The notes under the pieces are model-generated. The model did no database searches. It saw only the letters and a program-made list of their open reading frames with translations, and had not been told where the DNA came from. The position numbers and the translations under genes were made by a program. This document shows, in pieces, positions 1-48,619 of a DNA stretch of 48,619 nucleotides (position 1 is the stretch's first letter; the number at the start of each line of letters is the position of its first letter). Location: assembly GCA_029007725.1 (NCBI GenBank), contig JAQXIJ010000065.1:1-48619 (forward strand), read 5' to 3'. This DNA comes from Bacillota bacterium (lineage in GTDB: Bacteria; Bacillota; Clostridia; UBA1381).

Positions 1-10
1 AAAATAAGTT

Positions 11-34
11 GTACCCGTCTTTCGGGACGGGTAC
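11..34. terminator. Perfect 9-bp hairpin, possible terminator inside the element
   Basis: GTACCCGTC (11-19) and GACGGGTAC (26-34) form a perfect stem around a 6-nt loop. No T-run follows on the plus strand. On the minus strand a T-rich stretch (positions 9-1) follows, so it could end a minus-strand transcript, or be the tail of an upstream plus-strand unit. The rest of 35-136 shows only a short dyad, GATAAC-CTT-GTTATC (74-88), and no convincing promoter. Confidence 0.35.
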
Positions 35-136
35 GGCTATTTAATAGCATAATCAAAGGGATTGATATAATTCGATAACCTTGTTATCTGTATATCAGTC
101 CTTTTGCTTATATTATTAAGTTTTAGGAGGCGCTTT

Positions 137-319
137 ATGATAGAAAAAAATGATTTTATAACAATTAAAGAATCTAAATTGGAAAAGGAATCATCTTTTA
201 CAAAAATAAAGGTCAAGGGCGGTTGTGTAATAAATGTGAAAAGCAATTTTAATAATACAGTAGATTTGATTGAAGCACTAAAACAGGGAGTTTTTTTATC
301 AATACAATCTGAACAGTAA
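137..319 (+). CDS. Small transposon-associated protein, TnpW-like
   Basis: A 60-aa protein. An in-frame start lies further upstream, but ATG 137 is chosen because TAGGAGG (124-130) lies 6 nt before it. It is charged and lysine-rich, with no membrane segment or signal peptide. The second half (GCVINVKSNFNNTVDLIEAL, then a short hydrophobic tail) resembles the pattern of TnpW-type small proteins, where a beta-like V-x-V-x-x-x-F stretch is followed by a helix with T and LI positions. TnpW proteins are found beside transposon recombinases in Firmicutes and have no established function. The resemblance is by eye and weak. The gene lies 87 bp upstream of the recombinase in the same orientation, which fits the family's context; the recombinase has its own promoter between them. 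Confidence 0.55.
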   Translation: MIEKNDFITIKESKLEKESSFTKIKVKGGCVINVKSNFNNTVDLIEALKQGVFLSIQSEQ

Positions 320-323
320 TTTT

Positions 324-352
324 TTGCGTTAATCGCTACAATAATGTATAAT
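324..352 (+). promoter_or_regulatory. SigA-type promoter of the serine recombinase
   Basis: TTGCGT (324-329), a 17-nt spacer and a perfect TATAAT (347-352). Transcription would start near 359, giving a leader of about 48 nt before the recombinase ATG, with AGGAGG just ahead of the start. The recombinase can therefore be expressed independently of the small ORF upstream. Confidence 0.6.
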
Positions 353-406
353 AGTTATTGAACAGGAGTTTAATGCAAACACAATATAATTATAGGAGGA
401 AAAATA

Positions 407-2038
407 ATGAAAGATACATTTCGTGTTGGCATTTATGCTCGCTTATCTCGTGATGATAATAACGGAAATTTGGAAAGTATGAGTATCGCAAATCAGCGAC
501 AAATTCTTTCCGATTATGTAAACGAAAAAGGTTGGATATTGGTTGAAGAATATGTAGATGATGGATATAGCGGTACAAACTTTGACAGACCGGATTTCAA
601 AAGAATGTTAAAGGACATAGAGTGCGGAAAAATTGATTGTGTTGTTACAAAGGATTTATCACGGCTTGGCAGAAATTACTCGATGACAGGTTATTATACA
701 GATGAATATTTCCCGGAACAGCATTGCAGATATATTGCAATCAACGATGGCGTGGACACAATGGGAGCAAACAATGATTTTGCAGCATTCCACAATGTTA
801 TTAACGAATATTATCCACGAGATATTTCAAAAAAGGTCAGACAAGTAAAAAGGACAAATGCAGAAAAAGGTATGTTTATGGGTAGCAGAGCACCTTATGG
901 ATATAAAAAATCCCCGGAAGATAAACACAAACTCATTATTGACGAAGATACCTCTTGGGTAGTCAAAAAGATATTTGGTAAGTTTATCAATGGGGAAAAC
1001 GCACGGATGATAGCAGATGATTTGAATAATATGAATTTGTTATGTCCACGAGCATACTATTATCAGTTGCAAGGAAAAGATAATCCACGCAAAGATGAAT
1101 CTATGACTTGGAGCAGTGCCACAATTATGCAGATAATTCAGAAACAAGTATATATTGGAGATTTGGTTCAAGGTCAAAGACAGGTCGTTTCGTTCAAATC
1201 AAAGAAAAGACGATTAACCGAACCGGATGAATGGATTATAGTTAAGGGAACTCACGAACCAATTATAAGCCGAGATATATGGGATGAGGCACAGAAAATC
1301 CGTAAAGGCAGATACTACCCACGCAATGAACGGAAAGACAAGACCGATACCATATTTATCGGGTTGGTAAAATGTGCGGATTGCGGTGCTACTATGTGTG
1401 CGTCAATGAGGGGCAGACAGCCAAAGCTAACATACAGATGCGGTACATATTCAAATCACGGGAAAAATGTATGCACTTCTCATAATATCCGTGAAGAGGT
1501 TCTTGAAGCCATTGTGTTAAATGACATTCGTCACTATGCCTACATAGCAAGTCAAGACAAAGATTACTTAATAAAATCAATCAGCAAAATGCTTTCAAAA
1601 GACAAAGAGTCTGAGAGTAATATAATGCTTAAAGAATTAAAGAAAGCTGAATCAAAGGTTGAGGAAATAAACATCTCTATTAAAAGCCTTTATAAAGACA
1701 AGGTTACGGGGAAAATATCGGAAAAAATTTTTTATAATCTTCTCGAAGATTTTGAGAATGAGTTGAAAAATTGTGAAAATACCGCTTCTGTACTTCGTGA
1801 AAAGCTTGATATAAAAGCTACAACCGAAAGCGAAATCTCTCTTTTTGCCGATAGAATTTCAAAATGTTTAGACCTTACATCTATGAATAAGTTTTTAGCT
1901 CGTGAGTTAATTGAGTCGATAACTGTTTCCGCATATTATAAGGTTGACGGCGAAACAACGCAAGATGTAGACATAAACTATAAATTTGTGGGAAATCTAA
2001 AAAATTTAGAAATAAATTTTTTGAAGCAGGCTATGTGA
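407..2038 (+). CDS. Large serine recombinase, TnpX/TndX type
   Basis: A 543-aa site-specific recombinase. The N-terminal resolvase domain (about residues 5-150) begins VGIYARLSRDD, with Ser14 as the expected nucleophile and the conserved TKDLSRLGRNY motif further on. A recombinase DNA-binding domain follows (about 165-290), then a zinc ribbon with CADC and later CGT...C pairs (about 323-357), a coiled-coil stretch (about 390-465) and a DUF4368-like C-terminus. This order and length are typical of the recombinases of Tn4451 and Tn5397, which excise and insert elements through a circular form using a 2-nt crossover. Strong RBS (AGGAGG, 9 nt before ATG). The frame is intact with no visible damage, so the element may still be mobile. 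It could also belong to a stand-alone integrase remnant. Confidence 0.93.
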   Translation: MKDTFRVGIYARLSRDDNNGNLESMSIANQRQILSDYVNEKGWILVEEYVDDGYSGTNFDRPDFKRMLKDIECGKIDCVVTKDLSRLGRNYSMTGYYTDEYFPEQHCRYIAINDGVDTMGANNDFAAFHNVINEYYPRDISKKVRQVKRTNAEKGMFMGSRAPYGYKKSPEDKHKLIIDEDTSWVVKKIFGKFINGENARMIADDLNNMNLLCPRAYYYQLQGKDNPRKDESMTWSSATIMQIIQKQVYIGDLVQGQRQVVSFKSKKRRLTEPDEWIIVKGTHEPIISRDIWDEAQKIRKGRYYPRNERKDKTDTIFIGLVKCADCGATMCASMRGRQPKLTYRCGTYSNHGKNVCTSHNIREEVLEAIVLNDIRHYAYIASQDKDYLIKSISKMLSKDKESESNIMLKELKKAESKVEEINISIKSLYKDKVTGKISEKIFYNLLEDFENELKNCENTASVLREKLDIKATTESEISLFADRISKCLDLTSMNKFLARELIESITVSAYYKVDGETTQDVDINYKFVGNLKNLEINFLKQAM

Positions 2039-2060
2039 TAGCCGTAATATTGCGGCAAAG

Positions 2061-2086
2061 AAACAACCACTTTATTATGGCTGTTT
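2061..2086. repeat. Imperfect inverted repeat at the presumed element edge
   Basis: AAACAACC (2061-2068) and GGCTGTTT (2079-2086) match as inverted arms at 7 of 8 positions around a 10-bp A+T-rich centre. Just upstream, GCCGTAAT/ATTGCGGC (2041-2056) forms a second near-palindrome. Serine recombinase attachment sites are imperfect dyads of this scale, so one of these may be the right end. No second copy is visible in the window to prove it. Confidence 0.25.
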
Positions 2087-2092
2087 TAGGGC

Positions 2093-2128
2093 AAAAAAAA
2101 TTATGGTCATTATCAAAAATGACCATAA
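2093..2128 (-). terminator. Rho-independent terminator of the tRNA-Ser pair
   Basis: On the minus strand an 11-bp perfect stem (arms 2118-2128 and 2101-2111, 6-nt loop) is followed by eight T (2100-2093). It lies 5 nt beyond the 3' end of tRNA-Ser(GCU). The mobile element reaches up to, but does not disrupt, this terminator. Confidence 0.85.
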
Positions 2129-2133
2129 AATTG

Positions 2134-2224
2134 TGGCGGAGAAGGAGGGATTTGAACCCTCGCGCCGGTTTCCCGACCTACACCCTTAGCAGGGGCGCCT
2201 CTTCGGCCTCTTGAGTACTTCTCC
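2134..2224 (-). tRNA. tRNA-Ser(GCU)
   Basis: A complete class II cloverleaf on the minus strand: acceptor GGAGAAG/CTTCTCC, anticodon loop CTGCTAA with anticodon GCU, a long variable arm, T-arm GAGGG-TTCAAAT-CCCTC, G73 and an encoded CCA. Reads AGU/AGC codons. It follows tRNA-Ser(UGA) by 79 nt and shares its promoter and terminator; I see no promoter in the gap (2225-2303). Confidence 0.96.
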
Positions 2225-2303
2225 GTAGAAAAAAACAGCATACACAGCAAATTGCTACCGACACAATTTCTACTTGTACGCCTACTCCAATATGAAGTTA
2301 AAT

Positions 2304-2391
2304 TGGAGGAGAGAGTGGGATTCGAACCCACGGACGCTCACACGTCACCGGTTTTCAAGACCGGCTCTTTCAACCGCTCAGACATCTCTCC
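2304..2391 (-). tRNA. tRNA-Ser(UGA)
   Basis: A complete class II cloverleaf on the minus strand: acceptor GGAGAGA/TCTCTCC, anticodon stem CCGGT/ACCGG with loop CTTGAAA (anticodon UGA), variable arm GACG/CGTC, T-arm GTGGG-TTCGAAT-CCCAC and an encoded CCA. Reads UCA and, by wobble, other UCN codons. The discriminator base is U73 rather than the G73 usual for bacterial tRNA-Ser and present in the neighbouring gene. First gene of a two-tRNA unit. Confidence 0.95.
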
Positions 2392-2416
2392 ATGACTCAT
2401 CTTAACGACGAGACTC

Positions 2417-2445
2417 ATTATACCAAAACGGCATACGTTTGTCAA
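2417..2445 (-). promoter_or_regulatory. Consensus SigA promoter of the tRNA-Ser pair
   Basis: On the minus strand: TTGACA (2445-2440), a 17-nt spacer and TATAAT (2422-2417), a perfect match at both boxes. The start would be near 2410, about 19 nt before the first tRNA. Confidence 0.85.
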
Positions 2446-2467
2446 GCTTTTTTTCAAAAAAAACCGT

Positions 2468-3460
2468 TTATTTTTCAGCAAGATACTTATTATAGTCACA
2501 TTCCCACTCTTTGTCCGCACTACCGTCTGAAAATTCCAAATCCGGCAGATTATCTGCAAAGTATTTTGAAAACTTTTCCGCACCGCTCGTATTAAGGTGT
2601 GTTTTATCAAAAAAGTCTGTTTTAATATCCAGACCGATTTGCTTGTACTCCTGATTATAGTCACAATAAAAAATTCCGTTCTGCTTTGCGATTTTTGCAA
2701 CCGCATTAAAGTATTCCGTTTCCTCGGGCGTGCTGTTTGACGGCGTTTTGACCAGCATCAGCTCTATTCCCTTTTCATTACAAAGGTCTATAATCTTTTG
2801 CAAATATTCCAGATTTTTCGATGAAAGCTCCGCAGCTGCAGTCACCTTTTCCGTGTCTGTCTTAATCGCATCGTCACACTCCGCAGTCAGCACGTAATAC
2901 CCTTTTGAATAATCGCGCATGCTGCTCTTTTTATACAAAAAATCCTCTTTTTTAAGATCGTTCCATCGCGAATGATACTTCATAAATCTGAACAACAGAT
3001 TAAATCTCTGCCCCTTTGGCACAGATGCGCGCACAAGCTCAATCTTGTTCAGCGAAAACGGCATATTATCGCAAAAGGTATAGTTCACACCATCATCATA
3101 GTATTCGTCATTTTTTGAAAACATCAAAATATCCACAACCGCAACCTTGGGATGCTGCGTCTTAAACGCATCCGCCATATAATGATATGTAGCCCAGACA
3201 GGTTGTTGCTGGGTTGCAAAGACATAGGACTTTATGCCGCGTTCTTTCCACACAACAAGCGGATTAAAGCTGCAATAAGTATTTGACGATCCGAAATACA
3301 TCATGTCATATTCATTTTTCGGGCTATTATAAAAGCCATCCAATTTTGCTGTAACATTCCACCAGCCGTCTGTTTCCTTTCTGCAAAGCAGATTATCAAA
3401 AAAGGATATTGCCATCGCAAATATCAGCAAAAAGACAATTACTCTGACTGCTTTTTTCAT
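2468..3460 (-). CDS. SGNH-hydrolase-like partner of the MBOAT acyltransferase (DltD/AlgJ-like)
   Basis: A 330-aa protein with one N-terminal membrane anchor (about residues 5-22), so the rest is extracytoplasmic. YFGSSNTYCSFNP (55-67) is the block I serine motif, and FDKTHLN (284-290) supplies the Asp285/His288 pair at the other end, the layout of SGNH/GDSL esterases and of DltD/AlgJ/AlgX partners. It lies 42 bp downstream of an MBOAT gene in the same operon. In such pairs (AlgI/AlgJ, PatA/PatB, DltB/DltD) the MBOAT protein passes an acyl group across the membrane and the SGNH protein transfers it to a surface polymer. O-acetylation of a wall or capsular glycan is the likely role; the polymer is unknown. 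ATG 3460 has a good RBS (GGAAG). Confidence 0.8.
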   Translation of the reverse strand: MKKAVRVIVFLLIFAMAISFFDNLLCRKETDGWWNVTAKLDGFYNSPKNEYDMMYFGSSNTYCSFNPLVVWKERGIKSYVFATQQQPVWATYHYMADAFKTQHPKVAVVDILMFSKNDEYYDDGVNYTFCDNMPFSLNKIELVRASVPKGQRFNLLFRFMKYHSRWNDLKKEDFLYKKSSMRDYSKGYYVLTAECDDAIKTDTEKVTAAAELSSKNLEYLQKIIDLCNEKGIELMLVKTPSNSTPEETEYFNAVAKIAKQNGIFYCDYNQEYKQIGLDIKTDFFDKTHLNTSGAEKFSKYFADNLPDLEFSDGSADKEWECDYNKYLAEK

Positions 3461-3502
3461 AACAACTTCCTTTCCGCCGGCATTGGCAACACAACTTAAT
3501 CT

Positions 3503-4975
3503 CTAAAACTGAAAATAGATAAACTGACTGTTTGCAAATCCGGGTCCGTAAACGCCGAAAATCAACACTGCGAAAAGCAGCAGTAAATAAAGCGTCCATC
3601 TAGCAATCAAATGCCAGCTTTCGACCGCACCGAGTACGGGGCATTTTTTATATTCGCAGAAACTGACGCCAAAAAGCAACATAATTGCCGCCAAAAGAAC
3701 CGATGTGTTTGCGAGGTCAAGACCCATCGACACCAGTCCTCCGTCATACAGCGACCATGGTCTGAAATCTGTGAAAATTTTTCTGATAATCTCAATCGAC
3801 TGTGACATATTCTCCGCGCGAAAAAAAATCCACGAAAAGCACACGAGCACAAATGTAAACAAGCGCTGAAACCAAATATAATGTGGTCTTGTGCGGTCAA
3901 TTCCTACAAGCTCGCAGGTCAGGCGACGCATATTTTTTGTAAGTCCTCCGATAACCTGGTATATTCCGTGAACTGCACCCCAGACCACATAGTGCCAGCT
4001 TGCGCCATGCCACAGACCGCTTACCAGAAAAACTATCATTATATTAAAATATTTCCTGAAATTGCCGCAACGGTTACCCCCAAGAGGTATATACAAATAG
4101 TCCTTGAACCAGCTGGAAAGCGAAATGTGCCAGTTGCGCCAAAATTCCGCAATTGTTTTTGAAAAATACGGCTGCTCAAAGTTATTCATCAGATTAAAGC
4201 CCAAAACCCGTGCCGCGCCGCACGCTATGGTAGAATAGGACGCAAAATCGCAGTAAATCTGCACGGCAAATCCTACTGTTGCTGCAGCAAGAAGCGCTCC
4301 GCTGTAATTCTGCACGTTATTATACACACTGTTCACCAAAATTGCGGCACGGTCTGCTATCACCAGCTTCATAAAAAATCCCCACAGCATCATCAAAAGT
4401 CCGCTGCGCGCACGTTCATAATTAAATGAGTGTGTCTCATTCACCTGAGTCAGCAGATTTTTTGAGCGCTCAATCGGTCCTGCAACAAGCTGTGGAAAAA
4501 ATGATACAAAAAGCGCGTATTTTAAAATATTTTTTTCAGGAGGGATTTCCTTCCGATAAACGTCCACAGTATAAGAAAGCGCCTGAAAGGTGTAAAATGA
4601 TATTCCGACCGGCAAAATGACATCAAATTTCGGTACAAGCGTGCTCATATGCAGCATATGCCGCACAGCATTAATGTTATCAAGCGTAAAATAAAAATAC
4701 TTGAAATAGAACAGTATTGCAAGATTTATGGTAAAGCTGATTCCAACAATAATCTTGCGCCAAAACACTGTCTTTCCGCGGTCTATAAACAATCCACTGC
4801 AAAAAGTTACAACTGTTGACGTCGCAATAAGCAAGGCATATTGCGGATTCCAGCACATATAAAAATAGTAGCTTGCTGCCAGCAGCCACAGCCAGCGCAC
4901 CTTCTGCGGTATAAGGAAGTAAACGAGTGTTACTATTGGAAAAAATATTAAAAATTGAAGCGAATTGAAGAGCAC
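3503..4975 (-). CDS. MBOAT-family O-acyltransferase (AlgI/DltB/PatA-like)
   Basis: A 490-aa polytopic membrane protein of the usual length for AlgI-type enzymes. The signature FWRNWHISLSSWFKDYLYIP (278-297) and the block SGLWHGASWH (319-328), with the near-invariant catalytic His323, identify the MBOAT family. It is expected to move acetyl (or another acyl) groups across the membrane for surface-polymer modification together with the SGNH protein encoded directly downstream. The start is GTG 4975, with AGGAGG (4990-4985) 9 nt upstream; no better ATG exists. It starts 25 bp after the mnmG stop and so is probably co-transcribed. DltB proper is less likely because no dltA or dltC is present. Confidence 0.88.
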   Translation of the reverse strand: MLFNSLQFLIFFPIVTLVYFLIPQKVRWLWLLAASYYFYMCWNPQYALLIATSTVVTFCSGLFIDRGKTVFWRKIIVGISFTINLAILFYFKYFYFTLDNINAVRHMLHMSTLVPKFDVILPVGISFYTFQALSYTVDVYRKEIPPEKNILKYALFVSFFPQLVAGPIERSKNLLTQVNETHSFNYERARSGLLMMLWGFFMKLVIADRAAILVNSVYNNVQNYSGALLAAATVGFAVQIYCDFASYSTIACGAARVLGFNLMNNFEQPYFSKTIAEFWRNWHISLSSWFKDYLYIPLGGNRCGNFRKYFNIMIVFLVSGLWHGASWHYVVWGAVHGIYQVIGGLTKNMRRLTCELVGIDRTRPHYIWFQRLFTFVLVCFSWIFFRAENMSQSIEIIRKIFTDFRPWSLYDGGLVSMGLDLANTSVLLAAIMLLFGVSFCEYKKCPVLGAVESWHLIARWTLYLLLLFAVLIFGVYGPGFANSQFIYFQF

Positions 4976-5000
4976 CCGTCACATCCTCCTTTATGTTTTG

Positions 5001-6878
5001 TTATTTTGCGCGGCTTTCGAGCCATACTATAAGCACCGACACGTCGCTTGGCGACACGCCAGAGATTCTTGACGCCTGTCCCAGGGAGCGCGGCTTAATT
5101 TTATTAAGCTTCTGCCTAGCCTCAAGTCGCAGTCCGTGAATATCTGAATAATCGCAGTCAGTGGGCAGCTTTTTGCTTTCGAGCTTTTTAAACTGCTCGA
5201 CCTGCGCCTTTTGTCTTGCAATATATCCGTCATATTTAAGGCGAATTTCTACCTCTTCGCAGACCGCGTCGGGCAGCAACTTTCGGTAAGGGTCAACGGG
5301 CGCAAGCTTGGCATATGTTATCTCTGGTCGCTTCAATGCGTCCGACATTTTAAGTCCAGTCAAAACCGGTGTGGTTCTATTCTCTTCAAGAATCGGGTTG
5401 ATTTCCTTAGGTGCAAGCACTATTTTGGAAATTCTTTCGATCTCCGCGTCTATCATTTGCATTTTTTCAATATGCTTTTTATATCTTTTCTCCGATATAA
5501 GTCCGACTCTGTAACCAATAGGCGTCAGGCGCTCATCGGCGTTATCCTGGCGCAAAAGCAGTCTGTATTCACTGCGCGAGGTCATCATTCTGTACGGCTC
5601 ATTTGTGCCCTTTGTAACCAAATCGTCTACAAGTGTTCCGATATATCCGTCACAGCGCTGCAAAATCATTGGTTCCTCGCCTTTGAGCTTAAGGGCCGCA
5701 TTTATTCCGGCAACAAGTCCCTGCGCTGCAGCTTCTTCATATCCGCTGGTGCCGTTAAATTGTCCTGCGCCGTAAAGGCCGTGATAGTTCTTAAACTCGA
5801 GCGTCGGATACAGCTGAGTTGGGTCGCAGCAGTCATATTCAATCGCATATGCCGGTCGCATTATTTCAACATTTTCAAGACCTTTTATCGTCCGCAGCAT
5901 TTTAAGCTGCACATTCTCCGGCAAGCCGGTAGAAATACCCTGCGCGTACATTTCGCGCGTATCAAATCCGAGCGGCTCCATGAACAGCTGATGGCGCGGC
6001 TTGTCCTTAAACCGTACCACCTTGTCCTCTATGGATGGGCAGTATCTTGCTCCAACGCCCTCGACCCTTCCGCTGTATGTCGGAGTTTTGTCCAGATTAT
6101 CGAGTATCAATTTATGTGTGTCCGCATTGGTATAGGTCAGCCAGCAGTATGCCTTGTTCTTACCCGGTTCTTCGGTTTCAAGTGAAAACGGAACAATTTT
6201 TTCATCGCCGCATTCTCGCTCCATTTCGTCATAATTCAATGTGTCGCCGTGTATTCTCGCCGGTGTGCCTGTTTTAAATCGCCTTATTTCAATTCCGTTA
6301 TCCTTAAGACTTTGGGAAAGCGCATCCGCCGGAAACATTCCGTCCGGTCCTGAGCGGCGTTCATATTCGCCTATAATAATTTTTCCGCGAAGATATGTTC
6401 CGGTCGCCACAATGGCTGCACGAACAGCATATCTTGTCCCCAAATGCGTCACAACACCAATAACGTTTTTGTCTCTGTCAAACAAAATCTCAGTTATTTC
6501 CGCCTGCTTCAGCTGCAGATTCTTCTGCTGCTCGACGCGTTTTTTCATCTCGCGGTGATAGCTTTTTCTGTCAATCTGACACCTAAGGGAATGTACTGCC
6601 GGACCCTTGCCCACATTCAGCATTTTCGACTGAATAAAAGTGGCATCTGCCGCCTTGCCCATTTCGCCGCCCAGGCAATCTATTTCGCGTACCAAATGTC
6701 CCTTTGCCGTTCCGCCTATGCTCGGATTGCACGGCAGATTACCAACAGCGTCAAGGCTTATGGAAAACATGACAGTCTTAAGTCCCAGTCTTGCCGCGGC
6801 AAGACCGGCTTCAATCCCTGCGTGTCCCGCGCCTATTACCGCAACATCATAGTTTTCCAAAAAATCAGTTTCCGACAT
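5001..6878 (-). CDS. mnmG: tRNA uridine-5-carboxymethylaminomethyl modification enzyme MnmG (GidA)
   Basis: A 625-aa FAD protein of full family length. The Rossmann motif GAGHAG (16-21) is near the N-terminus, followed by CNPSIGG and conserved MnmG blocks such as [17 protein letters not shown], and a C-terminal helical domain that in the family contacts MnmE and tRNA. With MnmE it uses methylene-THF and FAD to install the cmnm5 group on U34 of several tRNAs. The ATG directly abuts the TAA of the upstream DUF624 gene with no gap, with GGAG inside that gene, so translation is probably coupled. Its usual partners mnmE and rsmG are not here; instead it is followed by surface-polymer acylation genes, which is unusual. 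Confidence 0.96.
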
Positions 6879-7733
6879 TTATATTTCACTCTCCTCAGTT
6901 TCTTCATTATGCCGTTCCTGCTCACCGATAAGCTTGCGCTTTATAATTCTTGCCGCATAAAAGTCCAGCGGAAATCGCATAAAGCTTATCCAGCAAACAA
7001 ACGAGACAATCATTGCTCCCAACGGAGTCATCACGTTGAACAAGAAAAAAGATATGATGGTAACAACTGCACAAAGCAGCACATTCATCGGAAGATTTGC
7101 AAGCGCCATCAACATTGAATTTTTAATCAGCGTACCGATTTTATTTTCAAAGGTTACGATAAATTGGTAAATATAGAAATGCATGAATGTATAAATCACC
7201 ATCATAATCGCAAGTACCGCAAAACCGTATAGCGCAAGCATATTATGGGTTTGACCGTAGTATCTGATGTAAAAATACATCGCATTGCTGCCGAAAAACA
7301 GCATTACAAAATCAAGAATGAGAACACACAAACCCTGCTTCCAATTTTGTTTAATCTTTTCGAAAAAGTCGGAAGCCAGCCAGACGTGTTCCTCGCGCGC
7401 AAAGTTGCGCAGTATAAAAGTAAATCCGCAGGATATTGGTCCCGTCCCCCACAGACACACAAGCAAGATTGTCAGAAAGGATGTCAACTGCACCATCATA
7501 TTTGCCTGATGCTCGGCCGGTGCTCCAGAGACAAGGCCTTGTGCAATATTCAAAAAGAACAGATAATATATAAACATAACCGGAATGCTGACCAAAAAAT
7601 ACAGCATATTGACCTGAATAAGCTTTCCCAGCTTTCGCCACAGCAGTTCAAAATACAGAAAAATGCCCTTTTTTTTCGGTGCATTTTTGTCAATTCCCGG
7701 TCCCGGCTTATTATAATTAAAAAACAGTCCCAT
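6879..7733 (-). CDS. DUF624 (YesL-like) membrane protein
   Basis: A 284-aa membrane protein. The N-terminal pattern GLFFNYNKPGPGIDKN, then a lysine-rich stretch and FELLWRKLGKLIQVNMLYFL, is the signature of DUF624/YesL proteins. About six hydrophobic segments follow, and the C-terminus is charged (ERHNEETEESEI). In Bacillus yesL belongs to a carbohydrate-uptake locus, but the family's molecular role is not established. Start chosen at ATG 7733, where GGAGG lies 8 nt upstream, rather than the in-frame ATG 24 nt further up. It is the first gene of the DUF624-mnmG-MBOAT-SGNH operon, read from the minus-strand half of the palindromic promoter at 7767-7798. Confidence 0.8.
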   Translation of the reverse strand: MGLFFNYNKPGPGIDKNAPKKKGIFLYFELLWRKLGKLIQVNMLYFLVSIPVMFIYYLFFLNIAQGLVSGAPAEHQANMMVQLTSFLTILLVCLWGTGPISCGFTFILRNFAREEHVWLASDFFEKIKQNWKQGLCVLILDFVMLFFGSNAMYFYIRYYGQTHNMLALYGFAVLAIMMVIYTFMHFYIYQFIVTFENKIGTLIKNSMLMALANLPMNVLLCAVVTIISFFLFNVMTPLGAMIVSFVCWISFMRFPLDFYAARIIKRKLIGEQERHNEETEESEI

Positions 7734-7766
7734 TTTTGCTTCCTCCGAAAAAAACATAATTATAGC

Positions 7767-7798
7767 TATTGTAACATATTTTAAAATATGTTACAATA
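7767..7798. promoter_or_regulatory. 32-bp perfect palindrome acting as a symmetric divergent promoter
   Basis: The two 16-bp halves (7767-7782 and 7783-7798) are exact reverse complements. On the plus strand TTGTAA (7769-7774), 17 nt and TACAAT (7792-7797) match a SigA promoter, and by symmetry the same boxes exist on the minus strand, so each -35 overlaps the opposing -10. Start sites would be near 7804 (plus, pseudouridine synthase) and 7761 (minus, DUF624-mnmG operon). Two polymerases could not bind at once. The dyad could also be a repressor site. Confidence 0.7.
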
Positions 7799-7845
7799 TA
7801 TTATCAAAAAATGTAACAAAAAGTTAAAAAAGAGAGGGTGTTCAG

Positions 7846-8793
7846 TTGAAGGAGCTTATAATAAACAAAAACGATGCTGGACAACGGCTGGACAGATTTC
7901 TTGCCAAACTGCTGCCCGCAATGCCGCAAAGCATGCTTTACAAAAGTCTGAGAAAGGACTGCATAAAAGTCAACGGCAGGCATATAAAAAACGGCAACTT
8001 CCGTCTTTGCGAAGGCGACGAGCTTAAGCTGTATCTGAAGGAAGAATTTTTTATAAAGCCCGATCCCGATAAGGCGTACCTTTCCATAGACCCTCAGCTT
8101 GATATTATATATGAGGACAAAAATATCCTGCTTGTCAACAAAAAGCAGGGAATGTGTGTGCATGCCGACAACGAAGGCGACTGCAACACGCTGATTGAAC
8201 ACATAAAGGCATATCTTTACCGTAAGGGGAAATTTAAACCGGAGCAAGAAAACACCTTTGTGCCTTCGCTCTGCAACCGAATCGACCGTAACACTGGCGG
8301 AATAGTAATCGCTGCAAAAAATGCCGAAGCACTGCGTATAATGAACCAAAAAATCAAAAACCGTGAAATTAAAAAATTCTATTTGTGCCTTGTTTACGGT
8401 ACTCTTGAAAAAAAAGTCGGCAGACTGACCGGCTATCTGTTCAAGGATGAAGTAAAAAAACAGGTGTATATATACAATTCGCCACGAAAAGGCGCAAAGT
8501 CAATCGCAACAAAATACCGCGTACTTGAGGAATATTCCGGCTACTCGCTTGTCGAGGCAGAGCTTGAAACCGGCAGAACGCACCAAATTCGTGCTGGCTT
8601 TGCTGCCTGCGGTCATCCGCTTTTGGGTGACGGCAAATACGGCAGCAACGAAATAAATCGCCGCTTTAATTATAACGGCCAGGCCCTGTATGCCTACCGT
8701 CTGCGTTTTGAATTTACTACCGAAAGCGGTATTTTAGATTATTTAAATGGAAGAGAGTTTAAAGTGGAAAAAGTGAAATTTGCAAAGAAGTAA
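7846..8793 (+). CDS. RluA-family 23S rRNA/tRNA pseudouridine synthase
   Basis: A 315-aa enzyme with an N-terminal S4 RNA-binding domain (about 1-65) and the RluA catalytic domain (about 85-300). The catalytic aspartate is Asp147 in NRIDRNTGG, matching the family's RLDRxTSG motif; ETGRTHQIR and the downstream HPLLGDGKYG block are also present. It converts uridine to pseudouridine in structured RNA, probably rRNA; the exact target (RluC-, RluD- or YjbO-like) cannot be read. The start is TTG 7846, with GAGGG 7 nt upstream and no suitable ATG nearby. It is a single-gene unit divergent from the DUF624 operon and ends at a shared terminator with fprA. Confidence 0.9.
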   Translation: MKELIINKNDAGQRLDRFLAKLLPAMPQSMLYKSLRKDCIKVNGRHIKNGNFRLCEGDELKLYLKEEFFIKPDPDKAYLSIDPQLDIIYEDKNILLVNKKQGMCVHADNEGDCNTLIEHIKAYLYRKGKFKPEQENTFVPSLCNRIDRNTGGIVIAAKNAEALRIMNQKIKNREIKKFYLCLVYGTLEKKVGRLTGYLFKDEVKKQVYIYNSPRKGAKSIATKYRVLEEYSGYSLVEAELETGRTHQIRAGFAACGHPLLGDGKYGSNEINRRFNYNGQALYAYRLRFEFTTESGILDYLNGREFKVEKVKFAKK

Positions 8794-8828
8794 AAAATCA
8801 GGCTGCAGTTCAGTATTATATATAAAAA

Positions 8829-8890
8829 ATGCACAGACCGCTGCCGACACATATTTTCTTGCCGGCTGACAATCCGTGCATGTTTTGCAT
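8829..8890. terminator. Bidirectional terminator between convergent genes
   Basis: ATGCAC (8829-8834) pairs with GTGCAT (8876-8881), continuing as an imperfect stem through CTGCCG/CGGCTG-type pairing. T-rich stretches follow on both strands. It lies between the pseudouridine synthase and fprA, and both could use it. Confidence 0.6.
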
Positions 8891-8897
8891 TTTTGTG

Positions 8898-10100
8898 TTA
8901 TTCCATTGACGATACAATTTCTTCCGCCAGCTTTGCAACCGCTTCAAGCTGGTCGCTTTTCAGTGATGATTTTATCACAACAGAATTTTCAAGTATGGTC
9001 GTCCCCTTTATTGTTTCAAAAACCTCGCGCATCTTCTTTGCCGCAATAGGTGCCCAGCTGCCGTTGCCGATAAATGCCACCGTTCTGTTTTGCAAGTTGT
9101 GCTCCTTTATATCCCGAATCAGTGTTTCCATGTTGCAGAACACCGATGAATTGTATGTCGGCGCTGCAAACACAAGATGTGAGCGTTTGAATGCTTCTGC
9201 GACTATATATGATGGGTGCGTTACCGAAACATCAAACATTTTTATATCTGAAACGCCCATTTCAGCCAGTCTGAAAGCTAAAATTTCGGCCACATTTTCG
9301 GTATTTCCATAAACCGAAGCATAAGCAATCATAACTCCGCTTTCCTCCGGCATATATGTGCTCCACTTTTGGTATTTTTCAAAAAGATATTCGATATTTT
9401 CACGCCATACAGGTCCGTGCAGAGGACATATAACCGCGATGTCAAGTCCCGCCGCCTTGACCAGAAGCTGCTGTACATGAGTCCCGTATTTTCCGACAAT
9501 ATTGGTATAGTAGCGCCTTGCATCTTCCTCCCAGCCGTGCTCAAAGTCAAGCTCATCGGCAAAAATATTTCCCGACAGCGCACCGAATGTACCAAAAGCG
9601 TCCGCCGAAAACAAAATTTTGTCGGTTTTGTCATAGGTCACCATAGCCTCCGGCCAGTGAACCATCGGTGCCATAGCAAAGGTGAGTGAATGTCTGCCCG
9701 TTTCGAGGCTGTCGTCCTCCTTCACAATCAGAAAATTCGGTTCGGAGTCAAAGTCAAAAAATTGTCCCAGCATATTCTGTGTTTTTACGTTTCCGACAAG
9801 GGTTACGCCTGGATAAAGCCGCATAACAGCAGAAATCATGGAGCAGTGATCAGGTTCAATGTGATTTATTACCAAATAGTCGAGTTCTCGTCCGTCCAAC
9901 GCATATCGCAGGTTTTCAAGAAATCGTGCGGCAACAGAATTGTCAACGGTATCAAAAAGCACCGTCTTTTCGTCCTGCAAAAGGTAAGAATTGTACGAAA
10001 CTCCGCGCGGCAACGGAAACACGTTTTCAAACAGCGCCAGCCGGCGGTCACTGCTGCCTATATAGGTTAAATCTTCGGTAATTTTTCTGATACAGTACAT
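8898..10100 (-). CDS. fprA: Flavodiiron protein FprA (flavorubredoxin-type O2/NO reductase)
   Basis: A 400-aa soluble protein with a metallo-beta-lactamase-like diiron domain (1-250) followed by a flavodoxin domain (255-400). The diiron ligands are in place: H80-x-E82-x-D84-H85, H148 (MVHWPEAM), D167 (FSADAFG) and H228 (CPLHGP). The FMN phosphate loop is YASVYGNTENV (260-270). Class A proteins of this layout receive electrons from rubredoxin and reduce O2 to water, or NO to N2O, protecting strict anaerobes. Full length with no extra rubredoxin domain. ATG 10100 has GGAG 8 nt upstream. The gene has its own promoter (10256-10284) and an unusually structured leader of about 150 nt. Confidence 0.95.
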   Translation of the reverse strand: MYCIRKITEDLTYIGSSDRRLALFENVFPLPRGVSYNSYLLQDEKTVLFDTVDNSVAARFLENLRYALDGRELDYLVINHIEPDHCSMISAVMRLYPGVTLVGNVKTQNMLGQFFDFDSEPNFLIVKEDDSLETGRHSLTFAMAPMVHWPEAMVTYDKTDKILFSADAFGTFGALSGNIFADELDFEHGWEEDARRYYTNIVGKYGTHVQQLLVKAAGLDIAVICPLHGPVWRENIEYLFEKYQKWSTYMPEESGVMIAYASVYGNTENVAEILAFRLAEMGVSDIKMFDVSVTHPSYIVAEAFKRSHLVFAAPTYNSSVFCNMETLIRDIKEHNLQNRTVAFIGNGSWAPIAAKKMREVFETIKGTTILENSVVIKSSLKSDQLEAVAKLAEEIVSSME

Positions 10101-10249
10101 AACAAAATCTCCAATCCGCCGACCTGCATCGGCATAATAATAACAAGAGTTCTCTTATCGGCAGGACAAAATGATAAGAGCTTTTTTCGTATGTGTATAT
10201 GGAAGTTCCGCACCTCCGATTACTTCCGCCGGAGGTATGCCTCGGGCTT
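10101..10249 (-). promoter_or_regulatory. Structured 5' leader of fprA, candidate cis-regulatory RNA of unknown class
   Basis: Read on the minus strand. A 7-bp stem (10236-10230 with 10218-10212) closes an 11-nt loop whose GGAAGU (10227-10222) can pair with ACUUCC (10206-10201), an H-type pseudoknot. Segment A CUCUUAUC (10180-10173) pairs perfectly with segment B GAUAAGAG (10159-10152), but B can instead pair with segment C CUCUUGUU (10149-10142), so the two hairpins exclude each other. The A/B loop holds CCUGC (10165-10161), complementary to GCAGG in the loop of the hairpin GCCGA/UCGGC (10133-10118), which sits just before the ribosome binding site. I could not match it to a known riboswitch. 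Control of translation is inferred. Confidence 0.5.
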
Positions 10250-10255
10250 ACCGAC

Positions 10256-10284
10256 ATTTTATCACAAAAAGCGTCAAAGGTCAA
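10256..10284 (-). promoter_or_regulatory. SigA-type promoter of fprA
   Basis: On the minus strand: TTGACC (10284-10279), a 17-nt spacer and TAAAAT (10261-10256). Predicted start near 10249, directly ahead of the pseudoknot. It lies in the gap behind the deacetylase stop (10296), so fprA need not depend on readthrough. Confidence 0.7.
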
Positions 10285-10295
10285 GGCGACACATT

Positions 10296-11612
10296 CTAAC
10301 GCATCGTGCTGTACTTTTGTCCCGGGGTGAGTCCACCAAGCTTTGCCTCGGCAAGCTCCTCAACCGTCACCAGCTTATATCCAGCATCAATCAGCTTCGG
10401 AATCAGCTCAATCGCAGCATCTGCCGAGGATTTGTAGATATCATGCATGAGCACTATATCGCCGTCCTTAACACTGTTCATAACCGTCCTCACGGTTGTG
10501 TCCTTGTCACGTGTTTTCCAGTCGAGCGTATCAACAGACCACAAAATTATCGGCATACCGAACACCTCTGAAATCGACTGATTTGTTGCTCCGTACGGCG
10601 GACGCAAAAGCGATGTGCCACTGCCCGTGATAGCGGATATTGCATTGTTTGTTTTGTTTTTTTGCTCCAAAAGCGCGGTTTTGGAAAGTTTAGTGAGTTT
10701 TGAATGATCCCATGAATGACTGCCTATAGCCATTCCAAGCTCATTTTCTCTTTTAATCACGTCCGAAAACGCGCCGACTCTGCTACCAACAACAAAAAAG
10801 GTTGCCTTTGAGTTATATCTTTCAAGCTGATCCAAAATTGCACCGGTAAAACGGCTCGGTCCGTCATCAAAAGTAAGCGCAATCATTTTTTCTCCCGGTC
10901 TTGTCCTGAACCAGCCGACCTTTAAGTACGCCGCTATTTCGTCCCGAAAAACGGTTATCGACCTACCATCATTTGCATAAAGCGTAGACGTCACGTCGGA
11001 TATATCGGTATACCAGCCGACGTTTTTGTACGCCTCGACGTCATCGTTTCCGACTACAATCGTCCTTCCATCCATCGCATACATCAACGTCACATCCGGG
11101 TTTTCACGTGTTTCGGTTTCCTTACCTATTGGAAGTCCTTCTACAGTCAGCGTTATTGCCCGCGTTTTTGCATTCCATTCTACCTTGCCAAAGCGGTCAA
11201 GATCCTTAAAATATATCGCCGCGCGGTTCTCTATATTAAAGCATTTTACCGGTATTCCATCAATTTCGGCTGCTATGTCGGAAAGCACGAATTTCTTGTG
11301 ATACTGTCCGGCGCGTTTTGCATTGCGATAGACATCAGTCTGCGGTATTATCACCGTAGAGCCGCTGCGAGCTATCGAAACTGCACGCCGCTGCGCGTTC
11401 CATGAAATATCAAAGCCGTAATTTTTCAAATCACTGGCAAGCACAACCGTTTCGCCGTCAATATTATATGCCTGAATCGGATAATTGTTGATATATGCCG
11501 CAATATCAGAATAAAGAGTATATCCGGCGGCTCCGTAATTATCCGCAATTATATTAAAAAATCCCGATAACACCACAATAACTGCAAGCAAAAGAACAAT
11601 ACTTCTTTTCAT
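10296..11612 (-). CDS. Surface polysaccharide deacetylase with N-terminal repeat domains
   Basis: A 438-aa exported protein with an N-terminal hydrophobic signal or anchor (4-20). Two copper-amine-oxidase-N-like stalk repeats follow (about 31-80 and 109-157; each has SDIAA and W-N-A), then two tandem repeats ending EAYKNVGW and AAYLKVGW (174-206 and 208-240). The NodB domain (243-430) has TFDDGP (247-252), the metal histidines H299 and H303 (SHSWDH), RPPYG (337-341), LWSVDTLDW and LMHD (388-391). It should be a metal-dependent de-N-acetylase acting outside the membrane on peptidoglycan or another glycan. Monocistronic, with a strong promoter holding a dyad in its spacer and a leader of about 110 nt. 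Substrate unknown; a PdaA- or PgdA-like role is possible. Confidence 0.9.
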   Translation of the reverse strand: MKRSIVLLLAVIVVLSGFFNIIADNYGAAGYTLYSDIAAYINNYPIQAYNIDGETVVLASDLKNYGFDISWNAQRRAVSIARSGSTVIIPQTDVYRNAKRAGQYHKKFVLSDIAAEIDGIPVKCFNIENRAAIYFKDLDRFGKVEWNAKTRAITLTVEGLPIGKETETRENPDVTLMYAMDGRTIVVGNDDVEAYKNVGWYTDISDVTSTLYANDGRSITVFRDEIAAYLKVGWFRTRPGEKMIALTFDDGPSRFTGAILDQLERYNSKATFFVVGSRVGAFSDVIKRENELGMAIGSHSWDHSKLTKLSKTALLEQKNKTNNAISAITGSGTSLLRPPYGATNQSISEVFGMPIILWSVDTLDWKTRDKDTTVRTVMNSVKDGDIVLMHDIYKSSADAAIELIPKLIDAGYKLVTVEELAEAKLGGLTPGQKYSTMR

Positions 11613-11729
11613 GTCATCATCCTCCGTCTTGATGCAGATATTTCACATTTCCTTATCACATTTTTTATTTTCTGCTATTACATAAGGTGTGCTTTTTCTC
11701 CGTACTTATTATTAGTTTTTCTTAATGTA

Positions 11730-11758
11730 AATATATCAAATGTGCCGACATTTGTCAA
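11730..11758 (-). promoter_or_regulatory. Deacetylase promoter with a dyad inside its spacer
   Basis: On the minus strand: TTGACA (11758-11753), a 17-nt spacer and TATATT (11735-11730). The spacer is almost filled by an inverted repeat, CAAATGT-GCCG-ACATTTG (11737-11754), a plausible operator that would block polymerase directly. The leader runs from about 11723 to the ATG at 11612 and shows no other structure I can support. Confidence 0.65.
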
Positions 11759-11785
11759 CAAAATCCCGCCTTTTTCGCCGCCGTA

Positions 11786-11814
11786 TTGACATTAAATTTT
11801 TTTAATGATATAAT
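11786..11814 (+). promoter_or_regulatory. Consensus promoter of the small Cys protein, also with a spacer dyad
   Basis: TTGACA (11786-11791), 17 nt and TATAAT (11809-11814), perfect at both boxes. The spacer contains CATTAAA-TTTT-TTTAATG (11790-11807), the same 7-4-7 layout as in the divergent deacetylase promoter 33 bp away. Confidence 0.75.
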
Positions 11815-11838
11815 GCCGTTAAACGGAGGCATAAATCT

Positions 11839-12024
11839 ATGAAAAAAACAAAAACAAACTGCGATGACTGTGCATATTTTACATACGATGATGAATATGA
11901 GTGTTATACCTGTGAGATGTCGCTTGATGAGGATGAAATGCTGAAATTTATGCAAAACAACTTTGACAGCTGCCCGTACTACCGCTTCGGCGATGAATAT
12001 TCCGTAGTCCGCAAACAGAACTGA
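11839..12024 (+). CDS. Small Cys-rich acidic protein, DUF6472-like
   Basis: A 61-aa cytosolic protein with CDDC near the N-terminus, a middle ECYTCEM pair, an acidic MSLDEDEMLKFM segment, then SCPYYR and a final VVRKQN. Five cysteines in spaced pairs suggest metal binding, but that is inference. Sequence and length match, from memory, the clostridial family DUF6472, which has no known function. ATG 11839 has GGAGG about 12 nt upstream and a perfect SigA promoter, and a strong terminator follows, so it is a well-expressed monocistronic gene. Confidence 0.8.
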   Translation: MKKTKTNCDDCAYFTYDDEYECYTCEMSLDEDEMLKFMQNNFDSCPYYRFGDEYSVVRKQN

Positions 12025-12049
12025 ATGCACTCGATTGCCAATAGGCATA

Positions 12050-12076
12050 AGGCGCATTTTTTTTGCGCTTTTTTTT
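12050..12076 (+). terminator. Rho-independent terminator after the DUF6472-like gene
   Basis: GCGCA (12052-12056) pairs with TGCGC (12064-12068) around a T-rich loop and is followed by eight T (12069-12076). The remaining gap to spoIVA (12077-12150) has no SigA promoter; an A+T-rich stretch with CATAT-like boxes could be a SigE site, but I cannot fit both boxes at the right spacing. Confidence 0.75.
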
Positions 12077-12167
12077 CCTGATGTCATTCTTCCGTACTAA
12101 AAATGTCATATCCGCAATATATATTACTAAACCTGTACTATGTATAAAGAAAAAGGAGGAACAACCA

Positions 12168-13646
12168 GTGGCAGAGTATAGTATTTATCAGGATATAAAG
12201 GAGCGCTCCGGCGGAGATGTTTATATAGGTGTCGTCGGACCGGTTCGTACCGGCAAGTCTACCTTTATCAAGAAGTTTATGGATCTTCTTGTAATCCCGA
12301 ACATGGAAAATGCCTATCAGGCAGAAAGAACGCGCGATGAGCTTCCGCAGTCGGCTCAAGGGCGCACAATTATGACAACCGAGCCGAAATTTATCCCCAA
12401 CGAGGCGGTAGAAATTAATCTCGGAGACAATGCGCGTATGAAGGTGCGTATGATTGACTGCGTAGGCTACATTGTTGACGGCTCGATGGGATATATTGAG
12501 GACGACGCTCCGAGAATGGTCTCCACTCCGTGGTCCGGGGAGCCGATGCCGTTTTATGAGGCCGCAGAGCTGGGCACAAAAAAAGTAATATGCGACCATT
12601 CAACAATCGGTCTTGTAATAACTACCGACGGCTCTATCACCGAAATTGAGCGCGAAAGCTATATTCCGGCGGAAAACAGAGTCATAAACGAGCTCAAGGA
12701 GATAAACAAGCCGTTTATTGTCGTGCTGAACTCTGCAAACCCAGGTTCACAGCAATGCCGCACAGTAAAGCAGGAACTTGAAAAAAAGCACGGTGTGCCC
12801 GTTATTGCGGTGAACTGTCAGGAGCTCAACGAAACGGACATAAGCAACATTATAGAAACAGTTCTGTTTGAATTTCCTGTTCAGGAAATAAAAATCAATC
12901 TTCCGGGCTGGGTTATGCAGCTGAGCAGCGACCACTGGCTTTCTGAGCAGATAAACGGTGCCGTACGCGAGCAGATTGCTCCCGTGCAAAAAATCAGAAA
13001 TGTGCGTGCAATGTGCGAAAATCTGTCTCAGTATAGCTTTATCCGTAATTCAACTATTGAGGGCATAGACCTCGGTCAGGGCAATGCCGTTTTGGACATC
13101 ACTATGCCCGAAAGTCTGTTTTATCGTATTTTGGGGGAAGAATCAGGATTTGAAATTGAAAACGAAGAAGCGCTTATCAATCTTGTACGCGATTTGGCAA
13201 AGACAAAGGCGGAATATGACAAGGTTTCATATGCACTGCACCAGGTTCGTGAATGCGGCTACGGGGTTGTTTCCCCGACAACCGACGAACTGACGCTTGA
13301 AGAGCCGCAGATTGTAAAGCAGGGCGGCAGATACGGGGTACGCCTTAAGGCTTCCGCACCGAGCATACATATGATACGTGCAAATATTCAGACCGAGGTC
13401 AGCCCGATAGTTGGCACCGAAAAGCAGTCCGAGGAGCTTGTACACTATCTGCTTGACGAGTTCCAGAGTGACCCGACAAAAATCTGGGAATCCAATATCT
13501 TTGGAAAATCTCTTTATGAGCTTGTCAACGAGGGGCTCAACAACAAGCTTTCAAAAATGCCCGACGAAGCGCGCCGAAAACTTGCTGCAACACTCGAGCG
13601 TATTATCAATGAAGGCAGTGGTGGTTTGATTTGCATAATTTTATAA
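12168..13646 (+). CDS. spoIVA: Stage IV sporulation protein A, spore coat morphogenetic ATPase
   Basis: A 492-aa protein beginning MAEYSIYQDIKERSGGDVYI, the hallmark N-terminus of SpoIVA, with Walker A GPVRTGKST and the expected full length. SpoIVA is made in the mother cell, hydrolyses ATP and polymerises on the forespore membrane as the base layer of the spore coat. The C-terminus, which in the family contacts SpoVM and the membrane, is intact and ends in the hydrophobic GGLICIIL. The start is GTG 12168, with AAAGGAGG 9 nt upstream; the frame is open further upstream but there is no RBS there. Its last codons overlap the next gene. It implies an endospore former. Confidence 0.97.
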   Translation: MAEYSIYQDIKERSGGDVYIGVVGPVRTGKSTFIKKFMDLLVIPNMENAYQAERTRDELPQSAQGRTIMTTEPKFIPNEAVEINLGDNARMKVRMIDCVGYIVDGSMGYIEDDAPRMVSTPWSGEPMPFYEAAELGTKKVICDHSTIGLVITTDGSITEIERESYIPAENRVINELKEINKPFIVVLNSANPGSQQCRTVKQELEKKHGVPVIAVNCQELNETDISNIIETVLFEFPVQEIKINLPGWVMQLSSDHWLSEQINGAVREQIAPVQKIRNVRAMCENLSQYSFIRNSTIEGIDLGQGNAVLDITMPESLFYRILGEESGFEIENEEALINLVRDLAKTKAEYDKVSYALHQVRECGYGVVSPTTDELTLEEPQIVKQGGRYGVRLKASAPSIHMIRANIQTEVSPIVGTEKQSEELVHYLLDEFQSDPTKIWESNIFGKSLYELVNEGLNNKLSKMPDEARRKLAATLERIINEGSGGLICIIL

Positions 13647-14326
13647 ATCCCAAAAAAATATGTAGGATGTGTATACTTCAGCTTTCGGCGGCACTTTTGT
13701 GCTCCTGCGGAGGAGGAATACACATGTCGGCAATTGACAAGTCCTATAACACCGACACAATTTCGGTAAACGCAAAAATTCCTCAGATTTCGGGACTTTC
13801 AAGCAAGTCGCTTCAGGAATCATTGAACGAGGAATATTCCTCAACCGTAACGGAACTTTTGAATGATTTTTCAAAAACCGCAAAAACCTCCGGCGAACAG
13901 TCAAGCTTTGATGTCCGTACAGCGCAGCAGTACAACAAAAACGGTATTTATTCAGTCATTACGCAGATAGACTGCTGTTCAAAATACGCCCAGCAGAACA
14001 GCTTCCGAATCACGAACAACATCGATACAAAAAAATGCGTACGCCTTGCTTTGTCCGATCTTTTTTCAGACGATTCGTATATAGATATGCTGAACGAGCG
14101 CATAAGTGAAGCAGTCGCAAACGAACCCGATAAATATATCGACCTTTGGGAAAAACCTCGGCTTGGGCATAACCAACAGTTTTATATAAACGGCAAAAAT
14201 ATCGTTATTGTGTATCCGCCGTATGAGCTGTCATATTATGAGCGTGGTTTCGTAGAAATCCCACTTGATTTGGAAAGCATGAGCGGTTATTTAAAGCCCG
14301 AATACCGGTGTCTTGCCGGAAATTAA
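13631..14326 (+). CDS. Putative lipoprotein with a DUF3298-like domain
   Basis: A 231-aa protein. The N-terminus NPKKICRMCILQLSAALLCS followed by CGGG has a basic region, a hydrophobic core and a lipobox-like L-C-S-C, so Cys near residue 26 is probably lipidated. The C-terminal part (LALSDLFSD...FYINGKNIVIVYPPYELSYYERGFVEIPL) has the pattern of DUF3298/RsiV-like extracytoplasmic domains. In RsiV that domain binds lysozyme; no anti-sigma region is seen here. It starts at TTG 13631, overlapping the spoIVA end by 16 bp, which suggests translational coupling and expression in the mother cell during sporulation; the weak start makes an ATG at 13667 possible. No dedicated terminator is evident on this strand. 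Confidence 0.7.
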   Translation: MHNFINPKKICRMCILQLSAALLCSCGGGIHMSAIDKSYNTDTISVNAKIPQISGLSSKSLQESLNEEYSSTVTELLNDFSKTAKTSGEQSSFDVRTAQQYNKNGIYSVITQIDCCSKYAQQNSFRITNNIDTKKCVRLALSDLFSDDSYIDMLNERISEAVANEPDKYIDLWEKPRLGHNQQFYINGKNIVIVYPPYELSYYERGFVEIPLDLESMSGYLKPEYRCLAGN

Positions 14327-14393
14327 CAAACATAAAAACCTCTGGTCAAAACATGGTTACATGTCTCAAAAACAAACCGGACATTTTGGAATC

Positions 14394-14429
14394 AAAAAAA
14401 CCGGCACCGCTTTTTCGGGCGGTACCGGT
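14394..14429 (-). terminator. Rho-independent terminator of the transglutaminase-fold gene
   Basis: On the minus strand ACCGG-x-ACCGC pairs with GCGGT-x-CCGGT (arms 14429-14419 and 14410-14400, one mismatch) and seven T follow (14400-14394). It may also stop readthrough from spoIVA on the other strand, though no T-run follows there. Confidence 0.75.
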
Positions 14430-14459
14430 CTTGCGATTTAATCCATTATTATTTTATGC

Positions 14460-15989
14460 TTACAATGCACGCGGCTGCGACACCGGCTTCTGTCTGTCAA
14501 AGTTCCACATATACAGCGTATATCCTGCTATATCCAGCGAAAAACCTATTACTTTTGCAGCGCCGCGGCTAAAACTTTTACTTCCGCCCCTTAAAACGTT
14601 AAGCTGACGTCCGTTCAGCTTTAAATCAAACAGAATGTCAACATTTTCCGTATCGTCTGTTGCATAATACATTGCTAATCTTACCGTATTTCCTGAACTG
14701 CTGTCAGTACCGTTATATGAATCACTCAGCAAAATTCCGCCCGACACAATGCACGATGAATAAAAAGGCGGCGTACTGTTCCACAAAATCATGTATTTCT
14801 GCAAAGTTCCATCATCGCCGGTTCTCATCTCAGGCTGACCCATAATTTCAATTTTGTACCGCGAATTTTCATAGCTTACGGTTCCAAAATATCCGCCCAG
14901 AAATTCTCCGTTATACGAGCCCCCGCCGTTAAAAATATGGTTAGCTTCAAATTCAGTGTCGGTGCACTTAACTACATCCGGATCGTCACTGTAGAACTTC
15001 AATTCGCTTTCGTCACCGTGGTCTGCCATTTTTCCCTCCGAAACAAGAAAATAGTCGTGCTGACCGCCGGAAAGAATTTTGGTGACTCCGTCTTCAGTAT
15101 ACCTTACGGTTTTGTCATTCCATGTTTCGTCAAGATAGTACCATTTGCCGTTTACCTTAAAACAGTTCCAGATATGGTTTTTCTTTTCGTTGCTGCAAAA
15201 TGCACCCTCAACGCCCAGTCTTTTATAAATCGCCGCAAGCGCAATGGAATTTCCCTGGCAAACCGCCCGTTTGTTTTTAAACAAACCGTATGCCGTGAAT
15301 ATAGTCCAGTCTTCTGCCGTAAGAGTATTATTATTCTCTTTGCTATAATACGAATCAAGCTCCTCCTGTGCATAAACATTGTTTTTTACAAATGCGTCAT
15401 GAATAACAAGCATTTTTCCCACAATATCGTCCTTTGGCATATCGGCAACAAGGTCAAGATAGTACTGTATTCCGCTTTCGACAACTGCCCTAGCTTTATC
15501 GTCCTCAGCCACCGAAGTGAACAGATACTTCGGATTTAAATTAATAATTTTCTCGGTAGTCTGCGTATAGCCAAGCTGGGTGTATGCCATCAGCTCCGGA
15601 TGCTCGTACAAAACCTTTAAATATGTATCCATCACGGTTTCAAGCTGTGAAACGGGAATATTCATTGAGGATATATTAAGAGAATCTTTATGTCCTTTTA
15701 TAGTTTCATACAGCATATCATACAGGCTCTTTTCGAAGTCAACCCCGCCCGACGCATATGCTGAGCTTATCTCAGATATGTGTTCGTCCAAAACCGCACT
15801 TTCAAGTATGACTTTACTCCTCATTCCACCGGTCGGCTTTTCATCAACCACAATCGACGTTTTGCCGCCGGGCGCAGTCACGGCCGGCAATTCTTCAGAA
15901 TAAAGCGTAATGTCTTCCGCAAATGCAGCAGGCGCTGCAGAAAGCAGCAGTGACAGACAACATAATATCACAAGTAATCTTTTTATCAC
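14460..15989 (-). CDS. Secreted transglutaminase-fold (papain-like) protein
   Basis: A 509-aa exported protein with a clear signal peptide ending AAFA (21-24). A helical region precedes a transglutaminase-like core with the Cys-His-Asp triad: C244 in RAVCQGNS, H272 in NHIWN and D287 in YYLDETW. Such domains act as proteases, peptide or amide cleavage enzymes, or cross-linkers; the substrate cannot be inferred. The remaining 200 residues are beta-rich with no recognised domain. Start is GTG 15989, with GGAGGGG 8 nt upstream. Monocistronic, with its own promoter and terminator. No sortase signal or wall-binding repeats are seen, so it may be freely secreted. Confidence 0.82.
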   Translation of the reverse strand: MIKRLLVILCCLSLLLSAAPAAFAEDITLYSEELPAVTAPGGKTSIVVDEKPTGGMRSKVILESAVLDEHISEISSAYASGGVDFEKSLYDMLYETIKGHKDSLNISSMNIPVSQLETVMDTYLKVLYEHPELMAYTQLGYTQTTEKIINLNPKYLFTSVAEDDKARAVVESGIQYYLDLVADMPKDDIVGKMLVIHDAFVKNNVYAQEELDSYYSKENNNTLTAEDWTIFTAYGLFKNKRAVCQGNSIALAAIYKRLGVEGAFCSNEKKNHIWNCFKVNGKWYYLDETWNDKTVRYTEDGVTKILSGGQHDYFLVSEGKMADHGDESELKFYSDDPDVVKCTDTEFEANHIFNGGGSYNGEFLGGYFGTVSYENSRYKIEIMGQPEMRTGDDGTLQKYMILWNSTPPFYSSCIVSGGILLSDSYNGTDSSSGNTVRLAMYYATDDTENVDILFDLKLNGRQLNVLRGGSKSFSRGAAKVIGFSLDIAGYTLYMWNFDRQKPVSQPRAL

Positions 15990-16032
15990 GAATGCATCCC
16001 CTCCAAAAAAGTAATATATGTAAGATACATTA

Positions 16033-16061
16033 ATTATATATCATTTTTCTGCAGAAAGCAA
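16033..16061 (-). promoter_or_regulatory. SigA-type promoter of the transglutaminase-fold gene
   Basis: On the minus strand: TTGCTT (16061-16056), 17 nt and a perfect TATAAT (16038-16033). The -35 directly follows the T-run of the murG terminator. Confidence 0.65.
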
Positions 16062-16062
16062 C

Positions 16063-16108
16063 AAAAAACTGCAAAATATCCATGCCATGCGGCATAGGCA
16101 TTTTGCAG
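16063..16108 (-). terminator. Terminator of the mraZ-murG cluster
   Basis: On the minus strand CTGCAAAAT (16108-16100) pairs with ATTTTGCAG (16077-16069), enclosing a second stem ATGCC/GGCAT. Six T (16068-16063) follow. It lies 11 bp after the murG stop. Confidence 0.85.
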
Positions 16109-16118
16109 TCTATATGAA

Positions 16119-17222
16119 TCAATTTTTAACAATTTTTTTAATCAGCTTATAAATCTTGTCAAGCGCGTCAGTTTTGGCCAGTTTTTTTACGTTTCTGCCC
16201 ATATCCTCAAGCTTTGCTTTGTCAATAGTCAGTTCGGTTATTTTGTCGTACAGGACATCTGGCGTCAAGGCATCCTCGGTGATAACCACAGCCGCATTGT
16301 TTTTTTCAAACTCGCGAGCGTTCTGCTCCTGATGATTTCGCACAACATTCGGCGATGGTATCAATATTGACGGTTTGCCGAGCGCAGCAATTTCAGATAC
16401 TGTAATAGCGCCGGCTCTCGAAATAACTATATCTGCCGCCGCCATAGCCGTTGCCATATTATTGATGTACGGCACAACCTTTATATCATCGCTAAGCTCA
16501 ACATCGGCTTTTTTTAGCTTTTCCATCACATCATTATAGTTTCTGTCGCCTGTGCCGAAAAGGATGCTGACATCACCGTCAAGCGCTAGCCTTTTCAGCG
16601 TACCGATCATGGTTTCATTTATTTTTCCGGCGCCCAGGCTTCCGCCGAAGACCAGCACGAACGGCTTATCCGAAAGTCCAAGCTCCTTTCTTGCCTCGGC
16701 AGAGTTCATGCGCAGAATTTCGCCTCGTATGGGATTTCCTGTAACAACGCAATTTTCAGTATTTCTCATATGCTGTATCGTTTCGGCAAAACTAACCGCA
16801 ACATAGTCAACGTAGCGCTCCGCACCCTTTACTGTCAGCCCCGGATATACGTTCTGTTCATGAATAATCGCCGGAATTCCAAGCTTGTGCGCCGCCATTG
16901 CGACCGGTCCCGAAACATATCCGCCGGTGCAAACAACTGCGTCCGGCTTAAATTCTCTTATGATTTTCTTGCATTCCTTTTTAGACTTTACCAGCTTACA
17001 TATTACGCCTATGTTTTTTAAAATATGCTTTCTGTCGAAGCCACATATGTCGATATATTTAATTCTGTAATTCGCTGCAGGTACGAGCTTACGCTCCATT
17101 CCGTGATTTGTGCCAACAAACAGCGCTTCAAAATCCGCTTCCTTCTCTTTCATATAATCGGCAATTGACAGCGCAGGATTGATGTGCCCTGCCGTTCCGC
17201 CGCCTGCAAACAAAACTTTCAT
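16119..17222 (-). CDS. murG: UDP-GlcNAc:undecaprenyl-PP-MurNAc-pentapeptide GlcNAc transferase MurG
   Basis: A 367-aa GT28 glycosyltransferase that converts lipid I to lipid II on the inner face of the membrane. The N-terminal loop GGGTAGHINPAL, the middle GGSLGAGKIN and the donor-binding SRAGAITVSEIAALGKPSILIP are typical. Full length. The ATG has AAAGGAAAGG upstream and follows ftsW by 20 bp. It is the last gene of the cluster; a strong terminator follows, so murB, ftsQ/divIB, ftsA and ftsZ, which often come next in Firmicutes, are not attached here. Confidence 0.97.
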   Translation of the reverse strand: MKVLFAGGGTAGHINPALSIADYMKEKEADFEALFVGTNHGMERKLVPAANYRIKYIDICGFDRKHILKNIGVICKLVKSKKECKKIIREFKPDAVVCTGGYVSGPVAMAAHKLGIPAIIHEQNVYPGLTVKGAERYVDYVAVSFAETIQHMRNTENCVVTGNPIRGEILRMNSAEARKELGLSDKPFVLVFGGSLGAGKINETMIGTLKRLALDGDVSILFGTGDRNYNDVMEKLKKADVELSDDIKVVPYINNMATAMAAADIVISRAGAITVSEIAALGKPSILIPSPNVVRNHQEQNAREFEKNNAAVVITEDALTPDVLYDKITELTIDKAKLEDMGRNVKKLAKTDALDKIYKLIKKIVKN

Positions 17223-17242
17223 ATTTTAAAAATCCTTTCCTT

Positions 17243-18622
17243 TTATACATTTTTAATCGATGCACGCGAAACGCTCAGCACAATTCCCATTTCCGCCAGC
17301 AAAATCATCAGTGCCGTTCCGCCATAACTGAAAAACGGCAGTGAAACGCCTGTGTTCGGTATCGACGAGGTTGCAACTGCGATGTTTAAAATAGTCTGAA
17401 TGGCAACCTGTGCCATAATTCCTACGACTAGCAGAGAGCCGAAAGTATCGGGTGCTTCAGTAGAAATCTTTATTCCGCGGATAATCAGTCCGGCAAACAG
17501 AATGATAATAAACGCCGAACCGACCAATCCAAGTTCTTCGCAGACAATAGCAAATATAAAATCGTTATAAGGCTCGGGCAGATATGAGAATTTCTGCACG
17601 CTCTGGCCGAGTCCTTTTCCAAACAGACCGCCCGAACCTATGGCATAGAGTGACTGCACTATCTGATATCCCTTTGCCTGCTTGTCGGCAAACGGATGCA
17701 AAAAACTGGTAACACGCGCCATTCGCACGCTGTCGAACTGATTCAATAGAAAGAGTCCTACCGCGCCGACTCCTACGCCCCCGATTGCCATTGACGTAAA
17801 GTTTGCGCCGCCGACAATCATTATGCAGATTGCTATTCCGCATATAACAATTGTTCCGCTGAGGTGTGTTTCAAGCATCATCAAAAGCGCAGTTATGCCA
17901 ATCCAGACAAAAAACGGAATCATCCCTGAAAAATTCTCAAGACTGTATTTTTTTTCCTCTATCAGGCTTGCAAACAACATCGCAATAGCAAGTTTTGTAA
18001 ACTCCGACGGCTGAATTTCGGTAAAACCGAGATTTAACCATCTTCTCGAACCGTTATGTGACACCCCAACATGGGGAATAAAAATTATTGCAAGCAGAAA
18101 TATACAAATCAGCATTGCCGGCTTTGCAAGCGGCTTCAGCTTTCTGTAATCTATGCGTGATAAAACCAGCATCAAAACAACCCCGGCTACAACATAAGCA
18201 AACTGACGTATAAAAAAGTAGTAGCTTTTTCCAAACTTTACGTCCGCGGTTGGAGTGGAAGCCGACAGCAACATTACCAGTCCGAAAGTTACTAAGATAC
18301 CCACAAGCAGCATAAAGGTGTAGTCCACCTCTCCTGTTTTTGCATAGCCGAATAAGAATGAAAAAATTCCTTCATTATGTTTTTTTCCGACGCGGCTTTC
18401 AGCTGCAGAAGAATGTCTTTTTGCAACATTGACGTGTCCCTTTGCGGAAGCCGCCCGTGCGTAGGTTTTTTTTCCTCGGTGTTTGTCGGGTTCATAGTAC
18501 GGCATCACATTGCGGCCTGCACCGGTTGCCCTTATGCTTTTTTTCTTTTGCATATATCCGATCTTTTCTGCCTCGTATCTTTTTTTCCGCGTTTTTTTTT
18601 CGGAACGACTTTTTATAGCCAT
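17243..18622 (-). CDS. ftsW: FtsW/SpoVE-type SEDS peptidoglycan glycosyltransferase with a long basic N-terminus
   Basis: A 459-aa protein. Residues from about 101 onward form the ten-helix SEDS core, with GSRRWLNLGFTEIQPSEFTKLA, LPEPYNDFIFAIVCEELGL and the final LPFFSYGGTALM motif. SEDS proteins polymerise lipid II and work with a class B PBP, here the one encoded in the same cluster. Before the first helix lies a 98-residue cytoplasmic extension with about 26 Lys/Arg and only about 7 Asp/Glu, absent from typical FtsW. Whether it is FtsW (vegetative septum) or SpoVE (spore cortex) cannot be decided, since both types occur at this position. It follows mraY directly, where murD is usually found. 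Confidence 0.93.
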   Translation of the reverse strand: MAIKSRSEKKTRKKRYEAEKIGYMQKKKSIRATGAGRNVMPYYEPDKHRGKKTYARAASAKGHVNVAKRHSSAAESRVGKKHNEGIFSFLFGYAKTGEVDYTFMLLVGILVTFGLVMLLSASTPTADVKFGKSYYFFIRQFAYVVAGVVLMLVLSRIDYRKLKPLAKPAMLICIFLLAIIFIPHVGVSHNGSRRWLNLGFTEIQPSEFTKLAIAMLFASLIEEKKYSLENFSGMIPFFVWIGITALLMMLETHLSGTIVICGIAICIMIVGGANFTSMAIGGVGVGAVGLFLLNQFDSVRMARVTSFLHPFADKQAKGYQIVQSLYAIGSGGLFGKGLGQSVQKFSYLPEPYNDFIFAIVCEELGLVGSAFIIILFAGLIIRGIKISTEAPDTFGSLLVVGIMAQVAIQTILNIAVATSSIPNTGVSLPFFSYGGTALMILLAEMGIVLSVSRASIKNV

Positions 18623-18646
18623 ATACCTAAGCTTCCTTTCACAAAA

Positions 18647-19669
18647 TCAGAGCGAGCAGCAATAAGGCAGAATAGCCCACACCGCAGCAGCGCATAAAAT
18701 CAGTGTTACTGCGGTAAACACCGCGACAATTTTTACTTCCTTCCAGCCGCACATCTCAAAATGATGATGAATCGGGCTCATTTTAAATACCCTTTTACCT
18801 GTCAGTTTAAATGAAGTTACTTGAATGATTACCGACAGGGTTTCAAACAGATATACAAAACCCGCTATTATAAGAATGAGCGGCATTTTAAGTCCGACCG
18901 CCAGAACCGAGATACTTCCGCCCAGAAACAGCGAGCCGGTATCGCCCATGAATACCTTGGCGGGGTAGTGGTTAAACAGTAGAAATCCAAGGCATCCGCC
19001 CAACAGTGCCAGAGCAAAAACAACGCTCCTTTTGTCCGCAGCCAAAACAGACGCCACTGCAAAAAACAGCGCAACAACGCTTGTTATGCTTGCGGCAAGT
19101 CCGTCAAGACCATCGGTCAGATTTACCGCGTTCACAGTACCTGTAACAACAAAAAGAATAAACACAATATACAGCCACCACGGCATGCAAACCGTTTTTT
19201 CAACAAACGGAATTACTATATCGTTATCCAAATTTCCGGTTTCTTTAAGAACAATTACGTATATAACAGCAAGGATTGCCTGAAGTGCAAATTTTTGTGC
19301 AGCAGTCAGCCCGAGATTTCGCTTTTTAACGACCTTAACATAGTCGTCGATAAACCCAATCAGTCCGAATCCGCACGAAATCATCAGCATCATCAGAAGC
19401 CTTATGTCAAATTCATGAAAAAGCGCGGTCATGGCTGCCACCGCTACGCCGCATATGAACATAATTCCGCCCATTGTCGGAGTACCGGATTTTTTCTTGT
19501 GCCAATTTGGACCTATGTCCAAAATCTGTTGTCCAAACTTCAGCTTATGCAGCCACGGAATCAGCACCGGGCCCAAAACCGCGGTAACCAAAAATGCAGT
19601 TAAAAGCGGTATAAGCCAAACTGTCCTGCTGCCCATTGTGCTTTCGGCAGCATCGAAAAAAACATTCAT
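18647..19669 (-). CDS. mraY: Phospho-MurNAc-pentapeptide translocase MraY
   Basis: A 340-aa polytopic enzyme that attaches phospho-MurNAc-pentapeptide to undecaprenyl phosphate, giving lipid I. The family motifs are present: DDYVKVVKKRNLGLTAAQKF, NAVNLTDGLDGLAA and the histidine cluster SPIHHHFEMCGW. GTPTMGG appears near the N-terminus as expected. ATG 19669 is chosen; a TTG three bases upstream is equally placed relative to GGGGG and cannot be excluded. The gap to murF is 15 bp and to ftsW 24 bp, consistent with one transcript. Confidence 0.97.
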   Translation of the reverse strand: MNVFFDAAESTMGSRTVWLIPLLTAFLVTAVLGPVLIPWLHKLKFGQQILDIGPNWHKKKSGTPTMGGIMFICGVAVAAMTALFHEFDIRLLMMLMISCGFGLIGFIDDYVKVVKKRNLGLTAAQKFALQAILAVIYVIVLKETGNLDNDIVIPFVEKTVCMPWWLYIVFILFVVTGTVNAVNLTDGLDGLAASITSVVALFFAVASVLAADKRSVVFALALLGGCLGFLLFNHYPAKVFMGDTGSLFLGGSISVLAVGLKMPLILIIAGFVYLFETLSVIIQVTSFKLTGKRVFKMSPIHHHFEMCGWKEVKIVAVFTAVTLILCAAAVWAILPYCCSL

Positions 19670-19684
19670 CAATCCAAACCCCCG

Positions 19685-21043
19685 TTATCTTTGTTTAAGC
19701 GCATCAACTATACGCTCAAAGTGCATTCCGCGCGATGCCTTAACCAGCACGGTATCGTCGTCCTCAATGAAGTCGTTCAAAAATTCCAGCACCTCGTCTA
19801 CCATTTCAAAGCAGAAAATGTTTTCAAGTCCTGCAAAGTCAGCACCTTTTGCAATGTACTTAGAATTTTCGCCGACCGTGATGAGAACATCTATGTTATC
19901 CATCTGCGTGCCGACCTCGTACAGCGCCTTTTCGGCAAAGCCACCGATCTCGAGCACGTCACCCATAATTGCAATTTTGCGCTTCGCCTTTATGTCACTC
20001 AGTACCTTGATCGCCGCACGCATAGAGTCTGGCGATGCATTATAGCAGTCGTCGATTACCGTAATCCGATTATGCTTTTTTATTTCCATGCGCATTCCGG
20101 TAAGCTGAAATTCTCGAATTCCGTCGATAATATCTTCCATAGGCACGTAATAACGCAGTCCGACAGCAATCGCCGCCAGTGCATTATACACATTGTGCTC
20201 TCCCGGAATTTTTACCGCAACGTCATAATCCTTTCCTCCGACGGTCACTGCAAATCGTGTCCCGTCTATGCCGAAATTTCTAATGTCGCGTGCAACAAGA
20301 TCGCAGTCACGGTTTTTTATGCCGTATGTAACTATTTTAAAGCCGCCTGTCTGCTTTGCAAGTAGCCTGTCATCACCATTTAAAATAAGCAAATTATCCT
20401 TTGTGAAAAAATCGCATATCTGCATTTTTGATTCGCAAATTTTTTCTTGAGATCCGAGATTTTCGATGTGCGACATACCAACGTTTGTAATTACCGCCGT
20501 ATCGGGTTTTGCAATAGATGCAAGATAGTGAATTTCGCCCATGTGCGACATACCCATCTCAATCACCGCTATCTGATGCTTATGTTCTAAGCGGAATACT
20601 GTCAGCGGCAAACCTATGTCATTATTGAAATTGCCCTGCGTTTTGAGCGTATTGTATTTCATCGCAAGAACAGCGGAAATCATATCCTTGGTTGTTGTTT
20701 TTCCAACGCTTCCAGTTATCGAAACGGTCGGCAGATTATATTTGCTCTTATAATATCTAGCAATATCGCCCAGTGCAAGCCTTGTATCCTTTACCAAAAC
20801 AATATTTTTTCCGGCAACAGGTGCAATTTCCTTTTGCGTTATAACCACACCGGCTCCGTTTTCAAAGGCGGATGGAATGTAGTCGTGACCATCGTTGTTT
20901 TCGCCAATTATCGGCACAAACAGCATATTTGCTCCTGCCTTTCGCGAGTCGGTTGTAATCTCTGAAATCTCAAAATCCTTTTCGCCGCATACAAGGCTTC
21001 CGTCCGTCGCAGCTATAATATCCGCTACATTTAATCTCTGCAT
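19685..21043 (-). CDS. murF: UDP-MurNAc-tripeptide:D-Ala-D-Ala ligase MurF
   Basis: A 452-aa Mur ligase that adds D-Ala-D-Ala to the UDP-MurNAc-tripeptide in the cytoplasm. The three Mur domains are visible: an N-terminal UDP-binding domain starting with ITTDSRKAG, the ATP site ITGSVGKTTTKDM (about 110), and a C-terminal domain with DDCYNASPDSM and IMGDVLEIG. The ATG lies one base after the murE stop, with AGGAG inside the end of murE, indicating translational coupling. Length is normal for the family. Confidence 0.96.
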   Translation of the reverse strand: MQRLNVADIIAATDGSLVCGEKDFEISEITTDSRKAGANMLFVPIIGENNDGHDYIPSAFENGAGVVITQKEIAPVAGKNIVLVKDTRLALGDIARYYKSKYNLPTVSITGSVGKTTTKDMISAVLAMKYNTLKTQGNFNNDIGLPLTVFRLEHKHQIAVIEMGMSHMGEIHYLASIAKPDTAVITNVGMSHIENLGSQEKICESKMQICDFFTKDNLLILNGDDRLLAKQTGGFKIVTYGIKNRDCDLVARDIRNFGIDGTRFAVTVGGKDYDVAVKIPGEHNVYNALAAIAVGLRYYVPMEDIIDGIREFQLTGMRMEIKKHNRITVIDDCYNASPDSMRAAIKVLSDIKAKRKIAIMGDVLEIGGFAEKALYEVGTQMDNIDVLITVGENSKYIAKGADFAGLENIFCFEMVDEVLEFLNDFIEDDDTVLVKASRGMHFERIVDALKQR

Positions 21044-21044
21044 A

Positions 21045-22460
21045 TCATTCTCCTAAAATGTCTCTGACTATTTCCCTCTCGTCAAAATGGTTTTTGACCT
21101 TACCTATAATCTGATAGGTTTCCTGTCCCTTTCCGGCCAAAAGAACAATATCGTCTTTTTTAGCTATGGAAAGCGCATATTTTATAGCTTCCCTGCGGTT
21201 CACAATCACCTTGTACTCACCGCCTTTTACGCCTGCAACAATGTCGTCTATAATTTTTTTTGGATCCTCCGTACGCGGATTGTCCGATGTGATTACAGCG
21301 ATGTCTGCAAGCTTCGTTCCGATATCGCCCATAATCGGGCGCTTTGTCGCGTCCCTGTCACCGCCACATCCAAAAACTGCGATGCATCTTCCTTTTTTAA
21401 AGGAATTTACGGCATTCAAAACATTTTCGAGTCCGTCCGGCGTATGGGCATAGTCTATAATCACCGAATAATCGGTATCGAGCGGAACTCTTTCGAGTCT
21501 GCCCTTTACTCCCGTCGCATTTGCCAGACCGCAAAGCGCAGTTTTAATGTCCAAGCCGAGAGCTATCGCCGCTCCCAGCGCGCAAAGTGCGTTATACACA
21601 CTGAACATTCCCGAAATTGCTAGCTTTGCTGTATATTTTTCGCTATCGAACTCTGCCGTAAATTCAACGCCTTTTGCTTCTATATCTATATCCACCGCGC
21701 GCAAATCTGCGTCCTTTGTTCCTACACTCAGTGTCTTGCACGGAACGCTTTTTAAAAGTCTTGCGCCATAGTCATCGTCCATATTTATAACGCCTGTTTT
21801 TGAAATATCAAACAGCTTCTTTTTCGCAAGGAAGTAATTTTCCATTGTCTTGTGATAATCGAGATGATCGCGCGTGAGATTGGTAAATACGCCAACTTCA
21901 TATTCCAGTCCGTACACCCTGTGCAAATCGAGCGCATGGGACGAAACCTCCATGACAACATATTCCGCACCCATATCTACCATTTTTGAAAAAATCTGTC
22001 TCAGCTCAAGCGCGTTCGGCGTTGTCGGGGTCGTTGACCTAATGCCCACGTCTTCGTGTCCGACAAGAATTTCGTTCGTTCCGATAATACCGACCTTTTT
22101 CCCCGTCTGCTCCAGCATCGCTTTTATAAGATAACTTACCGTGGTTTTCCCGTTTGTGCCGGTTATTCCGACAAGCTTCAGCCTTTTCTCCGGTTCACCG
22201 TAAAACTTTGCCGAAATATTTGCCATTTCAATTTTTGTATTCTCGACAAGTACCAGCGGAACATTAACGTCAAGCGGCTTTTCGGCAACAATCACTGCTG
22301 CGCCGTTTTCCGCGGCTTTTTTTGCATATCGGTGTCCGTCGTCCTCCAAGCCGCTTATACAGATGAACACATATCCGTTTTGAACCTTTCTCGAATCAAT
22401 CGCGATACCCGTAATTTCGATATCTGGCATTTTATTTCCAAACAATTCACTTGCTAACAT
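21045..22460 (-). CDS. murE: UDP-MurNAc-L-Ala-D-Glu:meso-diaminopimelate ligase MurE
   Basis: A 471-aa Mur ligase with the ATP site ITGTNGKTTVSYL (99-111), the FTNLTRDHLDYH block and, decisively, DNPR (393-396), the signature of enzymes that add meso-diaminopimelate rather than lysine. The peptidoglycan is therefore predicted to be of the mDAP type. Start chosen at ATG 22460, which has GGAG 5 nt upstream; the frame is open for another 11 codons but without an RBS. A small stem (GCCGCA/TGCGGC, 22475-22491) sits just upstream of the RBS. Unlike its neighbours it is separated from the upstream gene by a 175-bp gap. Confidence 0.96.
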   Translation of the reverse strand: MLASELFGNKMPDIEITGIAIDSRKVQNGYVFICISGLEDDGHRYAKKAAENGAAVIVAEKPLDVNVPLVLVENTKIEMANISAKFYGEPEKRLKLVGITGTNGKTTVSYLIKAMLEQTGKKVGIIGTNEILVGHEDVGIRSTTPTTPNALELRQIFSKMVDMGAEYVVMEVSSHALDLHRVYGLEYEVGVFTNLTRDHLDYHKTMENYFLAKKKLFDISKTGVINMDDDYGARLLKSVPCKTLSVGTKDADLRAVDIDIEAKGVEFTAEFDSEKYTAKLAISGMFSVYNALCALGAAIALGLDIKTALCGLANATGVKGRLERVPLDTDYSVIIDYAHTPDGLENVLNAVNSFKKGRCIAVFGCGGDRDATKRPIMGDIGTKLADIAVITSDNPRTEDPKKIIDDIVAGVKGGEYKVIVNRREAIKYALSIAKKDDIVLLAGKGQETYQIIGKVKNHFDEREIVRDILGE

Positions 22461-22635
22461 AAAATCTCCGTTCCGCCGCACCTTTTGCGGCACAAAATAG
22501 TACTATATAAACCCTCTTTTGCCCGAAATGAACCGACAAAATTTTTCTTCCTCTGTCATGGATCGTACAAAAACCTGTACCCGATTTATCAAAGCAAAGT
22601 CGGGCGAACAAAGTCCGCCCTTATATAAAACAATA
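22461..22635 (-). other. Structured 175-bp gap inside the wall cluster
   Basis: No gene. On the minus strand GGGCG/CGCCC (22620-22616 with 22606-22602) and CCCGA/TCGGG (22604-22600 with 22584-22580) share three bases and cannot form together. GTACA/TGTAC (22580-22576 with 22569-22565) and GCCGCA/TGCGGC (22491-22486 with 22480-22475) follow. None has a T-run, so these are not ordinary terminators. The segment could be an mRNA processing or attenuation site between the PBP gene and murE. Confidence 0.4.
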
Positions 22636-24870
22636 TCAGTCTGAAGCGCTGTGTCTGAACTCGACGCTTATAACCGTTGCCGGCTCAACCGCCGTTCCTG
22701 CCGGAATACTCTGCTTAAAGGCATATGCCCCCTCGGAATTTGTAAGACCCGCACCGGCGATTTCAAAGTTCAGTCCCAGCTCGGTGAGTTTCTGCTTCGC
22801 AGCCGAAATCGAAAGCCCAGACAGGTTTGGAACAGTAACCTTTTTGTTTGCGTCTCGCTCTTGGGTATAGACTATAACCGTCGCGTTTTCGCCTATGCTT
22901 ATGCCGGGCTTTGGTAGCTGATCAAGAACAGTGTCGCCGTTCCCTACAACCTTTATATTAAGCTTTTTGCCGCCAACGGCTTCTTTTGCAGCCTCAACAG
23001 ACATCTCGCGCAAATCCGGAACACTGACCGAAATGGTCTTTGCTTCTTCTTCTGTATACTGTCTGTCAACGCCCATGTATTCGAGCACTTCTTCAATTAC
23101 CGCACCTGCAATAGGCGCCGCAATAGTACCGCCGTACTTGTTTGCAACCTGCGGCTCGTCAAGCATGATAAGACAGACTATCTGTGGATCGTCGGCAGGC
23201 GCGAAGCCTACAAAGGAAGCGATACGCTTGCCGTTGTTTCTGCCCTTTTCTGATGTACCTGTTTTTCCGCCGATTCTGTAACCCTTGATATATGCGTTCT
23301 TTCCCGTACCTTTGGGGTCAGCAACAACGCGTTCCAAAATGTTACGCATAGCCGCCGAAGTGTCCTCTGAAATAACGCGGTTCACAACCTCAGGATAAAA
23401 GCTTTTTACAATACCGTTGGAATTTCTAATTTCCTTTACAATCTGCGGCTTCATAAGATTTCCGCCGTTTATAACCGATGAAATCGCGGTTATGTGCTGA
23501 ATAGGCGTAACGCTGAATCCCTGACCGAACGAGCTTGTCGCAAGGTCAACCTCGGACATTCTGTTTCGGTAGAAAACGCTGCCCGATTCGCCGATAAGCT
23601 CAATTCCGGTCTTTTGCGTCAGTCCAAACGCCTTGAAATATTCCTGGAATTTATCGCTTCCTAGCCGCAGTCCCAAGTCCATAAACACAACGTTGCATGA
23701 GTTTATAACGCCGTGTGCAAAATCCTCCGCGCCGTGTCCTGCCGTTTTGTGGCATCGTATTCTTCTGTCAGCAACCTGTTTTGCACCGTTGCAGAAGAAC
23801 TGCGAATTAAGATCCGCCACGTTTTCTTCAAGCGCCATCGCCGCCGTCAGAATTTTGAATGTTGATCCAGGTTCATATGTGTCTGAAATCGCCTTGTTGC
23901 GCCACATTTTGTTGCGGATTTTCGCCACTGCGGCATTTTTTACATCATCGTCCGATGATTCGGCATTTGCAATGTCCTCGCCCATATCTATCGCGTATTT
24001 TTCAAACTGCGAAAGGTCGGTCGGTTTGTTCAAATCAAAGTCCGGCTTGGTCGCCATAGCGAGAATTTCGCCGGTTTTCGGGTTCATGACAATTCCGCAC
24101 GCACCCTCTTTTAACTGATCTTCAATACACGCCTGCTCAAGGTATTTTTCGAGAATTGACTGTATTGTTTCGTCAATGGTCAGAACAACATCGTCGCCCT
24201 TTTGCGCGTCCTCGTCCTGCTCATATTGATAGTCGGTCATGCCGCCCGAGGCAGTCTTTGCCGACAGCACGCTTCCGGCTCTGCCCGTAAGATAGCTGTC
24301 AAATGTAAGCTCAATACCCTGAATACCGTTGTTGTCATAGCCGGTGAATCCTATTATATGTGACGCTATGTTGTACTGATAGTACCTTTTTGAGTCCTCC
24401 TCAAAATAAACACCGGAAAAAAGCTTAGCCGTTTCTTTGTCGACTGAGCTATCCTTTAGTTTTTTAATTTCCTGAGCTTCCTCTACGGTAACCCTCTTTT
24501 TAATATATTGAAACTGATTATTCTTCGTGATTTTTTCCAACACGCTGTCGCGGTCCATGTCCAGAATTTCGGAAAGCTTTGTTGCTACGATTTCAGCACC
24601 GCCGTCCTTTTTAATCTGCTGAGGATTACACACAACCGTGTTTACGGTCGCGCTTTCTGCAAGGACCTTCTGGTTTCTGTCATAGATAGTTCCGCGGCTA
24701 GCATTAATCGCCGTCCGGCTGGTCTGCTGACGCAAAACAGCCTCCTTCATTTCGTTTCCGCGCACCACCTGCCAGTATGCAATCCGGCAAATCAAGATTG
24801 CAAGAAGTATAACCAGAACCGCAAACAACCGAACAGACCTTTTTTTCATTCTGCTCAAAGTCATTGCCAT
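22636..24870 (-). CDS. Class B penicillin-binding protein with two PASTA domains (SpoVD/FtsI type)
   Basis: A 744-aa peptidoglycan transpeptidase anchored by one membrane helix (about 13-33). The PBP dimerisation domain comes first (from RGTIYDRNQKVLAES, 59-73). The transpeptidase domain carries the active-site motifs S336-T-F-K339, S391-C-N393 and K536-T-G538. Two PASTA domains end the protein (about 610-672 and 676-740), as in SpoVD and in some FtsI/Pbp2x proteins. It cross-links the glycan made by the SEDS protein of the same cluster. Vegetative septum and spore cortex roles cannot be separated from sequence. The ATG at 24870 has a weak RBS; an ATG at residue 3 or 8 is possible. Confidence 0.94.
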   Translation of the reverse strand: MAMTLSRMKKRSVRLFAVLVILLAILICRIAYWQVVRGNEMKEAVLRQQTSRTAINASRGTIYDRNQKVLAESATVNTVVCNPQQIKKDGGAEIVATKLSEILDMDRDSVLEKITKNNQFQYIKKRVTVEEAQEIKKLKDSSVDKETAKLFSGVYFEEDSKRYYQYNIASHIIGFTGYDNNGIQGIELTFDSYLTGRAGSVLSAKTASGGMTDYQYEQDEDAQKGDDVVLTIDETIQSILEKYLEQACIEDQLKEGACGIVMNPKTGEILAMATKPDFDLNKPTDLSQFEKYAIDMGEDIANAESSDDDVKNAAVAKIRNKMWRNKAISDTYEPGSTFKILTAAMALEENVADLNSQFFCNGAKQVADRRIRCHKTAGHGAEDFAHGVINSCNVVFMDLGLRLGSDKFQEYFKAFGLTQKTGIELIGESGSVFYRNRMSEVDLATSSFGQGFSVTPIQHITAISSVINGGNLMKPQIVKEIRNSNGIVKSFYPEVVNRVISEDTSAAMRNILERVVADPKGTGKNAYIKGYRIGGKTGTSEKGRNNGKRIASFVGFAPADDPQIVCLIMLDEPQVANKYGGTIAAPIAGAVIEEVLEYMGVDRQYTEEEAKTISVSVPDLREMSVEAAKEAVGGKKLNIKVVGNGDTVLDQLPKPGISIGENATVIVYTQERDANKKVTVPNLSGLSISAAKQKLTELGLNFEIAGAGLTNSEGAYAFKQSIPAGTAVEPATVISVEFRHSASD

Positions 24871-24912
24871 TTACGCATCATTCCCATCTATTGCACATCT
24901 ACTAAAACTCTA

Positions 24913-25377
24913 TTATTTTTTTCTTCCAAATATGCTAAAAAAGCCCGCTGCTCCTTCAACCTGGTTTGCGGTCACTTCGGTAACGTCATCCTGCTTGATG
25001 TTTACATATATTGTCTGATATTTTTCTGGATGTGTCATTCCGAGTTTTTCCGACGCAATTTTTTCTACATTTTCGAGATCTAAGCTCTGATCAAGCTCAA
25101 AAGCCTTCTGGCTTGAATATTCCTTAAGCTCGTTCAGATTTTTCTGAAGCTTCTGAACTTTATTTTCTCCTTCGTAAACGGTTACATCACGTGAAATCAT
25201 AAATCCCGCGCTCATCGCCAGAACCAAAACACACGCCGCTACCATCTGATGTTTTCTTTTTGAGATAGCCTTGGCCTTAATTTTTATTTCCTTTTTTCTT
25301 TCTTGGACCTTTTTATTGATTCTTGCATCATTCGTCTCAAAATCCAATTCATAGGCAAGGTTACCGTCATATCTCAT
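24913..25377 (-). CDS. ftsL: FtsL-like septum protein
   Basis: A 154-aa bitopic protein. A basic cytoplasmic tail (EIKIKAKAISKRKHQ) leads into one membrane helix (about 45-63), then a leucine-heptad coiled coil (about 68-110). The C-terminal segment VEKIASEKLGMTHPEKYQTIYV is characteristic of FtsL/DivIC-type proteins. These link the early divisome to the FtsW-FtsI synthase. Position between rsmH and the PBP gene is the standard ftsL position, which supports a call that sequence alone would leave weak, since FtsL diverges quickly. Confidence 0.85.
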   Translation of the reverse strand: MRYDGNLAYELDFETNDARINKKVQERKKEIKIKAKAISKRKHQMVAACVLVLAMSAGFMISRDVTVYEGENKVQKLQKNLNELKEYSSQKAFELDQSLDLENVEKIASEKLGMTHPEKYQTIYVNIKQDDVTEVTANQVEGAAGFFSIFGRKK

Positions 25378-25395
25378 TTTAAAAAAACATCCTTT

Positions 25396-26328
25396 CTAAA
25401 TTTTTTCTGCTATTCTCAGCTTGGCGCTTTTTGACCTTGAATTTTCTTCAATCTCCGACGGCGACGGAAGCACCGGTTTGCGCGTAATAATCTTAATTTC
25501 CGGCTTTTTTCCGCACACACATACCGGAAAATCGGGAGGACAGGTGCAGCCCTTTGCAAGCTCCGCAAATGTCTGCTTCACAATTCTGTCCTCCAGCGAA
25601 TGGAAAGTGATAACCGCCAGTCTGCCGCCGCTTTTTAGACTTGCGACAATATCACAAATCGCATTTTTCAAAATTTCAAGCTCGCCGTTCACTTCTATTC
25701 TGACTGCCTGAAAAACCCGCTTTTCAGGGTGCGAAACGTCCTTTCGCGCGCCTTGCGGAATCGCCGCACGGACAATATCTGCCAGCTCAAAGGTTGTTTC
25801 AAACGGTTTTTTTCCTCTGTGCTCCGCAATGAAGCGCGCAATACGCTTTGACCACTTTTCTTCGCCGTAGCGATAAAAAATATCGGTAAGACGTTCCTCT
25901 TCATAACCGTTGATTACATCGTATGCGGTTTTTCCTCCGTTTTTGTCCATCCGCATATCAAGCGGCGCGTCCTGCATATACGAAAAACCGCGTTCTGCAT
26001 TGTCAATCTGATAGGACGAAACTCCGAGATCAAGCAACATTCCGTCAAGCTTCTCCACACCCAAAGAGTCGAGTATAGCCGAAATATTCATAAAATTATC
26101 GTTTACAAAGGTAACCTGTCCCGAAAACGCCGCAAGCCGCTCCTTGGCCGCAGCTATAGCTTCTGCGTCGCGGTCAATTCCGATTACGCGTACGCTGTCC
26201 GATCTCGACAAAATTTCAAGCGTATGTCCTCCGCCGCCCAACGTGCCGTCGGCATAAAGTCCGCCAGGGCGTACCGCAAGCCCATCTATCGTTTCTTTCA
26301 AAAGAACCGAGAAATGCTTAAATTTCAT
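25396..26328 (-). CDS. rsmH: 16S rRNA (cytosine1402-N4)-methyltransferase RsmH (MraW)
   Basis: A 310-aa SAM-dependent enzyme that N4-methylates C1402 in the decoding centre of 16S rRNA. The glycine-rich motif [11 protein letters not shown] near residue 30 and the blocks [30 protein letters not shown] and [12 protein letters not shown] are diagnostic. A Cys-rich stretch [16 protein letters not shown] lies near the C-terminus, as commonly seen in this family. It starts 13 bp after mraZ with AAGGA upstream, in the invariant mraZ-rsmH order. Confidence 0.97.
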
Positions 26329-26341
26329 ATATCATCGTCCT

Positions 26342-26788
26342 TTATATATTGATACCGTATTTCGCGATTCCTTCGATGATGATGTCTTCGTCAGCGTCGT
26401 CGTCAATATGCTTCCAGTTTTCGCTGTCCCATATCTCAATTTTCGAGTTGACGCCGACCAGAACAATATCCTTTTTCATTCCGGCATATTCAACCAGCTC
26501 TGCGGTAAGCGGAATTCTGCCCTGCTTGTCAACCTCGCAGGAAATTGCCTTTCCGAAAAGCTTTCTCTGAAACGCCGACGCATTTCTGTCGGTAACCGTT
26601 GGTAGCGAGCGTACTTTTGCCGAGATGCTCTCCCATTCCTCTTCTGTATATAAATTAAGACATTTATCTATAGGTGAACGAGTAATGTAGACAGTGCCCG
26701 ACAGTTTTTCCCTGATTTTAGCAGGCAAAATAAACCTTGATCTGTCATCAAGCTGACGCTGATATTCGCCGACAAAGTTAACCATCAT
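26342..26788 (-). CDS. mraZ: Cluster regulator and division protein MraZ
   Basis: A 148-aa DNA-binding protein with two AbrB-like repeats, each carrying the family's D-x-x-x/K-x-G-R pattern: LDDRSRFILPAKIRE and VDKQGRIPLTAELVEY. MraZ forms a ring and, in E. coli, represses its own operon by binding TGGGN repeats spaced 10 bp apart. The frame is open 32 codons further up, but ATG 26788 is chosen because AAAGGA lies about 9 nt upstream and the protein then begins MMVNFVGEYQ like its homologues. First gene of the cluster. Confidence 0.95.
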   Translation of the reverse strand: MMVNFVGEYQRQLDDRSRFILPAKIREKLSGTVYITRSPIDKCLNLYTEEEWESISAKVRSLPTVTDRNASAFQRKLFGKAISCEVDKQGRIPLTAELVEYAGMKKDIVLVGVNSKIEIWDSENWKHIDDDADEDIIIEGIAKYGINI

Positions 26789-26828
26789 GACACCATCCTT
26801 TCCTTTTGTGTACAAGCAATAATTGTTA

Positions 26829-26863
26829 CACCATTTTGCTCCATTACTCTCCATTACTCTCCC
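26829..26863 (-). promoter_or_regulatory. MraZ operator: four repeats at 10-bp spacing
   Basis: On the minus strand GGGAG (26863-26859), TGGAG (26853-26849), TGGAG (26843-26839) and TGGTG (26833-26829) recur with an exact 10-bp period, separated by 5-bp A+T-rich spacers. They begin directly after the -10 box and cover the predicted start site near 26857, so MraZ bound here would repress its own cluster. Confidence 0.8.
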
Positions 26864-26892
26864 ATTATATAACACGCTCTCCAAAATAGCAA
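26864..26892 (-). promoter_or_regulatory. Promoter of the mraZ-murG cluster
   Basis: On the minus strand: TTGCTA (26892-26887), 17 nt and a perfect TATAAT (26869-26864), abutting the first MraZ repeat. No other clear promoter is seen down to murG. Confidence 0.7.
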
Positions 26893-26986
26893 TAGTTTTT
26901 ATTAAAAAAATTAAAGTTTTTTTTGATTTTATATTACAAATATTACCGACATATTAATAGGTTTGTCATAATTTACCCTTTTGCTC

Positions 26987-27015
26987 TTGTATAAAAGCAG
27001 AAAATAGGCTATAAT
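26987..27015 (+). promoter_or_regulatory. SigA-type promoter of tex
   Basis: TTGTAT (26987-26992), 17 nt and TATAAT (27010-27015). Start near 27022, so the leader before the ATG at 27046 is about 24 nt and holds only the RBS. The stretch between the two divergent promoters (26893-26986) is A+T-rich with nothing else recognisable. Confidence 0.65.
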
Positions 27016-27045
27016 TACATTTATAATATAATGTGGAGGCTTACA

Positions 27046-29202
27046 ATGGACAAAATTGCAAAAATTCTTATGGAGGAATTTAATATAAAGGAATTTCAGA
27101 TAACAAATACACTGAAGCTAATTGACGAGGGGAACACAATCCCTTTTATCGCGCGATACCGCAAGGAGGCGACAGGCGAACTTTCGGACGAGGTCTTGCG
27201 AAATCTTGCACAACGGCTTGAATGTCTGCGCGGAATTGAAGCAAAAAAGGCGGAAATTACAAGGTTGATTGACGATCAAGGCAAAATGACCAATGACCTT
27301 TTGCAAATCATTGAGAACGCAAAGACTGTAACCGAGCTTGACGACATATATCGTCCGTACCGCCCCAAGCGCCGCACACGAGCGACAATCGCAAAGGAAA
27401 AAGGGCTCGAAGGACTTGCAAAGCTGCTGCTTGAACAAAACCCGTCAGCTCCGTCACCGGAGGTCATGGCACAGGATTATATCGACGCCGAAAAAGGAGT
27501 GCCGAATGCCGACAGCGCGCTCGCCGGAGCAATGGACATAATCGCCGAGATAATCTCGGACAACGCCGACTACCGCAAAAATATCCGCCGGCTGAGCTAT
27601 TCCGGCGGCAGTCTTTCGGTCAAGGCTGCAAAGGACGAGGACAGCGGTTACTGTATGTACTACGATTTTTCCGAACCGGTTTCAAAGCTTGCAAACCACC
27701 GCGTTCTTGCGATAAACCGCGGCGAAAAGGAAGGTTTTTTGTCAGTGCATCTGGATATTGACGAAAATATTTGTACGGATTTTATTAAAAGTCAAATAAT
27801 ATCAAAAATACCGTGTTCCGCCTCGAAATATGTCGAACTTGCGACAGAGGACAGCTACAAGCGCCTTATTGCACCGTCTGTTGAAACCGAAATTCGAAAT
27901 CTGCTCACCGAGCGTGCAGGCGATGCCGCTATAAAGGTGTTTTCTAAAAATCTGAGCGGGCTTCTGCTTCAGCAGCCGATTAAGGGCAGAACGGTGCTCG
28001 GTCTTGACCCGGGCTACCGAACCGGCTGCAAAGTTGCTGTTGTAGACGACACCGGAAAGGTGCTAGATACCGGCGTGGTGTACTGCACTCTGCCGAACCA
28101 CGACAAAGAAAAAGCTAAAGCGATTTTGAAAAAACTTATTCTCAAGTACAATGTAAATCTAATCTCAATCGGCAACGGCACTGCGTCCAAGGAAACCGAA
28201 ATATTAACCGCCGAACTGATAAAGGAAATCGACCGCAAAATATACTATATGGTAGTAAGTGAGGCAGGTGCGTCGGTCTATTCGGCATCAAAGCTTGCAA
28301 CCGAAGAATTTCCGGAATTTGACGTCTCCTTAAGGAGCGCTGTTTCAATAGCAAGGCGGCTTCAGGATCCGCTTGCGGAGCTGGTTAAAATTGACCCAAA
28401 GGCAATTGGCGTGGGACAGTATCAGCACGACATGAACCAAAAGCTTTTGGGAGAAGCGTTGGGTGGAGTTGTCGAGGACTGTGTAAACAGCGTGGGAGTC
28501 GACTTAAACACCGCATCACCATCGCTGCTTGCATATGTCGCGGGAATAAACTCTGCTGTTGCAAAAAATATCGCGGCATACCGCGAAGAAAACGGAAAAT
28601 TTACCGACCGAAAGCAGCTTTTGAATGTTGCACAGCTGGGCAAAAAGGCATTCGAGCAGTGCGCCGGCTTTTTGCGCATTTCGGACGGCAAAAACGTCTT
28701 TGACAACACCTCGGTTCACCCCGAAAGCTACGGTGCGGCGGAAGAGCTGCTAAAAAAACTCGGCTATACACGCGAAGACGTCGCCGACAACGGTTTTGGC
28801 GACCTAATGACGAGAATTGCAAAATTTGACATAAACAAACTTGCGGAGGGATGTGGCGTCGGTATTCCTACACTGCGCGACATTGCCGATGCACTCATAA
28901 AAAAAGGCAGAGATCCGCGCGAAGATTTGCCGCAGCCGCTCTTGATGTCAGACGTTATGAGCATTGAAGATCTGAAGCCCGGAATGGAAATGAAAGGCAC
29001 GGTGCGTAACGTCATCGACTTTGGAGCATTCGTGGATATCGGCGTACATCAAGACGGCTTGGTGCATATCTCCCAAATATGCGACAGATATATAAGGCAT
29101 CCGCTTGACGTTTTGTCGGTCGGTGATATCGTAAAGGTAAAAATTCTTGATGTTGACGTAAAAAAGAAAAGAATTTCACTCACTATGAAGGAGGCAAGAT
29201 AA
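27046..29202 (+). CDS. tex: Tex-family RNA-binding transcription accessory protein
   Basis: A 718-aa protein with the Tex domain order: N-terminal helical region, YqgF-like RNase H fold (LGLDPGYRTGCKVAVVD, about 320), helix-hairpin-helix DNA-binding region (NTASPSLLAYVAGINSAVAK and following, about 485-560) and a C-terminal S1 domain (GMEMKGTVRNVIDFGAFVDI through VKKKRISLTMKEAR). Tex binds nucleic acids and is linked to transcription and stress tolerance in several bacteria; the exact role is unsettled. ATG 27046 is preferred over 27031 because TGGAGG lies 6 nt before it. lgt follows after one base, so the two are coupled. Confidence 0.95.
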   Translation: MDKIAKILMEEFNIKEFQITNTLKLIDEGNTIPFIARYRKEATGELSDEVLRNLAQRLECLRGIEAKKAEITRLIDDQGKMTNDLLQIIENAKTVTELDDIYRPYRPKRRTRATIAKEKGLEGLAKLLLEQNPSAPSPEVMAQDYIDAEKGVPNADSALAGAMDIIAEIISDNADYRKNIRRLSYSGGSLSVKAAKDEDSGYCMYYDFSEPVSKLANHRVLAINRGEKEGFLSVHLDIDENICTDFIKSQIISKIPCSASKYVELATEDSYKRLIAPSVETEIRNLLTERAGDAAIKVFSKNLSGLLLQQPIKGRTVLGLDPGYRTGCKVAVVDDTGKVLDTGVVYCTLPNHDKEKAKAILKKLILKYNVNLISIGNGTASKETEILTAELIKEIDRKIYYMVVSEAGASVYSASKLATEEFPEFDVSLRSAVSIARRLQDPLAELVKIDPKAIGVGQYQHDMNQKLLGEALGGVVEDCVNSVGVDLNTASPSLLAYVAGINSAVAKNIAAYREENGKFTDRKQLLNVAQLGKKAFEQCAGFLRISDGKNVFDNTSVHPESYGAAEELLKKLGYTREDVADNGFGDLMTRIAKFDINKLAEGCGVGIPTLRDIADALIKKGRDPREDLPQPLLMSDVMSIEDLKPGMEMKGTVRNVIDFGAFVDIGVHQDGLVHISQICDRYIRHPLDVLSVGDIVKVKILDVDVKKKRISLTMKEAR

Positions 29203-29203
29203 A

Positions 29204-29989
29204 ATGTCACATATTATAGATTTCCCGGGACTCGGACTTGAATTTAATATAAACCGTGTTGCTTTTACGGTATTCGGAAAAGATATCTACTGGTACGCGC
29301 TCTGCATAATGACCGGATTTCTTGCCGGATTGATTTTTGTCAGCGCAACCTGCCGAAAGCGTGGCGTTGACCCCGACAACGTATTTGACATATGCTTTTG
29401 GGGACTGATATTCGGTCTTATATGTGCGCGTATTTACTACTGCATTTTCGACTGGAAATCAATCGGCAGCTTTGTGAACATCTTTAAAATCTGGGAGGGT
29501 GGAATTGCTATCTACGGCGCGTTAATAGGCGCGGTCGGCACTGCATACGTCTACTGCCGTATCAAAAAACTGAATATGATGAATGTTTTTGACGTTCTTG
29601 TGCCAGGTCTGTTCATCGGTCAGATAATAGGCAGATGGGGAAACTTTTTTAATGCCGAGGTATACGGCAGAGAAACATCCTGCTTTCTGCGCATGACCAT
29701 AGACGGTGCACAGGGTGTGCATCCCCTGTTTTTATACGAAGGAATATGGAATTTTGTCGGACTTATAGTACTGCTCTTCTTTCGCGGCAAAAAAAAGCAT
29801 GACGGTCAGATATTCGGATTTTATCTCTTTTGGTACAGTTTGGGCAGACTCTTTTTGGAGGGTATGCGCCAAAGCGAATATATACTCTACCTCATTCCAA
29901 ATGTTCTCGGAATTTCACAGGTAGTTGCCTTTTTGGGAATTATAATCGGTCTTGTTTTTATTCTAAGTCCTCACAAATTACAACATTAA
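29204..29989 (+). CDS. lgt: Phosphatidylglycerol:prolipoprotein diacylglyceryl transferase
   Basis: A 261-aa polytopic membrane enzyme that attaches diacylglycerol to the lipobox cysteine of prolipoproteins. The Lgt signature GQIIGRWGNFFNAEVYGRE, with its essential Arg and Asn, and HPLFLYEGIWNF are present, with seven predicted membrane segments. Normal length. It lies one base after tex and is followed by a strong terminator. The putative lipoprotein at 13631 would be among its substrates. Confidence 0.96.
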   Translation: MSHIIDFPGLGLEFNINRVAFTVFGKDIYWYALCIMTGFLAGLIFVSATCRKRGVDPDNVFDICFWGLIFGLICARIYYCIFDWKSIGSFVNIFKIWEGGIAIYGALIGAVGTAYVYCRIKKLNMMNVFDVLVPGLFIGQIIGRWGNFFNAEVYGRETSCFLRMTIDGAQGVHPLFLYEGIWNFVGLIVLLFFRGKKKHDGQIFGFYLFWYSLGRLFLEGMRQSEYILYLIPNVLGISQVVAFLGIIIGLVFILSPHKLQH

Positions 29990-29994
29990 AATTA

Positions 29995-30032
29995 AAAAAA
30001 ATAGAGAAGTATAACACTTTCTCTATTTTTTT
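29995..30032 (+). terminator. Terminator of tex-lgt
   Basis: A-rich ATAGAGAA (30001-30008) pairs with TTCTCTAT (30019-30026), extended by A/T pairs and ending in a long T-run. Strong and symmetric enough to work on both strands. Confidence 0.85.
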
Positions 30033-30061
30033 GGCATAATAAAAATTATCCTGTCATCTGC

Positions 30062-30126
30062 TGTCGAACGATTCTTGACAATTTTTGTAAAATTGTATTG
30101 ACAACTGTATATTTGTGTGATAAATT
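30062..30126 (+). promoter_or_regulatory. Promoter with a possible Spo0A box and a dyad, ahead of the Spo0E-like ORF
   Basis: TTGACA (30098-30103), 17 nt and TAAATT (30121-30126) form a good SigA-type promoter. Immediately upstream is an exact inverted repeat, ACAATTTT-TGT-AAAATTGT (30078-30096). Further up, TGTCGAA (30062-30068) matches the core Spo0A box. A 7-mer occurs often by chance, so the Spo0A link is suggestive only. Confidence 0.5.
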
Positions 30127-30169
30127 TTAAGATATTGAAGGAAAATCATGGAAAGAAAGGGTGAAAAAT

Positions 30170-30325
30170 ATGATGATCGATAACGAAAAAAGCAAAATTC
30201 GTGCAGAACTGAACAGACTAATTGATGCCCTGGATACAGAAAAGCTCTCTTCCCCGAGCATTGTTGAACAGGCATTAAAAATCGAACAGCTTCTTTCCGA
30301 ATCTGCCCATGGCGGTTTAAAATGA
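30170..30325 (+). CDS. 51-aa helical protein, Spo0E-like
   Basis: Starts at ATG 30170 (or 30173) with AAAGGGTG 6 nt upstream and ends at TGA 30325. The sequence has a short helix (KSKIRAELNRLIDALD), a turn (TEKLSSPS) and a second helix (IVEQALKIEQLLSE), the two-helix layout and size of Spo0E-like phosphatases that dephosphorylate Spo0A. The family's SQELD motif would align with EQALK, so the key Asp is not conserved; it may be a divergent or inactive relative. It has its own promoter, a possible Spo0A box upstream, and a terminator after it. I am confident that it is a gene and only moderately so about the family. Confidence 0.6.
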   Translation: MMIDNEKSKIRAELNRLIDALDTEKLSSPSIVEQALKIEQLLSESAHGGLK

Positions 30326-30338
30326 CCCCCCCAAAAAT

Positions 30339-30380
30339 CCCCCATACACATCTGGTTTTACCCGATATATGTGGGGTTTT
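30339..30380. terminator. Probable shared terminator of the small ORF and malQ
   Basis: CCCC with CAUA-type pairing (30339-30351) folds back on AUAUGUGGGG (30367-30376) with mismatches, followed by TTTT on the plus strand; on the minus strand GGGGGATTTTT follows. It lies between convergent genes and the stem is imperfect. Confidence 0.5.
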
Positions 30381-31854
30381 ATCGGTTTATATCAAGATCA
30401 CGCTTATAGAGTTTTGTAAGATGAGCAATATGATAGGCAATCCCTTCATGCAAAGCTCCTTTTTTTATTCTGTAGCTCCAGTTGTCATCGTTTGCAGTTG
30501 AGGGAACGTTCATTCTCGCCCCATATCCGAGATAATCTTGAATCGGAACAACCGCAATCTTCGCGCTGCTTGCCAGTACTGCACGAATCATTGCAACCGG
30601 CACCTGGTCGTCACTCTGAACATTTAGATAGTCACGGATAAATTCCTTGTTCTGCTCATGCTGATACCACCCAATAAGCGTGTCGTTATCGTGTGTACCG
30701 GTATAAGCAACACAGTTATCGGTATAGTTGTACGGGAGATATGGGTTATCATTGTACGGATCGAACGCAAACTGCAAAACCTTCATTCCTGGAAAGCCAC
30801 TTTCGGCAAGCAGCTTGTGCACGTCATCGGTCAAAAATCCTAAATCCTCAGCAATAAATTCCGCACCACAGCAACGCGCCTTTATTGTGTCAAACAGCTT
30901 CATTCCGGGGCCTTTTTCCCAGTGACCGTTTTTAGCATTTTCGGCACCGTAAGGAATTGCATAATATGACTCAAAACCTCTGAAATGGTCAAGACGGATA
31001 AGGTCATAAAGCTTCATGTTCGCCTTTATTCTGTTTATCCACCACAAAAAGTTATCCTGTGCCATATCAGTCCAGTTGTATAGCGGATTTCCCCAAAGCT
31101 GACCGTCCTCCGAAAACGCGTCCGGCGGACAGCCTGCAACATTTGTCGGAGTCCCATCCTCCTGCAGCTGAAACTGCTTGCGGTTTGTCCAGACATCGCT
31201 CGAATCCATAGAAGTATAAATCGGAATGTCCCCAATAATTTTAATTCCGTTTTCGTTTGCATATTTTTTAAGCCTTGTCCACTGCTTAAAAAATTCAAAC
31301 TGCGCAAATTTGTGGTATTCGATTTCCTCCCATAAAAGCTGATAGTAGTGATTTACCGCCTCAGGACTGTAGTTTTTAATATCCTCATCCCATTCGGTCC
31401 AGGGCTTTCCGTCAAAATGCTCCTTAACCGCCATATAAAGCGCATAGTTTTCTATCCAAAATTCGTTTTCTACCACAAATTCGTTATATTCCCTGTCGCG
31501 TCGGAAGTTGGCAAAAGCTTTTTTCATCACCTTGCGCTTTGATGCCTTAAGGTTCTGAAAATCCACCTTTTCTTCATTGTTACCGTAAAAATTACCGTCG
31601 ATATCCTCGCGCGTTAAAAGTCCATCTTCACACAAATCGTTGAGGTCTATAAGCAGCGGATTGCCTGCAAACACCGACGGACTCTGATACGGCGAATTGC
31701 CGAATCCGGTCGGGTTGAGCGGCAGCACCTGCCAAAAGCCCTGATTGGTTCTCTTTAAAAAATCAACAAATTCAAATGCTTCCTTTCCGACAGTGCCTAT
31801 ACCATAATCAGAAGCCAGACTTGAAATGTGCATCAGTATTCCTGCTCTTCTCAT
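30379..31854 (-). CDS. malQ: 4-alpha-glucanotransferase MalQ (GH77)
   Basis: A 491-aa cytosolic amylomaltase that moves alpha-1,4-glucan segments between maltodextrins. The start RRAGILMHISSLASDYGIGT and PLNPTGFGNSPYQSPSVFAGNP are characteristic of GH77. The catalytic residues are in RLDHFRGFE (nucleophile Asp), AEDLG (acid/base Glu) and GTHDNDT (transition-state Asp). Full bacterial length. It stands alone, with its own promoter and no other glycogen or maltose genes nearby, so it probably serves general maltodextrin or glycogen turnover. Confidence 0.96.
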   Translation of the reverse strand: MRRAGILMHISSLASDYGIGTVGKEAFEFVDFLKRTNQGFWQVLPLNPTGFGNSPYQSPSVFAGNPLLIDLNDLCEDGLLTREDIDGNFYGNNEEKVDFQNLKASKRKVMKKAFANFRRDREYNEFVVENEFWIENYALYMAVKEHFDGKPWTEWDEDIKNYSPEAVNHYYQLLWEEIEYHKFAQFEFFKQWTRLKKYANENGIKIIGDIPIYTSMDSSDVWTNRKQFQLQEDGTPTNVAGCPPDAFSEDGQLWGNPLYNWTDMAQDNFLWWINRIKANMKLYDLIRLDHFRGFESYYAIPYGAENAKNGHWEKGPGMKLFDTIKARCCGAEFIAEDLGFLTDDVHKLLAESGFPGMKVLQFAFDPYNDNPYLPYNYTDNCVAYTGTHDNDTLIGWYQHEQNKEFIRDYLNVQSDDQVPVAMIRAVLASSAKIAVVPIQDYLGYGARMNVPSTANDDNWSYRIKKGALHEGIAYHIAHLTKLYKRDLDINR

Positions 31855-31889
31855 TAAGACTATCCCTCCGTATATTTTCTCTTGCTTTT

Positions 31890-31918
31890 ATTTTACCATA
31901 CTATTCGCACAAAATCAA
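31890..31918 (-). promoter_or_regulatory. SigA-type promoter of malQ
   Basis: On the minus strand: TTGATT (31918-31913), 17 nt and TAAAAT (31895-31890). GGAGGG precedes the malQ ATG. The A+T-rich stretch 31919-32009 between this and the divergent promoter shows no clear operator. Confidence 0.65.
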
Positions 31919-32009
31919 AACTATTCTAAAAAAATATAAAGTTCTTGAATAATTTTTTTCATACCGCACACCATAAAATGAAATCTGTGTTACATAATCA
32001 GCAAAAAAG

Positions 32010-32038
32010 TTGATTTTATGTTCCGAATTGTGTATAAT
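32010..32038 (+). promoter_or_regulatory. SigA-type promoter of the LOG-family gene
   Basis: TTGATT (32010-32015), 17 nt and a perfect TATAAT (32033-32038). Leader of about 25 nt with AAGGAGG before the ATG at 32071. Confidence 0.7.
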
Positions 32039-32070
32039 ATATTAAACTGATACAAGGAGGCATTTGTTTT

Positions 32071-32646
32071 ATGAATATTTGTGTTTACGGAGCTTCAAGC
32101 AATATAATTGATAAATCTTTTATAACCGCGGTTGAAGAACTTGGCAAAAAAATGGCACAGCGCGGTCATACTCTTGTTTACGGAGCGGGGGCAGAGGGCG
32201 TTATGGGTGCGTCAGCGCGCGGAATGACCGCCGGTGGAGGAAAAATAATCGGCATCACACCGTCATTTTTCAATGTTGACGGAATGATATACGATAAGTG
32301 CACCGAACTTATCCGCACCGAAACCATGCGCCAGCGCAAGCAGCTTATGGAGGAAAAATCCGACGCGTTCATCATGGCCCCCGGTGGAATAGGCACTTTT
32401 GATGAATTTTTTGAAATCCTCACCTTAAAGCAGCTTTCGCGCCACACCAAGGCAATTGCAATTTTCAATATAGACGGCTACTATGACAGTCTTTTAGCAC
32501 TTATGCAAAGAGCTATTGACGAAAAGTTCATACGCGAAGAATGTCTTGAACTTTACAAAGTGTTTGACAATCCGGACAAAATGCTCGATTACATCGAAAA
32601 CTACGTTCCGGTTGACCTTAACATAATTCACCTGAAAAACATATAA
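32071..32646 (+). CDS. LOG-family nucleoside 5'-monophosphate phosphoribohydrolase
   Basis: A 191-aa Rossmann-fold protein with the family signature PGGIGTFDEFFE (the PGGxGTxxE motif, catalytic Glu) and YGAGAEGVMGASARG for the phosphate. Members were long labelled lysine decarboxylases, but characterised ones cleave the N-glycosidic bond of nucleoside monophosphates, in plants releasing cytokinins. The bacterial substrate is usually unknown, possibly damaged or modified AMP. The neighbouring miaA, which makes isopentenyl-A37 in tRNA, is convergent; a link through breakdown of isopentenylated nucleotides is attractive but unproven. Monocistronic, with promoter and terminator. Confidence 0.9.
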   Translation: MNICVYGASSNIIDKSFITAVEELGKKMAQRGHTLVYGAGAEGVMGASARGMTAGGGKIIGITPSFFNVDGMIYDKCTELIRTETMRQRKQLMEEKSDAFIMAPGGIGTFDEFFEILTLKQLSRHTKAIAIFNIDGYYDSLLALMQRAIDEKFIREECLELYKVFDNPDKMLDYIENYVPVDLNIIHLKNI

Positions 32647-32736
32647 TGTTTTCTTCTCACTTGGCACATACTAACAGCGTAAGTGAACATCATGGCAAAA
32701 CAGAGATGTAAAAAACATACCGGTCTGAAAAAAGCA

Positions 32737-32770
32737 AAATGCCCGAAATCTCACGAGATTCCGGGCATTT
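32737..32770. terminator. Hairpin terminator between the LOG gene and miaA
   Basis: AAATGCCCG (32737-32745) pairs with CGGGCATTT (32762-32770), with an inner AATCT/AGATT stem. T-rich sequence follows on the minus strand (TTGCTTTTTT) and weakly on the plus strand, so it probably serves both converging units. The rest of 32771-32880 shows only a 5-bp stem next to the miaA stop. Confidence 0.7.
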
Positions 32771-32880
32771 GTATTAAATAACTCAAATAAAAATTTGGTT
32801 GACCGACTTTTCATGCAATCTGAATACAGTTTAAGCAGCCGGATTTTTTACAAATATTTTCATTCCGCACGGCAAGCGTG

Positions 32881-33798
32881 CTACAGCTTTAAGTTTTTTA
32901 TTATATCTTCTGCCTGCTGCCGCGCATTTTCGTGGTCGAGCCATGTAATATCTGCCCTGCGTCTGAACCAGGTCAGCTGTCTTTTTGCATAACGGCGCGA
33001 ATTCATCTTTATATTATCTGTCACTTTGTCAAGCGTAATTTTTCCGTCAAAATAGTCAAAAAATTCCTTGTAACCAATTCCCTGCATTGCGGTGCAATTT
33101 CTCGGATATCCCTTTTCCAAGAGTCCGCGCACCTCGTTTTCAAGCCCCTCTGCGAGCATAATATCCACGCGCCGGTTGATTCTGTCATACAAAACATCTC
33201 TGTCACAATTTATGCAAAAATATGCCGCACAATACCGCGAATGTTTTTCTTCCCTGTTGTGTTCCGAAATAGTCTTTCCTGTTACACGATAAAATTCTAT
33301 CGCGCGGATAACACGACGCACATTGTTCGGATGATATTTTTCCGCAGATTCTGGGTCTATTTGCGCAAGCATTTTATGCAGCTTTTCCGCACCGCTTGTT
33401 TTTGCGGTTTCTTCAAGCTCCGCGCGTACAGTTTCGTCCGAACCCACTTCGCCAAAACGTACGTCATCAACCAGCGAATCGATATAAAGTCCCGTTCCGC
33501 CGACCAGGATCGGCAGCTTTTTGCGCACGGAAATATCTGCAATAATCCTATGTGCCGCACAGCAGTAGTCCGCCGCCGAATAATTCACCGACGGGTCAAG
33601 AAAATCCATCATATAGTGCGGTATCCCCCGCTTTTCCGTATCGGTTGGCTTTGCCGTGCCAATATCCATATATTTATAAATCTGCATACTGTCCGCCGAA
33701 ACAATTTCGCCGCCGAGATTTTCCGCAAGCTCAACCGCAAGCGCTGTTTTGCCCGACGCAGTCGGACCGGCAATGACAATTAACGGTATCTTCTTCAT
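32881..33798 (-). CDS. miaA: tRNA dimethylallyltransferase MiaA
   Basis: A 305-aa enzyme that adds a dimethylallyl group to N6 of A37 in tRNAs reading UNN codons. P-loop GPTASGKT (11-18), the DSMQIYKYMDIGTAKP block and the VGGTGLYIDSL and QGIGYKEF motifs are all present. Its product is the substrate of MiaB, encoded upstream in the same gene row. The ATG lies 3 bp after the mutL stop, so the two are coupled. hfq, which often follows miaA, is absent here. Confidence 0.97.
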   Translation of the reverse strand: MKKIPLIVIAGPTASGKTALAVELAENLGGEIVSADSMQIYKYMDIGTAKPTDTEKRGIPHYMMDFLDPSVNYSAADYCCAAHRIIADISVRKKLPILVGGTGLYIDSLVDDVRFGEVGSDETVRAELEETAKTSGAEKLHKMLAQIDPESAEKYHPNNVRRVIRAIEFYRVTGKTISEHNREEKHSRYCAAYFCINCDRDVLYDRINRRVDIMLAEGLENEVRGLLEKGYPRNCTAMQGIGYKEFFDYFDGKITLDKVTDNIKMNSRRYAKRQLTWFRRRADITWLDHENARQQAEDIIKNLKL

Positions 33799-33801
33799 AT
33801 C

Positions 33802-35937
33802 CTAAACTATGCGCTTAAACTCCTTTTCAAGTTCTTTTTTCGTCATGGTGACAATAATTGGTCTGCCGTGAGGGCAGGTGTTTATATTATCGAGAGCAAG
33901 AACAGCTTTCAAAAGCTTTTCAAGCTGAGTATTGTCAAATCTGTGATTGGCTTTAATCGCCGCCTTGCAGGCAATGGTATAAAGCATCCGCTCATTTTTA
34001 TGTGCAATAACCTCTCGGCGGTTGTCGGAGATCTCGTCAATCAGCTCTATCACAAGACTTTTAAGCTCCGCCTCGTCAAGCGCCTCCGGCGTTGCACGCA
34101 CAAGAATCGTGCTGTCGCCGAAAACCTCTGTTTCAAACCCCATTCTCTCAAGCGTGTCGGTGTTTTCAATATATGCCGCAAATTCGGTCGGCGACAAGTC
34201 CACGACAACCGGCACCAACATCATCTGTGATGTTATTCCGTGTTCCGAAAGCTCCGCTTTCAGCTCCTCGTACTTCAATCTCTCATGCGCCGCGTGCTGA
34301 TCGGCAATAATCATGGTATCTCCCTGCTCGGCAATTATATATGTATCGAAAATCTGACCGATGACGCGCACGTTCTCACAGTCGAATCCCCACTTGTCGG
34401 CGGTTTGCCGCACCTCGTACGAAAGCTTGTCATTTTCCTCTCGAATCAGCACGTTGTCCTCAGACTTTACCGAAACCTCCGCCGCGTTGTCCGCACTCTC
34501 ACCTCCGGCTTCGAATGCCGTCCGTGCACTACCTAATTTAAAGCCGTTCGGCGAGGAATCCGCGTCTTCGCCGGTATTTTTCTGTACGCCGTCACCGAAA
34601 CCCGATGCGCCCAACACAGCTCCAAACAATCCTTCTGCTCTTTCGTATGCGCTCACTTCGTTCTGCTCTTTGACCGTTCTTCCGTGCTGCTGAGGTTTCT
34701 CATCGTATTGTACAATATCATTTTGCCGCTTTTCAAAATATTCTTTGCCGGTATCAAAGGCATAGCTTTTAAGCTCAGGATTCCTTTTTATCGGCTTGGC
34801 TGTGCCATAATCCGAACTCTCATTAGGTCTTTCCCAGCGTTTGCTCTGCGGCGGCATACTGTCCGGAATCTTAATCTGAGTGCTCACATCCGCACCGTCG
34901 CGTACAAAGCTTGTTTGCTGTTTCCTGTACTCTATTTTAGGTACGTTCGGCAGTGCATAAAGAGCATTTTTAACTCCGTAATATACTGCCTGATATACTT
35001 CTCTGTCATTTGAAAACTTCACCTCAAGCTTTGTCGGGTGCACATTTATGTCAATCATCGCCGGATTTATTTCAAGATTAAGTATCGCCATCGGATACTT
35101 TCCAATCATAATCTGGTTTTTGTATGCCTCTTCAAGAGCTTTCATAACAAGTACGCTCTTTATATATCTCCTGTTTACGAAAAAACTCTGATATCCCCTG
35201 TTCGGTCTTGATGCGTCACCCTTGCCGATCATTCCGGTCACTCTAACAAAATCGGTTGTATAATCAACCGCAATTACCGATTTTGCATAGTTTTTGCCGT
35301 AAACTGCATAAATGCAGTTCGTAAGGCTGTTGTCACCGGCAGTAAAATACTTTTCCTTACCATCGATTACATAGCGGAACGAAATGTCAGGGCGAGACAG
35401 AATAAACCGTGTCATTATGTCGGTTATGTAGCCTGCCTCTGTCGAATTCTTTTTCAAAAAATTCATGCGAGCCGGCGTATTATAAAAGAGGTTTTTCACG
35501 ACAAAGGAAGTGCCATCCGGAACGCCTGCATCCTCACATTTTTCTATTTCTCCGCCTCGGCAAACGACCTTTGTGCCGATTTCGTCCTCTTGGCGCTTTG
35601 TGCAAAGCTCAACCGCCGCAACCGCGCCTATGCTCGACAGCGCCTCGCCTCTAAATCCCAGTGTATATATCGCGTTAAGATCCTGTTCGGTATGAATTTT
35701 GCTGGTTGCGTGACGCAGAAAAGAAGTCTGTGCATCATCACGCTCCATTCCGCAACCATTGTCGGTTACACGCATATATGTTACGCCGCCGTTTTGTATC
35801 TCTACCGATATGACGCTGCTTCCGGCATCAATCGCATTTTCCACAAGTTCCTTTATAACCGATGCAGGTCGCTCCACCACCTCACCTGCGGCAATTTTAT
35901 TTGATATGTCTGTAGAAAGTTTCTTTATAATTCCCAT
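33802..35937 (-). CDS. mutL: DNA mismatch repair protein MutL (endonuclease type)
   Basis: A 711-aa GHKL ATPase and nuclease. The N-terminal ATPase motifs are clear: ELVENAIDAGSS, DNGCGM and TLGFRGEALSSIG. A long low-complexity linker (about 340-520) leads to the C-terminal domain with DQHAAHERLKYEE, the metal-binding endonuclease motif, and a terminal CPHGRPI. This is the nicking type of MutL found in organisms without MutH. The ATG is one base after the mutS stop, so mutS, mutL and miaA form one coupled unit. Confidence 0.97.
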   Translation of the reverse strand: MGIIKKLSTDISNKIAAGEVVERPASVIKELVENAIDAGSSVISVEIQNGGVTYMRVTDNGCGMERDDAQTSFLRHATSKIHTEQDLNAIYTLGFRGEALSSIGAVAAVELCTKRQEDEIGTKVVCRGGEIEKCEDAGVPDGTSFVVKNLFYNTPARMNFLKKNSTEAGYITDIMTRFILSRPDISFRYVIDGKEKYFTAGDNSLTNCIYAVYGKNYAKSVIAVDYTTDFVRVTGMIGKGDASRPNRGYQSFFVNRRYIKSVLVMKALEEAYKNQIMIGKYPMAILNLEINPAMIDINVHPTKLEVKFSNDREVYQAVYYGVKNALYALPNVPKIEYRKQQTSFVRDGADVSTQIKIPDSMPPQSKRWERPNESSDYGTAKPIKRNPELKSYAFDTGKEYFEKRQNDIVQYDEKPQQHGRTVKEQNEVSAYERAEGLFGAVLGASGFGDGVQKNTGEDADSSPNGFKLGSARTAFEAGGESADNAAEVSVKSEDNVLIREENDKLSYEVRQTADKWGFDCENVRVIGQIFDTYIIAEQGDTMIIADQHAAHERLKYEELKAELSEHGITSQMMLVPVVVDLSPTEFAAYIENTDTLERMGFETEVFGDSTILVRATPEALDEAELKSLVIELIDEISDNRREVIAHKNERMLYTIACKAAIKANHRFDNTQLEKLLKAVLALDNINTCPHGRPIIVTMTKKELEKEFKRIV

Positions 35938-35938
35938 G

Positions 35939-38524
35939 CTATTCCTTCGCTTTCTTGGTCAGCTCATACAGCTTGTTAAGCGCCTCAATCGGGGTAAAGG
36001 TCGTTACGTCCATAATTTTCAGTTCCTCAAAGATATCATGCGCCGCATTATCCTCAAAACCTATCTGCGCTGTTTCGCCGCTGCTTTTCTTAATCTTGTA
36101 TGCGCCCTCAATATCGTCGCTTTCTATCTTTTTCAAAATTTCTTTTGCGCGCTTTATGACAGGCTTTGGCACGCCGGCAAGCGCCGCAACCTCAATACCG
36201 TAGCTATCGTCCGCACCGCCACGGATAATTTTGCGCAAAAAGGTAATGTCGTCGCCATGCTTTTTCACCGCAATCGAATAATTCTTTACTCCGTCCAGCG
36301 AATCCTCGAGCTGTGTCAGCTCGTGATAGTGCGTTGCAAAAAGCGTTTTTGCGCGTATTTTCGACTGCATATATTCCGCAACCGCCCACGCTATCGAAAG
36401 TCCGTCAAAAGTCGATGTTCCTCTGCCGATTTCGTCCAAAATAACCAGCGAATTTCCAGTCGCGTTTTCAAGAATATTCGACACCTCAACCATTTCAAGC
36501 ATAAATGTACTCTGTCCCTGTGCGATGTCATCCGACGCGCCCACACGTGTAAAAATTCTGTCCACAACACCAATTTTAGCATACGAAGCCGGAACAAAGC
36601 TTCCAACCTGTGCCATAAGCGTTATCAGCGCGACCTGGCGCATATATGTCGATTTACCTGCCATATTCGGGCCGGTGATTATCATTTCTCGGTTTTCCGT
36701 TGTGTCAAGCCTCGTGTCATTAGGCACAAAAATATCGGTCTTTAGCGTTTTTTCCACCACAGGATGCCTGCCATCCTTAATCACAATCTCGCCGCCAGCC
36801 GTGACCTCCGGCATTGTATATCCCGACTTAAACGCGGTCTGCGCAAAGGAGCACAAAACGTCAGTCGTCGCAATTATGTCACAAACCTGCTTTAATCTGT
36901 CGGTCTCGGCGGCAATTTTACGTCGGATTTCGTCAAACAGCTGAGCCTCGAGCGCCAGATAGCGCTCCGACGCGCCGAGAACGTTATTCTCCATCTCCTT
37001 AAGCTTCGGCGTGATGTATCTTTCGCAATTTACAAGCGTTTGCTTTCTTATATAATTCTCCGGCACCAAATCGAGATTTGACTTTGTCACTTCGATATAA
37101 TATCCGAAAATCTTGTTATAGCCTATTTTAAGATTTTTTATCCCGGTTCTTTCGCGTTCGTCGGCTTCGGCGGATAAAATCCACGTTTTACCGTCGATTG
37201 TCATTTTTCGCAGCTCATCAAGCTCAGCATTATAGCCTGCCTTTATAACTCCCCCATCTTTAACCACCATCGGTGCGTCATCACTTATGCTGTTAGACAA
37301 AAGCTCTGCAACGTCCTGCATTATATCAAACCGCTTTTTCATATCTGACAAAACCGGCGAGGTCGTTTTTGACAAAACATATTCCAGTTCCGGCAGCTTT
37401 AAAAGAGAATGTTTAAGTGAGACCAAATCTTTAGGATTTGCAGTGTTCAGCGACACACGGCTTACGATTCTTGAAATGTCGTAAATTCCAGACAGCACCT
37501 CCGACAAATCGTCGCAGAGCATCATGTTTTTAACCAGCTCGTCAACCGAATAGAGCCGCTTGTTAATTTCGATTGCATTGACAAGCGGTTTTTCAAGCCA
37601 CTGCTTAAGCTTTCGTGCACCCATCGAGGTTTTTGTGCGGTCAAGCACCCACAGAAGAGATCCTTTTTTCGCTTTGTCGCGCATAGTTTCGGTAATTTCC
37701 AGATTACGTCTGGTCGCCACGTCAATATCCATAAACTCGTCCGCGTTATAGACTGTCACGGTATCGATATAGCTGACCGAACTTTTTTGAGTATGCTCAA
37801 GATATTTTATCATTCCGAAAACCGCAGCGCGTATGCTGACATCGCCGAGGGCAAGGGCTTCGGCAGAGCTTTTGCCGAACCTTTGCAAAAGCTCTGCTTC
37901 GCGCTGTTCGGAATTAAAATATCCATCCTCATATTCGGTTATATCTGTATAAAGGCGCATACTTATGTCAGCTTTAAGCTCTGCCGCAGCGCTGCTGTTC
38001 ATAATGATTTCACTCGGCATATACCTCGCAAGCTCATTTATAGCCGCCTTGTGGCCGTGCACTTCGGTTGCGAAAACCTCACCGGTCGAGACGTCACAAA
38101 ATGCAAGTCCCGTGCTTTCGCCCTTATAAATAATGGCAAGATAGTTGTTGTTCTTTTCGTCAAGCATGGTTTCGTCAATAACCGTTCCCGGAGTCACCAC
38201 ACGGATTACTCCCCTGTTAACCAAGCCCTTTGCCTGCTTAGGGTCCTCAAGCTGCTCGCAGATTGCAACCTTGTATCCCTTTGCCACAAGCCGCTGTATA
38301 TATACCGCCGCGCTGTGAAAAGGTACACCGCACATGGGTGCACGCTCCGCAAGACCGCAGTTTTTGCCGGTAAGAGTCAGTTCAAGCTCACGCGACGCGG
38401 TTATTGCATCGTCAAAAAACATCTCATAAAAATCACCGAGCCGATAAAAGAGTATACAGTCGCCGTATTCCTCCTTAGTCATCAAATATCTGCTCATCAT
38501 TGGTGATAGCTTTTCCTCTGCCAT
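35939..38524 (-). CDS. mutS: DNA mismatch recognition protein MutS
   Basis: An 861-aa MutS1-type protein. The mismatch-contacting motif is in RLGDFYEMFFDDA near the N-terminus; the connector, lever and clamp regions follow, then the ATPase with GPNMAGKSTYMRQ (Walker A), LDEIGRGTST and ATHYHEL. It binds mismatches and recruits MutL, encoded next. The start ATG 38524 has AGAGGAG upstream. The 111-bp gap to the upstream gene contains a palindrome ACGGCACA/AGTGCCGT on the minus strand but no T-run or clear promoter. Confidence 0.97.
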   Translation of the reverse strand: MAEEKLSPMMSRYLMTKEEYGDCILFYRLGDFYEMFFDDAITASRELELTLTGKNCGLAERAPMCGVPFHSAAVYIQRLVAKGYKVAICEQLEDPKQAKGLVNRGVIRVVTPGTVIDETMLDEKNNNYLAIIYKGESTGLAFCDVSTGEVFATEVHGHKAAINELARYMPSEIIMNSSAAAELKADISMRLYTDITEYEDGYFNSEQREAELLQRFGKSSAEALALGDVSIRAAVFGMIKYLEHTQKSSVSYIDTVTVYNADEFMDIDVATRRNLEITETMRDKAKKGSLLWVLDRTKTSMGARKLKQWLEKPLVNAIEINKRLYSVDELVKNMMLCDDLSEVLSGIYDISRIVSRVSLNTANPKDLVSLKHSLLKLPELEYVLSKTTSPVLSDMKKRFDIMQDVAELLSNSISDDAPMVVKDGGVIKAGYNAELDELRKMTIDGKTWILSAEADERERTGIKNLKIGYNKIFGYYIEVTKSNLDLVPENYIRKQTLVNCERYITPKLKEMENNVLGASERYLALEAQLFDEIRRKIAAETDRLKQVCDIIATTDVLCSFAQTAFKSGYTMPEVTAGGEIVIKDGRHPVVEKTLKTDIFVPNDTRLDTTENREMIITGPNMAGKSTYMRQVALITLMAQVGSFVPASYAKIGVVDRIFTRVGASDDIAQGQSTFMLEMVEVSNILENATGNSLVILDEIGRGTSTFDGLSIAWAVAEYMQSKIRAKTLFATHYHELTQLEDSLDGVKNYSIAVKKHGDDITFLRKIIRGGADDSYGIEVAALAGVPKPVIKRAKEILKKIESDDIEGAYKIKKSSGETAQIGFEDNAAHDIFEELKIMDVTTFTPIEALNKLYELTKKAKE

Positions 38525-38635
38525 TTACAAAAATCTCCTCTTTTGAAATCTGTCAAACAGGGGGTGGAAAAACACATTGCCCAAACGGCACTTGTGCCGT
38601 CCCGCGCTATTTTTTCGTCCCTTATATTTTTCAAA

Positions 38636-39019
38636 TCAGTGGCATCCGCCGCATGTATGGCAGTCGTGAGTGCATCCGCCCTCTTCTTCACCCATAATAT
38701 AAATATTAATAATTCCGTTCACCTCGTTCACTGTTTTGTCAAAAGCCTTTTTAGCCGCAACGTAGTTCTTTATTAATTCGGATTTTTCCACCATTTCGTT
38801 AAATGCGTCGTTGTTCTTTTTTATTGCCTCGCCTTGTTCGATTTTTCCCTCCTGCATATCGCGTGCAAGATTCATTCTCTTCATATTAAATTCCTTGATA
38901 AGCTCCTGTGCGGCCTCATCTTTTGCCTGAGCCTCTTCTGCGGCTTTAAGCGCCTTCATCTCATCAGAATCCTTTATAAGCTGTCCCAGCTCGTGTGCTT
39001 TTTGCATCATTTCTGTCAT
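38636..39019 (-). CDS. YlbF/YmcA-family protein with a Cys/His-rich tail
   Basis: A 127-aa, mostly helical protein (MTEMMQKAHELGQLIKDSDE...) of the YlbF/YmcA family. In B. subtilis YmcA (RicA), YlbF (RicF) and YaaT (RicT) form an iron-sulfur complex that affects sporulation, competence and RNase Y processing. The gene order miaB, this gene, mutS matches the B. subtilis ymcB-ymcA-(cotE)-mutS order and supports a RicA-like identity. The C-terminus CTHDCHTCGGCH has four Cys (spaced x3, x2, x2) and three His, suited to binding a metal or Fe-S cluster. Start chosen at ATG 39019, with GAGG upstream; the frame is open 17 codons further. Confidence 0.82.
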   Translation of the reverse strand: MTEMMQKAHELGQLIKDSDEMKALKAAEEAQAKDEAAQELIKEFNMKRMNLARDMQEGKIEQGEAIKKNNDAFNEMVEKSELIKNYVAAKKAFDKTVNEVNGIINIYIMGEEEGGCTHDCHTCGGCH

Positions 39020-39039
39020 AAAATTTTTCCTCTTTTCTT

Positions 39040-40458
39040 TTAATTTATCAATTCGCCGTTTAAGCTCCACGTATGAGCCTCGGTAATTTTCACCTTAACA
39101 TATTTTCCTGCAAGCGACTCATCACCCCGAAAGTTCACTATTTTTGCCGTTTCGCTTCTGCCCGAGAGCATTTTGGCATTGTTTTTGCTTTGTCCGTCAA
39201 CCAAAACTTCGACAATTTTTCCGACATACGCGTCATTTTTTCGTTTTGAAATCTCGTTCTGCACCTCCAACAGTCTGTTGAAATTCTTATGAATCTCATC
39301 ATTTGTCAGCACAAAATCAAGCTTTGCCGCCGGAGTTCCTTCTCGGCGCGAATATATAAACGAAAAAATGTTGTCAAATTCCACCCGTCGCAAAACATCC
39401 AGCGTGTCCTCAAAATCCTCGTTCGTTTCAGTAGGAAATCCGACGATTACGTCGGTTGACAGAGCAATTCCCGGAATCCTCTCCTTTACGCGATGTATTT
39501 TTTCAATATATTCCTCCTTGGTGTACTTTCGGTTCATTTCTTTTAAAACTCGATTGTTGCCTGCCTGAAACGGCAGATGCAACTGTGGACAAACCTTGTC
39601 GCACTCAACCATAGCGTCAATCAGCCTATCGCCGAAATCCTTGGGGTGTGAAGTCATAAATCGTATTCGCTTGACGCCGTCAAGTGCGTTTACCATACGC
39701 AAAAGATCTGAAAAATCAATATTTTCGTCAAGATCCTTGCCGTAGGAATTTACGTTCTGTCCCAAAAGGCATATTTCGGTCACACCGTCCGCCACCAGTT
39801 TTTTAATTTCGTCAAGAATTTTTTCCGGCTTTCGGCTGCGTTCTCTGCCGCGCACATACGGCACAATGCAGTAAGAGCAACAATTGTTGCAGCCGTACAT
39901 AATGCTGACCCATGCCTTGTCGGGTGAATCGCGCTTTATCGGAATATCTTCAGCAATGGCACCGTCGCTGTTTTGGATGTCAATAACAGCGGAGTTTCCG
40001 GTAATTGTTTCATATAAAAGCTGCGGCAGCTTATAAAGCGCATGCGTACCGAAGATCAAATCCACATGCGAATAAACCTTTTTTATGCGCTCAACTATGT
40101 GCTCCTGCTGAACCATGCAGCCACAAAGTCCGATAATCATCTCGGGGCGGCTTTCCTTAATGTGCTTTAAAATTCCGAGTCTGCCGTACACCCTGTCCTC
40201 GGCGTTTTCACGCACGGCGCAGGTGTTGTAAATCACCAGGTCGGCATTTTCGGCGCTGTCGCAAAAATCATAGCCGCACTCTTCCAGCATTCCTCGGATT
40301 CGCTCAGTGTCATTTTCGTTTTGCTGACAGCCGTAGGTTTCCGTATTGGCACGCGGCTTTCTTCCGTTTCTAACATAAAAATTGCTATTTATCTCTTTAA
40401 TTTTATATAAAAAAGACTTTTGCTTCTCAATTTCGTCCTCCGGTATATAGTTTGTCAT
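39040..40458 (-). CDS. miaB: tRNA-2-methylthio-N6-dimethylallyladenosine synthase MiaB
   Basis: A 472-aa radical SAM methylthiotransferase. The N-terminal domain has the three cluster cysteines in TYGCQQNENDT (C44), NTCAVRE and GLCGCMVQ. The radical SAM CxxxCxxC motif is CNNCCSYC, followed by RGRERS, and a TRAM RNA-binding domain ends the protein. It adds the ms2 group at C2 of i6A37, acting after MiaA. The N-terminal extension of about 38 residues is common in clostridial MiaB. First gene of the row down to miaA; the promoter is at 40490-40518 and GGAGG precedes the ATG. Confidence 0.97.
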   Translation of the reverse strand: MTNYIPEDEIEKQKSFLYKIKEINSNFYVRNGRKPRANTETYGCQQNENDTERIRGMLEECGYDFCDSAENADLVIYNTCAVRENAEDRVYGRLGILKHIKESRPEMIIGLCGCMVQQEHIVERIKKVYSHVDLIFGTHALYKLPQLLYETITGNSAVIDIQNSDGAIAEDIPIKRDSPDKAWVSIMYGCNNCCSYCIVPYVRGRERSRKPEKILDEIKKLVADGVTEICLLGQNVNSYGKDLDENIDFSDLLRMVNALDGVKRIRFMTSHPKDFGDRLIDAMVECDKVCPQLHLPFQAGNNRVLKEMNRKYTKEEYIEKIHRVKERIPGIALSTDVIVGFPTETNEDFEDTLDVLRRVEFDNIFSFIYSRREGTPAAKLDFVLTNDEIHKNFNRLLEVQNEISKRKNDAYVGKIVEVLVDGQSKNNAKMLSGRSETAKIVNFRGDESLAGKYVKVKITEAHTWSLNGELIN

Positions 40459-40489
40459 ATTTCCTCCAAAGTACTATAATAATACTCTT

Positions 40490-40518
40490 ATTTTATCATA
40501 TTTTCGTGGAAAACACAA
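40490..40518 (-). promoter_or_regulatory. SigA-type promoter of the miaB-miaA row
   Basis: On the minus strand: TTGTGT (40518-40513), 17 nt and TAAAAT (40495-40490). The -35 box is only 7 bp from the -35 of the divergent promoter. Confidence 0.65.
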
Positions 40519-40525
40519 TATATAA

Positions 40526-40554
40526 TTGCCTTTTCGGTGAAAAAATGCTATAAT
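40526..40554 (+). promoter_or_regulatory. SigA-type promoter of the metallophosphoesterase
   Basis: TTGCCT (40526-40531), 17 nt and a perfect TATAAT (40549-40554). The leader of about 58 nt has only a weak CGCCA/TGGCG fold; AAAGAGG lies ahead of the ATG at 40619. Confidence 0.65.
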
Positions 40555-40618
40555 ACAGACAATCGCCACGGATAAATTCACCTTTGGCGGCATATACTCC
40601 CCGTAAAGAGGTTTTGTT

Positions 40619-41437
40619 ATGAAAAAATTCAACGGATTTTCAAATGCGGCAAAAGCCTCCGGGCTTTTCGCCGATGCTCAGACCACCTTTTATGACATTA
40701 TGTCGCACAGACTTCCCAAAGAATTTGACGGATTTAAAATTGCGCAAATTTCGGATATTCATTCGCGCCCTTGTACAGGGATTTGTGAGGAAATTGCAAA
40801 TTTTTCGCCGGATATTATAGCAATCACCGGCGACCTGGTTCACGATGACAACAAAAGCTACGATGCGGTTACGCGGCTTATCGCAGATCTTGTCGGCATA
40901 GCGCCGGTTTATATGTCAAGCGGAAATCACGACGTCTGGCACGTCGGTCACAGCCGTATTTTCCGCGAATTTTGCAGTCTTGGCGCGGTGCTGCTTGACG
41001 AAAAGCGCGCCATACTGTCAAAAAACGGCGCACATATTGCGCTTTTCGGTATTTCCGACCCATTTTCACACGTCAATTCGGCAATCTGCCGTAACGTAAA
41101 AAACAGCCTTTCGGCGCTGCCCGATTTTGACGGATACAAAATTTTGCTGTTTCACCGTGCAAATCTTTTCGATCTTATAAAGGACGCCGGATTTGATTTG
41201 GTTTTGTCCGGGCATATGCACGGCGGTCAGATTCAGATTCCTCATATGGGCGGGCTTTTGGCGCCGTCCTCTTCGATTGCATCCGGCTCACGCATGATTT
41301 TTCCGAAATATTGCAGTGGACGCTTTTTATACGACGACACAACCATGATAGTTTCGCGTGGAATCGGAAACACGCTTCCAATTCCGAGGCTTTTTAACCC
41401 TCCTGAGGTCTGTGCTGTCACACTCAGAAAGAATTAA
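40619..41437 (+). CDS. Calcineurin-like metallophosphoesterase (YaeI/YkuE type)
   Basis: A 272-aa dimetal phosphoesterase with the five family motifs in order: SDIHSRP, GDLVHDD, SGNHDVW, LLFHRANLF (where HxP is more usual) and SGHMHGGQ. Size and the closing region (FLYDDTTMIVSRGIGNTLPIPRLFNPPEVC) match the YaeI/YkuE group, some of which cleave lipid phosphates such as UDP-diacylglucosamine. No signal peptide or membrane anchor is evident, unlike several relatives. The substrate is unknown. Monocistronic, with its own promoter and a strong bidirectional terminator. Confidence 0.9.
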   Translation: MKKFNGFSNAAKASGLFADAQTTFYDIMSHRLPKEFDGFKIAQISDIHSRPCTGICEEIANFSPDIIAITGDLVHDDNKSYDAVTRLIADLVGIAPVYMSSGNHDVWHVGHSRIFREFCSLGAVLLDEKRAILSKNGAHIALFGISDPFSHVNSAICRNVKNSLSALPDFDGYKILLFHRANLFDLIKDAGFDLVLSGHMHGGQIQIPHMGGLLAPSSSIASGSRMIFPKYCSGRFLYDDTTMIVSRGIGNTLPIPRLFNPPEVCAVTLRKN

Positions 41438-41478
41438 AAGGGCACAAAAAAACTAACGGCGTCTTTTGTGCCCTTTTT
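41436..41478. terminator. Strong bidirectional terminator between converging units
   Basis: GGGCACAAAA (41440-41449) pairs perfectly with TTTTGTGCCC (41464-41473), with flanking A4 and T5 runs. It ends both the phosphoesterase gene and the V-type ATPase operon. Confidence 0.88.
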
Positions 41479-41496
41479 ACATTTTTTTATTTCGTA

Positions 41497-42141
41497 CTAT
41501 TTTTCAATCTTCTCCAGAATTATCATGTCCTTCACCTTAAGCAGCCGTATGCTGTTGCTGCGTTCACTTTCATCCAGCTTCATGATTATATATCGGATAG
41601 TTTCGTGGTAATTCGGAATCATAACATATTCAAGCGCGTTTACGCGGCGGCGCGTGCGCTCAATTTCGCCAGCCATAAGCGCAAGCGACTTTTCAAGTGA
41701 GGCAAGACGGACAATCTTGTCGCGCAGCTTAAAAATAATCTCCACAGCTCGGTCCAAATCGCAGCTTGTGTGCGCATAGCCATAGGAAAAAATGTCATTT
41801 TCCTCTCCATGCATTTTATACGAAAATTCCGGAATCCTAACACTCATGAAATTGTTTTCGACAACTTCCGGCGACGCTGTCTGCTTTGGCAGCAAAAGCG
41901 CCGTTTTAAGATCCTTTTCACCCATAGTCGCCGCTGAAGACTGCAAATATTTTTGTGACAAAACAAGCTTTTCTTCAACCTCTGCTCTCAGTTTCTTTTC
42001 CTCGCGCATCATTTCAAGAAACCGCCGCATGAGCTCATCGCGTTTGTCCTTTAAGAGCTTGTGACCGCGCAGCGCGACTTCAAGACTTTTTTTCAAGCGC
42101 GAAAGTTCCATGCGCGTCGGATTTACGTTTAAGACTGCCAC
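41497..42141 (-). CDS. ntpD: V-type ATPase subunit D (central shaft)
   Basis: A 214-aa, largely coiled-coil protein forming the rotor shaft between the catalytic hexamer and the membrane ring. The N-terminus MAVLNVNPTRMELSRLKKSL and then GHKLLKDKRDELMRRF are the subunit D signature. The start is taken as GTG 42141, with GAGGTG 6 nt upstream, rather than ATG 42162, because it gives the conserved N-terminus. Last gene of the operon. Confidence 0.95.
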   Translation of the reverse strand: MAVLNVNPTRMELSRLKKSLEVALRGHKLLKDKRDELMRRFLEMMREEKKLRAEVEEKLVLSQKYLQSSAATMGEKDLKTALLLPKQTASPEVVENNFMSVRIPEFSYKMHGEENDIFSYGYAHTSCDLDRAVEIIFKLRDKIVRLASLEKSLALMAGEIERTRRRVNALEYVMIPNYHETIRYIIMKLDESERSNSIRLLKVKDMIILEKIEK

Positions 42142-42151
42142 AAAATTCACC

Positions 42152-43522
42152 TCATTTGCCATAATATTCTTCTATATATTCGTCTTTTATACGTTTAAGC
42201 TCGTTTCTCGGTAAAATAGACAGAAGTTTCCAGCCAATTTTAAGTGTTTCCTCTATCGTGCGGTCAGTTGTGTACCCCTGCGAAACATACTGCTTTTCAA
42301 ACTCGTCCGCAAATTTTGCGTACAGCTTGTCGGTATCTGTAAGTGCCGCTTCGCCCAAAATTGCCATAAGCTCCTTTGAATCCTTTCCACGAGCATACGC
42401 TGCAAACAGCTGGTTCATCGTGTCCGCGTGGTCGGCACGCGTTTTTCCGGCGCCGATCCCCTTGTCCTTAAGACGTGACAGCGACGGCAAAACATCGATC
42501 GGCGGAGCTATATTTTTTCGGTACAACTCACGCGATAGAATAATCTGTCCCTCGGTGATGTATCCCGTAAGATCGGGAATCGGGTGCGTCTTGTCGTCCT
42601 CCGGCATGGTTAGAATTGGGATAAGCGTAATCGAGCCGTCTTTGCCCCTTAGCCTGCCGGCGCGCTCGTACATCGACGCAAGGTCGGTATACATATATCC
42701 CGGATAGCCGCGTCGCGACGGAACTTCTTTTCTGGCTGCCGAAATCTCGCGCAGAGCATCAGCATAGTTTGTGATATCTGTCATTATAACCAACACGTGC
42801 ATACCCTTTTCAAATGCCAGATATTCCGCTGTGGTAAGCGCCATCTTCGGTGTTGCAATTCGCTCTATCGCCGGGTCGTTTGCAAGGTTTATAAACATCA
42901 CCGTTCTTTCGATTGCACCGGTTTTTTTAAAGTCTTCAACAAAAAAGTTTGCTTCCTCAAATGTGATTCCGATCGCCGCAAAAACAACTGCAAATTTTTC
43001 ATTGTCACCCAAAACCTTTGCCTGCCTCGCAATCTGCGCTGCAAGGTTTGCGTGCGGCAGACCGCTGCCCGAAAAAATCGGCAGTTTCTGACCGCGGACA
43101 AGAGTATTCAGTCCGTCAATAGCACTTATACCGGTTTGTATAAATTCCTCCGGATAATTTCGTGAAACCGGATTCATCGGCACTCCGTTTACGTCCATGC
43201 GCCTATCCGAAATGATCGGCGCGACGCCGTCCGCCGGGTTACCCAGCCCGTCAAAAACTCTGCCCAGCATATCCTCCGAAACACCCAGCTCCATCGTATG
43301 TCCCAAAAATCTTACCTTTGAATCGGACAAATTTATGCCGGCGCTGTTTTCAAACAGCTGCACAAGCGCGTCGCTGCCATCAATCTCAAGGACGCGGCAG
43401 CGACGCCGCTCTCCGCTCGAAAGCGTAATTTCGCCCAGCTCATTATAGGTCACACCACTGACCTCGCGCACCAACATAAGCGGTCCGGCAATCTCGCGTA
43501 TGGTTCTGTATTCCTTAGACAT
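42152..43522 (-). CDS. ntpB: V-type ATPase subunit B
   Basis: A 456-aa non-catalytic nucleotide-binding subunit alternating with A in the V1 hexamer. It lacks the Walker A lysine motif of subunit A ([18 protein letters not shown] in its place), as expected, and has the [17 protein letters not shown]-type and [12 protein letters not shown] blocks. The ATG lies inside the A gene end (ATGTCTAA, 8-bp overlap), so translation is coupled. Full length. Confidence 0.97.
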
Positions 43523-45287
43523 TCTCCGCCGCCCCCTTTTTCAGTGTTTCAAAGCTACTCCTCATATCCGCATAAATACTTCGGTATTCGCCCTCCATTT
43601 TCTCTTCTGAAACATATTTAATTCTGCCTATGCGTTCACGCTCAGCGATCGAAATTACTTCATCGACGCGCGCACCGGCAACCACTGCTTCTCGGCACAT
43701 ACTGTAATATTCCAAAATCAGCTTCATCATAATGAACTGCTTTTTTAGCGACGCAAAGGTGTCCACCTCATGGAATGCGTTCTGGTGCAAATAGTCCTCA
43801 CGGATAAGCCGCGCGACTTCAAGTTTCAGCCTGTCAGCGCCCGAAAGTGCGTCCATTCCTACAAGCTTTACTATTTCTTCAAGCTCGGCTTCCTCCTGCA
43901 AAATCGCCATAAGGCTGTTTCGCGAAGTTATCCAGTCGGAATCGATTTCACGCTCATACCAATCCTTCATCATGTCGATGTAAAGTGAATAGCTTTTGAG
44001 CCAGTTTATCGCCGGAAAATGCCGTTTGTACGCAAGGCTTGAATCAAGTCCCCAGAAAACTTTCACAATTCTAAGCGTAGCCTGAGTGACCGGTTCGGAA
44101 ATGTCACCGCCCTGCGGTGAAACCGCTCCGACAATGCTCAGTGCTCCCTCAGTTTCTTTGCCAAGCGGGATTATTCTGCCGGCGCGTTCATAAAATCCGG
44201 CCAAACGGCTTCCCAGATATGCAGGATATCCCTCCTCTCCGGGCATTTCTTCAAGGCGCCCCGACATTTCGCGCAGAGCCTCCGCCCAGCGCGAGGTTGA
44301 ATCCGCCAAAAGCAAAACCGAATATCCCATATCGCGGAAATATTCTGCAATTGTTATTCCGGTATATATCGAAGCCTCACGCGCCGCGACCGGCATATCT
44401 GACGTGTTTGCAATCAAAATTGTTCGCTCCATAAGCGTTTTTCCTGTTTTAGGGTCCTTTATTTCCGGAAATTCATTCAAAACGTCGGTCATTTCGTTTC
44501 CACGCTCACCGCATCCGATGTATACCACAATATCCGCATCCGCCCATTTTGCCAGCTGATGCTGAACTACCGTTTTTCCGCTACCGAACGGTCCCGGGAC
44601 AGTGCCCACACCTCCCTTTGCAATCGGAAACAGTGTGTCAATTACCCTCTGACCGGTAACCAGCGGCACATCCGGAGGAAGCTTTTTTCTATACGGACGT
44701 CCGATGCGTACCGGCCATTTTTGCATAAGCCTCAGCTTCTGTATTTTGCCGTCTGACGTTTCCAGCTCGCCTATAACGTCCTCTACCGTGTAGTCGCCGT
44801 CCTCTATTTTCTTCAGTGTTCCGCTCATTTTCGGCGGAATCATTATTTTGTGCTCAACCACCTCCGTTTCGGTGACCGTGCCGATTATTTCGCCGCCCGA
44901 AACCACGTCGCCCACCTTTTTGCACGGCACAAAATGCCATTTTTTTTCACGGCTTAAAGCAGGCACCTGTACGCCGCGCTGCAAGTTCGTTCCGACCAGC
45001 CTTTCAATTTCGTCCAACGGCCGCTGTATTCCGTCATAAATACTTCCGAGCAGCCCAGGCCCCAGCTCAACGCTGAGCGGCGCACCTGTCGATATGACCT
45101 TTTCGCCTGGGCCGAGCCCCGATGTTTCTTCATAAACTTGAATTGATGCCAAATCGCCGTGCATTTCTATGATTTCGCCGATAAGGCTGTGACTGCTTAC
45201 CCTTACCACATCGTACATATTGGCATCCAACATGCCCTTTGCAATAACGAGCGGACCGGACACCTTCTTTATTACTCCTTCTGACAT
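43515..45287 (-). CDS. ntpA: V-type ATPase catalytic subunit A
   Basis: A 590-aa catalytic subunit. It has the N-terminal barrel, the non-homologous insert characteristic of V/A-type subunit A (about 110-190), Walker A GPFGSGKT (232-239) and the conserved [17 protein letters not shown] block. It hydrolyses (or makes) ATP in V1. RBS AAAGGG before ATG 45287. Normal length, no intein. Confidence 0.98.
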
Positions 45288-45300
45288 TCAAACACCCTTT

Positions 45301-45618
45301 CTAATTGTCGAAAATTATATCCGAGCCGACAGCTCTTTCGACGAATTGCTTCATCTGCTCTCTTGCTATGCCTTGAGAAATGCCGCCGCATGGCAGCGGA
45401 ACGATTGCCGGCAGCGTTGCATCGGCGTATGTTTGAACCGCCTTTTCCGCCGCGCTGTAGTATTTTTCACTGACAAAAATCACCGCAAAGTCATTTTTGG
45501 CGAGCCTTTCTATAATTTTTGACGTATCCTCCGGTGCTTTGGGCGAAAAGGTTTCCATCCCTATCGCACCAAAGTACGCCACGTTTTCAAAATCTCCTAT
45601 AATACCGACCTTATACAT
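45301..45618 (-). CDS. ntpG: V-type ATPase subunit F
   Basis: A 105-aa Rossmann-like protein of the V1 rotor (called NtpG in Enterococcus hirae). It begins MYKVGIIGDFENVAYFGAIG, then FAVIFVSEKYY and a C-terminal helix. The start ATG 45618 overlaps the subunit C stop (ATGTATAA, 8 bp), which decides it over the in-frame GTG three codons upstream. Confidence 0.93.
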   Translation of the reverse strand: MYKVGIIGDFENVAYFGAIGMETFSPKAPEDTSKIIERLAKNDFAVIFVSEKYYSAAEKAVQTYADATLPAIVPLPCGGISQGIAREQMKQFVERAVGSDIIFDN

Positions 45619-46540
45619 ACGTCTCACGCAGCCTTTCCGTAATTTCTTCCGTCGGCATAGCGCTCAGCCTGCCGTAAATTATGGTACGCAAATTTTTTAT
45701 CTCGGTCTTTTTTGCAATAATATACGCCGCAACCGTGTCAAATCCGAAAAACGAAAACTCCGCACTTTTCATGTATCCATTTATTTCATCGTCGCACCAT
45801 TTGTCAAACGTACCGGGCGATTTTTTAAAAGCCTCATACGCACCAGAATACCCTTGCTTTTTCAGCACTTTTTCGCGCGGTGCGTCCGATGCTGCCAGCA
45901 TCGGCACATCAATAAGCTCCGATTCAATCAGTGCCGCCTCCAGAAATTCAGTCGGCTTTCCCTCCGCACGAAGATATATTTTTAAATCTGCCGCAAGTAT
46001 GAGTCTCTCGGTATATCCGTGCAGAAATGTGTTTTCGTTGCTTCGCTTTTTCATCATTTCATAAAGCCGCCTATCCAGAAAAATCTCGGCATACTGCGCG
46101 TCGCCGTTTTTTGCAAGCTCGGCATATGCCTTGCGGCATACCTCGGCCAGTTCGTCCGAAAGCTCCGAATAATCCCCATTTTTAAACGCGTCTGCAATTG
46201 CCTGCGGCTCCGTCAAATACGGCTTTTTTGTCAACTCATGCCAGTCGACTGCGGCAGCTGTTGCTTTAAGGACCGCTTTTACATTATGGAAGTCATTTTC
46301 AAGCAGCAGCGTCCTTAATCCTTTCTCTCCAGGGCAAAGCTCAAAACATATATCCCACGTTTTGTTCATTTCATTGTCCAGCATTTCAAAAATGTCGCCG
46401 CCGCTGTATCCCTTTTCGCGCATAAGCTGTGCTATGTCTTCCGTGTTTTTTTCTCGCGCTGCATCTGCCAGCTGCTCGTTCGTGAACATATTGTTTTCAA
46501 GCGCTCGCACATATGCCGCGGCATAAGTATACTGTTCCAT
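45611..46540 (-). CDS. ntpC: V-type ATPase subunit C (socket between shaft and membrane ring)
   Basis: A 309-aa helical protein beginning with YTYAAAYVRALENNMFTNEQ, typical of the V/A-type C (d) subunit with its three-fold helical repeats. It couples the D-F shaft to the proteolipid ring. The family is poorly conserved; position between E and F makes the call firm. RBS GAGAG before ATG 46540; 6 bp after the E stop. Confidence 0.92.
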   Translation of the reverse strand: MEQYTYAAAYVRALENNMFTNEQLADAAREKNTEDIAQLMREKGYSGGDIFEMLDNEMNKTWDICFELCPGEKGLRTLLLENDFHNVKAVLKATAAAVDWHELTKKPYLTEPQAIADAFKNGDYSELSDELAEVCRKAYAELAKNGDAQYAEIFLDRRLYEMMKKRSNENTFLHGYTERLILAADLKIYLRAEGKPTEFLEAALIESELIDVPMLAASDAPREKVLKKQGYSGAYEAFKKSPGTFDKWCDDEINGYMKSAEFSFFGFDTVAAYIIAKKTEIKNLRTIIYGRLSAMPTEEITERLRETYV

Positions 46541-46546
46541 AAAAAA

Positions 46547-47122
46547 TCAGCTCTCTTTCTCATAAAGCGCATTGATTTTGTCACACATATCTCTGTATTT
46601 GTCCGCAAAAATGCTGTCTATCGTACAATCAAATTCAACTCTGCCATAGCTCAACACAAAGCCACCGCTGCACTCCAAATTTTCATCTGCAAGAACCGCA
46701 CCGCGAAAAATTTCAGAAACACTGCCAAAAAGCCGCTTTTTGTCCGCAGACGACATGAAAATTTTTCCTCCATTTTCGGTTCTTACGCTTTCATAAAGTC
46801 CAGAAAGCACCTTTTTGTACTCATCGTCGGGAAGCAAAACAATTTTTTGCTTAGCCGCTGCAATTGCTTTCGAAACCGCGTCTGACTTTGCCGAAAGTGC
46901 TACCAACCTTTTAAGCCGCCTGTCCTCCGCGGCTTCTCGCTCATACATGGCTGAGATTTCATTTTCCAGCTTTTTTTCGTACTCGGCGGAAGCCTCCCCT
47001 TTTTCCGTTTTAAATGCAGCGCGCATCTCCGCAGCACGTGCTCTTGCCTTTTCGACAATTTCTGCCGCCGATTTTGCGGCATCTTCGACTATTTTATCCG
47101 TAATTGGCTGTAAATCCACCAT
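46547..47122 (-). CDS. ntpE: V-type ATPase subunit E (peripheral stalk)
   Basis: A 191-aa protein with an N-terminal Ala/Lys/Glu-rich coiled coil (about 8-70) and a compact C-terminal domain (GGFVLSYGRVEFDCTIDSIF is the conserved core). It forms the stator stalk with the G/H-type subunit, whose gene is not in the window. ATG 47122 with AGGAGG 5 nt upstream. Confidence 0.92.
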   Translation of the reverse strand: MVDLQPITDKIVEDAAKSAAEIVEKARARAAEMRAAFKTEKGEASAEYEKKLENEISAMYEREAAEDRRLKRLVALSAKSDAVSKAIAAAKQKIVLLPDDEYKKVLSGLYESVRTENGGKIFMSSADKKRLFGSVSEIFRGAVLADENLECSGGFVLSYGRVEFDCTIDSIFADKYRDMCDKINALYEKES

Positions 47123-47135
47123 CTTTTCCTCCTTA

Positions 47136-47639
<504 letters not shown>

Positions 47640-47653
47640 TTAAAATTTCCAAA

Positions 47654-47679
47654 CGCTTTATCCGCGGACCGATAAAGCG
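47654..47679 (-). other. 9-bp hairpin between ntpI and ntpK
   Basis: CGCTTTATC (47654-47662) and GATAAAGCG (47671-47679) are exact complements around an 8-nt loop. On the minus strand it is followed by TTTGGAAATTTT rather than a T-run, so it is a poor terminator. It sits about 50 nt ahead of the proteolipid start and may mark mRNA processing or stability. Confidence 0.45.
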
Positions 47680-47714
47680 ACCTTGTGCACTGCCGTTTCG
47701 CCGGTCGGTGCGGT

Positions 47715-48619
47715 TTAATCATTTTTTGAAAATTCATAATATTTTGTATCCATTTTAAACGGTGTGAACTTTCTGCCGCCTCCTTCATAAAATTTCTGAT
47801 AAAATTCAACATACTGCAATCGATTTGTGTGAACATAAGCTCCAAGCATATTTATGGCAAAATTGAGCGAGTGACCGAAAAGCGCAATCAACACAAAAAC
47901 GAATATTCCAAGAGGCGAATTTCCGCCGAGCGATCCAAGAATATTCACCACCGACGCGATAACCCCGGTCGCGAGACCAAGTGCCATAAGCCGCGAATAA
48001 GACAACACGTCACCGACATAGCCGGTTATGTCGTACAAACTCAATATTCCGGAAAAAATTCTCGCAAAAATATTCTTTTTATCCCTGCCCTGAGTCAGCA
48101 CAAGTCCCAAAGTGGCAGTGATTTCCATATATATCCCGATGTTGCGCAGATGCCTAGCTGAAATCCCAATTCCGACCGCCATTACAGCTGCACCGCACAA
48201 AAGCCGTATCCAAAAACCAACATCATATACGGCACCCCATTTATCTCCGCTTTTCCATCTCATATAAAACTTGATGCAAAGCGCCGTGAGAATGTGTATA
48301 AGTCCGAACGCAATCGATATTATAAGCAGTTTAAGTGCCTGGTTTATCGGATCAATCAGAACCGGTTTAAACTCAAGCTTTCCGCTACCAAAGGTTTTTG
48401 AGACCGTACCTATCAAATCACCGAAAAAACCTCCGTACAAAATACCCCAGAACGTTGTCGAAATGCCGCAGTAAAAGAACATTTTAAACATTTGCCGCTT
48501 ATCCTTTTTTAGAATATCAAAAAATCCCAATACACCGCAAACAATCACCATAATCAGTCCATATCCGGCATCTGAAAACATCATACCGAAAAACCAGTAG
48601 TAGAAAAATGCCATAATCG
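47715..48619 (-). CDS. ntpI: V-type ATPase subunit I (membrane stator), C-terminal part only
   Basis: The frame is open to the right edge, so the N-terminus lies outside the window; the 300 or so residues seen are the membrane half. It has about seven hydrophobic segments with MMFSDAGYGLIM, YGGFFGDLIG and DVLSYSRLMALGLATGVIA, the last holding the Arg expected to face the ring carboxylate during ion passage. Subunit I forms the ion half-channels against the K ring. It is the first visible gene of the I-K-E-C-F-A-B-D operon; the small stalk gene (ntpF/H-like) probably lies further upstream. Confidence 0.95.
   Translation of the reverse strand, partial: IMAFFYYWFFGMMFSDAGYGLIMVIVCGVLGFFDILKKDKRQMFKMFFYCGISTTFWGILYGGFFGDLIGTVSKTFGSGKLEFKPVLIDPINQALKLLIISIAFGLIHILTALCIKFYMRWKSGDKWGAVYDVGFWIRLLCGAAVMAVGIGISARHLRNIGIYMEITATLGLVLTQGRDKKNIFARIFSGILSLYDITGYVGDVLSYSRLMALGLATGVIASVVNILGSLGGNSPLGIFVFVLIALFGHSLNFAINMLGAYVHTNRLQYVEFYQKFYEGGGRKFTPFKMDTKYYEFSKND

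Follow-up and report, generated by a model that had tools for sequence, protein, structure and literature searches.

The window, by which we mean the whole 48,619-nt stretch of DNA analyzed (contig JAQXIJ010000065.1), carries on its minus strand fprA, a flavodiiron protein or flavorubredoxin-like gene, preceded by a leader bounded by a promoter-like sequence (10284-10256) on one side and by the start of the gene (10100) on the other. The features of this leader, together with one related module elsewhere in the window, are as follows:

8898 to 10100, minus strand: fprA, start ATG at 10100-10098; NCBIfam flavorubredoxin match at E 3e-69, below the equivalog cut-off
10256 to 10284, minus strand: promoter-like TTGACC-17-TAAAAT, a consensus match only
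10228 to 10247, minus strand: putative degenerate hairpin I, GCCCGAGG-CATA-CCTCCGGC, from minimum-energy fold prediction
10201 to 10236, minus strand: H-type pseudoknot of the first reading, present in the sequence and not conserved
10188 to 10213, minus strand: putative degenerate hairpin II region, GTGCGGAACTTCC..CACATACG, aligned by eye to the family sequence GTGCGAAATTTTC..ACGCACATGGGC
10100 to 10192, minus strand: right half of the element (hairpins III and IV and its own Shine-Dalgarno sequence, SD); covariance model R1, 87.5 bits, E 5e-17 in the search of the genome
10178 to 10187, minus strand: 5' arm of the long-range alternative pairing, AAAAAAGCTC
10173 to 10180, minus strand: 5' arm of hairpin III (H1), CTCTTATC, 8 bp with 10152-10159
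10161 to 10167, minus strand: loop 1 side of the loop-loop contact, GTCCTGC
10152 to 10159, minus strand: 3' arm of hairpin III, GATAAGAG, partner of 10173-10180
10121 to 10127, minus strand: loop 2 side of the loop-loop contact, GCAGGTC
10118 to 10133, minus strand: hairpin IV (H2), GCCG-ATGCAGGT-CGGC
10109 to 10112, minus strand: element-borne SD, GGAG, invariant in alignments A2 and A5
10101 to 10111, minus strand: 3' arm of the long-range alternative, GAGATTTTGTT, overlapping the SD
22458 to 22554, minus strand: related right-end module at another gene start, a GCCG hairpin with CGGAACGGAG; 31.9 bits, without H1

An earlier note on this DNA had read the leader as one that looks ligand- or stress-sensing and controls fprA, starting from a good promoter and folding into a 5' pseudoknot, two competing hairpins and a loop-loop contact, and these proposals fare differently. 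The promoter match is present, but since 13 such sites are observed against 8.3 expected, it constitutes weak evidence. At the 5' end, the stem ACCTCCG/CGGAGGT (10236-10230/10218-10212) does enclose loop bases, GGAAGT (10227-10222), complementary to ACTTCC (10206-10201). However, an equally good pseudoknot arises in 45 of 2000 dinucleotide shuffles (2.3%), and this one is absent from the family described below, whose units carry two other hairpins at the same position. By comparison, the 8-bp hairpin III and the hairpin IV proposed next to the SD (stem arms GCCG at 10133-10130 and CGGC at 10121-10118) both lie where they had been placed, exceed chance expectation and are conserved, as is the contact between their loops, which in addition covaries. 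The window copy retains a core of CCTGC (10165-10161) complementary to GCAGG (10127-10123) in this contact, with one U-U mismatch among the seven pairs. The competition between two pairings is likewise real, but the conserved competitor is not the one first proposed: pairing 10152-10159 with 10149-10142 leaves only a 2-nt loop (10151-10150), so that this hairpin is unable to form fully, and it is not conserved, whereas the conserved alternative pairs a 5' arm (10178-10185) with the SD region (10104-10111), in the window through CTC and four A-U pairs with one mismatch.

The folding energy of the leader as a whole is unremarkable (z = -1.8), and a mechanical scan of the window for hairpin and kissing-loop modules near start codons returned only noise and missed the real module. 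The leader had been said to belong to no known class, and this is borne out by Rfam, which gave no match at the gathering score for the leader or for eight further loci, and only sub-threshold chance matches (E 0.4-9) at permissive thresholds.

A dispersed family located at start codons

When the leader was used as a nucleotide query, only its 3' 86-90 nt recurred, with many occurrences per genome, in related genomes. A covariance model (R1), built from 23 copies, found a second strong copy in the genome of the window (C46:78314-78408, 88.7 bits). The open reading frame that follows this second copy (L057) has just 10 codons (MIKKELQAHF), and its host gene is possibly broken or misplaced. An order-level search gave some match in 62 of 95 genomes at E ≤ 0.01, many of them weak, and a class-level search gave matches in 33 of 391 genomes at E ≤ 1e-6. 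Deeper searches found between 5 and 26 copies in single genomes of rumen and gut Clostridia; above threshold, G340 has 26, G439 has 20 and G171 has 17. Most of the genomes are metagenome-derived drafts. Carriers among the matches listed by a pattern scan of named genomes, which required the first hairpin and GCCG but neither SD nor ATG, are again Clostridia of the rumen and gut, with Marasmitruncus massiliensis and Ructibacterium gallinarum among them. Full units are mostly 176-184 nt long and share one order of parts: the left end TAACGTGAAAG, hairpin I, CCTCCGGCGG, hairpin II, hairpin III, hairpin IV, the SD GGAATGGAG, ATTTTT and the ATG of the host gene. No copy of hairpin I was found independent of full units, save for a degenerate copy and palindrome matches on the opposite strand, and IMG/VR, searched by the H1 pattern, yielded no copy. 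We found no description of this element family in the open-access literature. The fprA leader is thus one copy of a previously undescribed family of hairpin-rich elements of roughly 180 nt.

The right half is intact at fprA, where the SD lies 8 nt from the ATG (6 nt in most copies), and the left half appears to have decayed. We take 10228-10247, on inspection of alignment A5, to be the probable positional homologue of the left-end hairpin that in the family goes with CCTCCGGCGG, and the by-eye alignment suggests that 10188-10213 is a remnant of hairpin II. One copy elsewhere (L263, around 2001-2096, minus strand) has its hairpin II segment duplicated in tandem.

The position of the copies is highly specific. 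Among 87 copies counted in seven genomes, with rows classified by reading, 75 lie directly at a gene start; the others comprise nine first units of tandem arrays, two copies just upstream of a native SD and one that is unexplained. Similarly, 90 of the 99 unique matches listed in a first set, which come mostly from the pattern scan with no SD or ATG requirement, stand at an ATG that opens a reading frame, and among the matches listed the ATG of 71 of these 90 follows the first base of GGAG at a distance of exactly 10 nt, while eight of the remaining nine are first units of tandem arrays. In such arrays, the second unit is located between the SD of the first unit and the ATG. A further SD core is found within 16 nt to the left of the unit in 83 of 100 non-tandem full-length units, compared to 12% of background windows, and the gap between this core and the left end of the unit is mostly 3-6 nt, such that removal of the unit would restore a normal SD-ATG spacing.

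The genes downstream share no function. The 122 distinct genes preceded by the element represent 168 Pfam families, none of which occurs in more than four genes, and their translations, as read by us, include eno, arginine biosynthesis, mreB, coaX, rnf, sporulation and transport functions, among others. This bears directly on the proposal that the leader is a ligand- or redox-sensing riboswitch specific to fprA, which would account for a structured leader with kissing loops and an alternative pairing able to mask the SD in front of an O2/NO reductase. A metabolite riboswitch would be expected to precede genes of a shared pathway or transporter, and no such sharing is seen. Moreover, the fprA homologues of seven same-genus genomes (44-46% identity) lack the element, and copies elsewhere are polymorphic for presence and absence at orthologous sites (see below). 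We therefore consider a riboswitch of this kind extremely improbable.

Covarying pairs and alternative folds

Covariation was assessed in 52 units whose mutual similarity is below about 88%. Both sides have changed in 7 of the 11 pairs of hairpin I and in 7 of the 9 of hairpin II, while in the loop-loop contact 5 of 7 pairs are changed on both sides and 97.2% of cells are paired. Hairpin III is paired in 98.8% of cells and conserved without double changes; hairpin IV is paired in 98.5% and is nearly invariant, so that it can show no covariation. In the long-range pairing between AAAAATCTC and GAGATTTTT, which overlaps the SD, 7 of 10 pairs are changed on both sides and 90.9% of cells are paired, and one of its pairs is A-U in 24 sequences and U-A in another 24. 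The observed covariation scores were reached in none of 500 shuffles and lie above every slid control; relatedness among the units can inflate the shuffle control, and the slid control is less affected by it. Hence, of the structures put forward from the window sequence, the loop-loop contact covaries and the main hairpin is conserved, but the 5' pseudoknot and the downstream alternative are not.

Since hairpin III and the long-range pairing have the CTC bases in common, the two are mutually exclusive. We note, however, that G-U and A-C combinations are about equally frequent in the paired columns (65 and 57, respectively), and because G-U barely exceeds A-C, the pairing may be constrained in the DNA, or in either strand, instead of in the sense RNA.

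These data can be set against the idea of a regulon-wide cis-regulatory RNA, responding to a global protein, an sRNA or temperature, that is selected at many genes and has spread secondarily by recombination. The strict start-codon position and the conserved pairing that could mask the SD fit such an RNA, as does a kissing-loop architecture that, with another stem sequence, also precedes secE in several species. On the other hand, the target genes share no function, copies differ between closely related species at most of the loci compared, and the weak G-U excess is contrary to expectation for a sense RNA, and we regard this explanation as improbable.

Presence and absence at orthologous sites

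For four copies in the genomes G122 and G154, the site in the sister genome is empty between the same flanks, and a third species (G270) lacks the element at all four sites. Two of the unoccupied alleles in this genus have a plain ribosome-binding site (AAGGAGGTGTTTATATG and GGGGAGCTGTTTTTATG), and in the corresponding occupied alleles the unit separates this SD from the ATG. Another four sites, occupied in G439, are unoccupied in G218, at greater divergence, and cmsearch gave no match at any of nine comparison loci (L282, L283, L285, L286 and L395-L399). These eight orthologous empty sites, which are clearest where the unit separates the native SD from its ATG, indicate that the element is mobile and targeted to start codons. 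The evidence for mobility comes from copies other than that in the window, whose left half is degenerate; the fprA homologues in the genus, at only 44-46% identity, are too divergent for an empty-site comparison. In the orthologous tandem pairs of G122 and G154 (L254 and L260), the last unit differs by a patch of the type found in another unit (L256), which suggests gene conversion between copies.

An fprA-specific sensor is unlikely. The finding is larger than the one first reported, namely a start-codon-targeted mobile family with a strongly covarying fold. Our preferred reading, to which we assign a probability of roughly 80%, is that the element is mobile, non-coding and targeted to start codons, and that the fprA leader is one of its copies, with a decayed left half.

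Several observations bear on how the units move. The four junction pairs reveal no consistent target duplication, and spacer bases are partly replaced. Whole units have no terminal inverted repeats, as the left end TAACGTGAAAG and the right end GGAGATTTTTA are not inverted copies of each other, and an inverted repeat bounds only the right half. No transposase or other mobilizing gene was found traveling with the unit. As candidate mobilizers, IS200/IS605 (Y1) transposases, reverse transcriptases (RVT) and IS110 are each missing from several of the carrier genomes, which are drafts, and none occurs in all carriers; one carrier with 26 copies has neither Y1 nor reverse transcriptase. An IS110 beside a relative on a Roseburia plasmid looks coincidental, because a relative on a fecal phage has at that place a reading frame that we assign, from its translation, to the IS256 type. 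We also considered whether the sequence to the right of hairpin I is an inverted copy of the host flank: the mean complementarity is 3.39 compared to 2.98 in shuffles, about the maximum of 2000, but the number of long matches (20, compared to 14 in shuffles, with a maximum of 22) is not unusual.

The same observations weigh on a more conventional explanation, in which an ordinary transposase that targets ATG-like sequences moves the element as a MITE, and the bias toward start codons reflects the survival of tolerated insertions. The element is indeed mobile, non-coding and hairpin-rich, it forms tandem copies, and it displays the insertion polymorphism without coding capacity that is expected of a MITE. 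Against this, there are essentially no isolated copies in neutral intergenic DNA, the whole unit has no terminal inverted repeat and no consistent target duplication, and the three mobilizer families tested provide no common transposase. Taken together, this makes a conventional MITE rather unlikely.

Returning to a start-codon-targeted element, we propose that the unit would enter in the sense direction, its right end adjoining the ATG, and that it would usually take the place of part of the spacer that separates the native SD from the start codon. The CCTCC in or just after hairpin I could then pair with, and mask, the stranded native SD, while the SD of the element would take over, such that expression of the gene would continue and the insertion would be tolerated. 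With hairpins III and IV folded and kissing, the new SD would be free, and pairing of AAAAATCTC with GAGATTTTT would hide it, which might provide an on/off translation setting common to all host genes.

Relatives of the right end hint at a wider group. The secE leaders of several species of one genus, in another family of the order (L101-L104 and L107), have the same layout of hairpin, kissing hairpin and SD, with a different hairpin III and with loops that, by inspection, pair CATGC with GCATG; this layout may be a relative of the mobile unit that has been retained vertically. Within the window, the right-end module at 22458-22554 (GTGCCGCAAAAGGTGCGGCGGAACGGAGATTTTATG), which lacks the CTCTTATC hairpin, precedes a gene that starts MLASELFGNKMPDIEITGIAIDSRK and is MurE-like by eye. 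A weak model match (20.5 bits) at 47601-47690 on the minus strand has a different stem, CGCTTTATC/GATAAAGCG, and a loop GTCCGCG complementary to CGCGGGC, and precedes an open reading frame (47136-47615) that looks like ATP synthase subunit K. Finally, three loci, namely the Roseburia plasmid NZ_CP135163 (L393), the fecal phage MT836273 (L394) and L059, have elements at gene starts that differ in their body but end on the right in the same way, with TTTCATTACTATTTGTGCCG..CGGCGGAATGGAGATTATTATG, which suggests a superfamily.

A bolder version of our preferred reading, which we put forward tentatively and at somewhat less than even odds, is that this is a mobile RNA-structured element truly specific for the SD-ATG spacer, which replaces the spacer, masks the old SD via CCTCC and installs a switchable one, placing dozens of unrelated genes under one translational switch; the shared right end (GCCG hairpin, GGAATGGAG and ATG), joined to different upstream halves in Lachnospiraceae and in the secE leaders, would then define a superfamily. 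If true, this would be a start-codon-homing superfamily that uses an undescribed mobility mechanism.

Comparison with other dispersed repeats

The enterobacterial and pneumococcal small repeats ERIC, BOX and RUP, and MITEs, are, like this element, small, dispersed, hairpin-forming and non-coding. To our knowledge, they are neither confined to the SD-ATG spacer nor carriers of the SD of the host gene. BOX and RUP are among the repeats covered by PMC3049150.

Mycobacterial MIRU are closer. These are described as short, apparently mobile repeats that insert at start codons while the host gene stays expressed (PMC12548453, citing Supply et al. 1997), and they carry an open reading frame whose translation is coupled to that of the gene, with a spacing of -4 nt (PMC12548453). 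Our element resembles them in its mobility at start codons (eight empty orthologous sites, and 75 of 87 copies at a start), and differs from them in bringing its own SD and a covarying multi-hairpin fold. It also has no coupled reading frame of the MIRU kind: the frame from an internal GTG in hairpin I to the ATG is random (36/34/28), and in 71 of 85 copies the open reading frame has already stopped when more than 20 nt are left to the ATG.

The SAS/ESAS repeats of cluster K mycobacteriophages are described as lying immediately upstream of the starts of unrelated genes, with a suggested role in translation initiation and, in the extended form, an upstream inverted repeat (PMC3203893). They have a 13-bp core, GGGATAGGAGCCC, and 17-bp inverted repeats, and are well conserved between phages at the same gene families (PMC3203893). 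The sequence of our element is unrelated: in our alignments the right end of the family is CGGCGGAATGGAGATTTTT, and GGGATAGGAGCCC is not found at the start. In addition, the element has kissing loops and empty-site mobility, neither of which is reported for SAS/ESAS in the passages considered here. The TAACTGA repeats of Beggiatoaceae are concentrated just upstream of starts, with no common downstream function (PMC4679880), but they are direct repeats of a heptamer that have neither SD character nor a hairpin architecture. SAS/ESAS and TAACTGA repeats have only their position in common with the element.

Start-codon repeats have been reported in mycobacteria, in their phages and in Beggiatoaceae without a clear mechanism. 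The present family offers many copies, empty sites with readable junctions and strong covariation, and its hosts include cultured species; both how a mobile element chooses the SD-ATG gap and whether rewiring many ribosome-binding sites creates a shared translational control can be tested with it. Annotation of gene starts and 5'-UTRs in these genomes should check for the element. The closest known kind is that of start-codon repeats such as MIRU, which work differently, and we conclude that the element is a new form of start-codon-associated mobile repeat within this known kind, distinct from MIRU, from SAS/ESAS and from the TAACTGA repeats.
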